Below, piece by piece: positions 1 through 51,451 of a stretch of 51,451 nucleotides of DNA. A model generated the notes under the pieces. It was not told the DNA's origin and ran no database searches. It worked only from the letters and a program-made list of their open reading frames with translations. The stretch is from Crocinitomicaceae bacterium (GTDB lineage: Bacteria; Bacteroidota; Bacteroidia; Flavobacteriales_D; Crocinitomicaceae): NCBI GenBank assembly GCA_024639405.1, contig JAHEIL010000050.1, forward strand, positions 1 through 51,451. Reading direction: 5' to 3'. The position numbers and the translations under genes are program-made. Each line of letters starts with the position of its first letter. The first letter of the stretch is position 1.

Positions 1-3000
1 TTGATGTTGTCATTGCAACATTACTTGGGTTGTACCATTGACCACCTAAATCAGCATTTCCTTCTAAACCAGCTAATAAGTTGAAAGGTTGGTTTCTACA
101 AACAGTAACCGTACCGTCAGATCCTGCAGATGATGGAGGGAAGATTTTCACTTGTCCAATGATTGAATCGTATGCACAACCATCTGTTAAACGGTATTGG
201 AAGTTAAATGTTTGGAACGCTAAACCTGCTGATTGGAACGTGCTTCCAGTTAATCCTGTTGCAGCTGATGCCAATTGCGCTGTCCAAACTCCATTTGCTT
301 GGTTTCCTGTGATTGATGTAAATAAATCAACTGAATCTCCAGCACAAACATTTACTACTGGATTAGCTGAACCTGCTTCTAAATCAATTGATGTCAATTT
401 AATCGCATACGCTCCAAAAGGTCCACTTCCGTCAAACATCATGTAGTAAGTTGTACCCGGTGTCAATCCACAAATTGTGTAGTTTGGTGCAACACTGCTA
501 CTTCCAATTGCATTGTCATTTGCTGAATTCAATGTGAAATTCGCAAAGTCTGAACATCCACCTACATTTTCATACACTGCAACTTGTCCGTTGTACGTAT
601 TCCATGCATTGTTTGAACTTGTACAATTGATGCGCATTCTACCTGAAGTTGGTGCAACAAATTTGAACCAAGTTGTTCCATTCAATGTACTTGCAATCCA
701 ACCATTCGTTGTTTGAGCTCCTGTTGCTGTTGGTGCAATGTTGATCTCATTTGGTTGAACTGTTGCTCCTGTGTTATTAAATACATACGATGGTCCGTTT
801 ACTGTTAACATTTCTGCTCCACAAACTGAATCGTTTGACAATGGCATTGTTACACTGAATGGCCCGATGAATTGTGATGTATCAGATCCACAAACTGCTT
901 GAACATATACTTGGTAAACTCCACCTCCTAATAAGTTAGCGTCTACAATTGTATCTGCGAAGTTTGTACCTGATGCAGCTACCTCAGTTGAATTTACTGA
1001 ATACAATGGGAATCCTGAGAATCCATATTGTAAGTTAAATCCTGTTGCTGGGTATGCTACTCCACTTGCAGACCATGACCATGATGCTCCGATTGAATCA
1101 ACATCACTTGTCATAACTCCAGCAGTTGGATTTGAACAGTATGGTAATGTTAAGAATGTTCCAAACAATGCTGTCTCACTTTGTAATGTTGGTGAACAAT
1201 CTGAATAGATGTAAACATCATATTGCGTTAATTGTGTCAAACCTGATAATGAAGCATTCGCTGTTGTACTTGTGATTGTTGTTCCTGTTGAATCAGGATC
1301 AAATCCTGCTGGCCCATAAATAATAGTCCAGTTTGTTTCGTTTGCCAAACCTGCTGTCCATGAGAATGATGCATCCTCTGGCGCCAATGTTGAAACAACA
1401 AAGTTGTTTGGTTTTGGACAGTTTGAATAGTAGAAGTGTACACAAGAATTGTTTGTCAAGTACGTAGCATTGTTCATAGAAACATTGATGTTTTGGTTAG
1501 TTCCACGCGCACCAATCTCTGCATCCAATCCATTGTTGTATGAAACATTATCGTGCCATACATCTTGATACACATAATAAATCTCTTGTGTTGCTTCGTC
1601 TAAAATTACTTCAAACGTTGTTCCGTCTGTTCCTAATGTAGAATAGTAATGCGCAACATCTTTCCACTCAACAATAAATTGTCTATTTGGAGCTGTTCCA
1701 ATTACTTTGTAGAAAACACCACCTGTTGTGTAAGGCGTGTTCAAATCTTGAACGTATGGATATAAACCTTTTCCAGCAACCATTGTATAACCAACAGCTC
1801 CAGATAAAGTTCCTAGTACAATACCACCATTGTTTCCAACAGTAATGTCATTAATTAATGAACCTTGGTATAAAAATGGGAATGGTAAAGAAACACCTGC
1901 TTCTGAGTCATCTGTTGTATTTAAGTTCGTTCCAGTTGCAGAGATGTCAATAAAGTTAGATGTTGGACATTCGTTATCCCAAATCATGTATTGACCTTGA
2001 CCGTATGTATTGAAGTTAATTACTCCAGCCCAGTAAGAAGAATCACCAGCTGAACAAATTCCACGAACATAAGCCGTGTAGAATGAATTTGGAGTTAAAC
2101 CTGTGATTTGGTATGCACTTGTTGTTGAAACTAAAGCGTATTGTGCGTTTGCAGAGTTAATTGCCTGCCCTGTTGGAACCCACTGAACTTGCCATTGTGT
2201 TTCTGATCCTCCTGCTGTCCAATCAATATCTGCTGTTGTTGTAGTTGCAGTTACTAATCCTAAAGCTGTTGGTTGTGGACAAGTTGGAACAGGTGCAATG
2301 TTTACATAGTAATCTTCTGTTTCTCCGTAAGAATACGTTCCACATGGATTAATGCTTGAAGGAACACTATTGTAAGAAGTTACAATACGCATTCTCGTTA
2401 AACCTGTCATTGCTGTTGCGGGAATCGTAAAAGAACCAGTTTCAATATGTGAACCTGGAGAAGTTGCTGAAGTATAAACGTTTTCACCAGCATCTGTAAA
2501 CAACCCATTGTGGTTGTAATCTATCCAGATTTTTTGAGCATTTGTTAATTCATAATCACAGTTTCCAATCATTAATGAGAATGGGTAAGCAGCAGATGCT
2601 GCTAAAACTGGAGGTGTAACAGTTGTTGTAAAGTTAGAGTACAAACTAGTAACTGAACCTGGCCCAGGAGCAGCAACACCACAAGTAGATGTATTATTCA
2701 TAGTTCCAATGGTAACATTATGAATTTCTGAATAGTTCGTGTATAATGCATTACTTGTACAGTAACAATTGATAAATGAGTTAGTTGTAACTAAAACTGG
2801 AGTTGAAGTAGAAGAAGCTCCACTTGCTGTACATGTTACGATACACTTATAGTATGTGTCAGCAGTTTGAGAAGTTGATAAACTTGAACTGGTTGCACCT
2901 GTAATGTTTGTATACGTTGTTCCGTTAGGAGATGATTGCCATTGGTATGTTAAACCAGCAGCTAAAGTAGCTCCTGTTAATGAAACACCAAAATTAACTG

Positions 3001-3613
3001 ATGGACAAACTGCAGCTGGAGTTGCTGAAGCAGCACCTGCTGTTGGGGTGCCATTACATCCTGTAGAACCTACAACGGTGAAATTGTAATCTTCAACTTC
3101 ACCATATGAAAGCGTTGTAGCACAATAATCCGTTGTAACAGGAGTAGTTGCATAACGACACATCACACGCATACGTGTAGTTCCTGGAGTAGCAGAAAAA
3201 GGAACCGTAATTGATCCTGTATTTGCAGCAGTACTTGAAGCAAAACTAATTACATCTTCACCAGCATCTGCAAAATCATTGTCTGCATTCCAGTCAATCC
3301 ATACACGAAAACCTTGCCCCCAAGACGAACCTGACTGCATGTTTAAAGTAATAGTTTGACCTTGAATTTGGGAACATGACATCGCACTGTAGTAAATGTA
3401 ATTGTTCGCATTTCCATTACACCCTGTGTTGTTGTTTGTGATGTTAGTTGCACCACCGGTTGTACTGAAATTGTTAATTAAATCAGCAGATGAACACGCA
3501 GACGAATACGTCGGTGTACAATACTGACTGTACCCATTTGCAACTGCAAATAAGGCTGGAAGAAGCAAGGCTAACACCTTTCTCCACAGCATTAAATTGT
3601 AATCTTTTTTCAT
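1..3613 (-). CDS. Giant secreted GEVED/Fn3 protein, T9SS substrate (copy 1, C-terminus cut off)
   Basis: This open frame starts at ATG 3613-3611 and runs without a stop to the window edge, giving about 1,204 codons with the C-terminal end missing. I checked frame continuity at several points. The N-terminus (MKKDYNLMLWRKVLALLLPA) is a signal peptide ending near a Gln-Tyr-Cys. A GEVED domain ends with GEVEDY near residue 171. An Ig-like segment (YQWQSS...YYKCIVTC) and a second GEVED domain (GETEDY near 434) follow. Next come an Fn3-like domain, a Gly/Asn-rich module with GQGQYMIWDNECP, more Fn3-like domains and a PPC-like module (WFKFVAPTSG). The layout matches copy 2 just upstream, so a T9SS type A domain probably lies beyond position 1. 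It is likely exported as an adhesin or surface protein; the ligand is unknown. It is the last gene in a head-to-tail array of three. Confidence 0.88.
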   Translation of the reverse strand, partial: MKKDYNLMLWRKVLALLLPALFAVANGYSQYCTPTYSSACSSADLINNFSTTGGATNITNNNTGCNGNANNYIYYSAMSCSQIQGQTITLNMQSGSSWGQGFRVWIDWNADNDFADAGEDVISFASSTAANTGSITVPFSATPGTTRMRVMCRYATTPVTTDYCATTLSYGEVEDYNFTVVGSTGCNGTPTAGAASATPAAVCPSVNFGVSLTGATLAAGLTYQWQSSPNGTTYTNITGATSSSLSTSQTADTYYKCIVTCTASGASSTSTPVLVTTNSFINCYCTSNALYTNYSEIHNVTIGTMNNTSTCGVAAPGPGSVTSLYSNFTTTVTPPVLAASAAYPFSLMIGNCDYELTNAQKIWIDYNHNGLFTDAGENVYTSATSPGSHIETGSFTIPATAMTGLTRMRIVTSYNSVPSSINPCGTYSYGETEDYYVNIAPVPTCPQPTALGLVTATTTTADIDWTAGGSETQWQVQWVPTGQAINSANAQYALVSTTSAYQITGLTPNSFYTAYVRGICSAGDSSYWAGVINFNTYGQGQYMIWDNECPTSNFIDISATGTNLNTTDDSEAGVSLPFPFLYQGSLINDITVGNNGGIVLGTLSGAVGYTMVAGKGLYPYVQDLNTPYTTGGVFYKVIGTAPNRQFIVEWKDVAHYYSTLGTDGTTFEVILDEATQEIYYVYQDVWHDNVSYNNGLDAEIGARGTNQNINVSMNNATYLTNNSCVHFYYSNCPKPNNFVVSTLAPEDASFSWTAGLANETNWTIIYGPAGFDPDSTGTTITSTTANASLSGLTQLTQYDVYIYSDCSPTLQSETALFGTFLTLPYCSNPTAGVMTSDVDSIGASWSWSASGVAYPATGFNLQYGFSGFPLYSVNSTEVAASGTNFADTIVDANLLGGGVYQVYVQAVCGSDTSQFIGPFSVTMPLSNDSVCGAEMLTVNGPSYVFNNTGATVQPNEINIAPTATGAQTTNGWIASTLNGTTWFKFVAPTSGRMRINCTSSNNAWNTYNGQVAVYENVGGCSDFANFTLNSANDNAIGSSSVAPNYTICGLTPGTTYYMMFDGSGPFGAYAIKLTSIDLEAGSANPVVNVCAGDSVDLFTSITGNQANGVWTAQLASAATGLTGSTFQSAGLAFQTFNFQYRLTDGCAYDSIIGQVKIFPPSSAGSDGTVTVCRNQPFNLLAGLEGNADLGGQWYNPSNVAMTTS

Positions 3614-3739
3614 AGAAATTAGTTTTTGTTTACGTTTATTAATTTGCTAATATAAAAATAAAGACGTAAATAAATACAAAAAGTTGGATTTAAATAAAAT
3701 TTTAACAATCAATAAAATAAAAAACTGAATGAAAACAAA

Positions 3740-3765
3740 AAAAGGAGACCCGAAGATCTCCTTTT
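3740..3765 (-). terminator. Rho-independent terminator after copy 2
   Basis: A 9-bp perfect stem, AAAAGGAGA/TCTCCTTTT, has an 8-nt loop. On the minus strand it is followed by a T-rich tract, 20 nt past the stop codon of the 3785-7801 gene and ahead of copy 1. The array copies are therefore probably separate transcription units. Confidence 0.75.
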
Positions 3766-3784
3766 CTTAAAAAGTGTTATTCAA

Positions 3785-6700
3785 TTATTGTAAAACAACA
3801 CGGAAAACTTTTTCTGAATTTTCATTGAAAACTCGGATCATGTAAATTCCTGTTTCTTTACCTTGTAAATTGATTTCAGTTTTTGCAGCTCCTTTGATTG
3901 CGTTGTTTGCATTTGCAATAACACGACCTTGAGCATCTGTGATTGTATAGTTGTAAACAACTGAAGAACCTTCATTTGAAATGTAAACAATTCCATTTGT
4001 TGGATTTGGATACAATGACAAATTAGTCATTTCAGATTCATCTAATCCTAACCAGTTACATGTTGCTAATACGTCAACCAATACAGTAGCTGAATCATCT
4101 GGACAAACATTGTTTCCTGTGATGTAAACATAGTTGTATTGTCCTGGGATGTTGCTAGAGAAAATACTCGGTGTTGGCATTGCAACATTACTTGGGTTGT
4201 ACCATTGTCCACCCATGTCAGCATTTCCATCTAAACCTGATAATAAATTAAAAGGTTGATTTCTACAAACTGTTTTTGTTCCGTCTTCACCTGCAGAAGA
4301 TGGAGGGAAGATTTTCACTTGTCCAATGATTGAATCGTATGCACAACCATCTGTTAAACGGTATTGGAAGTTAAATGTTTGGAACGCTAAACCTGCTGAT
4401 TGGAACGTGCTACCAGTTAATCCTGTTGCAGCTGATGCCAATTGTGCTGTCCAAACCCCATTTGCTTGGTTTCCTGTGATTGATGTAAATAAATCAACTG
4501 AATCTCCAGCACATACATTCACTACTGGATTAGCTGACCCTGCTTCTAAATCAATTGATGTCAATTTCATCGCATACGTTCCTGCTGTTCCACTATGATC
4601 AAACATAATGTAGTAAGTTGTACCCGGTGTCAATCCACAAATTGTGTAGTTTGGTGCAACACTACTACTACCAATTGCGTTGTCGTTTGCTGAATTCAAA
4701 GTAAAATTCGCAAAATCTGAACATCCACCTACATTTTCATACACGGCAACTTGTCCGTTGAACGAATTCCATGCATTGTTTGAACTTGTACAATTGATAC
4801 GCATTTTACCTGAAGTTGGTGCAACAAATTTGAACCATGTTGTTCCATTCAATGTACTTGCAATCCAGCCATTCGTTGTTTGAGCGCCTGTTGCTGTTGG
4901 TGCAATGTTGATCTCATTTGGTTGAACTGTTGCTCCTGTGTTATTGAATACATACGATGGTCCGTTTACAGTTAATAGTTCTGCGCCACAAACTGAATCG
5001 TTAGATAACGGCATAGTTACACTGAATGGTCCGATAAATTGTGATGTATCTGATCCACAAACTGCTTGAACATATACTTGGTAAACTCCTCCACCTAATA
5101 AATTAGCATTAACAATCGTATCTGCGAAGTTTGTTCCATTTGCTACTACTTCTATTGAATTAGAAGAATACAATTGGAATCCTGAGAATCCATATTGTAA
5201 GTTAAATCCTGTTGCTGGGTATAATAATGTGTCGCTTGCTGTCCATGACCAAGATGCGTTGATAGAATCAACATCACTTGACATAACTCCAGCTGATGGG
5301 TTTGAACAGAATGGCAATGTTAAGAATGTTCCTAATAATGCTGTCTCACTTTGTAACGTTGGTGAACAATCTGAATAGATGTAAACATCGTATTGCGTCA
5401 ATTGTGTCAACCCTGATAACGAAGCATTTGCAACTGAACTAGTGATTGTTCCAATTACTTGATTTGTTGAATCAGGATTAAACCCTGATAAACCATAAAC
5501 GATTGTCCAATTTGTTTCATTTGCTAAACCTGCTGTCCATGAGAATGATGCATCCTCTGGTGCCAATGTTGAAACTACAAAGTTGGTAGGTTTTGGACAG
5601 TTTGAGTAGTAGAAGTGTACACATGAATTGTTTGTCAAGTATGAAGCATTGTTCATTGATACATTGATGTTTTGGTTGTTTCCACGAACACCAATCTCTG
5701 CATCTAAGCCATTGTTGTACAATACATTGTCATGCCACACATCTTGGTAAACATAATAAATCTCTTGTGTAGCTTCGTCTAAAATAACTTCAAATGTTGT
5801 TCCATCAGTACCTAAAGATGAAATATAATGTGCAACATCTTTCCACTCAACAATAAATTGTCTGTTTGGAGCTGTTCCGATTACTTTGTAGAATACACCA
5901 CCTGTTGTATAAGGTGTGTTCATATCTTGAACGTAAGGATACAAGCCATTTCCTGCAACCATTGTGTAACCAACTGCGCCCGCTAATGTGCCTAAAACAA
6001 TACCACCATTGTTTCCAACAGTAATGTCATTAATTAATGAACCTTGGTATAAGAAAGGGAATGGTAAAGTTACACCTGCCTCAGAATCATCTGTTGTGTT
6101 TAAGTTCGTTCCTGTAGCAGAAATATCAATAAAATTAGATACTGGACATTCGTTATCCCAAATCATGTATTGACCTTGACCGTATGTGTTGAAGTTTATA
6201 ATTCCAGCCCAGTAAGAAGTATCACCTGCTGAACAAATTCCACGAACATAAGCCGTGTAAAATGAGTTTGGTGTTAAACCTGTAATTTGGTAAGCACTTG
6301 TTGAAGAAACTAGTGCGTATTGTGCGTTTGCAGAGTTAATTGCTTGTCCTGTTGGAACCCATTGAACTTGCCATTGTGTTTCTGATCCACCTGCTGTCCA
6401 ATCAATATCAGCTGTTGTAGTAGTTGATGTCGTTAAACTCAAAGCTGTTGGTTGTGGACAAGTAGGGACCGGTGCAATGTTTACGAAATAGTCCTCTGTT
6501 TCTCCATATGAATACGTTCCACATGGAAGAACTGCTGTTAATACAGTAGTATACATTGTAACAACACGCATTCTTGTTAAACCAGTCATAGCAGTTACAG
6601 GAATCGTAAATGAACCTGCTTCCACATGAGAACCTGTTGAATATGCCGCTGAAGTATAAACGTTCTCTCCTGCATCGGTAAATAAACCATTGTGGTTGTA

Positions 6701-7801
6701 ATCAATCCATATTTTTGTAACATTCGATAAATCTGTACCGCAATTCCCTACTGTAACAGAAAAAGGATAATTAGCTGATGCTGCTAAAACAGGTGGCGCA
6801 ACTGAGGTTGTATAATTAGAATACATACTTGCAACAGAACCTGGTCCAGGAGCAACTGTAGTACATGTAGATGTATTATTCATCGTGCCTAAAGTAACAT
6901 TGCTAATTTCATTATAAGTTGTATACAATGCGTTACTAGAACAGTAACAATCAATAAATGAATTCGTCGTAATTAATAAAGGTGTTGATGAAGTTGGTGT
7001 ACCTGTTCCACAAGTTAACACACATTTGTAATATGTATCTGCTGTTTGAGTTGCTGTATATGATGGGTTTGTAGCACCTGTAATGTTCGTATACGTAGTT
7101 CCGTTTGAAGATGATTGCCATTGATAATTCATACCTGAACCATAATCAGCACCATTTAAACTCAAGGTAAATGGAACAGAAGGACAAATAGATGTATTCG
7201 TACTTATAGTAGTTCCCGCATTAACAGGATTTGTACATGGAGATCCTGCTTGAATAAATAAGGAATAATCTTCTGTTTCACCTGAACCCATTGACAAACA
7301 TGCATCTCCTGGGCCATTTTGATTGTTATTCCCTCTCGTTCTAATACGCATTCTAACGGTTTGACCTGATGCGCTCACTGGGGGTGTAATTGAGATTGGG
7401 GCTGTAGCTGTTCCTGATGGTATACCTGCAATAGTTGGTGTTAAGGCATAATATTCTGTAGTAGCATTGAAAGTATTGTCATTATTCCAATCAATCCAAG
7501 CCGAACCATTTGCAGCACTGTAAGTTCCAGCAGCGCTAAATGTAATTGATAAATTAGCTGGTACATTTGCAACTAGTGGCCAGTTCAAATTATAATATGT
7601 ATAATAAGGACTAGCTGTTGGATTTGAGGCGGATGTGTTATTGACATTAGTTCCAAATGTCACCTGATTGATTAATGTACCCGTTCCTCCAGAATTAACT
7701 GCTGCACAATACTGTGCGATAGACGTAAAAGGAATCATGAAAGTGAACATCATTAATAAACCTAAAAGGCTTATAGATATTCGTGTGTTTAACTTTTTCA
7801 T
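3785..7801 (-). CDS. Giant secreted GEVED/Ig-like/Fn3 protein with T9SS type A sorting domain (copy 2)
   Basis: The protein has 1,338 residues and a clear signal peptide (MKKLNTRISISLLGLLMMF...). Domains in order are GEVED 1 (GETEDY near 171), an Ig-like segment (about 185-285), GEVED 2 (about 285-440), Fn3 (about 447-540), a module opening with NTYGQGQYMIWDNECP (about 545-730), two further Fn3-like domains (about 733-930), a PPC-like domain (WFKFVAPTSGKMRINC) and a Cys-containing linker. The end is a type A sorting domain from about 1260 (LSLYPNPTNG ... GIYMIRVFNE). T9SS substrates of this kind cross the outer membrane and are released or anchored after cleavage of this domain. It likely works as a surface adhesin; no enzyme motif was seen. 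From about residue 730 onward it is nearly the same as copy 3, with a long stretch of exact DNA identity. Confidence 0.92.
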   Translation of the reverse strand: MKKLNTRISISLLGLLMMFTFMIPFTSIAQYCAAVNSGGTGTLINQVTFGTNVNNTSASNPTASPYYTYYNLNWPLVANVPANLSITFSAAGTYSAANGSAWIDWNNDNTFNATTEYYALTPTIAGIPSGTATAPISITPPVSASGQTVRMRIRTRGNNNQNGPGDACLSMGSGETEDYSLFIQAGSPCTNPVNAGTTISTNTSICPSVPFTLSLNGADYGSGMNYQWQSSSNGTTYTNITGATNPSYTATQTADTYYKCVLTCGTGTPTSSTPLLITTNSFIDCYCSSNALYTTYNEISNVTLGTMNNTSTCTTVAPGPGSVASMYSNYTTSVAPPVLAASANYPFSVTVGNCGTDLSNVTKIWIDYNHNGLFTDAGENVYTSAAYSTGSHVEAGSFTIPVTAMTGLTRMRVVTMYTTVLTAVLPCGTYSYGETEDYFVNIAPVPTCPQPTALSLTTSTTTTADIDWTAGGSETQWQVQWVPTGQAINSANAQYALVSSTSAYQITGLTPNSFYTAYVRGICSAGDTSYWAGIINFNTYGQGQYMIWDNECPVSNFIDISATGTNLNTTDDSEAGVTLPFPFLYQGSLINDITVGNNGGIVLGTLAGAVGYTMVAGNGLYPYVQDMNTPYTTGGVFYKVIGTAPNRQFIVEWKDVAHYISSLGTDGTTFEVILDEATQEIYYVYQDVWHDNVLYNNGLDAEIGVRGNNQNINVSMNNASYLTNNSCVHFYYSNCPKPTNFVVSTLAPEDASFSWTAGLANETNWTIVYGLSGFNPDSTNQVIGTITSSVANASLSGLTQLTQYDVYIYSDCSPTLQSETALLGTFLTLPFCSNPSAGVMSSDVDSINASWSWTASDTLLYPATGFNLQYGFSGFQLYSSNSIEVVANGTNFADTIVNANLLGGGVYQVYVQAVCGSDTSQFIGPFSVTMPLSNDSVCGAELLTVNGPSYVFNNTGATVQPNEINIAPTATGAQTTNGWIASTLNGTTWFKFVAPTSGKMRINCTSSNNAWNSFNGQVAVYENVGGCSDFANFTLNSANDNAIGSSSVAPNYTICGLTPGTTYYIMFDHSGTAGTYAMKLTSIDLEAGSANPVVNVCAGDSVDLFTSITGNQANGVWTAQLASAATGLTGSTFQSAGLAFQTFNFQYRLTDGCAYDSIIGQVKIFPPSSAGEDGTKTVCRNQPFNLLSGLDGNADMGGQWYNPSNVAMPTPSIFSSNIPGQYNYVYITGNNVCPDDSATVLVDVLATCNWLGLDESEMTNLSLYPNPTNGIVYISNEGSSVVYNYTITDAQGRVIANANNAIKGAAKTEINLQGKETGIYMIRVFNENSEKVFRVVLQ
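4806..5332. repeat. 527-bp exact repeat, copy in gene 2 (partner 8896-9422)
   Basis: Line-by-line comparison shows these 527 bases are identical to 8896-9422 (constant offset 4,090), including all synonymous positions. The next base on each side differs (4805 T versus 8895 A; 5333 T versus 9423 G). The block covers the PPC-like and adjoining Fn3-like coding region. It suggests very recent gene conversion or duplication. Confidence 0.95.
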
Positions 7802-7856
7802 TTAATTAGTTTTAATTTATTATACTTAAGTACTTTAAAATTGTGTGATTATAAAA

Positions 7857-7886
7857 ATACAAAGCGGCTTATAAGCTGCTTTGTAT
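7857..7886 (-). terminator. Terminator after copy 3
   Basis: The inverted repeat ATACAAAGCGGCTTA/TAAGCTGCTTTGTAT has one mismatch in 15 bp and directly abuts the stop codon at 7887-7889. On the minus strand it is followed by a short T run. It separates copy 3 from copy 2. Confidence 0.75.
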
Positions 7887-10800
7887 CTAATTTTTTACTA
7901 CTCTCTGAATTATTGAAGTATTTTCAGTGTTCAATTGAACCATATACACTCCTGTTTCAACTGATGATAAATCAATTATTGAACCATTTTTCAAGTTATT
8001 CACTGTTAAAATTAGTTTTCCTTGTGCATTGTAAACAACTGCATTGATTGTTTCTATTTCATTCAAAGTAACATTCAAATTACCAGTTGTTGGATTTGGA
8101 TACAAGGTAACATTTGTTCCTGTTAATTCTTCTAAACCTAACCAGTTACAACCTGCCTGAACATTCACCAAAACAGTAGCTGAATCATCTGGACAAACAT
8201 TGTTTCCAGTGATGTAAACATAGTTGTATTGTCCTGGGATGTTGCTAGCATTAATTTGTGATTCAGTAATTGAAACATTACTTGGGTTGTACCATACACC
8301 GCCTAATTCAACATTACCTCCTAAGCCAAATAATAAATCTACTGGTTGGTTTCTACAAACAGTAACCGTACCGTCAGATCCTGCAGATGATGGAGGGAAG
8401 ATTTTCACTTTTCCAATGATTGAATCGTATGCACAACCATCTGTTAAACGGTATTGGAAGTTAAATGTTTGGAACGCTAAACCTGCTGATTGGAACATGC
8501 TTCCAGATAATCCTGTTGCAGCTGATGCCAATTGCGCTGTCCAAACCCCATTTGCTTGGTTTCCTGTGATTGATGTAAATAAATCAACTGAATCTCCAGC
8601 ACAAACATTCACTACTGGATTAGCTGATCCTGCTTCTAAATCAATTGATGTCAATTTCATCGCATACGCTCCTGGTGTTCCACTATGATCAAACATAATG
8701 TAGTAAGTTGTACCCGGTGTCAATCCACAAATTGTGTAGTTTGGTGCAACACTACTACTACCAATTGCGTTGTCGTTTGCTGAATTCAAAGTGAAATTCG
8801 CAAAATCTGAACATCCACCAACATTTTCATACACGGCAACTTGTCCATTGAACGTATTCCATGCATTGTTTGAACTTGTACAATTGATGCGCATATTACC
8901 TGAAGTTGGTGCAACAAATTTGAACCATGTTGTTCCATTCAATGTACTTGCAATCCAGCCATTCGTTGTTTGAGCGCCTGTTGCTGTTGGTGCAATGTTG
9001 ATCTCATTTGGTTGAACTGTTGCTCCTGTGTTATTGAATACATACGATGGTCCGTTTACAGTTAATAGTTCTGCGCCACAAACTGAATCGTTAGATAACG
9101 GCATAGTTACACTGAATGGTCCGATAAATTGTGATGTATCTGATCCACAAACTGCTTGAACATATACTTGGTAAACTCCTCCACCTAATAAATTAGCATT
9201 AACAATCGTATCTGCGAAGTTTGTTCCATTTGCTACTACTTCTATTGAATTAGAAGAATACAATTGGAATCCTGAGAATCCATATTGTAAGTTAAATCCT
9301 GTTGCTGGGTATAATAATGTGTCGCTTGCTGTCCATGACCAAGATGCGTTGATAGAATCAACATCACTTGACATAACTCCAGCTGATGGGTTTGAACAGA
9401 ATGGCAATGTTAAGAATGTTCCGAACAATGCTGCTTCACTTTGTAACGTTGGTGAACAATCTGAATAGATGTAAACATCGTATTGCGTCAATTGTGTCAA
9501 CCCTGATAATGAAGCATTTGCAACTGAACTAGTGATTGTATCACTTAATGTAGATGTCGCTGGATCAAATCCTGCTGGTCCATAAATGATTGTCCAGTTT
9601 GTTTCATTCGCTAAACCTGCTGTCCATGAAAAGGATACATCTTCTTGTGCCAAAGTTGAAATTACGAAGTTTTTAGGTTTTGGACAGTTCGTGTAGTAGA
9701 AATGTGCACATGAATTATCTGTTAAATAAGTGCTATTATTAAATGATAATTGAATATCTTGATTTGGACCTGCAACACCAATTGTTGCAGATGCACCATT
9801 GTCAAAAGTAACATTGTCAACATTCACATCATCATACACATAATAAACCTCTTGTGTAGCTTCTTCAATTATTAGCTGTACATTGATTTTGTTTGTAGCG
9901 TTTAAAACGAGTGGTGAATTCCATTGCACAATAAACTTGCGGTTAGGAGCACTCCCTATAATTTGAGTATAAACCGCTCCTCCTGTAAATTGCAATGCAT
10001 CCCAGTAAGTGTACAACCCATTTACTGTTGAAGAAGTTATTGCAGAATTAGAATTCGTAAAGAATGTTACAGCATTAAATGTAACAGCTCCCGTATTTGT
10101 TAACGAAATGTTGTTTTGTAACTGACCTTGGTATAATAATGGGAATGGTAACTGCATTCCAATCGCTTGACTTGTTGAAGTAAATGTTTGTTGGATACCA
10201 GTAGCACTGATATCTGTAAATCCAGCTGTAGGACATTTTGTATCTGCTTCCATGTATTGACCTTGTCCATATGTATTAAACAACAATGGCCCAGTCCATA
10301 AAGAAGAGTCCCCTGCACCACAAATACCTCTGACATAAACATGGTAGAATGAATTTGCTGTTAATCCAGTTATTGAAGAAGGATTAGATGAGGCAAGAGA
10401 TGAAGTTCCTGTACCAACAGCAAATCCAACAGGTCCATATTGTAATTGCCATGCCGTTTCTGTTCCGCCAACTGTCCAGTTAATTGTTGCCCCAGATGTT
10501 GTTGCAATAGTTAAACCAATTGTTGTTGGTTGAGGACACGTAATTGGTGCATAAATACCTTCGTAAGCACCCATGTCAGGTGCCGTACCACCAGTTCCAG
10601 GTCTTGTTGCACCCAAAAAATCTGTATTGGGAACACCTAGTGAGGTAATTTCAACAGCTCCACTTTCAATAGCAGTAATTGTCCCAGATGGGATTGTTAA
10701 ATTTAAATTAGATGTATAAGGTGCAAGTAAGTTTGTAATCGGACGAGATTGATTGTCATTAGTTGTGTTATTCACTTGAGACATCGCTTGCCATGCTGCT

Positions 10801-12212
10801 AAACCACTGTACAAACCAGCTCCAGCTGTTAAACCAATTTTCCCTACAAAATGGAAAGCATCCATTGAAACACCATAATAGTTATTATTTAAAGTCGTAG
10901 TTTGGAAATTATAAGATGCTGGAAACCAAACGGCACTATGCTCTTGGGTAGCAACCGAAGATGAAGTTTTGTTTGAGAAAATATTATTTCTTATATCAAG
11001 ACCTGTAACAGTTGTGGAAGTAATACATAAAGCAGATGAAGCACAGGTTGTACTTGCTCCAAGTGTTAAATTTCCAAACATATTAATGGAATTATAATAA
11101 ATTTTGTGCCCTGTGCCACTTGTAAATCGAATACCAAAAGCATTATAAGTTGAAGATGTTGCGCTATAATTTATTGTATGCAAATCAGTAATTACATTAT
11201 TCACAAATTGGTGGTTATTTCCTCCTACAACGTTTATACCATAGGCTCCCCAACCACCTGTTGATTCACTATAAATACTTTCCAATTTATTTCTTGAAAC
11301 TGAGATTGCTGACGAAGCTGTTCCACCTATTTCTATACCAGCTACATTTATAGATGTTGTAGCTTTAATATTGAAGATATTATTACCTTCAATAGAACTT
11401 GTTTGAGTTTGATAAATGTTTATTCCTTTAAATCCAATAAAATCAGCATCTAAAGTTGCGCCAAGCGTATTGTTTTTAATAATGACATTATCGTTTGTAT
11501 TAGGTGCAATACCTCCATATAAATTGATACCTATGTATGCACGTTTAAATTCGTTGTTTTCAATCGTTATATTATCATAATTTGCACCTGCAGTTGTAGA
11601 TGACATAGTGGTTAATGTATTAGAACCAGCATATATACCATATGATGTAGTGTTTGTACTTCCAGAAGAACCATTATTACCAGGTGTGCTTCCAATAATC
11701 ACATTGTTTTTAATGACCATGTTGGTAACACCCATCCCACCAGTTGTCCATCCTAATAATCGAATCGCTGCTGTATTTAAAACTGTTGCAAGGTTATTGT
11801 TTCGAATCGTCAAATCACGTGTTGTACCTCCAACCGTAATTGAACCATCTATCGTAACATTATCTGAACCATTAAAGTTGATCACAGCTGAACCCGCATT
11901 TGGAACACCTTCAATTATAGCAATAACTGTAGGTTTAATTAAAATACTTGCATATGAAGCAGTTGTCATACCAGAAGCATTTAAATAAACTGGTGCAACT
12001 GGTTCAGTTGTGTTGCCATTAACAGAAATAACGATGTTTCCTGAATGCGTCCCTGCATTAATTGCAGCAAAGGCCGCACTAATTGTAGTGTACGATCCAG
12101 AAGCAGTTCCAGTAGAAGCTGTAAGACTTATCTGACTAAAAAGTGATGCTGTTGGAATAAAAAAGAAGGCGACTAGGGATAATATCACCTTCATTTTGTA
12201 AATTTTTCTCAT
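7887..12212 (-). CDS. Giant secreted beta-helix/Fn3 protein with T9SS type A sorting domain (copy 3)
   Basis: The protein has 1,441 residues. The signal peptide is MRKIYKMKVILSLVAFFFIP; Met7 is an alternative start. Unlike copies 1 and 2, residues about 40-500 look like a right-handed parallel beta-helix, with recurring short strands rich in Asn such as NVTIDGS, DLTIRNNN, NITIENNEF, NVIIKNNTLG. Then come Fn3 (about 557-650), a diverged form of the GQGQYM module (about 652-835), Fn3-like domains (about 840-1035), the PPC-like domain and a type A sorting domain from about 1366 (VTLYPNPTTG ... GVYMVQLNTEN). Beta-helix heads often bind or cleave polysaccharides, but no catalytic residues could be assigned, so binding or structural function is as likely. 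It is the first gene of the three-copy array and has its own predicted promoter. Confidence 0.92.
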   Translation of the reverse strand: MRKIYKMKVILSLVAFFFIPTASLFSQISLTASTGTASGSYTTISAAFAAINAGTHSGNIVISVNGNTTEPVAPVYLNASGMTTASYASILIKPTVIAIIEGVPNAGSAVINFNGSDNVTIDGSITVGGTTRDLTIRNNNLATVLNTAAIRLLGWTTGGMGVTNMVIKNNVIIGSTPGNNGSSGSTNTTSYGIYAGSNTLTTMSSTTAGANYDNITIENNEFKRAYIGINLYGGIAPNTNDNVIIKNNTLGATLDADFIGFKGINIYQTQTSSIEGNNIFNIKATTSINVAGIEIGGTASSAISVSRNKLESIYSESTGGWGAYGINVVGGNNHQFVNNVITDLHTINYSATSSTYNAFGIRFTSGTGHKIYYNSINMFGNLTLGASTTCASSALCITSTTVTGLDIRNNIFSNKTSSSVATQEHSAVWFPASYNFQTTTLNNNYYGVSMDAFHFVGKIGLTAGAGLYSGLAAWQAMSQVNNTTNDNQSRPITNLLAPYTSNLNLTIPSGTITAIESGAVEITSLGVPNTDFLGATRPGTGGTAPDMGAYEGIYAPITCPQPTTIGLTIATTSGATINWTVGGTETAWQLQYGPVGFAVGTGTSSLASSNPSSITGLTANSFYHVYVRGICGAGDSSLWTGPLLFNTYGQGQYMEADTKCPTAGFTDISATGIQQTFTSTSQAIGMQLPFPLLYQGQLQNNISLTNTGAVTFNAVTFFTNSNSAITSSTVNGLYTYWDALQFTGGAVYTQIIGSAPNRKFIVQWNSPLVLNATNKINVQLIIEEATQEVYYVYDDVNVDNVTFDNGASATIGVAGPNQDIQLSFNNSTYLTDNSCAHFYYTNCPKPKNFVISTLAQEDVSFSWTAGLANETNWTIIYGPAGFDPATSTLSDTITSSVANASLSGLTQLTQYDVYIYSDCSPTLQSEAALFGTFLTLPFCSNPSAGVMSSDVDSINASWSWTASDTLLYPATGFNLQYGFSGFQLYSSNSIEVVANGTNFADTIVNANLLGGGVYQVYVQAVCGSDTSQFIGPFSVTMPLSNDSVCGAELLTVNGPSYVFNNTGATVQPNEINIAPTATGAQTTNGWIASTLNGTTWFKFVAPTSGNMRINCTSSNNAWNTFNGQVAVYENVGGCSDFANFTLNSANDNAIGSSSVAPNYTICGLTPGTTYYIMFDHSGTPGAYAMKLTSIDLEAGSANPVVNVCAGDSVDLFTSITGNQANGVWTAQLASAATGLSGSMFQSAGLAFQTFNFQYRLTDGCAYDSIIGKVKIFPPSSAGSDGTVTVCRNQPVDLLFGLGGNVELGGVWYNPSNVSITESQINASNIPGQYNYVYITGNNVCPDDSATVLVNVQAGCNWLGLEELTGTNVTLYPNPTTGNLNVTLNEIETINAVVYNAQGKLILTVNNLKNGSIIDLSSVETGVYMVQLNTENTSIIQRVVKN
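8896..9422. repeat. 527-bp exact repeat, copy in gene 3 (partner 4806-5332)
   Basis: This block is base-for-base identical to 4806-5332. Both copies lie in the same reading frame and the same domain of neighbouring paralogous genes. Confidence 0.95.
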
Positions 12213-12237
12213 AATAATATTGTTTTTAGTATGTTAG

Positions 12238-12245
12238 CAAACATA
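12238..12245 (-). promoter_or_regulatory. -7 box for the three-gene array
   Basis: Read on the minus strand this is TATGTTTG, matching the Bacteroidota TAnnTTTG element, 25 nt ahead of the ATG of the 7887-12212 gene. No convincing -33 element was found. Confidence 0.45.
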
Positions 12246-12489
12246 GTAAAAATTTTCAAGCTAATAGATACTTTAAAAAAATTAATATAGTTAAATATAT
12301 AACAAAAAAAATAGCTGATTTATAAGCTACAAAATGTACAATTGTTTTTCATGTCTTAAATCTGTTAATATTTTAACAATAATATAAATTAATACATTGA
12401 TTTTACGTCAAAAGTTATGTCAGTAATGAATAACAAAATAATTAATTACAAAAAATACTAAAGTATTTAAAGAATTTAATAGAATAGCT
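12246..12489. other. AT-rich intergenic region
   Basis: This is most of the roughly 300-bp divergent gap between the giant array and the SDR gene. It is extremely AT-rich, with A and T runs. I see no coding frame, no strong hairpin and no repeat in it; it probably just holds the two divergent promoters at its ends. Confidence 0.5.
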
Positions 12490-12497
12490 TAATTTTG
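12490..12497 (+). promoter_or_regulatory. -7 box for the SDR gene
   Basis: The sequence TAATTTTG fits TAnnTTTG and lies 20 nt before the GTG start at 12518, giving a short leader. No clear -33 element. Confidence 0.5.
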
Positions 12498-12517
12498 AAA
12501 AAAATAAAAGAAAAAAC

Positions 12518-13303
12518 GTGAAATTATCAGGAAAAAAAGCATTGGTTTGTGGAAGCACACAAGGCATCGGAAAAGCAACAGCAATTGCATTGGCTGAGAT
12601 GGGAGCAGATCTTGTATTAATTGCAAGAAATGAAGAGAAATTAAAAGAAACGCTGGCAGAAATACCGATGCTTTCAACTGATCAAAAACACACTTATTTA
12701 ATAGCTGATTTTTCACATCCAGTTGAACTTCAAAAAGTAATTGACACCTATATTAAAGAAGGAAATACCATTCACATCCTTATCAATAATTCAGGGGGCC
12801 CAAAAGGTGGTCCAATTAAAGATGCGCATCCGGATGAATTTATTGCAGCATTTAATCAGCATTTGATTTGCAATCATATCTTAGCACAAGCTATTTACCC
12901 AGGAATGATTGAAGCTGGATATGGTCGTATTATTAATGTGATTTCTACATCTGTTAAACAACCATTACCTAACTTAGGTGTATCCAATACAATTCGTGGA
13001 GCAGTTGCAAGTTGGAGTAAAACATTGGCCAATGAATTGGGTCAATATGGAATTACAGTGAACAACGTTTTGCCAGGAGCTACAAATACTGCACGTTTGC
13101 AAAGTATTGCTCAAGTGAAAGCAGATCAGCACCAAGAAACGGTTGCAGCGGTTTTTGAAGAGATGGCTTTAGAAACTCCGATGAAACGCATTGCGCAACC
13201 AGAAGAAATTGCTGCAGCGATTGCTTTTTTAGCTTCACCAGATGCTTCTTATATTAATGGTATCAATGTTCCTGTTGATGGAGGTCGAACTAAATCACTT
13301 TAA
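12518..13303 (+). CDS. SDR-family oxidoreductase-like protein (BKR-like, non-canonical active site)
   Basis: This 261-residue short-chain dehydrogenase/reductase-like protein starts at GTG. The nucleotide-binding turn CGSTQGIGKA (residues 11-20) and the NNSGGP strand end (90-95) are clear, as is the late VNNVLPGATNT segment. The catalytic Ser lies around 143-145. Where the family has Tyr-x3-Lys, this protein has S156-N-T-I-R160, so both Tyr and Lys are replaced. A BKR-like SDR subgroup with an imperfect tetrad is known, so this need not be an error. The substrate is unknown; it resembles 3-oxoacyl-ACP reductases. It overlaps the next, convergent gene by 9 bp at their stop codons. Confidence 0.9.
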   Translation: MKLSGKKALVCGSTQGIGKATAIALAEMGADLVLIARNEEKLKETLAEIPMLSTDQKHTYLIADFSHPVELQKVIDTYIKEGNTIHILINNSGGPKGGPIKDAHPDEFIAAFNQHLICNHILAQAIYPGMIEAGYGRIINVISTSVKQPLPNLGVSNTIRGAVASWSKTLANELGQYGITVNNVLPGATNTARLQSIAQVKADQHQETVAAVFEEMALETPMKRIAQPEEIAAAIAFLASPDASYINGINVPVDGGRTKSL

Positions 13304-15676
13304 AAGGTTGATGTGACCAGTTGTTTTTATGGTTCTACCTGAATTGGTAGTGTATTTTAATTTCCACGTTAAGGTTCCATCTTGAATTAAGGTTCCATTG
13401 TACGTTCCGTCCCATTGAAAATCTAGATCTTTTGATTCAAAAACAAGTTCGCCCCAACGGTTGTAAATTGCTATTTCACCACTTTTTACTCCAATCGTAC
13501 TGATGCAGAAATAAGCATTAAATCGTTCGCCATCTGGAGTAAACGCGTTGGGAACATATACATAATATTCATCTTCAATGGTGATCGGTTTTTGAATGGA
13601 GTCAATGCAACCTTTTTCATCCGTTGCTATTAATAAAATTTCATACGTACCAGGAAGGTCATATATATTATTCGGATTTACTAAAGAACTCGAATTTCCA
13701 TCTCCAAAATACCATTGGTAATAATCCCCATTTAAAGTAGTGTTCTGAAACGTGATGGGTAAATCATTGAACAATGTTTGACTGGAAATGTTGAAATCAG
13801 CTGTTGGTTTAACTACAGTAATGGTAGTGTTGCCATTCACAGTAAATGTTTGACAATCATCAGAAACAATTACATTATAAGTAGTAGTTATTCCTGGGTT
13901 TACAAATATTTGATTGATGGTGTCTCCCGTTTGTGGCCAGATGTAATGGTAATTACCATAACCTCCCGTAGCAGTTACAGATACAGTTACCCCATCAAAA
14001 GGACAAATTTCAACACCGGGAGACATTGTTAAAACCAATGGTGGACTTGTAATGGTATAAATTGTTGCGGCAGAATCGACCGTTCCACATTGATCTGTAG
14101 CTGTTATTGTATATATAGTAGTTGTTGATGGTGTAACGGTTTGTCCTATTTGATTCCCCAATTGTCCTTCAACAGTTGAGCTCCATTGGTACGTGTAATT
14201 TCCAGCTCCTCCAGTAACGACTCCAAGTAAATCAGTTGGAATGTAAGGGCAAATCTCCGTAATATTTGCAGTTGACTGGACCACTAATGGCGGATAAACA
14301 GGTACACTTACTGTTCCAGAACCAGTTGCGCTTTGTAATAAACAATTGTCAACAACAGTAACAGTATAGGTTTGAGTACTAGTTGGAGAAACAAAGATAG
14401 AAGAAGTTGTTTCACCTGTATTCCATAAATAGGTATATGGTCCTACTCCACCAGTTGCATTTGCAATAACTTCCAAATCATCGCCCGGACATAAAACAGA
14501 ACCGCTTTGAACAGTTACAGCAACCGGTTGAATATCATTGATACCTAAATTAAAACTTTCTGGTTTAACATTTCCGCAGGCATCAGTTAGCTCAAATGTT
14601 AGAATTACAGATTCTAAGCCTTCCGTTAAAATATCTGCCAAGGCATTGAATGTAAATTGAATGGAGGTTTGACCTGGTTGAAATGAAACAGATGTTGGTA
14701 TAGCACTATAATCAACACCTTGTGTAGCCGTTCCAGTTACTGTTATTGGAATTGTAACTGCGCTAGAGCTTGAGCTTGCTGGGCGTGTTAAAGTGAATGT
14801 TGCGCTCACGCATCCTTCGGCCATTGTACTATCATTTCCAAATGATTGACCTGAAATGGTGTAATCAATTTCAATAGGTTTTTTGGATGTTAAACTATTA
14901 GCTTCCAGAAAAATGCCTGAATCCCAAACGCCGTCACCAACATCTGCAATAGATAATACTAGGTGGTATTTTTTACCACATTGAACGGGAGCAATTGCCT
15001 CTAAGACTTTCGTGAAACCATCGTATTGTATGTAGTTGGAACTACCATTATAAGGCGACTGATTTCCATTACCATTATTGATGTAATAAAAACTATTGTT
15101 GACAGGGTTAATATTGTTAATAGAAACGATGGAACCATTGGGAAGTTTAGCAATATTTTGTTGACCAGAAATACCTGGTCCTGAAATGAAGAAACCAAAT
15201 ACATCATTGTAATCTGCACTTTGTGGTGGTGCATATTCAGGATATTCTTCTGAACCAAATACATATTTGAATTTAATGGTATCAGAAAAAGGAATGAAAT
15301 CAAATTGTAGGACAGCTGCATTGTATGTAGTACCATTAGCAATGCTTGCCAACTGGCTATTACCAGGTGCATTGTTGTCAAAACCACCATCTGGCTTATT
15401 GTTTGGACCTTGAGGTCCGTCACCATTATTATATGTTGTGCCTGTTGTCATCACAATACCACTTGAGATGCCTAAATTGGTATTATTTGCTGTAAATTTA
15501 CTTATTGCTGCCGCATTACCTGAAAATTGAATGTTTGAAACAGTTACACCAGTACCTAATAATACATTTTGAACCAAAGCAGTTGGCGACATACCAGGAG
15601 TGGTATTTAATTGAGCATTTACTAAGTTGAATGAACTTATTAAAATAAAAGTGATATGTAAGATTCTACATTTCAT
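13295..15676 (-). CDS. Choice-of-anchor-L / Calx-beta-like / PKD protein with T9SS type B sorting domain
   Basis: The protein has 793 residues, starting with a signal peptide (MKCRILHITFILISSFNLVNA). Residues about 25-260 match the choice-of-anchor L pattern (SGIVMTTG, FGSEEYPEY, GKKYHLVLSIADVGDGVWDSGIFLEA). A Calx-beta-like region follows (about 267-375; VDYSAIPTSVSFQPGQTS), then several Ig/SprB-like repeats (YLWNTGET, YQWSS), and a PKD domain near 624-700 (YQWYFGDGNSSS). The last 88 residues are a T9SS type B domain (YVPNAFTPDG, NRWGELVF, WDGTYNG). Such proteins are exported to the cell surface, often for adhesion or gliding-related functions; its target is unknown. The stop codon region overlaps the SDR gene tail to tail, leaving no room for a terminator. 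Confidence 0.92.
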   Translation of the reverse strand: MKCRILHITFILISSFNLVNAQLNTTPGMSPTALVQNVLLGTGVTVSNIQFSGNAAAISKFTANNTNLGISSGIVMTTGTTYNNGDGPQGPNNKPDGGFDNNAPGNSQLASIANGTTYNAAVLQFDFIPFSDTIKFKYVFGSEEYPEYAPPQSADYNDVFGFFISGPGISGQQNIAKLPNGSIVSINNINPVNNSFYYINNGNGNQSPYNGSSNYIQYDGFTKVLEAIAPVQCGKKYHLVLSIADVGDGVWDSGIFLEANSLTSKKPIEIDYTISGQSFGNDSTMAEGCVSATFTLTRPASSSSSAVTIPITVTGTATQGVDYSAIPTSVSFQPGQTSIQFTFNALADILTEGLESVILTFELTDACGNVKPESFNLGINDIQPVAVTVQSGSVLCPGDDLEVIANATGGVGPYTYLWNTGETTSSIFVSPTSTQTYTVTVVDNCLLQSATGSGTVSVPVYPPLVVQSTANITEICPYIPTDLLGVVTGGAGNYTYQWSSTVEGQLGNQIGQTVTPSTTTIYTITATDQCGTVDSAATIYTITSPPLVLTMSPGVEICPFDGVTVSVTATGGYGNYHYIWPQTGDTINQIFVNPGITTTYNVIVSDDCQTFTVNGNTTITVVKPTADFNISSQTLFNDLPITFQNTTLNGDYYQWYFGDGNSSSLVNPNNIYDLPGTYEILLIATDEKGCIDSIQKPITIEDEYYVYVPNAFTPDGERFNAYFCISTIGVKSGEIAIYNRWGELVFESKDLDFQWDGTYNGTLIQDGTLTWKLKYTTNSGRTIKTTGHINLLK

Positions 15677-15785
15677 TACCCTAAATATATCCTATAAATA
15701 GCTTTAAATGCATGCTTTGTAGATATTTTATACATTATTAACGAATGAACCGACAAAAAGTTGCTCAAAAAACAGAAATAATAAC

Positions 15786-17639
15786 CTAAGATTGTTGGTC
15801 AGACAATCCTTGCAATGTACACAAGTTATAATACATCCCTTTTAAAGCCAATAATTCTTGGTGTTGGCCACGTTCTTTTATTTCTCCTTTCGATAAAACA
15901 ATGATTTCATCCGCATTTCTAATCGTACTTAAACGATGAGCAATTATGATTGAAGTTCTGTCTTTCATTAAATGATCTAGCGCATCTTGAACTAATTTCT
16001 CTGATTCAGTATCTAATGCCGAAGTTGCCTCGTCTAAAACTAACACCGTGGGGTTTTTCAAAATAGCACGTGCAATGCTAATGCGTTGTTTTTGTCCGCC
16101 CGACAATTTATTTCCTCTTTCACCAATATTGGTTTCGTAGCCATTTTCTAATTGCATGATGAATTCATGAGCATTGGCAATTTTTGCTGCATTCATAATT
16201 GCATCAATGGTTGCATTTTCCATACCGAATGCAATGTTTTCGCGCACAGAAGTATTGAATAAAATTGATTCTTGAGATACGATTCCAATATGATTTCTTA
16301 AATCTGTGATAGAACACGCTTGAATTGGTGTTTCGTCAAAAAAGATCGTTCCTTCGTTTACGTCATAAAAGCGTGCTAATAAATCTCCCATCGTTGACTT
16401 ACCACTACCCGATTCACCAACTAAAGCAATTGTCTTTCCTTTATTAATGGTCAAGTCGATGTTTTTCAATACAAAATCATCTTTGTATTTGAATGATACA
16501 TTTTCGTAGCGAATGGAATTTTTCAATTCTGTTAAGGCAATGGGATTTACTTGTTCATAGATTTTTTCATCCATGTGAATGATTTCGTTGATGCGATCTT
16601 GCGATACTTTCGCTTTTTGGAAAGAAGCAATGGCTGAAGAAATACCAGAAATTGGGCGCATTAACTGAGAGAATACGATGACGAATGTTATAAACACTTC
16701 TCCGGATAAATCATTCCCCACTTTTGCGTCAAGAATCATTGAACCACCAAACCAAACCAATAACATCATGACTCCCGAACCCAAGGCTTCATTTAACAAG
16801 GGAGAAACATCTTTTTTACGAAATGTCTTAGTAATTAATTGTTGGTGTTTTAAATTGATGACTTTAAATGCATTGAAAACTTGGTTAAATCCATTGAACG
16901 CTTTTACTACGCGGATGCCACCAAGACCTTCATCGATGGCGGAAAATACAACACCCATTTGTTCTTGACCCGCTTTTGCTGTTTTTTTCAAACTTTTACC
17001 GATTCTAGATATAACAAATGCAGTTATTGGCAATAATATAAAGGAGAAAATAGTTAATTGTGGACTCAAATAAAATAATGTTGCTACTGTAATAATAATC
17101 GCAATTGGTTCTCTAAAAATAAATTCCAAAACATACACTACCGCCACTTCTATTTCACCAACATCACTTTGCATGCGTGCCATTAGATCGCCTTTCTTTT
17201 CATCCGTATAAAATGACAATGGTAAATTCAGGGATTTTTCAAATAATTGATTTCTTAAGTCGCGCACAACCGCCATTCGCATGTGTGATTGGTGCCAAAC
17301 AGCGCCATAACGAAAAACATTTTTTAAAAAGAATGCCATAAAAACAGTGATACAAACGAAAACCAAGGCACGTTTTGGATCCTCGTTGACCATGCTTTGC
17401 ATGTAGTAATTGTAATAATCTTTTATGTAATTAAATATTGCAAAAAAACCATCTTGTAAAACAGGTGCTTTTAAGACCAATGTTTTTTTAGTTTCTTTAA
17501 AAATTAATTGTAAAAAAGGGATAAATAACAACAATGAAATCAAGTTGAAAATGACGAATAACAGGTTGTAAAAAATCGTCAGATTAGCACTTTTTTTGTG
17601 TGCAAAGACCCATTTATAAAGTTGTTTAAAATCTTTCAT
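15786..17639 (-). CDS. ABC exporter, fused permease and ATPase (MsbA-like)
   Basis: I place the start at ATG 17639, giving 617 residues. A TTG three codons upstream lies inside the -7 box and is unlikely. The N-terminal half is a six-helix type I exporter membrane domain. The ATPase half has Walker A GESGSGKST (about 407-415), signature LSGGQ (about 510), Walker B VLVLDEATSALD (about 528-539) and the H-loop IIIAHRLSTI. The layout is that of lipid or drug exporters that act as homodimers, MsbA being the best-known member. Substrate cannot be told from sequence. The gene is divergent from rbfA, with only 69 bp between their start codons. Confidence 0.93.
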   Translation of the reverse strand: MKDFKQLYKWVFAHKKSANLTIFYNLLFVIFNLISLLLFIPFLQLIFKETKKTLVLKAPVLQDGFFAIFNYIKDYYNYYMQSMVNEDPKRALVFVCITVFMAFFLKNVFRYGAVWHQSHMRMAVVRDLRNQLFEKSLNLPLSFYTDEKKGDLMARMQSDVGEIEVAVVYVLEFIFREPIAIIITVATLFYLSPQLTIFSFILLPITAFVISRIGKSLKKTAKAGQEQMGVVFSAIDEGLGGIRVVKAFNGFNQVFNAFKVINLKHQQLITKTFRKKDVSPLLNEALGSGVMMLLVWFGGSMILDAKVGNDLSGEVFITFVIVFSQLMRPISGISSAIASFQKAKVSQDRINEIIHMDEKIYEQVNPIALTELKNSIRYENVSFKYKDDFVLKNIDLTINKGKTIALVGESGSGKSTMGDLLARFYDVNEGTIFFDETPIQACSITDLRNHIGIVSQESILFNTSVRENIAFGMENATIDAIMNAAKIANAHEFIMQLENGYETNIGERGNKLSGGQKQRISIARAILKNPTVLVLDEATSALDTESEKLVQDALDHLMKDRTSIIIAHRLSTIRNADEIIVLSKGEIKERGQHQELLALKGMYYNLCTLQGLSDQQS

Positions 17640-17645
17640 TTGGCA

Positions 17646-17679
17646 CAAATATAAGTTTTTGTTTGGCTAAGTTTTCAAA
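17646..17679 (-). promoter_or_regulatory. Promoter of the ABC exporter gene
   Basis: On the minus strand, TTTG (17679-17676) is separated by 22 nt from TATATTTG (17653-17646), fitting the TTTG-N17-23-TAnnTTTG promoter. The -7 box ends 6 nt before the ATG, so the mRNA may be leaderless or nearly so. Confidence 0.65.
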
Positions 17680-17696
17680 AGAGAACGAACATTTCT

Positions 17697-17704
17697 TACT
17701 TTTG
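17697..17704 (+). promoter_or_regulatory. -7 box of rbfA
   Basis: TACTTTTG ends 4 nt before the rbfA ATG, so transcription would begin at or beside the start codon. It faces the divergent promoter at 17646-17679. No good -33 element was seen. Confidence 0.55.
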
Positions 17705-17708
17705 CACT

Positions 17709-18044
17709 ATGAGTTCAACAAGACAAAATAAAATTGAAGGTGTAATTCAAGAAGAATTATCTACTTTTTTTCAACGAAATGCGCGTGAAATTTGCTTGGG
17801 TGCAATGGTGAGTGTTACACAAGTTCGTGTAACTTCAGATTTATCATTATCTCGCTGTTACCTAAGTGTTTTTGCTGGTCCTCCAAAAACGGAAGTCTTA
17901 GAAAATATCCAATTAAACAAGGGGAAAATCCGAGGAGAAATTGGAAAACGTTTGAAAAATATGCGGAAAATTCCTGAGTTAATTTTCTTCATTGATGACT
18001 CGTTAGACTACGCTATGAAAATTGAAGAATTACTTAAAAAGTAA
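17709..18044 (+). CDS. rbfA: Ribosome-binding factor A
   Basis: The protein has 111 residues, close to the usual length of RbfA. It opens with RQNKIEGVIQEELSTFFQ and has the typical late segment RGEIGKRLKNMRKIPELIFFIDDSLDYAMKIEELL. RbfA helps mature the 30S ribosomal subunit near the 5' end of 16S rRNA, in the cytoplasm. Its TAA stop (18042-18044) is in the same frame as the following permease gene, whose homologous reading begins 3 nt later, so the two are probably translationally coupled. Confidence 0.95.
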   Translation: MSSTRQNKIEGVIQEELSTFFQRNAREICLGAMVSVTQVRVTSDLSLSRCYLSVFAGPPKTEVLENIQLNKGKIRGEIGKRLKNMRKIPELIFFIDDSLDYAMKIEELLKK

Positions 18045-18047
18045 GCC

Positions 18048-19268
18048 ATCAACGTTTCCTTCTATATCGCCAAACGTTACTTGTCGTCCAAGCGCAAAAA
18101 ATCAATCATTCAATTGATTACGCGGGTTTCTGTTGTTGGTATTGCAACAATTACAGCAGCATTGGTCATACTTTTGTCAGCATTTAACGGCATAGAATCA
18201 CTGATAGAAAAGTTATATTCTGATTTTGATCCAGCAATATCAATCCGATCGAATGCAGGAAAAACTTTTTCTAGTGACCAATTGCCATTAACACGGCTAA
18301 AAAAAATTGAAGGCGTAGAACACCTTACCTATTACATTGAAGAAATTGTTGTGCTTAAACACGAAAAAAAATGGGTCAATGCACACGTTTTAGGTGTTGA
18401 TCCGATTTTCTTAAAGATGTCTAAAGCCAATAAGCACTTAGTTGACGGAACGGCTGCAATTGAAAAGAAAGGCCAATCCGTAGGTTTGATAGGCGCGAAT
18501 TTGCTCGACAAATTGGGTGGTTTTATTCCAGAAAGAGGAACAGAAACCATTCAAATTTACGCGCCTAAAAGAGATGCGAAAATCAGAATTGGCTCGAACC
18601 CATTTACGAGTCGTTTGTTGCAAATAGCAGGAAGAATCAATTACAATAAAGATGTAAATACAGAAAAAATTGTCGTTCCATTGTCTTTTGCACAAGAATT
18701 ATGTGACTATTCAAATTCCGTTTCAGGCATCTTTTTAAGCGTGAAAAAAGGGTATTCAAAAGAAGAAGTCCAAGCGAAAATCAAAGCCCAATTAGGTTCG
18801 AATTTTACAGTAAAAACAGCTGCTGAGAAAAACGAACTAATTTTCAAAACCAGTAAATCAGAAAAAATAATCGTTTTAATTTTGTTGGTATTCATTTTCA
18901 TACTTGCTTCATTTAATTTGATTGCTTCAATTACCGTTTTGTTTATCGAGAAAAAAGACAACATTCAAACAATGATTGGATTTGGAGCCAATCAAAAAAC
19001 ACTGTTTTCAATTTTCTTATGGGAAGGAATTTTGATTGCAGGTAAAGGAATTGTTGTTGGATTAATTATTGGTTATTCCATTTGTATTATACAACTTCAA
19101 ACAGGTATATTAACAATGCCAAATAGCAATGGAGAAGCTTTTCCAATTGTCTTAAAATTGAGTGATGGTTTAACAATCATTTCGTTGGTTTCGTTGATTG
19201 GATTTTTATTCTCTTACCTACCTGTTTATGTGCTTTTGAAGAAAAATTTCGGGCATTTAAACTATTGA
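18048..19268 (+). CDS. LolC/LolE-type ABC transporter permease (FtsX/MacB-like), non-canonical start
   Basis: Read from 18048 the protein begins I-N-V-S-F-Y-I-A-K-R-Y-L-S-S-K-R-K-K-S, the conserved opening of LolC/E-like permeases, but the codon at 18048 is ATC. The first canonical start is TTG at 18081, inside this conserved segment, which would give 395 residues. From ATC it is 406. A first membrane helix (LITRVSVVGIATITAALVIL), a large periplasmic domain and three C-terminal helices (KIIVLILLVFIFILASFNLI, then two more) give the usual four-helix FtsX layout. These permeases pair with an ATPase to move lipoproteins or other cargo out of the inner membrane; no ATPase gene is adjacent. The start is uncertain; the family call is firm. 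Confidence 0.85.
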   Translation: MNVSFYIAKRYLSSKRKKSIIQLITRVSVVGIATITAALVILLSAFNGIESLIEKLYSDFDPAISIRSNAGKTFSSDQLPLTRLKKIEGVEHLTYYIEEIVVLKHEKKWVNAHVLGVDPIFLKMSKANKHLVDGTAAIEKKGQSVGLIGANLLDKLGGFIPERGTETIQIYAPKRDAKIRIGSNPFTSRLLQIAGRINYNKDVNTEKIVVPLSFAQELCDYSNSVSGIFLSVKKGYSKEEVQAKIKAQLGSNFTVKTAAEKNELIFKTSKSEKIIVLILLVFIFILASFNLIASITVLFIEKKDNIQTMIGFGANQKTLFSIFLWEGILIAGKGIVVGLIIGYSICIIQLQTGILTMPNSNGEAFPIVLKLSDGLTIISLVSLIGFLFSYLPVYVLLKKNFGHLNY

Positions 19269-19280
19269 TTGTATACAATC
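19267..19280. repeat. 14-bp palindrome at the permease stop codon
   Basis: GATTGTATACAATC is a perfect palindrome overlapping the TGA stop at 19266-19268. It is followed on the plus strand by A-rich, not T-rich, sequence, so it is not a standard terminator. An operator upstream of atpD is possible. Confidence 0.4.
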
Positions 19281-19336
19281 CAATAAAAAAAATAAAAAAT
19301 CTATTCATATTCTTTTTATACTTCAGATAAAAAATA

Positions 19337-19344
19337 TATCTTTG
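19337..19344 (+). promoter_or_regulatory. -7 box of atpD
   Basis: TATCTTTG fits TAnnTTTG and is followed by CGCC. A T-rich stretch at 19313-19317, about 19-20 nt upstream, may serve as a weak -33 element. The predicted leader to the ATG at 19404 is about 50 nt. Confidence 0.6.
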
Positions 19345-19403
19345 CGCCCAAATTCAGAGCAGTGAATGATTCACTCAGAGTTACTAATTAAAAAAGGCAA
19401 TAG

Positions 19404-20909
<1,506 letters not shown>

Positions 20910-20928
20910 TTCGCTAAAACATTAGAGT

Positions 20929-21219
20929 ATGCAATTGGAAATAATAACACCAGAAACAAAAATCTTTTCAGGAACAGTAACTGCGGTTCAGTTTCCAGGA
21001 TTGGATGGTTCGTTTCAAGTATTGGCTGGTCACGCTCCAATCATCGCAGGATTAAACACTGGAATTGTTAAAGTTGACTTACCAACTTCATTTGAAACAA
21101 CTGAGAAAGTAAGTCCTTCAATTACAACTGATAAAACAAATTCAAAAGTAATTCACGTTGCCATTAAAGGTGGTGTAATGGAATTATTGAATGACAAAAT
21201 TATTGTGCTTGCAGAATAA
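20929..21219 (+). CDS. atpC: F1Fo ATP synthase subunit epsilon
   Basis: This 96-residue protein has the opening MQLEIITPETKIFSGTVTAVQFPGLDGSFQVLAGHAPI, characteristic of the epsilon beta-sandwich domain. It is shorter than the roughly 135-residue proteobacterial subunit, because the C-terminal helical hairpin that inhibits ATP hydrolysis is missing. Short epsilon subunits are common in Bacteroidota. It lies 19 nt downstream of atpD and is surely cotranscribed with it. It contacts subunit gamma and the c-ring in the rotor. Confidence 0.95.
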   Translation: MQLEIITPETKIFSGTVTAVQFPGLDGSFQVLAGHAPIIAGLNTGIVKVDLPTSFETTEKVSPSITTDKTNSKVIHVAIKGGVMELLNDKIIVLAE

Positions 21220-21237
21220 TTTTATATAAATTTTGAG

Positions 21238-21270
21238 AAAAGGGATTTGGTTTACCAATTCCCTTTTTTT
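21238..21270 (+). terminator. Terminator of atpDC
   Basis: AAAAGGGATTTGG pairs with CCAATTCCCTTTT (one mismatch in 13) around a short loop, and a run of T follows. It ends the atpDC unit. A longer uppS reading that starts at TTG 21233 would run through this hairpin, which argues against that start. Confidence 0.85.
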
Positions 21271-21349
21271 GTTAAGGTATGTTAAGTTAAAATTAGAAAA
21301 CTTCATACTTTGCATTAGATTTCTTATTTTCGTTACTTATTGCCAAAAA

Positions 21350-22084
21350 ATGGATTATTTGTCTAAAATAGATGTATCAAACACACCGGAGCATATTGCT
21401 ATCATCATGGATGGCAATGGTCGTTGGGCTAAAAAACAAGGCCACGAACGATTGTATGGACATAATTTTGGTGTAGAATCTATCCGAGAAACGTTGAAGG
21501 CGGCCAAAGAATTGAAAGTAAAATACCTTACATTGTATGCATTTTCAACAGAAAATTGGAATCGTCCAAAAGAAGAAGTTGATGGATTGATGGATTTATT
21601 GGTGCGATCATTGGCAAATGAAGTAAAAGAGTTGAGCGAAAGCGGTGTTCGATTACAAACTATTGGCGATATTAAAGGTTTACCTGAAAGTTGCCAAACA
21701 GAGTTAGCTGAATCGATTGAATTCACAAAAGACAACAAAGAAATAACATTAGTACTAGCATTAAACTACAGTTCACGTTGGGAAATTACAAATGCAGTAC
21801 AAGAAATTGCACAAAAAGTAAAATCAGGTGAATTAACTGAGATTAGTACTGAAGAAATTTCAAATCACCTTACAACAAAAGGAATACCAGACCCAGAATT
21901 GTTAATTCGAACAAGTGGAGAGCACAGAATAAGTAATTTTTTATTGTGGCAAATCGCCTATTCTGAATTTCATTTCACGGAAACATTGTGGCCAGATTTT
22001 AAAAAAGAAGATTTATACAAAGCTGTTATTGACTATCAATCGAGGGAACGAAGATTTGGTATGGTTTCAGAACAATTAACATAA
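21350..22084 (+). CDS. uppS: Undecaprenyl diphosphate synthase (isoprenyl transferase)
   Basis: I choose ATG 21350, giving 244 residues, because a longer frame from TTG 21233 would cross the atpC terminator. The active-site motif HIAIIMDGNGRWA includes Asp21, and the C-terminal motif LLIRTSGEHRISNFLLWQ ends the substrate-binding region. The enzyme adds isopentenyl units in cis to farnesyl diphosphate to make the C55 lipid carrier for peptidoglycan and surface polysaccharides. It is followed after 2 nt by bamA, the usual order in Flavobacteriia, so it heads an envelope-biogenesis operon. Confidence 0.96.
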   Translation: MDYLSKIDVSNTPEHIAIIMDGNGRWAKKQGHERLYGHNFGVESIRETLKAAKELKVKYLTLYAFSTENWNRPKEEVDGLMDLLVRSLANEVKELSESGVRLQTIGDIKGLPESCQTELAESIEFTKDNKEITLVLALNYSSRWEITNAVQEIAQKVKSGELTEISTEEISNHLTTKGIPDPELLIRTSGEHRISNFLLWQIAYSEFHFTETLWPDFKKEDLYKAVIDYQSRERRFGMVSEQLT

Positions 22085-22086
22085 TT

Positions 22087-24654
22087 ATGCAAAAATTTAA
22101 ACTTTTTTTATTGCTTTTCACGTTCATTATTCTAGGCTGTGTGAACAGTCAAGAAAACAATGATGCGATTGGGATAGGAACAACAAAATTTGACTATAAA
22201 GAGCCGAAAAAATACGAAATTGGAGGAATAAATGTCGAAGGGGCTGATAATTTCGATCCACAAGCAATCAAATTAATTGCAGGATTACGTCAAGGTCAAA
22301 CAATTTCAATTCCAGGGGAAGCTATTTCAAAAGCCATTAAAAATTTATGGAAAGAAGGCTTATTTTCAGATGTACAAATTCTTGTAGAAAGAGAAGTGTT
22401 AGGGGTTGTGTACTTAGCTATAAAAATCAAGCCTTTACCTAAATTATCTCGTTACAAATTTAGAGGAATTAACAAACGAGACGCTGATAAAATCAGAGAA
22501 GAAATCACCCTTTTTTCAGGTAAAACAATCACAAATAATCTTGTTCACCAGACTGAAAATAAAATCAAAGGATATTTTAGAGAAAAAGGTCATTATGCTG
22601 TACAAGTTAAAATAAGTAGAGTGGTTGACACTTTAATGAATAATTCAGAGATTTTCTTTATTGATATCGAAAAAAATAAAAAAATAGGTATCAAAAAAAT
22701 AGAAATTGAGGGCAATACGACAATTCCTGAATGGAAATTAAAATTGGCGATGAAGGATACAAAACAACGGTCTATTTTACGCATTTTTAAACGTTCAAAA
22801 TTCACTGAATCTACCTACGAAAAAGACAAACTAGCAATATTAGAGAAATTTAATGCGATAGGTTACCGTGATGCAACCATTAAAATGGACACCGTTTACA
22901 AATTAGATGAAAAAAATCTTATCATTCAACTTTCAATTGATGAGGGGAACAAATACTATTTTGGCGATATCGAATGGATTGGAAATTCAAAATTTAAAAC
23001 CTCTTATTTAGATACCGTTTTAGGAATAAAAAGAGGAGATGTGTTCAATAAGAGCTTGTTGGATCAACGCTTAAATTCGAGTCAAGACGGTCGTGATATC
23101 ACTTCAATTTACATGGACCGCGGGTATTTATTCTTCAGAGTAGTTCCAGTTGAAACGAACGTCAGCAACAACTACATTAACTACCAAATGCGCGTAATGG
23201 AAGGAAAAGAAGCGCGAGTGAACAGAATTATTATCAAAGGAAATACAAAAACAAGTGACAATGTAATTCGCAGAGAAATCAGAACCAAACCAGGAGATTT
23301 ATTCAGCAAAAATGACATTATTCGTACACAAAGAGAATTGGCTCAACTAGGTTTCTTCAATGAACAAGGATTTCAAGTAAACCCAATGCCTAATCCAGCA
23401 GATGGAACCGTTGATATTGAATATGTTGTTGAAGAAAAATCATCTGATCAAATAGAACTTTCTGGAGGTTACGGAGGTGCAGGTCCAACAACAACAGGGC
23501 GAATAATTCTAACTGTTGGGTTAACATTTAGTAATTTCTCGACAAAAAAATTATTCAAAAAAGAAGCTTGGTCACCATTGCCAGGAGGAGATGGACAGAG
23601 ACTATCCTTACGCGTTCAAACCAATGGACAATACTACCAAGGGTACAATTTTTCATTTACTGAACCATGGTTTGGTGGTAAAAAAGCAAATTCACTTTCT
23701 GTTTGGATGAATCATACAGCTTTAGGAAATGGTTATTTAAAAACAAATTCAAACTACACAGGGATTGGTATTACTGGAGTTGGTGTTGGTATGGGTAGAA
23801 GAAAAAAATGGCCAGATGACTATTTCACTGCTTATTACGAATTAAGTTACCAGTATTATGATGTGGTAAAAGACACACGTTTCCCTATTTTCAATAATGG
23901 ATTTGCCAATGATATTGCATTAAAATATGTTTTGCAACGCAGCTCAGTTAGTGCACCTATTTATCCACAAAGCGGATCGAATATTACATTTACTGCTAAA
24001 ACTTCATTGCCCTATTCTTATTTTGAAGGAAACAAGGACTATAGTTTGTTATCTGCTCAAGATCGCTTTAAGTACCTAGAGTATTTTAAAATGAAATTTA
24101 CTGGTGAATGGTATTTCCCTTTAACATCTGACAAAAAATTAATATTAATGCCACGATTTGGATTTGCATTTATGGGGGCATATAATAAATCCAAAGGTGT
24201 TACACCATTTGATCGTTTCTCTTTAGGTGGAAGTGGTTTATCAGGTGTAAATCAATTAGGAGGAAGAGAAATTATTGCATTAAGAGGTTATGAAGATAAT
24301 TCAATTTCTTCGTCTTCTGGAGAGCCTATCATTGCTAAATATTCGTTGGAATTACGTTATCCTATATCATTAAATCCATCTGCAACGTTTTATGCATTGT
24401 TATTTGCTGAAGCAGGTAATGTGTTTCCATCCTTTGATAAATTCAATCCATTCAATGTGAAGAGAACAGCTGGTGCAGGAATCCGCGTATTCTTGCCAAT
24501 GTTTGGTATGCTAGGATTGGATTATGGTTTAGGATTTGATAAATTGGATTATTGGTCTTCAGGATACGGCGGTGCATCAGACGCTTCAATTTCCACAAAA
24601 GGCTATTACCCAAAATTAACGTTTACAATTGGAATGAATTTAGGAGAATTGTAA
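22087..24654 (+). CDS. bamA: Outer membrane protein assembly factor BamA
   Basis: The protein has 855 residues. After the signal peptide come POTRA-like repeats over about residues 30-450 (for example YEIGGINVEGADNF, IGIKKIEIEGNTTIPEWKL, VNRIIIKGNTKTSDNVIRREI). The C-terminal Omp85 beta-barrel follows, with GGYGGAGPTTTGRIILTVGL at its entry. It inserts beta-barrel proteins into the outer membrane. The N-terminus MQKFKLFLLLFTFIILGCVNSQ contains ILGC, which resembles a lipobox with Cys18, although position -2 is atypical. Cleavage after VNS is the alternative. It is in one operon with uppS and two Skp-like chaperone genes, which fits a shared role in outer membrane assembly. Confidence 0.96.
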   Translation: MQKFKLFLLLFTFIILGCVNSQENNDAIGIGTTKFDYKEPKKYEIGGINVEGADNFDPQAIKLIAGLRQGQTISIPGEAISKAIKNLWKEGLFSDVQILVEREVLGVVYLAIKIKPLPKLSRYKFRGINKRDADKIREEITLFSGKTITNNLVHQTENKIKGYFREKGHYAVQVKISRVVDTLMNNSEIFFIDIEKNKKIGIKKIEIEGNTTIPEWKLKLAMKDTKQRSILRIFKRSKFTESTYEKDKLAILEKFNAIGYRDATIKMDTVYKLDEKNLIIQLSIDEGNKYYFGDIEWIGNSKFKTSYLDTVLGIKRGDVFNKSLLDQRLNSSQDGRDITSIYMDRGYLFFRVVPVETNVSNNYINYQMRVMEGKEARVNRIIIKGNTKTSDNVIRREIRTKPGDLFSKNDIIRTQRELAQLGFFNEQGFQVNPMPNPADGTVDIEYVVEEKSSDQIELSGGYGGAGPTTTGRIILTVGLTFSNFSTKKLFKKEAWSPLPGGDGQRLSLRVQTNGQYYQGYNFSFTEPWFGGKKANSLSVWMNHTALGNGYLKTNSNYTGIGITGVGVGMGRRKKWPDDYFTAYYELSYQYYDVVKDTRFPIFNNGFANDIALKYVLQRSSVSAPIYPQSGSNITFTAKTSLPYSYFEGNKDYSLLSAQDRFKYLEYFKMKFTGEWYFPLTSDKKLILMPRFGFAFMGAYNKSKGVTPFDRFSLGGSGLSGVNQLGGREIIALRGYEDNSISSSSGEPIIAKYSLELRYPISLNPSATFYALLFAEAGNVFPSFDKFNPFNVKRTAGAGIRVFLPMFGMLGLDYGLGFDKLDYWSSGYGGASDASISTKGYYPKLTFTIGMNLGEL

Positions 24655-24701
24655 TAAACACAATAATTTTCTTAATTTCGTCGTTGATGATTTAAAAAAC
24701 T

Positions 24702-25217
24702 ATGAAAAATCTTATTTTATCTTTCTTATTCATTTTAGGCACATCTTTTGTATTTGGTCAAAAGTATGGCTATATTGACTCAGATTATATTTTAGAAAGT
24801 GTTCCAGAATATAAAGAAGCGAAAGATAAATTGAACAAATTAGCGGATCGTTGGACAAAAGACATTGAAGATCGCTATGCTGTTTTGAAGATGAAAAAAG
24901 ATAATTTTGCTCGTGAGGAAGTGTTATTGCCTTCAGAAGAAAAAACGAAACGCAAAGAAGAGATTTCAAAATTAGAAACAGAAGTTTTAGAACTTCAAAA
25001 AATGCGTTTTGGCGTAAGTGGTGATTATTTTAACAAACGTCAAGAGCTTGTGAAACCAATACAAGATAAAGTATTTGATGCGCTACAAAAAATTGCATCC
25101 AAAAAAAATTATACCTTTGTTTTCGACAAAGCAAACCAAAGTAATTTGGTGTATGCTGATAGTAAAACAGATTTAAGCAATGATGTTCTCAAAGAAATGG
25201 GAATAACAGTAAAATAA
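24702..25217 (+). CDS. OmpH/Skp-family periplasmic chaperone 1
   Basis: The protein has 171 residues and a signal peptide ending near VFGQ. It opens with KYGYIDSDYILESVPEYKEAKDKL, then has a long charged coiled-coil region (about 45-120) and a C-terminal segment YTFVFDKANQSNLVYADSKTDLS, all hallmarks of OmpH/Skp. Skp-type proteins form trimers that hold unfolded outer membrane proteins and hand them to BamA. It lies 47 nt after bamA and 34 nt ahead of a second paralog, an arrangement common in Flavobacteriia. Confidence 0.93.
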   Translation: MKNLILSFLFILGTSFVFGQKYGYIDSDYILESVPEYKEAKDKLNKLADRWTKDIEDRYAVLKMKKDNFAREEVLLPSEEKTKRKEEISKLETEVLELQKMRFGVSGDYFNKRQELVKPIQDKVFDALQKIASKKNYTFVFDKANQSNLVYADSKTDLSNDVLKEMGITVK

Positions 25218-25251
25218 AAGCCTTAATTTTAAAAAGTAAAAATAAAACAAG

Positions 25252-25767
25252 ATGAAAAAAGTAGTATTAGCGATCGTTTTAATGATGGGATTTGGGGCAG
25301 CAATGGCGCAATCTAAAGTTGCACATGTAAATTCTCAAAAAATATTAGATACATTACCATCAAGAAAAGCAGCGATGGTTAAGTTAAAAGAATTTGAAAC
25401 AAATGGAGTTAATGAATTAAAAGAAATGGAAGCAGATTTCAATGCAAGCTATAAAAAATTCACAGAAACTTCAAAAGATAAAACACCTTTGTTGTTGAAA
25501 ATTGAAGAGGAAAAATTAATGAAAAAACAACAAGCTTTGCAAGATCGTGAGCAAACATTGAATCAAGAAATGCAAGCTTATAGCCAAGAATTGAACAAAC
25601 CGATTCTAGAGCGTGTGCAAAAAGCAGTTGAAATTGTTTCTGACCGAAAAAAATTAAATTATGTAATTGATGAATCTGTTACATTGTATTTCAAAGGTGG
25701 AATGGATGTTACAGCAGAAGTAATTGTAGAAGTGTTGAAATTAGATGCTGAGGCAATGAAAAAATAA
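25252..25767 (+). CDS. OmpH/Skp-family periplasmic chaperone 2
   Basis: The protein is also 171 residues, with signal peptide MKKVVLAIVLMMGFGAAMAQ. The mature start is SKVAHVNSQKILDTLPSRKAAM. A central coiled coil rich in Glu, Gln and Lys follows, then a C-terminal KLNYVIDESVTLYFKGGMDVT segment. It is a diverged paralog of the preceding gene and probably a second periplasmic holdase. It is the last gene of the uppS-bamA-skp-skp unit, since a strong terminator follows. Confidence 0.93.
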   Translation: MKKVVLAIVLMMGFGAAMAQSKVAHVNSQKILDTLPSRKAAMVKLKEFETNGVNELKEMEADFNASYKKFTETSKDKTPLLLKIEEEKLMKKQQALQDREQTLNQEMQAYSQELNKPILERVQKAVEIVSDRKKLNYVIDESVTLYFKGGMDVTAEVIVEVLKLDAEAMKK

Positions 25768-25786
25768 TTCAACAATAAAAAAATTG

Positions 25787-25817
25787 AAAGGGTAATCACA
25801 ACGATTACCCTTTTTTT
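25787..25817 (+). terminator. Terminator of the uppS-bamA-skp-skp unit
   Basis: A perfect 11-bp stem, AAAGGGTAATC/GATTACCCTTT, encloses the loop ACAAC and runs into seven T residues. It is the cleanest terminator in the window. murI begins 17 nt later. Confidence 0.92.
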
Positions 25818-25833
25818 GTAGCTTTACAACACA

Positions 25834-26661
25834 ATGGAAAAACAACAAGGACCTATTGGTGTATTTGATTCTGGATATGGTGGTTTAACTGTATTAAGTG
25901 AATTACAGAAAGCATTGCCACAACATGATTTTTTGTATTTAGGAGATAATGCGCGTTCACCTTATGGAAATCGTTCATTTGATGTTGTATACGAGTATAC
26001 GTTGGAAGCCGTTAAGGAATTGTTTTCCAGAGGTTGCTCGTTGGTAATTTTGGCTTGTAATACTGCCTCTGCAAAAGCTTTGCGTTCGATACAACAAACT
26101 GATTTGCCAAAAATTGCCCCTGAAAAACGTGTATTGGGTGTCATTCGACCAAGTGCGGAAGTGATAAGTGAATTGACCCAAACAAAAGAAGTTGGAATTG
26201 TTGCAACACAAGGAACCATTCAATCAAATTCATATAAAATAGAATTGGAGAAGTATGCTCCAACTGTACATATTACACAAAAAGCGTGTCCAATTTGGGT
26301 TCCATTAATTGAAAACAATCTTCACAATTCTATTCCTGGAAAAATGTTGATTAAAAACGATATGGATGAATTGATAGCAACTAATCCCAAAATTGACACC
26401 ATTATTTTAGCTTGTACACACTATCCAATTGTGAAGAGCTATTTAGAAGAAATAGTTCCTGCCAATATTCAAATCATTGCCCAAGGATCCATCGTTGCAG
26501 AAAAATTGATTTCCTATTTGGAAAGACATCCTGAAATAGCTGAAAAATGCTCTAAAAATAGTTTAACTAACTACTTAACAACAGAAAACAACCTTGTTTT
26601 TGACGAAAAAGCAAGTATTTTCATGCAAAAGCCAATTGCATCTTCGCATATAAAGCTATAA
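25834..26661 (+). CDS. murI: Glutamate racemase
   Basis: The protein has 275 residues. The substrate-binding start GVFDSGYGGLTVL and both catalytic cysteines are present: Cys75 in ACNTAS and Cys194 in ACTHYP. The enzyme converts L-glutamate to D-glutamate for peptidoglycan precursors in the cytoplasm. It lies directly after the Skp genes, consistent with an envelope-biogenesis neighbourhood, but the terminator in between suggests that it is at least partly transcribed on its own. Confidence 0.96.
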   Translation: MEKQQGPIGVFDSGYGGLTVLSELQKALPQHDFLYLGDNARSPYGNRSFDVVYEYTLEAVKELFSRGCSLVILACNTASAKALRSIQQTDLPKIAPEKRVLGVIRPSAEVISELTQTKEVGIVATQGTIQSNSYKIELEKYAPTVHITQKACPIWVPLIENNLHNSIPGKMLIKNDMDELIATNPKIDTIILACTHYPIVKSYLEEIVPANIQIIAQGSIVAEKLISYLERHPEIAEKCSKNSLTNYLTTENNLVFDEKASIFMQKPIASSHIKL

Positions 26662-26712
26662 TTAAGAAACTATTAAGTTAAAAAATAATTTTTTTTGTGT
26701 CATTCTTCTTTG

Positions 26713-26720
26713 TAATTTTG
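26713..26720 (+). promoter_or_regulatory. -7 box upstream of the T9SS type B gene
   Basis: TAATTTTG fits TAnnTTTG; a TTTG at 26694-26697 is 15 nt upstream, slightly short of the usual 17-23 nt. The leader to the ATG at 26802 would be about 75 nt. Confidence 0.45.
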
Positions 26721-26801
26721 ACACAATTTGAAATTGTCCTCCTTGATAAAAATTACGATTTTTTGAAACCAATTTTAAAAGATTTATTAGGTTAACGTTA
26801 G

Positions 26802-28646
26802 ATGTTTAAATTAGGTAGTTTAGTTGTTAGTTTTTTCTTGTACGCTTTTGTTTATTCACAACAACTGATCATCAATGAAGTTTCTCAAGGTGTAGTTTCA
26901 AATGGTGAATACGTTGAATTTGTGGTGATTGGAACACCAACTTGTGTAACACCTGTTCCAACAGTTGATTTACGCACAGTAATTTTTGACGATAATAATG
27001 GCTATTTTGCGAGTGGTACGGGAATGGGAATTGCATCTGGTGCAATTCGATTTGCAAATATCCCTTTTTGGCAGAATGTTCCACAAGGCACCATCATTTT
27101 AATCTACGATAATACCAGTGCTAACACCAATTTGCCAGCGGATGATCTTTCACTAACGGATGGTAATTGCAAATTGGTCATTCCAATCAACTCTACTTTA
27201 TTTGAAAAGGCAACCGTGAGTCCAACATCTACAAATTCTGCTTATCCTCCAACGGCTAGTTGGTCAACCGGAACAACTTGGTCACCATTAGGGATGGCCA
27301 ATGGAGGAGATTCATTTCAATTGCCACTTTCAACAAATACTACTGCACCTTTTCATGCTGTAAGTTGGGGAAACAACTCAACAAATCCAATAATCTATTT
27401 TACTGGTACGGCTGCAGGCACGGTTTTTTCATTCAACAATACCGTTTCCAATAACTGGAACACACAAGGGAATTGGGCTGCTGGGGTAAACTCAAGTGAT
27501 GAAACGCCAGGTGCGCCAAATAGTCCTCAAAATGCGGCATGGATTGCATCTTTAAATCCTCAATGTGGTTCCACAACTCCAATGTCTATTTCAACGACTG
27601 TAACCAATGAAACCTGTCAAGGAAGTTGTAATGGAAGTGCGGCTGTTACAGTAAATAATGGAACAGGACCATTTACCTATTTATGGTCAAACGGACAAAC
27701 GAGTTCGACACTTTCAAATTTATGTGGTGGAAATTATTCTGTAACTGTAACTGCAGCAAATGGTTGTTCTGATTCAGAATCATTTACTATAACAAGTGGT
27801 GCAGGAGTTGGAACCACAACAATTCAAGCAGCTGGGCCGTTTTTAACCACAAATTCACCTCTACAACTCATAGGGTCTCCTACAGGTGGAACTTGGTCAT
27901 CTAATTGCAGCACCTGCTTAAGTGCAACTGGTGTTTTTGATCCAGCAGATGCAAGTGTGGGTTCTTTTCAAGTTTGTTATCAAACAGGTTCCGGTAATTG
28001 CATGAGCGATACCTGTATCACTTTACTTGTAAATGCGCCTTGTTCGCCACAAACTACCTCATCTAATTCCGTAATATGTGCTGAAGATTCCATTCTACTT
28101 TTTGGCAATTGGGAAAATTTAGCAGGTGTTTATTCCGGAACATTTATTGATCAATATGGTTGTGACAGCACCCATTCAGTCACACTTTCTCTTTATACCG
28201 TAAACCCTGTAAATGAATCTGTTACCTTTTGTGAAGGAGATTCAATTGAAGTCTTTAATACTTGGTATGCTGAACCTACAATTGCAACGCAAGTAGAACA
28301 AACCGCAAATGGTTGTGATTATATGCACACTGTTACAATTACTATAGAAAATTGTGAAATTGAAATTCCAACCGTATTTATTCCAAATGTATTTACACCC
28401 AATGCTGATAAAATAAACGACACCTTTGAAATCGTGATTTATGGAGGATTGGTTGAACAAGCTTACATCCTCAATCGTTGGGGAGAACAAATTCATGCAT
28501 TTGATCCGAATTATTTAAAATGGGATGGAACAAATGATGCTACTAAACAGCGTGTTTCAGATGGTGTTTATACATACGTTGTTTACTTCAAGCCAAGTGA
28601 ATCTCCAATTGAAGTTCATACAGGATTTGTAACCATCATTCGATAA
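26802..28646 (+). CDS. Secreted protein with lamin-tail-like head and T9SS type B sorting domain
   Basis: The protein has 614 residues with signal peptide MFKLGSLVVSFFLYAFVYSQ. The mature start LIINEVSQG...GEYVEFVVIG resembles bacterial lamin-tail domains. Residues about 261-333 form an SprB-like repeat (CQGSCNGSAAVTV, FTYLWSNGQTSS, NGCSDSESFTI). Further Cys-rich segments follow. The last 90 residues are a T9SS type B domain (VFIPNVFTPNADKINDTFE, NRWGEQIH, WDGTNDA). It is probably displayed on or released from the cell surface. No enzyme motif was seen, and the function of the head is unknown. Confidence 0.92.
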   Translation: MFKLGSLVVSFFLYAFVYSQQLIINEVSQGVVSNGEYVEFVVIGTPTCVTPVPTVDLRTVIFDDNNGYFASGTGMGIASGAIRFANIPFWQNVPQGTIILIYDNTSANTNLPADDLSLTDGNCKLVIPINSTLFEKATVSPTSTNSAYPPTASWSTGTTWSPLGMANGGDSFQLPLSTNTTAPFHAVSWGNNSTNPIIYFTGTAAGTVFSFNNTVSNNWNTQGNWAAGVNSSDETPGAPNSPQNAAWIASLNPQCGSTTPMSISTTVTNETCQGSCNGSAAVTVNNGTGPFTYLWSNGQTSSTLSNLCGGNYSVTVTAANGCSDSESFTITSGAGVGTTTIQAAGPFLTTNSPLQLIGSPTGGTWSSNCSTCLSATGVFDPADASVGSFQVCYQTGSGNCMSDTCITLLVNAPCSPQTTSSNSVICAEDSILLFGNWENLAGVYSGTFIDQYGCDSTHSVTLSLYTVNPVNESVTFCEGDSIEVFNTWYAEPTIATQVEQTANGCDYMHTVTITIENCEIEIPTVFIPNVFTPNADKINDTFEIVIYGGLVEQAYILNRWGEQIHAFDPNYLKWDGTNDATKQRVSDGVYTYVVYFKPSESPIEVHTGFVTIIR

Positions 28647-28649
28647 AAA

Positions 28650-28676
28650 AATCCCAACTACAGTGTAATTGGGATT
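28650..28676. terminator. Bidirectional terminator between convergent genes
   Basis: AATCCCAA/TTGGGATT makes an 8-bp perfect stem. On the minus strand it is followed by a run of T (plus-strand A run 28645-28650), so it best serves asnS, but it lies right after the stop of the plus-strand gene too. Confidence 0.75.
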
Positions 28677-28696
28677 AAGAATTTAATATTTTTAGA

Positions 28697-30136
28697 TTAA
28701 AACTCCGCGTTCAATGGTGTTCTAGGGAAAGGAATCACATCGCGAATATTTGACATTCCCGTCACAAACATTACCATTCGTTCGAATCCTAAGCCAAAAC
28801 CTGCGTGTGGCACAGAACCAAACTTACGCGTGTCCATATACCACCATAATTCTTCTTCAGGAATGTTAAACGCAGCGCATTTTTCTTTCAAAATATCTAA
28901 GCGTTCCTCACGTTGTGACCCTCCAACAATTTCTCCAATCCCTGGGAATAAAACGTCCATGGCAGCTACCGTTTTACCATCGTCATTTTGACGCATGTAG
29001 AACGCTTTAATTTCAGCTGGATAATCAGTAAGTATTACAGGACATTTAAATTCTTTTTCAACTAAGTAGCGTTCGTGTTCACTTTGTAAATCGATCCCCC
29101 AAGAGACATCGTATTTGAATTTTTTCTTTTTATAATGTGAAGAATTTTTCAAGACTTCTATCGCTTCCGTGTATGTTAAACGTTTGAATTCATTTGCAAC
29201 AACAAATTGTAAACGCTCAATCAACGACAATTCGTTGCGTTCATTTTGAGGTTTTTGGGCTTGTTCTTGGCTTTCACGGTCATTTAAAAATTTCAAATCA
29301 TCGGTGCAATTATCCATTACGTATTGACAAATGAATTTTAAAAAATCTTCTGTCAAGTTCATGTTCGCTTTCAAATCATTGAACGCAACTTCCGGTTCAA
29401 TCATCCAAAATTCGGCTAAATGGCGCGACGTATTTGAATTTTCAGCTCTAAACGTTGGACCAAACGTATATACTTGACCAAGCGCTAAAGCAGCCAACTC
29501 AGCTTCCAATTGCCCCGATACTGTTAAGTTCACGGCTTTACCAAAGAAATCTTCTTTATAATTTACAGAACCATCTTCGTTTAAAGGTGGGTTTTTAGGA
29601 TCTAAGTTCGTAACTCTAAACATCTCCCCTGCTCCTTCTGCGTCAGAACCTGTGATAATTGGCGTATGTAAATAGAAAAAACCTTTTGAATTAAAATAAT
29701 GGTGAATGGCATACGCTACAGCGTGACGGATTCTAAATACTGCTCCGAATGTATTTGTTCTAAAACGAAGGTGTGCTTGTTCACGTAAAAATTCAAGACT
29801 GTGTTTTTTTGGTTGCATCACTGTTCGTTGCACATCATCAGGATTTGCTTCCCCAATAATTTCAATAGCAGAAACTTGTAATTCAAACGCTTGTCCAGTT
29901 CCTTGAGAAGCAACTAAGGTACCAGTTAAACCAACCGCTGCTGCCGTTGTGATTTTTTTCAAGATTGCTTCGTCGAATTGCTCAAAATCAACTACAGCTT
30001 GAATGGTATTAATAGTTGAACCATCATTCAATTGAATAAAACGATTGCTTCGAAATGCTCTTACCCATCCTTTTACAAGGTATTCTTGACCGATTTTTGG
30101 GTCTTTAATAAGATCAACTATTTTAACTCTTTCCAT
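28697..30136 (-). CDS. asnS: Asparagine--tRNA ligase
   Basis: The protein has 479 residues. An N-terminal OB-fold anticodon-binding domain ([20 protein letters not shown]) precedes the class II catalytic core with motif 2 [21 protein letters not shown] split by a short loop and motif 3 [15 protein letters not shown]. The MIEPE and the ending [11 protein letters not shown] favour asparaginyl- over aspartyl-tRNA synthetase. It charges tRNA-Asn in the cytoplasm. Confidence 0.96.
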
Positions 30137-30155
30137 GTTTCTTGATTTTGACGAA

Positions 30156-30163
30156 CAAAAATA
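30156..30163 (-). promoter_or_regulatory. -7 box of asnS
   Basis: On the minus strand TATTTTTG lies 19 nt before the asnS ATG. No clear -33 element. Confidence 0.45.
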
Positions 30164-30220
30164 AGAAGAAAGTGCCTATTTTAAGCTATTATGAATGGAT
30201 AAAAAAGAAATGGTTTGAAA

Positions 30221-30784
30221 TTATTTGTTATTCCAATTGGTCATGGTCATGTTCAACCCAATCGTAGCAAAACTTTTTATGAATTCTGTTGCAGTTTGAA
30301 TGCGTTCTTCAATTGTTAGACGTTCTTCACTGTTCCATTCACCTAACACATAATCCACTTGTTGCCCTTTGTTGAATTCGCTCCCCACGCCAAAGCGTAA
30401 ACGGCAATATTCTTGAGAATTTAAAACCGCCTGGATGTCTTTCAATCCATTGTGTCCGCCATCACTGCCTTTCCCTTTCATGCGTAATTTCCCAAAAGGA
30501 AGTGCTAAATCATCGGTAATAACAACAATGTTTTCGCGGGGTATTTTTTCAGCTTGCATCCAATAATTAACCGCTTTACCAGAAAGGTTCATAAAGGTCG
30601 TTGGTTTAATTAGTACCAAGGTTCGACTTTTAAACTTTATTTCAGCTACATCTGCTAATTTGTTACTGGCAAATTTACCACCGTATTCTTTCGCTAAAGC
30701 TTCCACCACTTTGAATCCAATATTGTGACGTGTTTCCGCATATTTATCACCTGGATTGCCTAAACCGATAATTAAATACTTCAT
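30221..30784 (-). CDS. pth: Peptidyl-tRNA hydrolase
   Basis: The protein has 187 residues, the normal size for bacterial Pth. It has the opening YLIIGLGNPGDKYAETRHNIGF with catalytic His20, the TTFMNLSGKAV segment and the late GKGSDGGHNGLKDI motif. It frees tRNA from peptidyl-tRNA that drops off ribosomes. It starts 10 nt after the alcohol dehydrogenase gene and is probably cotranscribed with it; asnS downstream has its own promoter. Confidence 0.96.
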   Translation of the reverse strand: MKYLIIGLGNPGDKYAETRHNIGFKVVEALAKEYGGKFASNKLADVAEIKFKSRTLVLIKPTTFMNLSGKAVNYWMQAEKIPRENIVVITDDLALPFGKLRMKGKGSDGGHNGLKDIQAVLNSQEYCRLRFGVGSEFNKGQQVDYVLGEWNSEERLTIEERIQTATEFIKSFATIGLNMTMTNWNNK

Positions 30785-30794
30785 AGCTTATTCG

Positions 30795-31964
30795 TTAAAT
30801 TGCAGCCGTAACAATTTGAGCAACGTGCGTAGGTGTAATTGCTCCCCTTTCTCCCATCGTTAACCATGAACGATCTTCAAATCGTTTTTTAATTTCAGCA
30901 GCAATCGTATCCGTATCCGTTGAATAATTACTAATTTTTGTTTCAATTCCTAAACGGTTAAAGAATGCTTCTGTTTGACGAATAGCTTCGAGCGCAATTT
31001 CTTCATCCGTTCCAATTAAGTTCCAAACACGTTTTCCGTATTGCGCTAATTTTTCTTTTTTCGTTTCAAATTGATTTTCGTACAAGCGCGGTGCAATAAT
31101 TGCTAGTGTTCGCGCGTGATCGATCCCATAAATTGCAGTTAATTCGTGCCCAATCATATGAGTTACCCAATCCGTTGGTACACCACAACGTAAATTCCCA
31201 TTCAAAGCGTGCGTTGCCGACCACATTAAATTCGATGCTAAGCGATAATCAGCAGGATTTTCAATTACTTTTTCAGCAATTTCGATCAGCGTTAATAAAA
31301 TCCCTTCTGCTTGGCGTTCTTGCAGTAGATTATCCGTTGGATAGGTAATGTATTGTTCTAACGTATGCATAAACGCATCTGTAATTCCATTCGCCAATTG
31401 ACGTTTCGGTAAGGTCGTAATTAAGGTTGGGTCGCAAAACGAGAATTTTGGAAAAAATAATGGTCCACCCATCGCACGTTTTTCCTTCGTTTCCGCTCTA
31501 CTGATTACTGCTCCTGAATTGGCTTCAGATCCTGTAGCAGGAAGTGTCAATACCGTTCCAAAAGGCAATGCTTTTAAAAAATCACAGCCTGGTTTGCGGT
31601 CCAAAACATCCCACGCTTCACCTTCATAATAAAATGCGCCAGTCATAAATTTCACGCCATCAATAACGGATCCACCGCCAACAGCTAAAATAAATTCAAT
31701 GTTCTTTTCACGCGCTAAGTGTACGCCTTTCATTAAAGTAGTATACTGAGGATTCGCTTCAATTCCTCCAAATAATACCACTTCAAAACCAGTTAGCGCA
31801 TTTAACAAATTGGTTAGCAAACCTGTTTTTTCAATGCTCCCGCCTCCGTAAGCAAGCATTATTTTCTTAGATGGTGCAAACTCACCTACTAATTCAGGCA
31901 GTCTAGTTAATTGTTCTTTCCCAAAAACAATACGCGTTGGATTAATTACTTCAAAATTCAGCAT
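30795..31964 (-). CDS. Iron-containing alcohol dehydrogenase, YqhD/butanol dehydrogenase type
   Basis: I start at ATG 31964, giving 389 residues (YqhD is 387), because a promoter sits just upstream and an extra 19 residues from 32021 have no family match. The protein opens MLNFEVINPTRIVFGK, has the NADP-binding AVGGGSVIDGVK and LPATGSEANSGAVI segments, and metal ligands in the DAFMHTLEQY and GIDHARTLAIIAPRL regions. The family reduces aldehydes to alcohols, usually with NADPH, and often relieves aldehyde stress. Substrate is not predictable. The downstream pth gene is probably in the same unit. Confidence 0.92.
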   Translation of the reverse strand: MLNFEVINPTRIVFGKEQLTRLPELVGEFAPSKKIMLAYGGGSIEKTGLLTNLLNALTGFEVVLFGGIEANPQYTTLMKGVHLAREKNIEFILAVGGGSVIDGVKFMTGAFYYEGEAWDVLDRKPGCDFLKALPFGTVLTLPATGSEANSGAVISRAETKEKRAMGGPLFFPKFSFCDPTLITTLPKRQLANGITDAFMHTLEQYITYPTDNLLQERQAEGILLTLIEIAEKVIENPADYRLASNLMWSATHALNGNLRCGVPTDWVTHMIGHELTAIYGIDHARTLAIIAPRLYENQFETKKEKLAQYGKRVWNLIGTDEEIALEAIRQTEAFFNRLGIETKISNYSTDTDTIAAEIKKRFEDRSWLTMGERGAITPTHVAQIVTAAI

Positions 31965-31967
31965 ACA

Positions 31968-31975
31968 CAAAAGTA
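31968..31975 (-). promoter_or_regulatory. -7 box of the alcohol dehydrogenase gene
   Basis: On the minus strand TACTTTTG ends 3 nt before the ATG, so the transcript is likely leaderless. This position supports the shorter start. Confidence 0.55.
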
Positions 31976-32040
31976 AGTAAAAAGGAAGACGTGTTGTGAT
32001 ATTTTTCGTACTTTCGCGCACCTTAATTTTTTAAGGCAAT

Positions 32041-32128
32041 GGAGAGGTGTCCGAGTGGCTGAAGGAGCACGCCTGGAAAGTGTGTATACGCCAAAAGTGT
32101 ATCGCGGGTTCGAATCCCGCCCTCTCCG
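32041..32128 (+). tRNA. tRNA-Ser (GGA)
   Basis: The acceptor stem GGAGAGG/CCTCTCC, D-arm, anticodon loop CTGGAAA with anticodon GGA, a long class II variable arm, and the T-arm GCGGGTTCGAATCCCGC are all present. Discriminator is G; the 3' CCA is not encoded. It is 88 nt long and reads UCC/UCU serine codons. A small CCTTAA/TTAAGG hairpin lies just ahead at 32021-32036. The 3' end of the gene is duplicated 94 bp downstream. Confidence 0.97.
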
Positions 32129-32206
32129 CAATGAAATGAAGGAAGTGTGGGATGAGAACCTTGGTTTGAGACAACGTCCATCGAAAACAATTTTAATTGT
32201 TGAGAT

Positions 32207-32223
32207 AATCCCGCCCTCTCCGC
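32207..32223 (+). repeat. 17-bp duplicate of the tRNA-Ser 3' end
   Basis: AATCCCGCCCTCTCCGC repeats positions 32113-32129 exactly, 94 bp downstream. Duplicated tRNA 3' ends are the usual sign of attachment sites left by tRNA-targeting integrases. No integrase is nearby, so it may be a scar. Confidence 0.75.
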
Positions 32224-32226
32224 CAT

Positions 32227-32347
32227 AATTTTCAAAAGCTAGCCGAAAGGCAGGCTTTTTTTGTTTTACGTGCGATAAAAGCTCGCTTTTAAAAGCAACG
32301 TGAAATAAAAAAGTCAAAGTTGCGCAGCAGCTTAGCTTTTGAAAATT
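32227..32347. repeat. 121-bp structured element bounded by a 15-bp inverted repeat
   Basis: AATTTTCAAAAGCTA (32227-32241) is the exact reverse complement of 32333-32347. Inside are a GCC-GAAA-GGC hairpin, a TAAAAGC/GCTTTTA hairpin (32276-32291) and a GCAAC/GTTGC pair (32295-32323), which together would make a branched fold. The remaining sequence up to 32400 is a G/C-richer segment with CGAGCGCAGCGAG. It is either a short non-coding RNA or a MITE-like element. Confidence 0.55.
32234..32262 (+). terminator. Terminator after tRNA-Ser
   Basis: AAAAGCTAGCC-GAAA-GGCAGGCTTTT forms an 11-bp stem with one mismatch, then more T residues. It can stop transcription from the tRNA. The same hairpin, with one base changed, recurs at 34732-34759. 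Confidence 0.65.
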
Positions 32348-32400
32348 TTTGAAGCAACCCCCAAAAACGGGTTCACGAGCGCAGCGAGTAATCTAAAGAT

Positions 32401-33621
32401 TTAAACTTTACTAAATTCAACTTCAAATTTTTCAATCCATTGCGTATAGAAAGTTAGATTCGTGATGTCAAATCCAATCAAACTTTTATCAAATAAGGTA
32501 AAATACTTTGTAGCTTTTTGGTATTCATTTTGTTTGAAATAGTTGATAGCTAACGTTAAAAGCAAAATATTGTATCGCCCTTTTTCAAAATAATTTTTGT
32601 GCAATGGAAATGCATCGATAACAACTTGATTTAAAATTTCAATGTAATTATCAGAATGAAACTCCCACAAAAGCCGACTTAAAATGACCGTGAAATCAGC
32701 AATTTCAAAAGGATTTTTAAGCTTTTTATAATAAACTTCAATGTGAGTATTATCGTTATAGAAGATTACATTCCAAGCACAAATTCTCGCGTTTAAAATT
32801 GGGTGTAAATTAAAATTTGCTTTTTCTTTTAAGTCACTAACTTTTTTGAAAAGTTGTTGAGCAGTTTGAATTTCAGCATTCACAAAATTCAATTGACACA
32901 ACAATAAAGTTTTAAAAATAGTTAAATCAGGAACTGACTTCTTAAAATCTACAGAAAGCCAATCACCAAAGAAACCATTTAAATTATATTCATCTACATA
33001 ACACTGAAGAAGATTTACCTGAAGAAAAGTAGAAGTAGTTACGTTTTTCTTAATAAAATTAATGACGAATTCGTTCCCTTTTCTTGCTTCGAAATAAAAC
33101 TCTTGAGTAGCAATTATTTGTTTTTCATTGAATTCAGATGTACTATCTTCTTGTTCTTTAAGAATAAAATTCAAAACATATTCATCCTTGTTTTTTATAG
33201 CTAATGAAATAATTGACAACATTTGAAATGTTTCTTCCCATTGGTTGAAAGAAAGATTTTTTAATGTTGATAGGATTTGAGCTCTGAACGTATTGGTATC
33301 TAAACTGTATAATTGTATGTTCTGATTGATTAAGTTGATGTCAAAGCGGTGAACATAACTTTTAAACTTTTGATAATTCTCAAATCCAATAGCAATTGCT
33401 AGTTGATTCATCGAATATAATGACCGAAAACCAATATCAGGAATTAAATTAAAAAAACGTCGAAGTGTTGTAAGGCTTATGTTTATGTTGTTCCTTTCAT
33501 TTATTAGTTCATAGAGTTTTTTACAATCATAGTTGTCCTTAACTTCAATTTCATAAATATCTTTTAAATAGGTTTTAATCCACTTTTTTTCTTCGATTGA
33601 TATGTTAATTGGAGCTGGCAT
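32401..33621 (-). CDS. Unknown protein with HTH-like N-terminus and helical C-terminus
   Basis: This 406-residue protein is not recognised with certainty. Residues about 30-95 (NNINISLTTLRRFFNLIPD ... YSMNQLAIAIGFENYQKF) match a pattern frequent in Bacteroidota, where a short helix-turn-helix-like head recognises something and a Gly-Phe-x-x-Tyr/Trp motif ends it. The rest is alpha-helical, rich in Leu, Asn, Phe and Tyr, and resembles TPR-type repeats (YFKQNEYQKATKYFTLFDK). No signal peptide or membrane helix is seen, so it is cytoplasmic. A regulatory role is inferred only from the head. It is divergent from the small secreted protein gene at 33790, which it might control. Confidence 0.8.
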   Translation of the reverse strand: MPAPINISIEEKKWIKTYLKDIYEIEVKDNYDCKKLYELINERNNINISLTTLRRFFNLIPDIGFRSLYSMNQLAIAIGFENYQKFKSYVHRFDINLINQNIQLYSLDTNTFRAQILSTLKNLSFNQWEETFQMLSIISLAIKNKDEYVLNFILKEQEDSTSEFNEKQIIATQEFYFEARKGNEFVINFIKKNVTTSTFLQVNLLQCYVDEYNLNGFFGDWLSVDFKKSVPDLTIFKTLLLCQLNFVNAEIQTAQQLFKKVSDLKEKANFNLHPILNARICAWNVIFYNDNTHIEVYYKKLKNPFEIADFTVILSRLLWEFHSDNYIEILNQVVIDAFPLHKNYFEKGRYNILLLTLAINYFKQNEYQKATKYFTLFDKSLIGFDITNLTFYTQWIEKFEVEFSKV

Positions 33622-33640
33622 TGGTGTTAAATTGTTTTGT

Positions 33641-33648
33641 CAAATTTA
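33641..33648 (-). promoter_or_regulatory. -7 box of the HTH-like gene
   Basis: On the minus strand TAAATTTG lies 19 nt before the ATG at 33621. No clear -33 element. Confidence 0.4.
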
Positions 33649-33702
33649 AGGTTTCATAATTTGTAAAAATAAGAATGGAGTTATTTGGACACATTTGGTT
33701 TT

Positions 33703-33731
33703 TTTGGAAAATGGTTTAATGGATACTTTTG
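33703..33731 (+). promoter_or_regulatory. Promoter of the small secreted protein gene
   Basis: TTTG (33703-33706), 17 nt, then TACTTTTG (33724-33731) fits the Bacteroidota consensus. The leader to the ATG at 33790 is about 50 nt. Confidence 0.6.
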
Positions 33732-33789
33732 AAAAAATACAGAAAGAGAATTTTACAACTCTAATTTTACTAAAACTAAACTTAAAAAA

Positions 33790-34209
33790 ATGAATAAACT
33801 ATTTCTAATTGCAACATTATTGATATCATTCAATTATGTAAATGCTCAAACCGTGAAAATGCCAAATGGCGATTATGAAGTCACTTGTAAAAGATCTTGG
33901 CAAGAATGTACTTTGTGTAACCAGAAGAAAGAATTCGTTTACAGGGTCAAAAATTTTAAAGGAGATGATTCTAAGACCGTTGAATATTGTGTAGAAAGTA
34001 TGTTAACAAGCATTACAAATAACTTACATTTAAAATTTGAATTAGCAAAAAAAATGACAGCGATTTATCCTGGATTCACTGAAACAGTATATATGGCGCC
34101 AGATAAATGTGAAGCATCTAAAACAAGTAATCATAGTTTTGTGACTAAATCTGCTGAATTTATTGAAAAATTCACGGCAGTTCAACATGAAAAGTGCAAA
34201 AATCAATAA
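33790..34209 (+). CDS. Small secreted Cys-containing protein, unknown function
   Basis: The protein has 139 residues, with signal peptide MNKLFLIATLLISFNYVNAQ. The mature part is highly charged, with six Cys: three in CKRSWQECTLC near the start and one each in EYCVES, DKCEAS and EKCKNQ. This suggests disulfide bonds in the periplasm or outside. I recognise no family. It lacks a T9SS sorting domain and a lipobox. It is followed by another small secreted protein gene after 92 bp, both downstream of a good promoter. Confidence 0.8.
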   Translation: MNKLFLIATLLISFNYVNAQTVKMPNGDYEVTCKRSWQECTLCNQKKEFVYRVKNFKGDDSKTVEYCVESMLTSITNNLHLKFELAKKMTAIYPGFTETVYMAPDKCEASKTSNHSFVTKSAEFIEKFTAVQHEKCKNQ

Positions 34210-34301
34210 TGAGATAAAATTGGAGACAAGTAAACCAAACCAAAAACAGCGAGTATTCTGAAAATCGATAAGAGTAAGAACTAAACTAAAATAAAAATAA
34301 A

Positions 34302-34706
34302 ATGAAAAAGTTATTATTAATGGCAACCATGATGTTCATGTTTGGAGCAGCTAGAGCTCAAGCTGCTGATTATTTTGTCAAAAACGGAGATTTAATGGTA
34401 AAAAAAGGAGGTTCAACTTCAACTTTTCAAGACGGTGGTAATAATCCAATAATTGACTTCGCTGAAGGTCTGATAAATGAAAAATATTATTTGATTTATT
34501 GGAAATCAAATGGCGAATCAAAAATATGTACAATCACTGAAAATGGCAAATGGAGTAATCAATCTAATTTTGATTGTAGATGTGGGAAAAATATTGATAA
34601 AATTAAATTCATAGATAAACAAACATTAATTATTTCTTGCACTGATGGTAAAAGGTATAAAAAAACCTATTCACAAGGAGGAGGTAGTTCAGAAAGTAAT
34701 TACTAA
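34302..34706 (+). CDS. Small secreted protein, unknown function
   Basis: The protein has 134 residues with signal peptide MKKLLLMATMMFMFGAARAQA. The mature part is likely beta-rich (DYFVKNGDLMVKKGG, YYLIYWKSNGESKICTITENGKW) with four Cys, including CRC, and a Gly/Ser-rich tail (QGGGSSESNY). No family is recognised. The repeating 'label-value' strands resemble short beta-propeller or sandwich units, which is only an impression. It lies in the same direction as the preceding secreted gene and ends just before a hairpin shared with the tRNA side of this block. Confidence 0.78.
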   Translation: MKKLLLMATMMFMFGAARAQAADYFVKNGDLMVKKGGSTSTFQDGGNNPIIDFAEGLINEKYYLIYWKSNGESKICTITENGKWSNQSNFDCRCGKNIDKIKFIDKQTLIISCTDGKRYKKTYSQGGGSSESNY

Positions 34707-34731
34707 AGCAAACCCTAACCCACCAATAAAT

Positions 34732-34759
34732 TAAAAGCTAGCCGAAAGGCTGGCTTTTA
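34732..34759. terminator. Terminator hairpin between convergent genes
   Basis: TAAAAGCTAGCC-GAAA-GGCTGGCTTTTA is a 12-bp stem with one G-T pair. It lies 26 nt after the secreted-protein gene and 15 nt from the stop of the convergent GyrI-like gene. It differs by one base from the hairpin at 32234-32259. Confidence 0.7.
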
Positions 34760-34773
34760 TGATTTAACGCTTC

Positions 34774-35253
34774 CTACTTCTCAATAATCGGAATCCAAAT
34801 TTCTTCTTCTGAAGAAGGATCATTGTTTTTGTATTTTTCTCCTAGAACTTCAAAATGCGGTCTGTTCGCTAATTCGTATATTGAATTGGGTAACCATGTG
34901 CCGAAAATGTATTGAAACACGCTAGAATCGTTACTAGAGCCTATGTAATCAAACACAGCATACAATCCACCCTCCAAAGAAAATGACTCCATATTTAATG
35001 GAACATTCTCAAAAGAAGCCACTTCAACGGTAGCCCATTTTTCAAATTCATTCGTTGGTTTAAAATCTTGGAAATGGTTGGGTTGATAAACCTGCAATGC
35101 GATTAGATCAGAAGAAATTGTAGATAATATATCCTTTCGATTAGGCATAAATTTTTGCCATAGTTCAACCGTTTTGTTGTTGGTTAAACTCATTTGCACG
35201 CGAATGCCAATTAGTTTTTTAGGTTTTAAATTTACAATTCTTGGTTCCATCAT
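34774..35253 (-). CDS. GyrI-like small-molecule-binding domain protein
   Basis: The protein has 159 residues and is one stand-alone GyrI-like/AraC effector-binding domain. It has the typical opening PRIVNLKPKKLIGIRVQMSLTNNKTVELWQKFM, the central EKWATVEVASFENVPLNMESFSLEGGLYAVFDYIGS strand and the end segment NRPHFEVLGEKYKNNDPSSEEEIWIPI. Such domains bind hydrophobic ligands; some are linked to regulators, others are hydrolases. There is no DNA-binding domain here. It lies 11 nt after a lipoprotein gene in the same direction. Confidence 0.88.
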   Translation of the reverse strand: MMEPRIVNLKPKKLIGIRVQMSLTNNKTVELWQKFMPNRKDILSTISSDLIALQVYQPNHFQDFKPTNEFEKWATVEVASFENVPLNMESFSLEGGLYAVFDYIGSSNDSSVFQYIFGTWLPNSIYELANRPHFEVLGEKYKNNDPSSEEEIWIPIIEK

Positions 35254-35264
35254 TTACAGTAAAT

Positions 35265-36002
35265 TTAATTTAAGTGTATTCCAAATACTAGTCCAAACCA
35301 AGGTTTGTTTTGATAGATCCAACTAGAACGGTTGTGATCTAATAAATGGTCAAAACCAACAGATAATCCAAAGGTAATATTGTTTACAGCAAAAACCCCT
35401 GCTATCCCATTTGTGGAGACAACACCATCGTATTCTTGTTGAATACCATTATTAGTATTTGTTGGTGACATAAACGTGTTCCCTAAACCTGAAAACACGC
35501 CAATAGAAAATCCCAAATGATTCATTTTCCTCACAGAACAACCTAATGGATTTGAAAAATAATTTAAAGCATACCGATCGTTTCTAAAACCTACATAAAG
35601 TGCCCCATTTAAATTCGCGTTTAGTTGTGCAGGAACATTTACTTGAGATGGTCTGTATTTTAAAGGAATTGTAAAAAAATCTATGTCTAAAAAAGATTTA
35701 TTATATGTAGCGGCATGTTTATTTCCAGATGAAATTTTACTAGGTAAGATCAGAACACGCTGCAATGTGTCAATCACTTTTAGTTTACCTTCAAATTTGG
35801 TCGTGTAAATAACTAGCGTGTCATCTTTTGAAATTTTATATACGCTTTGTTTTTTACCATTAATTCTTTGAAAATAATACCCATCATTAAAATCATGTTT
35901 TGCTGAATTTTCAAACAAACTACAGGAAGAAATTCCTAAAATCACAGGAATGAAAAATGCAATAAGTTTTATAAATTTAGATTTATGGTTAAGAAAGATC
36001 AT
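35265..36002 (-). CDS. Predicted lipoprotein, unknown function
   Basis: The protein has 245 residues. The signal peptide ends in ILGISSCS, a good lipobox with Cys as lipid anchor. The mature part has a charged N-terminal half and a C-terminal half of alternating strands (HLGFSIGVFSGLGNTF, GIAGVFAVNNITFGLSVGFDHLL, WFGLVFGIHLN) that resembles an outer-membrane beta-barrel or sandwich. No family is recognised. It lies 37 nt after ansA and may be cotranscribed with it and with the GyrI-like gene. Confidence 0.8.
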   Translation of the reverse strand: MIFLNHKSKFIKLIAFFIPVILGISSCSLFENSAKHDFNDGYYFQRINGKKQSVYKISKDDTLVIYTTKFEGKLKVIDTLQRVLILPSKISSGNKHAATYNKSFLDIDFFTIPLKYRPSQVNVPAQLNANLNGALYVGFRNDRYALNYFSNPLGCSVRKMNHLGFSIGVFSGLGNTFMSPTNTNNGIQQEYDGVVSTNGIAGVFAVNNITFGLSVGFDHLLDHNRSSWIYQNKPWFGLVFGIHLN

Positions 36003-36039
36003 ATTTTATACTAAAACCTGTGAATTTGTAATTAATAAA

Positions 36040-37065
36040 TCAACCCATTTCTCCACAAAGCGAATGGTTTAATTTTTCAATTACTTCATCTATACTTATG
36101 TTTTGGCCAACCAAATGCATTAATTTGGTAATTGCTGCTTCAGTTGTTAAATCTTTACCACTGACAACACCAACTTCATTGAAAAACGAGCTTGTTTGGT
36201 ACTTGCCTTGTTGAACAGCACCCGAGCTACATTGCGTTACATTTAGAATAATTCCTCCTTGTTGTAAGTAATCTTGGATGTAGTTTCTGAAGGCTTGATC
36301 ACTTGGTGCATTGCCGGCTCCAAAAGTTTCTATTACGAGAGCTTTGATGGTATCCGTATCGAATAAACTTGCAAATCCAGCAGCTGGAAAACCAGGATAT
36401 ATTTTCAATAAGCCGACGTTTGTATTCAGTTGTGAGTAATACTTGAAGTCTGGTAAATTTGTCCGAAACAATTGATTGTAATTGTATGCGATGTTTACAC
36501 CTGCTTTTGCTAATTCAGCATAATTGGGAGATGCAAACGCTTCAAATTGATTGGCAGATATTTTCGAACAACGGTTGCCGCGGTACAAAGAATACTCAAA
36601 ATATACGGCCACTTCTTGAACAATCGCAAAACCCTGTTCGTCTTTATCTGCAGCGATTTCAATGGCTGTAATTAAGTTTTCTTTCCCATCGGTACGAATA
36701 GTACCAATTGGCAATTGAGAACCTGTTAAAATCACTGGTTTTCTTAATCCTTGCAACATAAAACTCAAAGCAGAAGCTGTAAACGCCATGGTGTCAGAGC
36801 CATGCAAAATAACAAAGCCATCGTAGTTTTCGTAGTTTTCAGCAATGATATCTGCCATTTTCTTCCATGTTTTCGGATCCATTTCCGATGAATCGATCGG
36901 ATGTTCAAAACTTATCGTGGTGAGTGCAACATTTAAACGATTGATTTCAGGAACATGGTCGTGCATGTGTTTGAAATCGAAGCTGATTAATTGACCTGTT
37001 TTGGGATCATTTATCATGCCAATCGTACCGCCGGTATAAAGCATCAAAATAGATGGTTGCGCCAT
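36040..37065 (-). CDS. ansA: Type I L-asparaginase
   Basis: The protein has 341 residues, close to E. coli AnsA. It has YTGGTIGMI with the catalytic Thr14, the second-threonine motif HGSDTMAFTASAL, and KPVILTGSQLPI. It hydrolyses asparagine to aspartate and ammonia; no signal peptide is present, which fits the cytoplasmic type I. It has its own promoter, and the lipoprotein and GyrI-like genes follow it in the same direction. Confidence 0.94.
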   Translation of the reverse strand: MAQPSILMLYTGGTIGMINDPKTGQLISFDFKHMHDHVPEINRLNVALTTISFEHPIDSSEMDPKTWKKMADIIAENYENYDGFVILHGSDTMAFTASALSFMLQGLRKPVILTGSQLPIGTIRTDGKENLITAIEIAADKDEQGFAIVQEVAVYFEYSLYRGNRCSKISANQFEAFASPNYAELAKAGVNIAYNYNQLFRTNLPDFKYYSQLNTNVGLLKIYPGFPAAGFASLFDTDTIKALVIETFGAGNAPSDQAFRNYIQDYLQQGGIILNVTQCSSGAVQQGKYQTSSFFNEVGVVSGKDLTTEAAITKLMHLVGQNISIDEVIEKLNHSLCGEMG

Positions 37066-37089
37066 AAAGTTGTTCTTTTAAAGAAAAAT

Positions 37090-37123
37090 CAAAGCTACAT
37101 TAATAAAAATAAATGGGCTCAAA
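37090..37123 (-). promoter_or_regulatory. Promoter of ansA
   Basis: On the minus strand, TTTG (37123-37120) is 22 nt from TAGCTTTG (37097-37090), a good match to the Bacteroidota consensus. The leader to the ATG at 37065 is about 17-20 nt. Confidence 0.65.
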
Positions 37124-37311
37124 AAAAATGAAAATTGTTTAAAAATGAATTTTATGGTCTCAGCTACGTAGTTCTACTTAGAGTGCGCTACGCTTGATAA
37201 TGTATATTGACCTTTAAGAACAAAAAATGGTTTTGTATGAACTAAATCTGCCGTTTCTTTGTATCGATTAACATAGAGTGGTTTCAAGATAATCAGGTTA
37301 GGTTTTAGGTT

Positions 37312-37339
37312 AAGGGGAGTAGAAATACTTCCCTTTTTT
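37312..37339 (+). terminator. Orphan terminator-like hairpin
   Basis: AAGGGGAGTA-GAAA-TACTTCCCTT (10 bp, one G-T pair) is followed by T residues on the plus strand. Because no plus-strand gene precedes it, it may end a small unannotated RNA or be a relic. Confidence 0.5.
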
Positions 37340-37372
37340 ATTTAAATTTTGATTATTATGAGGTATACTTGC

Positions 37373-37396
37373 CACGAAAGCACGAATTTTCACGAA
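37373..37396 (+). repeat. Triple CACGAA repeat
   Basis: CACGAA occurs at 37373, 37381 and 37391, spaced 8 and 10 bp. Similar clusters appear in intergenic DNA of other Bacteroidota as I recall, but no role is established. Confidence 0.4.
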
Positions 37397-37477
37397 TGTT
37401 TATACATGAATTATTTTTGGATTGTTGTCAAAAAAAAATTACAACATTGCAATATTGTAAAGAAAATGATAGCCTTA

Positions 37478-38251
37478 TTATTTCAATTGAAACAATTTCT
37501 CCGCATTTTCAGAAGTAATTCTAGCCACTTCCATCAACGAACAATTTTTAACTTCAGCAACTTTTTCAGCAACGTGCAAAAGAAATTTACTTTCATTGCG
37601 TTTTCCTCTATGAGGTGTTGGTGGCAGATAAGGTGCATCTGTTTCTACTATTATTTGCTCGAGGGGAATTTCAGTTAAAACGGATGGTAGATCACTTTTT
37701 TTATAGGTCAAAACGCCACCAATTCCCAAGTAAAAACCGCCGTAAGAATTTATTTTCTGAGCTTGTTCAAGTGTTCCTGTAAAACAATGGAAAACACCTG
37801 ATAAAGCTGCATCATTCAATTCATCAAGTATTTCAAAAATTTCGTCAAAAGCATCTCTGGCGTGAATTACAATTGGAAGATTCAACTCTTTAGCCCACTC
37901 AATTTGAATGCGAAAAGCCTTTTTTTGTTCTTCAATAAACGTTTTGTCCCAATACAAATCCATTCCGATTTCGCCTATTGCAATGTGCTTGTTTTCGTCT
38001 ATTGCCTTTTTAATTATTAGAAGGTCCTGTTCCCAATTTTCGTTGACATATCCAGGATGTAAACCCATCATTGGAAAACAATTTTGAGGGAATTCTTCAC
38101 ACAATCGATACATGGGTTCAATAGATGCAACGTCAATGTTAGGTAATAAAAGCTTTTTTACTCCTGCTTTGATTGCATTTTCTACCATTTCTGTTCTGTC
38201 AGAATCAAATTCTGTTGAATATAGGTGCGTATGGGTATCGATGAAATACAT
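37478..38251 (-). CDS. TatD-family metal-dependent hydrolase
   Basis: The protein has 257 residues. Metal ligands are visible in FIDTHTHLYS (His7, His9), IAIGEIGMDLYW, IVIHARDAFDE, VFHCFTGTLEQA and the closing ETDAPYLPP. TatD-like enzymes are metal-dependent nucleases or deacylases; the precise activity here is unknown. The start codon lies 2 nt after the stop of the outer-membrane-type gene, so it is cotranscribed with galE and that gene. Confidence 0.93.
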   Translation of the reverse strand: MYFIDTHTHLYSTEFDSDRTEMVENAIKAGVKKLLLPNIDVASIEPMYRLCEEFPQNCFPMMGLHPGYVNENWEQDLLIIKKAIDENKHIAIGEIGMDLYWDKTFIEEQKKAFRIQIEWAKELNLPIVIHARDAFDEIFEILDELNDAALSGVFHCFTGTLEQAQKINSYGGFYLGIGGVLTYKKSDLPSVLTEIPLEQIIVETDAPYLPPTPHRGKRNESKFLLHVAEKVAEVKNCSLMEVARITSENAEKLFQLK

Positions 38252-38253
38252 GA

Positions 38254-38994
38254 TTAAAACAATGAAAGAGATAAACCTAATTGAAATATGTTCAATTTAA
38301 CACTAGAAGAATGCGTGAATAATGGATTCAATTGATAATTTGCAAACAACCCCCAATTTCGAATTCCAATTCGCGTGTGAACGGAGTAGATGAAACGATT
38401 GATATCGCCAAAATTGTAGTTTTTTTCGATGTATTGTCCGTTTTCTTCATTTCTAACAGACGTAGCATAAATAGTTAATTGGTAGCCAATTTTTCCGCCA
38501 ATATGAATTTTAAAATGCTTCCATCCTTTTGTACGAAAACGAATCTCTAGGGGAATTGAAAACGAATGACCACTTAAATGTTGTTTGTTGAAATGTTCAG
38601 TTGATGGCGTATTTCCCAAAAAAGTTTGATTCGAATAGGTGTAAAATTTATAGTTTGGATCGAACGCTACATTGAACCAAGAATGAGCAATTCCTGTGCC
38701 AATAGAAAATTGGTTGTTGGCATCTAATGGAATATCAAACAATAAGTTAGTCGTTAAACCAATTGAATTCCAACGGTTGGAAAAAGCGGCTTGATCACCC
38801 TTCCATGAATTGTATGTAACATCAAAGACCAAGCGATCATACTTACGAATTTTAGAAGATTTTGCTGGTTTTAAACCATTAAAATACCAAAAAATACCTG
38901 GTCGGTGGCGAGAAATTAGAGTAGAATCTTCAGGCAGAGAAATCGCAGAAAAAACCGTAAAAAAGAAAACGGTAATTAAATAAAATTTAATCAT
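38254..38994 (-). CDS. Predicted outer membrane beta-barrel protein
   Basis: The protein has 246 residues with a signal peptide (MIKFYLITVFFFTVFSAIS). The mature part has many amphipathic strands with aromatic ends (YDRLVFDVTYNSW, QFSIGTGIAHSWFNVAF, HSFSIPLEIRFRT, FKIHIGGKIGYQLTIYA) and ends in Phe (LGLSLSLF), as beta-barrel proteins do. It resembles Bacteroidota PorT-like barrels, but I cannot assign it. It overlaps galE by 8 bp and lies 2 nt before tatD. Confidence 0.82.
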   Translation of the reverse strand: MIKFYLITVFFFTVFSAISLPEDSTLISRHRPGIFWYFNGLKPAKSSKIRKYDRLVFDVTYNSWKGDQAAFSNRWNSIGLTTNLLFDIPLDANNQFSIGTGIAHSWFNVAFDPNYKFYTYSNQTFLGNTPSTEHFNKQHLSGHSFSIPLEIRFRTKGWKHFKIHIGGKIGYQLTIYATSVRNEENGQYIEKNYNFGDINRFIYSVHTRIGIRNWGLFANYQLNPLFTHSSSVKLNIFQLGLSLSLF

Positions 38995-40015
38995 TTTCAG
39001 CTAATTTTTTTTCCCAATTCCAAGCGTGTACGATTGCGTCTTCAACCGTATAATTGGCTGTCCAATTTAATAAATCGTTGGCTTTTTTAGCATTGGCATA
39101 AATTTCAACAACATCACCTGGTCGACGATTTCCAATTTCCCAATTTAATTTTTGGTGCGTATTGGTTTCAAACAAATCAACAATTTCTTTCACACTTGTC
39201 CCTTTTCCAGTTCCAATATTGATGGCTTCAAAAAATGGTGTTGAAGTCGATTCTAACAAATTTAAAGCAGCAACATGTGCATTCGCTAAGTCAGAAACAT
39301 GAATGTAATCTCGAATACATGTGCCATCTGGAGTTGGATAATCATTTCCAAAAACTGTTAACTTTTCGCGTTTACCAATGGCTGTTTGAGTAATGTAAGG
39401 TAATAAATTAGAGGGCGTACCTATTGGAAATTCACCAATATTTGCTGATGGATGAGCACCAATTGGATTGAAATAACGAAGGTTTACGCATTTAAATTGT
39501 GGGTTTTGAGCTTGCACATCGATCAAAATTTGTTCCCCAATTAATTTCGTATTTCCGTAAGGTGAGTTCGCTTTCGATAAACGCGTAGCCTCATCTACTT
39601 CTTTTAAGCCCTCAGGTTCTCCGTAAACTGTACAAGATGAAGAGAATACAAAATTATTAACTTGGTATTTCAACGCTAGTTCACAGATTGTCACCAAACC
39701 TTGCAAGTTGTTTTTGTAATATTTCAATGGATCAACCACCGATTCGCCAACTGCTTTATATGCAGCAAAATGAATGATTCCGTGAATTTTTTGTGCTTGA
39801 AAAACAGGTTCTAAAGCATTTATATCACACACGTTAACGTGAATAATTGAAGGACAAAATCCCAAAATTTCAGTTAATCCACTTACAACCGTTTTATTGG
39901 CATTTCTAAAATCGTCTACAATGATCGGATGAAAGCCTTTTTGTACCAATTCAACAATCGTGTGCGAACCAATGTATCCAGCTCCACCAGTAACTAAAAT
40001 TGTTTTTTTATCCAT
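38987..40015 (-). CDS. galE: UDP-glucose 4-epimerase
   Basis: The protein has 342 residues. The NAD-binding motif TGGAGYIGSH lies at the N-terminus, followed by HFAAYKAVGESV, SSSCTVYGEP and the catalytic YGNTK. The INIGTGKGTSV segment is typical of GalE. It interconverts UDP-glucose and UDP-galactose for surface polysaccharides. The gene starts 1 nt after the stop of a lipoprotein gene and is in one operon with tatD. Confidence 0.94.
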   Translation of the reverse strand: MDKKTILVTGGAGYIGSHTIVELVQKGFHPIIVDDFRNANKTVVSGLTEILGFCPSIIHVNVCDINALEPVFQAQKIHGIIHFAAYKAVGESVVDPLKYYKNNLQGLVTICELALKYQVNNFVFSSSCTVYGEPEGLKEVDEATRLSKANSPYGNTKLIGEQILIDVQAQNPQFKCVNLRYFNPIGAHPSANIGEFPIGTPSNLLPYITQTAIGKREKLTVFGNDYPTPDGTCIRDYIHVSDLANAHVAALNLLESTSTPFFEAINIGTGKGTSVKEIVDLFETNTHQKLNWEIGNRRPGDVVEIYANAKKANDLLNWTANYTVEDAIVHAWNWEKKLAEND

Positions 40016-40016
40016 T

Positions 40017-40550
40017 TTAAACTTTCAATCCTTTTACAACACGATCTTTGCGTTTTGTTTTTTGTAATTTTCTCATTTTAACGAGCAAATACGTGTTCCC
40101 TGTAAACGATGAAATATAGAACGTTTCTTCACCATAGGTGATTTTCCCGCCTTTATCTGCTGTCCATTCTGCAGTCATGTAATATTTCCCGTTTGTTTGA
40201 TTAGGTCGTACATTAAAATACAATACTTTTCCTGTTCCCATTTCAAAACGAATACCCGTTTCACCATTAGGTCCAAAATCTTCGAAGATACATTTGGTTT
40301 GAGCAGGAATAATAATTCGATTTGAATTTTTATTTGAACTAGTTACCAAAGCACCATCACCACTTGTTTCTTGATTTTGAGACGATTTACTTTTCTCTAA
40401 AATAATGGTTGCTGAAGTGTAAAATTGAACTTTTTTCAATTGTTTGTTGGTGTCCAAACTAAAATCTTCACGAACTTGGTTGGTATAAGGAACTTTCATT
40501 CCACAACTAACGGCAATTAAACCGATTACAAAAATTAAGGTATATTTCAT
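40017..40550 (-). CDS. Predicted lipoprotein, unknown function
   Basis: I start at ATG 40550 (177 residues), because the upstream extension overlaps the -7 box. The signal peptide MKYTLIFVIGLIAVSCGMK has the lipobox AVSC. The rest has Ile/Val-rich strands, with IIIPAQTKCIFEDF, GIRFEMGTGKVLYFNV and GGKITYGEETFYISS, and no known family. It heads the galE-tatD unit. Confidence 0.78.
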   Translation of the reverse strand: MKYTLIFVIGLIAVSCGMKVPYTNQVREDFSLDTNKQLKKVQFYTSATIILEKSKSSQNQETSGDGALVTSSNKNSNRIIIPAQTKCIFEDFGPNGETGIRFEMGTGKVLYFNVRPNQTNGKYYMTAEWTADKGGKITYGEETFYISSFTGNTYLLVKMRKLQKTKRKDRVVKGLKV

Positions 40551-40564
40551 ACTATTTTTTTTTA

Positions 40565-40572
40565 CAAATATA
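40565..40572 (-). promoter_or_regulatory. -7 box of the lipoprotein-galE operon
   Basis: On the minus strand TATATTTG lies 14 nt before the ATG at 40550. No clear -33 element. It supports the later start for the lipoprotein. Confidence 0.5.
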
Positions 40573-40650
40573 ACCAATAAGATTCTTGAAAAAGTTAAAA
40601 TTTCTTTGATTTTTACGTCCAGCGCATAACAATCTACTAACAGAAAAGAT

Positions 40651-40658
40651 TAACTTTG
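40651..40658 (+). promoter_or_regulatory. -7 box of the MBL hydrolase operon
   Basis: TAACTTTG fits TAnnTTTG and lies 20 nt before the ATG at 40679. No clear -33 element. Confidence 0.5.
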
Positions 40659-40678
40659 CTAACCCAAAAAATAAAACA

Positions 40679-41326
40679 ATGGAAATTTTTATCAAAACGT
40701 TTACTTTTAATGGTTTTCAGGAAAATACTGTTGTTTTATATGATTCCTTTAAAAATTGTGTCATTATCGATCCAGGTTGTTACAATCGTGAAGAACAAAA
40801 TGAACTTCTTTCGTTTATTTCAGAAAAACAACTTGAACCCTTAGCGCTCTTAAATACGCATGCGCACATTGATCATGTGTTAGGAAATGCATTTGTAAAA
40901 CGTACATTCAATATAGATTCTTACTTACATAAATTGGACCTTCCAACATTAAATTCTGTCAGTAATTATGCTCATTTATATGGATTTGAAGGTTATGAAG
41001 TATCTCCTGAACCAACTTTTTTTCTGGAAGATCAACAAGTTTTGAAATTTGGAGAAATTGAATTGACTGTTTTATTTGCGCCAGGACACGCTCCAGGACA
41101 TGTTGTGTTTTACAATGAAGCAAATAAATTTGTCATTAATGGCGATGTTTTATTTAATGGCAGCTTTGGTCGTGTAGATCTTCCCGGAGGTGATCTTGAA
41201 GTCTTAAAAGAAAGTATTTTTAACACCCTATTTAAGTTACCGGAAGATACAGTTGTCTATTGTGGCCATGGCCCGACAACTACAATCGAAAAAGAGAAAA
41301 AAACGAATTACATCTATAATTTTTAA
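40679..41326 (+). CDS. MBL-fold metallo-hydrolase, glyoxalase II-like
   Basis: The protein has 215 residues. The metal-binding motif LNTHAHIDHVLGN (HxHxDH), the APGHAPGHVVFY histidine, GDVLFNGSFGRVDLPGG with its Asp, and YCGHGPTTTI provide a complete ligand set. Such proteins hydrolyse thioesters or other small substrates; the sequence does not distinguish glyoxalase II from its relatives. It is the first gene of a three-gene plus-strand unit, with the glycosyltransferase 2 nt behind it. Confidence 0.92.
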   Translation: MEIFIKTFTFNGFQENTVVLYDSFKNCVIIDPGCYNREEQNELLSFISEKQLEPLALLNTHAHIDHVLGNAFVKRTFNIDSYLHKLDLPTLNSVSNYAHLYGFEGYEVSPEPTFFLEDQQVLKFGEIELTVLFAPGHAPGHVVFYNEANKFVINGDVLFNGSFGRVDLPGGDLEVLKESIFNTLFKLPEDTVVYCGHGPTTTIEKEKKTNYIYNF

Positions 41327-41328
41327 AC

Positions 41329-42450
41329 GTGATTATTGGAATAAATACACGTTTTTTATTAACTACCAAAATGGAAGGTTTTGGTTGGTACACGTTTGAA
41401 ATTTGTAAGCGATTAGTAGCGCAACATCCAGAACACCAATTTGTATTTTTCTTTGATCGTCCGTTTGATTCAAAATTTATTTTTGGGAAAAATGTAACTG
41501 GTGTCATCGTTTCTCCTCCTGCTCGTCATCCAATTTTACATGCGATCTGGTATGAATTTTCATTGAAAAAAGCGATGAAAAAACACCAAATTGATGTATT
41601 GTTTTCGCCAGATGGTTATTTGTCATTGCGTTCAAAAATTCCACAAATTGGTGTGATTCACGATATTAATTTTGAACACTATCCCAAAGATTTACCGTTT
41701 TTTTCACGCACTTATTTGCGTTTTTTCTTCCCAAAATATGCAAAAAAAGCAACTAAAATAATTACAGTTTCAAACTATTCGAAAACGGATATTCAGCAAA
41801 AATATGGTGTTGATGCTTCTAAAATTACCGTTACATGGAATGGCGCGTCTGAATTGTTTAAACCCATTTCTGAAGAACTAAAATCAGCAATACAATTAAA
41901 ATATAGTGGCGGTGAACCTTATTTTATTTTTGTCGGAGCTATTCACCCTCGAAAAAATATTCAACGCTTAATTGATGCATTTGTAAGCTTTAAAAAAACA
42001 GCTGGATCTTCAACAAAATTAATGATTGTAGGAGCTTCTTTGTGGCGTGATACAAGTTGCAAATTGATTTTGCCTGAAGATTTCAGCCATGATATTATTT
42101 TCACTGGACATTTACAATTGGAAGAATTAGCACAATTGATGGGTAGTGCACTCGCTCTTACGTATGTTCCCTATTTTGAAGGATTTGGGATTCCATTATT
42201 AGAAGCAATGCAATGCGGAACTCCAATTATAGCTGGGAATTTAACCTCTTTACCTGAAGTTGCTGAAAATGCTGCGCTGTATTGCGACCCGTTTAAAGTA
42301 GAGGATATTGCTGAAAAAATGATTGAAATAGAAATGTCTAAAGATTTACAAGAAAATTTAAGTAAAAACGGGCTTGAGAGAAGTAAATTATTTAGCTGGG
42401 ACAATGCTGCAACTAAAGTTTGGGATGAAATCTACCAATGTTTTAAATAA
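41329..42450 (+). CDS. GT4-family glycosyltransferase
   Basis: The protein has 373 residues and starts with GTG. The N-terminal half has a Rossmann-like donor/acceptor domain. The C-terminal half has FVGAIHPRKNIQRLIDAF and the donor-sugar motif PYFEGFGIPLLEAMQCGTPII with the E-x7-E pair. It is a GT-B enzyme using a nucleotide sugar, and probably acts on a surface polysaccharide or lipid-linked glycan. The target sugar is unknown. It lies 2 nt after the MBL hydrolase stop and probably shares its transcript. Confidence 0.92.
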   Translation: MIIGINTRFLLTTKMEGFGWYTFEICKRLVAQHPEHQFVFFFDRPFDSKFIFGKNVTGVIVSPPARHPILHAIWYEFSLKKAMKKHQIDVLFSPDGYLSLRSKIPQIGVIHDINFEHYPKDLPFFSRTYLRFFFPKYAKKATKIITVSNYSKTDIQQKYGVDASKITVTWNGASELFKPISEELKSAIQLKYSGGEPYFIFVGAIHPRKNIQRLIDAFVSFKKTAGSSTKLMIVGASLWRDTSCKLILPEDFSHDIIFTGHLQLEELAQLMGSALALTYVPYFEGFGIPLLEAMQCGTPIIAGNLTSLPEVAENAALYCDPFKVEDIAEKMIEIEMSKDLQENLSKNGLERSKLFSWDNAATKVWDEIYQCFK

Positions 42451-42490
42451 TTTTTGTTGTTGAATAGAAATTAATTTTTAATTTGGTCAT

Positions 42491-43195
42491 ATGAAAATCA
42501 CAAAACTAAATGACGACTCGTCTTGGTTGATTGATTTTACTGAGACCACTCTGATGATTGACCCATGGTTTACACCGTATCAAGTTGATTTAGCATCTTG
42601 GTTTAGTATTCAATACCACAAGACAAAACAACCAACAGTAACAGATTTAAAAAAACCTGATTACATTTTTATTTCAAATCCCTTTACAGACCATTGTAAT
42701 AAGGAAACATTGGTTCAATTTGATCCTTCTATTCCTATTATTGGGAATAAAAAAGTAGTGAATAAAATTAAAAAATGGGGGCATTTTAAAGAACTTATAT
42801 TAATTGAAAACGCTCCATTTGAAATAAAAATAATTAAAGGATTGAATCCTTTTGATCTTGTTCATAATGCTTATTACATTCAACATGGCAATGAATCCAT
42901 CTTGTATGCACCTCATGGCTCAAAAGTAAAACAAGTGCCCAAAGTAAACGTTTTAATCACTACAACTTCAAGGTATCAATTGCCTTTTTGGCTTGGCGGT
43001 AAAGTAAATTTAGGCTATTCTGCAGCGGTTAAATTATTAAGAAAAACGCAATGTAGAATTGTTTTATCAAGCCATGATGAACAAAAAATTGGCAGAGGGT
43101 TAGTAGAAGTTTTAGCCAAAAAGAAGTATGTCAACCGTGAACATGTTAACACCAAAATAAAATTTCTTTTACAAGGAGAAACGATTAATGTATAA
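42491..43195 (+). CDS. MBL-fold-like protein with incomplete metal site
   Basis: The protein has 234 residues and resembles UlaG-type MBL proteins: MKITKLNDDSSWLIDF...LMIDPWF is the usual first strand pair. The HxHxDH motif is replaced by ISNPFTDHCNKE, so only the Asp-His pair remains. His in APHGSK and SSHDEQ are present downstream. It may be a non-metal or single-metal relative, or a protein with a binding role only. It is the third gene of the plus-strand unit. Confidence 0.82.
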   Translation: MKITKLNDDSSWLIDFTETTLMIDPWFTPYQVDLASWFSIQYHKTKQPTVTDLKKPDYIFISNPFTDHCNKETLVQFDPSIPIIGNKKVVNKIKKWGHFKELILIENAPFEIKIIKGLNPFDLVHNAYYIQHGNESILYAPHGSKVKQVPKVNVLITTTSRYQLPFWLGGKVNLGYSAAVKLLRKTQCRIVLSSHDEQKIGRGLVEVLAKKKYVNREHVNTKIKFLLQGETINV

Positions 43196-43196
43196 A

Positions 43197-43225
43197 AAAA
43201 GGCTGATTCAATGAATCAGCCTTTT
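43197..43225. terminator. Bidirectional terminator between convergent genes
   Basis: AAAAGGCTGATTCA/TGAATCAGCCTTTT is a long, near-perfect inverted repeat with T tracts on both strands. It ends the plus-strand MBL-GT-MBL unit and gcvP. Confidence 0.9.
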
Positions 43226-43245
43226 ATTTTTCTATATAAAAAGCA

Positions 43246-46107
43246 TTATGCTTCTGTTACTCTGTAACTTTCTACTGAAGGACACGAACATACTAAGTTA
43301 CGGTCTCCAAAAGCATTGTCAACACGACGAACTGGTACCCAATATTTAAACTCTTTCAAATAAGCTGCTGGATAAACTGCTTCTTGCGGAGTGTATGGAT
43401 AATTCCAATCCATGTTGATGATACAATCAGCTGTATGCGGTGCATTTTTCAACAAGTTGTTTTCTTTGTCTGCATGACCATTTTCAATTTCTGCAATTTC
43501 CTTGCGAATTGTTTTCATAGCAATAATGAAACGATCTAATTCTTCTTTGTCTTCCGACTCCGTTGGTTCAATCATCAAGGTTCCAGCAACAGGGAAAGAA
43601 ACCGTAGGAGCATGGAATCCATAATCGATTAATCGTTTTGCGATATCAGCAACTTCAACGTCTGAATTCTTTTTGATTTCACGGCAATCCAAAATTAATT
43701 CGTGTGCTACCGTTCCATTTTTTCCTGTATACAATATATCGTAGTCTTCTTTTAATGAAGCAGCGATGTAATTGGCATTTAAAATTGCTATTTCAGTTGC
43801 TTCTCTTAATCCTACAGCACCTAACATTTTGATGTATCCATAAGAAATCAATAAGATTAATGCGCTTCCAAATGGAGCGGCAGAAACACCATGAATCGCA
43901 TGCTCTCCTCCTGTTTTTACCAATTTATTTCCTGGTAAGAACGGCGCTAAATGCTTAGCAACACCAATTGGTCCCATTCCTGGTCCACCACCCCCGTGAG
44001 GAATTGCAAACGTTTTATGTAAGTTCAAGTGACAAACATCTGCACCAATATTTCCTGGATTCGTTAATCCAACTTGTGCATTCATATTGGCACCATCCAT
44101 ATAAACTTGACCACCATTGTCGTGGATAATTTTGGTGATTTCTTGAATTCCTTCTTCGTACACACCGTGAGTAGATGGGTACGTCACCATTAAACCTGCC
44201 AATGTATCTTTTAATTCTGTCGCAACAGCTGCCAGTTCTTCAATGTTAATGTTTCCGTTTTCATCACAACCAGTAACAACCACTTCAAAACCTGCCATAA
44301 CAGCAGATGCAGGATTCGTTCCATGTGCTGATGAAGGAATAATCATCACTTTACGTTGCAAATCTCCACGTGATTCATGGTATGCTTTTATGACCATCAA
44401 ACCAGCGTATTCTCCTTGTGCTCCTGAATTTGGTTGCAACGACATTGCTGCAAAACCTGTACAAGCGCACAAATCTTTTTCTAACTCGTTTAACATTTCA
44501 TAGTACCCAGCTGCTTGAGCCGTTGGAGCAAATGGATGTAAATTCGCAAATTGAGGATTCGTGATTGGCATCAATTCTGATGCTGCATTTAATTTCATTG
44601 TACATGATCCTAGCGGAATCATACTGTGAACCAATGAAATATCTTTATTTTCTAAACGCTTTAAGTAGCGCATCATTTTAGATTCTGAATGATACGAATT
44701 AAACGTAGCATGTGTAAATACGGCATCTGTTCGCAACAATTGACTAGCAACCGCTGCTTCCGACTCATGTGAACATGTGATTTTTGATTTTCCAACTACT
44801 TCTGCAAAAACAGCTAAAATTGTTTCTACATCTGCAACTGTATGAGGCTCACCAAAACTGATACTAACTTGATTTTGTACTGAATAGTTAAAGTTCAATT
44901 GGTGTGCTTCTGCGATTTTACGAATTGCTGTTGTGTCAGTAGTTTTTATTGTAATTGTATCAAAAAATGATTTATTCACAAGTTCAAATCCAAGCTCATT
45001 CAATCCTTTTGCTGTTTTTGAAGCTAACGAATGAACATGCATTGCAATTTCTCGCATTCCTACAGGACCGTGATAAACAGCGTACATACTTGCCATTACA
45101 GACAATAATGCTTGCGCCGTACAAATATTTGAAGTTGCTTTATCGCGTTTAATGTGTTGCTCACGTGTTTGCAAAGCCATACGTAATGCTGTATTCCCAT
45201 CTGCATCTTTCGAAACACCAATGATACGACCAGGAATTGTTCTTTTGTATTCATCTTTCACTGCGAAAAATGCAGCGTGAGGTCCACCAAATCCCATCGG
45301 AACACCAAATCGTTGAGAAGAACCAAATACACAATCAGCACCCATCGATCCTGGTGATTTCAAAATCACTAACGATAAAATATCAGCTCCAACAGCCACT
45401 TGAACATCTGCTGCTTTTGCTTTAGCGATAAATGCTTCAATGTTTGTGATTTCACCATTTGCCGCAGGATATTGAACAATTGCACCGAAGAAGGTAGCGT
45501 CAAATTCAAAGGTATCTGGGTTACCAATTACCAATTCAATTCCTAAATTAATGGCACGTCCGTGAACGACATCAATCGTTTGTGGAAAGGCATTTTCAGC
45601 AATAAAGAATTTATTTTTTCCTTCTTTGACCGCTGTTCTTGAACGTGAATTAAAGAACATGATCATTGCTTCAGCAGCTGCTGTTCCTTCATCCAATAAA
45701 GAAGCATTGGCAATTTCTAAGCCTGTCAATTCTACAATCATTGTTTGAAAATTCAACAATGCTTCCAAACGACCTTGAGAAATTTCAGCTTGATAGGGTG
45801 TGTAAGCTGTATACCAACCTGGATTTTCAAGCACATTGCGTAAAATTACAGAAGGAACAATTGTTTCACTGTATCCTAAACCAATGAATGATTTAAAAAC
45901 TTGATTTTTGTTTCCAATAGCTGTGATGTGATTCAAGTATTCTTGTTCACTCATTGCAGCAGAAACGTTCAACTCCGCACCAAGGCGAATATGAGCAGGG
46001 ATGGTTTTATTAATTAAATCAGCAACAGAATTCTCACCGATTTTTGCCAACATCGCAGTCTTTTCAGCTGCATTTGGTCCAATGTGTCTATTAGAAAAAG
46101 CGCTCAT
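43246..46107 (-). CDS. gcvP: Glycine dehydrogenase (aminomethyl-transferring), P-protein
   Basis: The protein has 953 residues, so it is the fused single-chain form. The PLP lysine is in HLNLHKTFAIPHGGGGPG, near residue 698. It has the N-terminal FIGLGYSETIVPSVILRNVLENPGWYTAYTPYQ and the closing DRNLVCSCPSVESY segments. It decarboxylates glycine and passes the aminomethyl group to lipoylated H-protein. No other gcv genes are adjacent. Confidence 0.97.
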   Translation of the reverse strand: MSAFSNRHIGPNAAEKTAMLAKIGENSVADLINKTIPAHIRLGAELNVSAAMSEQEYLNHITAIGNKNQVFKSFIGLGYSETIVPSVILRNVLENPGWYTAYTPYQAEISQGRLEALLNFQTMIVELTGLEIANASLLDEGTAAAEAMIMFFNSRSRTAVKEGKNKFFIAENAFPQTIDVVHGRAINLGIELVIGNPDTFEFDATFFGAIVQYPAANGEITNIEAFIAKAKAADVQVAVGADILSLVILKSPGSMGADCVFGSSQRFGVPMGFGGPHAAFFAVKDEYKRTIPGRIIGVSKDADGNTALRMALQTREQHIKRDKATSNICTAQALLSVMASMYAVYHGPVGMREIAMHVHSLASKTAKGLNELGFELVNKSFFDTITIKTTDTTAIRKIAEAHQLNFNYSVQNQVSISFGEPHTVADVETILAVFAEVVGKSKITCSHESEAAVASQLLRTDAVFTHATFNSYHSESKMMRYLKRLENKDISLVHSMIPLGSCTMKLNAASELMPITNPQFANLHPFAPTAQAAGYYEMLNELEKDLCACTGFAAMSLQPNSGAQGEYAGLMVIKAYHESRGDLQRKVMIIPSSAHGTNPASAVMAGFEVVVTGCDENGNINIEELAAVATELKDTLAGLMVTYPSTHGVYEEGIQEITKIIHDNGGQVYMDGANMNAQVGLTNPGNIGADVCHLNLHKTFAIPHGGGGPGMGPIGVAKHLAPFLPGNKLVKTGGEHAIHGVSAAPFGSALILLISYGYIKMLGAVGLREATEIAILNANYIAASLKEDYDILYTGKNGTVAHELILDCREIKKNSDVEVADIAKRLIDYGFHAPTVSFPVAGTLMIEPTESEDKEELDRFIIAMKTIRKEIAEIENGHADKENNLLKNAPHTADCIINMDWNYPYTPQEAVYPAAYLKEFKYWVPVRRVDNAFGDRNLVCSCPSVESYRVTEA

Positions 46108-46132
46108 ACCTATATATTTGAATTTGAGAATG

Positions 46133-46140
46133 CAAATATA
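46133..46140 (-). promoter_or_regulatory. -7 box of gcvP
   Basis: On the minus strand TATATTTGC lies 25 nt before the gcvP ATG. No clear -33 element. No glycine riboswitch was seen in the leader, which is too short to hold one. Confidence 0.55.
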
Positions 46141-46213
46141 CGTTTGTTGTATAAAATAACAGACAGAAATTTATGAAAAACAATTAAATTTTATGAACCA
46201 TTTCTAGCAAAAA

Positions 46214-46241
46214 AAAGTCTACCCAAAAACGGATAGACTTT
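46214..46241 (-). terminator. Terminator of pyk
   Basis: AAAGTCTA/TAGACTTT (8 bp) is followed on the minus strand by a run of T, 24 nt past the pyk stop. Confidence 0.8.
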
Positions 46242-46264
46242 CAACAATAAAAAATTTTAAACTA

Positions 46265-47686
46265 TTAATCTACATAGCTTAATTTCAGCATGTTTGAGCT
46301 TCCTAATTCTTCTAATGGAATGGATGCCACATTGATTACTAAATCTCCTTCTTGTAACAAGTTTTCTTTTTTCAATAAATACTTGATATCAGCAATGGTA
46401 TGATCCGTTGAGATTTGTTTGTCATAGTAAAATGCACGAACACCCCAAACTAAGTTCAATTGCGTTAATATTTGTTTGTTACTCGTGAAAACAAAAATGG
46501 TTGATTTTGGTCGTTGCGATGCAATTTTATAGGCTGTGTAACCTGAAAACGACATCGTTAAGATAGCGTTCGCTTCTACACGTTGCGATAAACGACACGC
46601 ATTGAAACAAATTGAATCCGTGATAAAACGTGCTTGATTTCTTTCAGGTAATTCTTCTTTGTTGTAAATACCATCAAATTGCTCCATTTCGGTTACAATG
46701 TTTGCCATTGTTTTGATCACTTCAACAGGAAATTTACCAACCGAAGTTTCACCCGATAACATTACTGCATCTGCACCATCTAATACAGCATTGGCAACAT
46801 CATTAACTTCTGCTCGCGTTGGTGTAATGTTATTGATCATTGTTTCCATCATTTGTGTTGCCACAATTATAGGTTTGGCTTGTGTGATACATTTCGTAAT
46901 CAACATTTTTTGAATCAACGGAACTTTTTGGAATGGAACTTCAACGCCTAAATCACCACGAGCTACCATCAAACCATCACTTTCACGAATGATTTCGTCG
47001 ATATCGTCGATAGCTTCTGGTTTTTCAATCTTTGCAATCACTTTCGCTTTGGCTTTTTTTGAAGCAATAATGTGTTTCAATTCGATGATATCTCGAGCAG
47101 AACGCACGAATGAAAGTCCAATCCAATCCACATCTTGCGTTAACGCAAATTCTAAATCTTCTAAATCTTTTGGCGTTAAAGAAGGCATCGAAATGCGGGT
47201 GTTTGGGAAATTAACCCCTTTTTTAGACGATAAAATTCCACCGTGAATTACCTTCGCAGTGAATTCTTTTTTTCCATCCGTAGCAACTACTTCCAACGCT
47301 AATTTTCCATCATCTAATAGAATTCTTTCACCTGCTTGCACATCTTGTGGCAATTTTTCATAGTTAATAGAAAAGCGTTGAGCTGTTCCAACCACTTTCT
47401 CAATTCCAATCGTAACAATTGAACCATTTACCAATTCAACGCCATTGTTTTCCATTTCGTTGGTACGGATTTTCGGTCCTTGTAAATCTGCTAAAATTGC
47501 AACATTTAAACCTGTTTCATCGTTTAATTCACGTATCGTTTTTACAACAGCAGCGTGATCTTCATGAGAACCATGACTAAAGTTCAAACGACACACATTC
47601 AAGCCAGCTTGAAACATTTGACGCAAGGTATCTTTATCACTCGAAGCAGGACCTAATGTTGCAACAATTTTAGTTTTTTTCATCAT
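46265..47686 (-). CDS. pyk: Pyruvate kinase
   Basis: The protein has 473 residues. It has KIVATLGPASSD at the N-terminus, CRLNFSHGSHEDH, DLQGPKIRTN, the signature AKIEKPEAIDDIDEI with the active-site Lys, VARGDLGVEVP and ATQMMETMI. The C-terminal domain is normal in length. It transfers phosphate from phosphoenolpyruvate to ADP, the last step of glycolysis. It lies 3 nt after the IPExxxVDY gene and is cotranscribed with it, as in other Flavobacteriia. Confidence 0.97.
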   Translation of the reverse strand: MMKKTKIVATLGPASSDKDTLRQMFQAGLNVCRLNFSHGSHEDHAAVVKTIRELNDETGLNVAILADLQGPKIRTNEMENNGVELVNGSIVTIGIEKVVGTAQRFSINYEKLPQDVQAGERILLDDGKLALEVVATDGKKEFTAKVIHGGILSSKKGVNFPNTRISMPSLTPKDLEDLEFALTQDVDWIGLSFVRSARDIIELKHIIASKKAKAKVIAKIEKPEAIDDIDEIIRESDGLMVARGDLGVEVPFQKVPLIQKMLITKCITQAKPIIVATQMMETMINNITPTRAEVNDVANAVLDGADAVMLSGETSVGKFPVEVIKTMANIVTEMEQFDGIYNKEELPERNQARFITDSICFNACRLSQRVEANAILTMSFSGYTAYKIASQRPKSTIFVFTSNKQILTQLNLVWGVRAFYYDKQISTDHTIADIKYLLKKENLLQEGDLVINVASIPLEELGSSNMLKLSYVD

Positions 47687-47689
47687 TTT

Positions 47690-48121
47690 TTAATTAAATA
47701 CAATTGTATCAGTTGATTCAAATTCTTCAGGATCAAAAACAAATGTTCCTAAAACACTTGACACTTTTTTTAATGCTTGCGCAAATTGAAACGGGTCAAT
47801 AATGTGATTTTCTATTAAAAAAATGAAATAGTCAATCAATGGTTTTTCAGGAATTAAAAATTTCCCATTGACTTTATTTTTCACTAAATAATATTCTGTC
47901 AAATTTTCTTCATCCTTAAACTCATACAATGAATGTTCGGATTGCTTGACCCCTTTTTTGTTGACAACCACATATTCATGATCCGCTTTTGCTAGCATAA
48001 TGTTCAGTGTATCGTTGATACTCCATGCTAAACGGTAATCATTGTGGTGTGAGCAAATACCAATCATATCAAAATCATACGATTGTTGAAAAGTCAATAT
48101 GTGTTTTTTCTGTTTCGACAT
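47690..48121 (-). CDS. IPExxxVDY-family protein
   Basis: I start at ATG 48121, giving 143 residues; a longer version would overlap the promoter box. The motif LIPEKPLIDYF gives the family its name (here I-D-Y for V-D-Y). It is a small soluble protein of unknown function found in Flavobacteriia, typically beside pyk, as here. No signal peptide or membrane helix. Confidence 0.9.
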   Translation of the reverse strand: MSKQKKHILTFQQSYDFDMIGICSHHNDYRLAWSINDTLNIMLAKADHEYVVVNKKGVKQSEHSLYEFKDEENLTEYYLVKNKVNGKFLIPEKPLIDYFIFLIENHIIDPFQFAQALKKVSSVLGTFVFDPEEFESTDTIVFN

Positions 48122-48129
48122 TTGCACAA

Positions 48130-48163
48130 CAAAAATAGGCATTAAATGCGCTAAAAAAACAAA
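48130..48163 (-). promoter_or_regulatory. Promoter of the IPExxxVDY-pyk operon
   Basis: On the minus strand TTTG (48163-48160) is 22 nt from TATTTTTG (48137-48130). The upstream TTTG is also part of a second -7-like box, TATATTTG (48167-48160). The first -7 box is 8 nt before the ATG at 48121. Confidence 0.6.
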
Positions 48164-48321
48164 TATAAAAAGATTCCGAATATCTTAATGTTAAAATGAC
48201 ACTAAGTATTGGCTATTTTTCTATTTGTCCATTTTTATTGAAGAAAAAATATAAAGTTTGTATACAGTTTTGAATTATTTTGTATTTTTACCCCATAATT
48301 AAGCACTTTAAATAAAAAAAG

Positions 48322-48483
48322 ATGAGCGTTTTCGGTATAGTTTTGTTTCTTTTAATTGCAGGAATGGCATTTTGGATGTTGTTATTTTTAATGGGTTTCA
48401 TCCTACCATTTTGGATTACATTAGGTGTTTTTGAGCAAATGCGCCCAAAAAGAATCTTCGAAGAAGAAACAACAGAAGTATAA
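48322..48483 (+). CDS. Small membrane protein, 53 residues
   Basis: ATG 48322 to TAA 48483 encodes 53 residues. The first 35 are a hydrophobic stretch (MSVFGIVLFLLIAGMAFWML, then LFLMGFILPFWITLG), likely one or two membrane helices, and the tail is charged (RPKRIFEEETTEV). A terminator follows 18 nt later and a TTTG...TATTTTTA promoter-like pair lies ahead at 48258-48291. The codon pattern, the charged tail and the terminator make it a credible gene. No family is recognised. Confidence 0.75.
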   Translation: MSVFGIVLFLLIAGMAFWMLLFLMGFILPFWITLGVFEQMRPKRIFEEETTEV

Positions 48484-48501
48484 AATTTCTTTACTCTATT
48501 G

Positions 48502-48528
48502 AAAACGTCTTTTTGAGGCGTTTTTTTT
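48502..48528 (+). terminator. Terminator of the small membrane protein gene
   Basis: AAAACGTC/GGCGTTTT (8 bp with one G-T pair) encloses TTTTTGA and is followed by T residues, which overlap the stop codon of the convergent radical SAM gene. Confidence 0.75.
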
Positions 48529-49546
48529 ATGCCCAAACTTTCGCGCCTTCGGAGCAATTTTTACAAATATCGATCTCATTTCGCTTCGTTAAAATGGTAC
48601 CTCTCATTGCTTGGTAGTTTGTGTTTCCCCATATTTCTTGAAAGCTAGCGGTTTCTAGTGAACCTAAAATGTGTTGTGCATCTTTGTCGAAACAACAGGG
48701 TACAACTTTTCCGTCCCAGGTTAAAACACTCCCCGACCACATGCGCCAACAATGATTGCCTGTTTTGTATTTTAATTTATACGTTCCATCTTTTTGCTGT
48801 TTGTACCGCGCATATTTTTCATTCTTCGGCATCAATGGATTTCCATTCTGGTAATCATACAATTGGGCAGTTTTTATGCGCACCTCATCGATTCCTAAAG
48901 ATTTGCCCAATTGAAAAATTTCAGGGATTTCATGTTCGTTGGGTGCAACCGCTAATAATTGAAAAATCAAAAATGGCGTGTTACTTTTAGCTTGTTTTTT
49001 GGCCTTAATTAAAAAGTTGCTCGCAGCAATCACTTTTTCCAATTTCCCATTTACTCGGTAGTTTTGATACGTTTCTTGTGTTAACCCATCAATGGAAATA
49101 ATCAATCGGTCTAAACCTGAAGCCACAATTTCCTCAGCTTTCTTTTGATCGATAAAATGCGCATTGGTGGAAGTTGCTGTGTAAATATTATATTGCTTCG
49201 CTTGGCGAATGAACGACAAGAATTTAGGATTTAAAAACGGTTCTCCTTGAAAATAATAATTGATGTAGAATACGGATTTGTGGACTTGTTGCAACATTTT
49301 ATCATGCAATTCGAGATTCAGTTTTCCAGTTGGACGTGTAAATTGCTTCAAACCACTTGGGCATTCTGGACAAGCCAAATTACAGGCAGTTGTGGGTTCA
49401 ATTGACAAGGTGAATGGTTGGCCGAAATGGATCGGACGCTTTACAATTTTCCCATAATAAAAAGAAACACGTAATAATACAAGGTTCCAACTTCGGGATA
49501 AATTTAAATGTGAAAAAATATTGAGGATGTCTTTCAAGTGGTTCAT
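48527..49546 (-). CDS. Radical SAM/SPASM domain protein
   Basis: The protein has 339 residues. The radical SAM cluster motif is TTACNLACPECPSG, with Cys55, Cys59 and Cys62 (Cx3Cx2C). The core includes YYFQGEPFLNPKF and LIISIDGLTQETYQNYR. The SPASM segment has PCCFDKDAQHILGSLETASFQEIWGN and a final CKNC, which would hold an auxiliary iron-sulfur cluster. Such enzymes often modify peptides, proteins or sugars with S-adenosylmethionine; no substrate peptide gene is obvious. The 53-residue membrane protein gene is convergent with it, and a giant T9SS protein gene lies upstream in the same direction. Confidence 0.93.
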   Translation of the reverse strand: MNHLKDILNIFSHLNLSRSWNLVLLRVSFYYGKIVKRPIHFGQPFTLSIEPTTACNLACPECPSGLKQFTRPTGKLNLELHDKMLQQVHKSVFYINYYFQGEPFLNPKFLSFIRQAKQYNIYTATSTNAHFIDQKKAEEIVASGLDRLIISIDGLTQETYQNYRVNGKLEKVIAASNFLIKAKKQAKSNTPFLIFQLLAVAPNEHEIPEIFQLGKSLGIDEVRIKTAQLYDYQNGNPLMPKNEKYARYKQQKDGTYKLKYKTGNHCWRMWSGSVLTWDGKVVPCCFDKDAQHILGSLETASFQEIWGNTNYQAMRGTILTKRNEIDICKNCSEGAKVWA

Positions 49547-49583
49547 GCGATAAAGATAAATTGTTTTTTACAATTTAAATTGA

Positions 49584-51451
49584 TTACCTCAATAAATTTA
49601 CATGACCTCTTAATACTTGAGTTATCTGAGGTTTTTCACAACTCACATAATTTAATTCATACAAATAGTTCCCATCTTGCATCATTCTGCCATTGTAGGT
49701 GCCATCCCAGCCTACTTTTGCATCGTTTGATTCAAAAATAATTTCGCCCCAACGGTTCATGATTTTTAAATTCCAGTTTAACATTTCAAGTGCAAATGTT
49801 CCATTAAATTCATTGTTAAACTCATCCTTGTCAGGTGTAAACGTATTGGGGAAATAAATAACAAAAGGTTCAATAAATAATTCTCTATAAGCTGTGTCGT
49901 CGCACCCAAATTCATTGGTTGCAACTTGCATCGGACGCTTATAACCACTTGTTAAATAGGTATAATCAAAAGTAGGGAGCGTTTTCGAAGCCGATTCATC
50001 ATCCAACCAATAGAAAAACGAAGTTGCCCCTGAAGATTGATCTGTAAATTCAATAGCTGCATGGCAAATATCAGTGTAATCTGGTGTAACCGAAAATTTA
50101 GCCTCTGGTGAAGGATGTAAGGTAATTAAATTTGGTTGCAATAACGTAATAGTATCTGTGCATCCTTCCGATGCTACAATTGTTAATCCAATTGTATACG
50201 TTCCTGCGTTTGGATAATAATGATTCGGGTTTTGTAATGTTGAATTCGTTCCATCTCCAAACGACCAAAAGTAATTTAACGGAGCATCAGCTGTGCTTAA
50301 ATTGATAAATTGCACGGCATCAGGCGCACAAAAAGGACCTGGTTCGGTAGTGAAATTTGCAATTGGTTCACTGTATACAAATACACTATCTGTATAGGTG
50401 ACTAAACACTGATCAAAAAATGCGGAAACAGTGATAGGATGAAATCCTGCAGTTGAAAATATGACAGGTGAAACATCTAATAAGGTACTAAATTGTGGTG
50501 TTGCATTTATTCCAAAATCCCATGCGTATTGTGTAAAACTTGGTCCTGTCATTTGGCCATCAAATTGAAATGAATTGCCCGTTATGCACAAAGAATCATT
50601 GCTTGTATAACTTACTGATAAAAGTTCATTGACAGTAAATGTTTCCGTAATTGTATCACTACAAAGTCCAGTTGAATTTGCAATTAATGTTACAGTATAA
50701 GTCCCACCATTTGGTAAAGTAACCGTTGGAGCTGTATCACTAAAAATTATTGGAGGGATGCTATTAAAGGTCCAATTGTAATTATATGCATGTTGAGATA
50801 AATTACCAAAAGGAACCGTTAAACCAAGGCAAGCAATGTCAGTTGGGATATCAATTTCAGCTTCCGCTTTTGGGAAGATATAAATTGAGTCAAAATACGT
50901 GTCTGTACAAGTACCTGAAGAAACAGATAATGCGATTGGAATAAATCCAGCAACAGAAAACGATTGATTTAATACATTGGGAGTTGAAGCAAATTGAATG
51001 GCCGCATTAGGTCCAAAATCCCATGCAATATTGACTGGTATTAAGTTATTTGTTTGACTATAAAAATCAAAAGAATTATTGATGAAACAGATGGAATCGA
51101 TTGTATTGAATTGAGTTTGCAATTGGTTGTTTACATTCACTAACATGGTTGCTGTATCAGTACAAGGCCAACCTGGATTTACGATTAATTGTGCCGTATA
51201 AATTCCGTCTGTTGGATATGTAAATGTCGGAGCAAAACTTGAACTTACATCTGTTGAAGTACCTACAATACCAAAATCCCATGCATAATTCGTTCCTCCG
51301 TATGAATCATTTTCAAATTGAACCGTTAACCCTTGGCAATAAGAAACAAAGGTCGCCAATTCAGTTTGCAAGGGCAAAATAGCTTGCATAGAAATATTAC
51401 AATTGAAAACTGTAAACAAGAAATCGCGCACTGTTTCGCCAATCAAAATGC
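49584..51451 (-). CDS. Giant PKD-domain protein with T9SS type B sorting domain (N-terminus cut off)
   Basis: The frame is open to the right edge, so the protein start lies outside the window; about 622 codons are seen. Repeated PKD-like domains, such as YAWDFGIVGTS, IAWDFGPNA and YFWSFGDGTNSTLQNPNHYYPNAGTYTIGLT, fill most of it. The last 88 residues are a T9SS type B domain (YFPNTFTPDKDEFNNEF, NRWGEIIFE, WDGTYNGRMMQDG). It is likely a surface adhesin or filament-like protein. It ends 37 nt before the radical SAM gene and may be cotranscribed with it. Confidence 0.9.
   Translation of the reverse strand, partial: ILIGETVRDFLFTVFNCNISMQAILPLQTELATFVSYCQGLTVQFENDSYGGTNYAWDFGIVGTSTDVSSSFAPTFTYPTDGIYTAQLIVNPGWPCTDTATMLVNVNNQLQTQFNTIDSICFINNSFDFYSQTNNLIPVNIAWDFGPNAAIQFASTPNVLNQSFSVAGFIPIALSVSSGTCTDTYFDSIYIFPKAEAEIDIPTDIACLGLTVPFGNLSQHAYNYNWTFNSIPPIIFSDTAPTVTLPNGGTYTVTLIANSTGLCSDTITETFTVNELLSVSYTSNDSLCITGNSFQFDGQMTGPSFTQYAWDFGINATPQFSTLLDVSPVIFSTAGFHPITVSAFFDQCLVTYTDSVFVYSEPIANFTTEPGPFCAPDAVQFINLSTADAPLNYFWSFGDGTNSTLQNPNHYYPNAGTYTIGLTIVASEGCTDTITLLQPNLITLHPSPEAKFSVTPDYTDICHAAIEFTDQSSGATSFFYWLDDESASKTLPTFDYTYLTSGYKRPMQVATNEFGCDDTAYRELFIEPFVIYFPNTFTPDKDEFNNEFNGTFALEMLNWNLKIMNRWGEIIFESNDAKVGWDGTYNGRMMQDGNYLYELNYVSCEKPQITQVLRGHVNLLR

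Follow-up and report, generated by a model that had tools for sequence, protein, structure and literature searches.

The ABC transporter permease gene that follows rbfA in the window analysed here (a 51,451-nucleotide stretch of DNA from a Crocinitomicaceae bacterium) is very probably translated from a weak start codon of its own, the AUC at position 18048, and most members of the bacterial family to which the window belongs have AUU or AUC as the equivalent codon. In this interpretation, which draws on sequence comparison, the codon would be read by fMet-tRNA, would give a low output and would often be helped by translation of rbfA. The features of the locus are listed in Table 1.

Table 1. 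Positions of rbfA, the permease gene and their junction in the window
Feature	Position	Strand	Remarks
rbfA (30S ribosome-binding factor A)	17709..18044	+	ATG start; TAA stop 18042-18044; ORF with PF02033 and TIGR00082
A-run	18036..18040	+	-12 to -8 relative to the AUC, within the 3' end of rbfA
ATC, proposed near-cognate permease start codon	18048..18050	+	aligned start column of the family junctions
LolC/E/F-type ABC transporter permease, 406 aa if started at ATC	18048..19268	+	PF12704, PF02687
TTG, first canonical start codon of the frame, judged not to be the true start	18081..18083	+	inside the conserved N-terminus

The preliminary description of this DNA had noted that no ATG, GTG or TTG precedes the segment encoding the conserved N-terminus of the permease, that the TTG at 18081 lies inside this segment, and that rbfA and the permease gene are in the same frame. 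All of this was confirmed from the window sequence. The rbfA gene ends with AAG TAA, which is followed by GCC ATC AAC GTT TCC TTC TAT ATC GCC AAA CGT TAC TTG (18081), with zero ATG, GTG or TTG codons in the permease frame between the TAA and this TTG, and the frame is open throughout 18045-19268. RbfA of the window scored above the cut-offs of PF02033 (E value 1e-28) and TIGR00082. The permease exceeded the gathering cut-offs of both its Pfam domains (44.5 bits against 27 for PF12704 and 43.3 against 25.5 for PF02687). It shares the MacB-type core, the FtsX domain and a matching N-terminal segment with LolF, LolE and LolC, but differs from them in that its best NCBIfam match, TIGR02212 (lolCE), reached 160 bits, below the curated cut-off of 362.45; its Lol function is putative.

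Matches to the permease were found in all 99 genomes searched, a few of them weak or partial (e.g. in genome G001). Junctions were read in 90 of these genomes and at 80 named loci of a second collection, these being the best 80 of its 283 relatives. After removal of duplicates there were 136 distinct junctions, of which 104 belong to the family of the window and 32 to further families of its order. The window's family, which consists mostly of aquatic bacteria, is apparently Crocinitomicaceae; the names in the set include Crocinitomicaceae, Fluviicola, Taishania and Brumimicrobium, some MAGs carry the names of other taxa, and loci present in the second collection only were assigned to the family by similarity. 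The counts leave out L028 and L117, where a contig end cuts the start, L001, a duplicate of the window, and the nine genomes whose junction was unread, whereas L014 was counted after a one-codon shift of register. The class set comprised 67 loci, two of them (L208 and L263) re-registered by eye, and is a non-random draw from 144 matching class genomes outside the order.

In the 104 family junctions the start column holds ATT in 41, ATC in 40 (39 without L014) and ATA in two, that is, one of these three codons (AUH) in 83 and ATT or ATC in 81. A canonical codon stands there in 19 (ATG in eight, GTG in seven, TTG in four), and two junctions (L026 and L053) have TTG or GTG one codon before the column. 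Alignment of the junctions revealed that the lack of a canonical start described for the window recurs in 80 of the 104: counted from the previous in-frame stop (79 junctions, including that of the window) or from the contig end (one) up to and including the start column, these have no canonical codon. In three loci with AUH at the column, L130, L145 and L153, an in-frame canonical codon does occur upstream, which counts against the proposed start.

No AUH was found in the column among the 32 junctions from other families of the order; TTG (11), GTG (11) and ATG (five) make up 27 of them, and the other five have TTG or GTG one or five codons before the column. The 67 class loci start with TTG (27), ATG (22), GTG (16) or CTG (two). 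ATG is a minority start of this gene both in these order families (5/32) and in the class set (22/67), and, as judged from the aligned codons, weak starts of the permease gene reach across the class. In the two loci with CTG (L228 and L230) the preceding five codons contain no ATG, GTG or TTG, suggesting that near-cognate starts of the permease gene may have arisen more than once. The flanking genes behave differently. Among the 80 AUH loci atpD starts with ATG in 36 of 36 copies, the ABC gene in 58 of 58 and rbfA in 74 of 75, the remaining one having GTG, so that all three are canonical in every copy read, while the permease start is not. infC was considered as a second AUU gene of the window genome and was rejected because it starts with ATG.

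Sequence conservation was evaluated in the 79 clean AUH loci; as this set had been chosen for clean AUH, its all-Ile column follows from the selection. At the codon just before AUH there is no conservation (3.7 bits); conservation sets in with the codons that follow (about 1 bit, then several at 0). A profile of the family matched LolF, LolE and LolC chains (E values between 3e-30 and 5e-23 for the full-length matches), and its position 3 falls on residue 4-5 of the solved LolF, LolE (7arh) and LolC chains, which indicates that the predicted N-terminus has approximately the expected length.

A quick tree built from 76 full-length family proteins, with the first four codons excluded and only five canonical-start proteins long enough to be included, served to follow the evolution of the start column. 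The column underwent 19 changes between ATT and ATC, two involving ATA and three between AUH and canonical codons. Eight control columns of near-constant Ile had, when summed, 109 ATT/ATC changes and 75 ATA changes; a ninth column, at residue 7 (I8 in the alignment), was left out because it is nearly all ATA, and with it the sums are 110 and 78. The deficit of ATA at the start column has a Fisher P of 0.004, a rough value, because the changes counted along a tree depend to some extent on one another. Likewise, ATA accounts for 522 of 3,025 Ile codons in the gene bodies and for one of 79 at the start column. Judged by this codon evidence, the start column differs in behaviour from an ordinary Ile codon. 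Avoidance of AUA is at the same time a point against the favoured explanation, because simple near-cognate initiation does not predict it, AUA starts being reported for S. aureus. As a separate observation, the Ile codon six after the start (homologs of 18066-18068) is ATA in 97 of the 104 family junctions, in 25 of the 32 order junctions and in 35 of the 64 class loci where it was located by pattern, although ATA makes up about 17% of the Ile codons of the gene; the window itself has ATC at 18066-18068.

Ribosomes of Bacteroidia are described as working without Shine-Dalgarno pairing and as favouring A at -3, -6, -12 and -13 and little structure (PMC6847099, PMC9976891). In the 79 AUH loci, A makes up 70-86% at positions -13 to -10, and A stands at +4 in 76 of the 79. 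For the other 25 family loci the figure at -13, -12, -11 and -10 is 42% in each case. The upstream A-richness was also seen in 17 loci in which rbfA is distant or was not found (71% at -13, 76% at -12). Adenine frequency is only 51% at -6 and 39% at -3; the latter value speaks against the proposed start, as A at -3 is reported to be a positive base in Flavobacterium johnsoniae. The base composition of the 79 loci gave no indication of a purine-rich Shine-Dalgarno motif, G amounting to at most 15% at each position from -13 to -4. A conserved RNA structure over the junction was rejected: in 32 chosen loci there was no conserved fold over the start, but five weak pairs downstream of it (-0.46 kcal/mol), and the fold of the window had a z value of 0.15. 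The search for an altered initiator or Ile tRNA in the window's own genome gave, when ARAGORN was applied to 30 reported tRNA places, three Met(CAT) and no Ile; this list lacks other expected tRNAs as well (e.g. Ala), the likely reason being that the rRNA operons are missing from the draft.

Four alternatives were considered. An error of sequencing or assembly that turned ATG into ATC, which the preliminary description had mentioned as the dull possibility, could be imagined for a draft genome in 52 contigs. The recurrence of ATT or ATC at the column in many MAGs and also in two isolates, Taishania pollutisoli (L105) and Fluviicola chungangensis (L171), excludes it for all practical purposes. 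Alternatively, translation could begin at the first downstream ATG, GTG or TTG, the conservation upstream being incidental; in the window this would be TTG 18081, and L004 has a TTG in the same place. In the 79 AUH loci, however, the next canonical codon lies anywhere between 11 and 56 codons downstream (median 32; at least 30 in 41 loci), so there is no downstream canonical start that relatives share. Moreover, residues I8, A9 and Y12, which precede that TTG, do not vary among the 15 proteins and the 79 loci compared, the segment is present in the solved Lol chains, and the window protein has its first hydrophobic stretch from about residue 20 onwards. Taking these observations together, we consider a downstream start very improbable.

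The other two alternatives concern the relation to rbfA, which lies next door in 79 of the 83 loci with AUH at the column (L130, L145 and L153 included). Readthrough of the rbfA TAA to make an RbfA-permease fusion had been offered as an equal option to initiation at 18048, and in the window the identical frames and the open intervening space would permit it. Across these 79 loci rbfA shares the permease frame 28 times, about the one third expected by chance, and the remaining two frames account for 32 and 19; all three stop codons occur (TAA 55, TAG 21, TGA 3), the gaps range from -5 to 118 nt, and the lack of conservation just before AUH also argues against a fusion. The readthrough option therefore fails, and its probability appears minimal. 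Initiation at AUC 18048, in contrast, was strongly supported by the comparison of the junctions. A stronger form of the latter, not exclusive with it, holds that the permease depends wholly on re-initiation after rbfA, its level following rbfA translation. The end of rbfA is indeed -5 to 12 nt from the start in 62 of the 79 clean AUH loci, and several of these junctions overlap the rbfA stop with the permease start (TAATC, ATTAA). On the other hand, the gap is 16 to 118 nt in 14 of the 79; at L166 the upstream sequence available, roughly 230 nt, revealed no rbfA; and the ATT-start permease genes of L146 and L148 follow a gene that by eye is response-regulator/HPt-like, with about 66 nt in between at L148. 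Elsewhere in the order, outside the window's family, the start is non-ATG in 15 of the 16 loci that have rbfA as a neighbour and also in 12 of 16 loci for which the fetched sequence of roughly 600 nt showed no rbfA. Complete dependence is thus a possibility that we hold only tentatively. Of the coupling proposed in the preliminary description, help from rbfA remains plausible, but it is not universal.

If the permease is translated from its own AUC, as we favour, the ordinary initiator fMet-tRNA would read this codon via a third-position mismatch, in a context of A-rich sequence at -13 to -10 and A at +4 instead of a Shine-Dalgarno motif or a conserved fold. Since the start is usually located just after the rbfA stop or overlaps it, ribosomes finishing rbfA could re-initiate there. 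The weak codon would hold the output of this lipoprotein-release-type permease low, probably limiting its dosage, and a low-output constraint of this kind may be what is visible across the class as GTG, TTG or CTG starts. The occurrence of non-ATG starts both with and without rbfA suggests that the constraint lies with the permease itself, the simplest form being that little of it is needed. A more elaborate possibility is that the start serves as a regulatory switch: AUU and AUC would be kept, and AUG and AUA mostly avoided, because the rate at which permease is made would reflect the condition of the 30S subunit at initiation (IF3 stringency, and perhaps an effect via RbfA), linking ribosome assembly to lipoprotein export. 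We regard such a switch as unlikely.

To our knowledge, near-cognate AUU or AUC starts are known from few bacterial genes, and these codons very rarely start genes. In E. coli, infC and pcnB are reported to have AUU start codons (PMC9410913), and the title of a paper in the reference list of that source calls pcnB translationally limited. Like the permease gene, they are chromosomal genes with a near-cognate start; the permease is a different gene in another phylum, with AUC as common as AUU and with no Shine-Dalgarno motif. In S. aureus, profiling is reported to have identified non-canonical starts in cvfC1 (AUU), ccpN and infC (both AUA), cvfC1 and ccpN being described as conserved, and reporter output in RPMI was about 10% of that obtained with AUG, reaching as much as 30% in rich medium in the case of ccpN (PMC13009471). 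As described there, these starts, AUA included, have extended Shine-Dalgarno motifs, whereas the permease starts have no such motif and AUA is nearly absent from them. An AUU start missed by annotation, resulting in a truncated database protein, has been described for pncA (bbe22) of Borrelia burgdorferi (PMC13398362); that case concerns an enzyme of one species, while the trait described here is family-wide and belongs to a permease. The titles and abstract beginnings of the open-access matches listed contained no report of AUU or AUC starts in Bacteroidota or of the start of this permease. Family-wide use of AUU and AUC without a Shine-Dalgarno motif, if true, would mean that third-position-mismatch starts are selectable without such a motif. 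It also predicts that gene callers limited to ATG, GTG and TTG shorten the permease throughout the family, and the permease start could serve as a natural test case for the way in which Bacteroidota set the strictness of their start codons.

Further AUH starts were searched for in two ways. In a count based on coding potential over 451 kb of the window's own genome the permease itself ranked only 124th of 354 genes, which means that this method is blind to AUH starts. Syntenic comparison of starts with seven congeners flagged 19 of 51 ORFs, many of them by spill-over into conserved upstream DNA or by antisense ORFs; the next canonical permease codon of the relatives was scattered at 12 to 39 codons, and some other flagged ORFs were likewise unequal.

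The -7 promoter element of Bacteroidota is TAnnTTTG. Directly 5' of the rbfA ATG, at 17697-17708, is the sequence TACTTTTG, which we take to resemble this element; if it is a promoter element, the mRNA that carries rbfA and the permease gene would have almost no leader. The DNA before the rbfA ATG in this region aligns with that of congeners over 8 to 18 codons.
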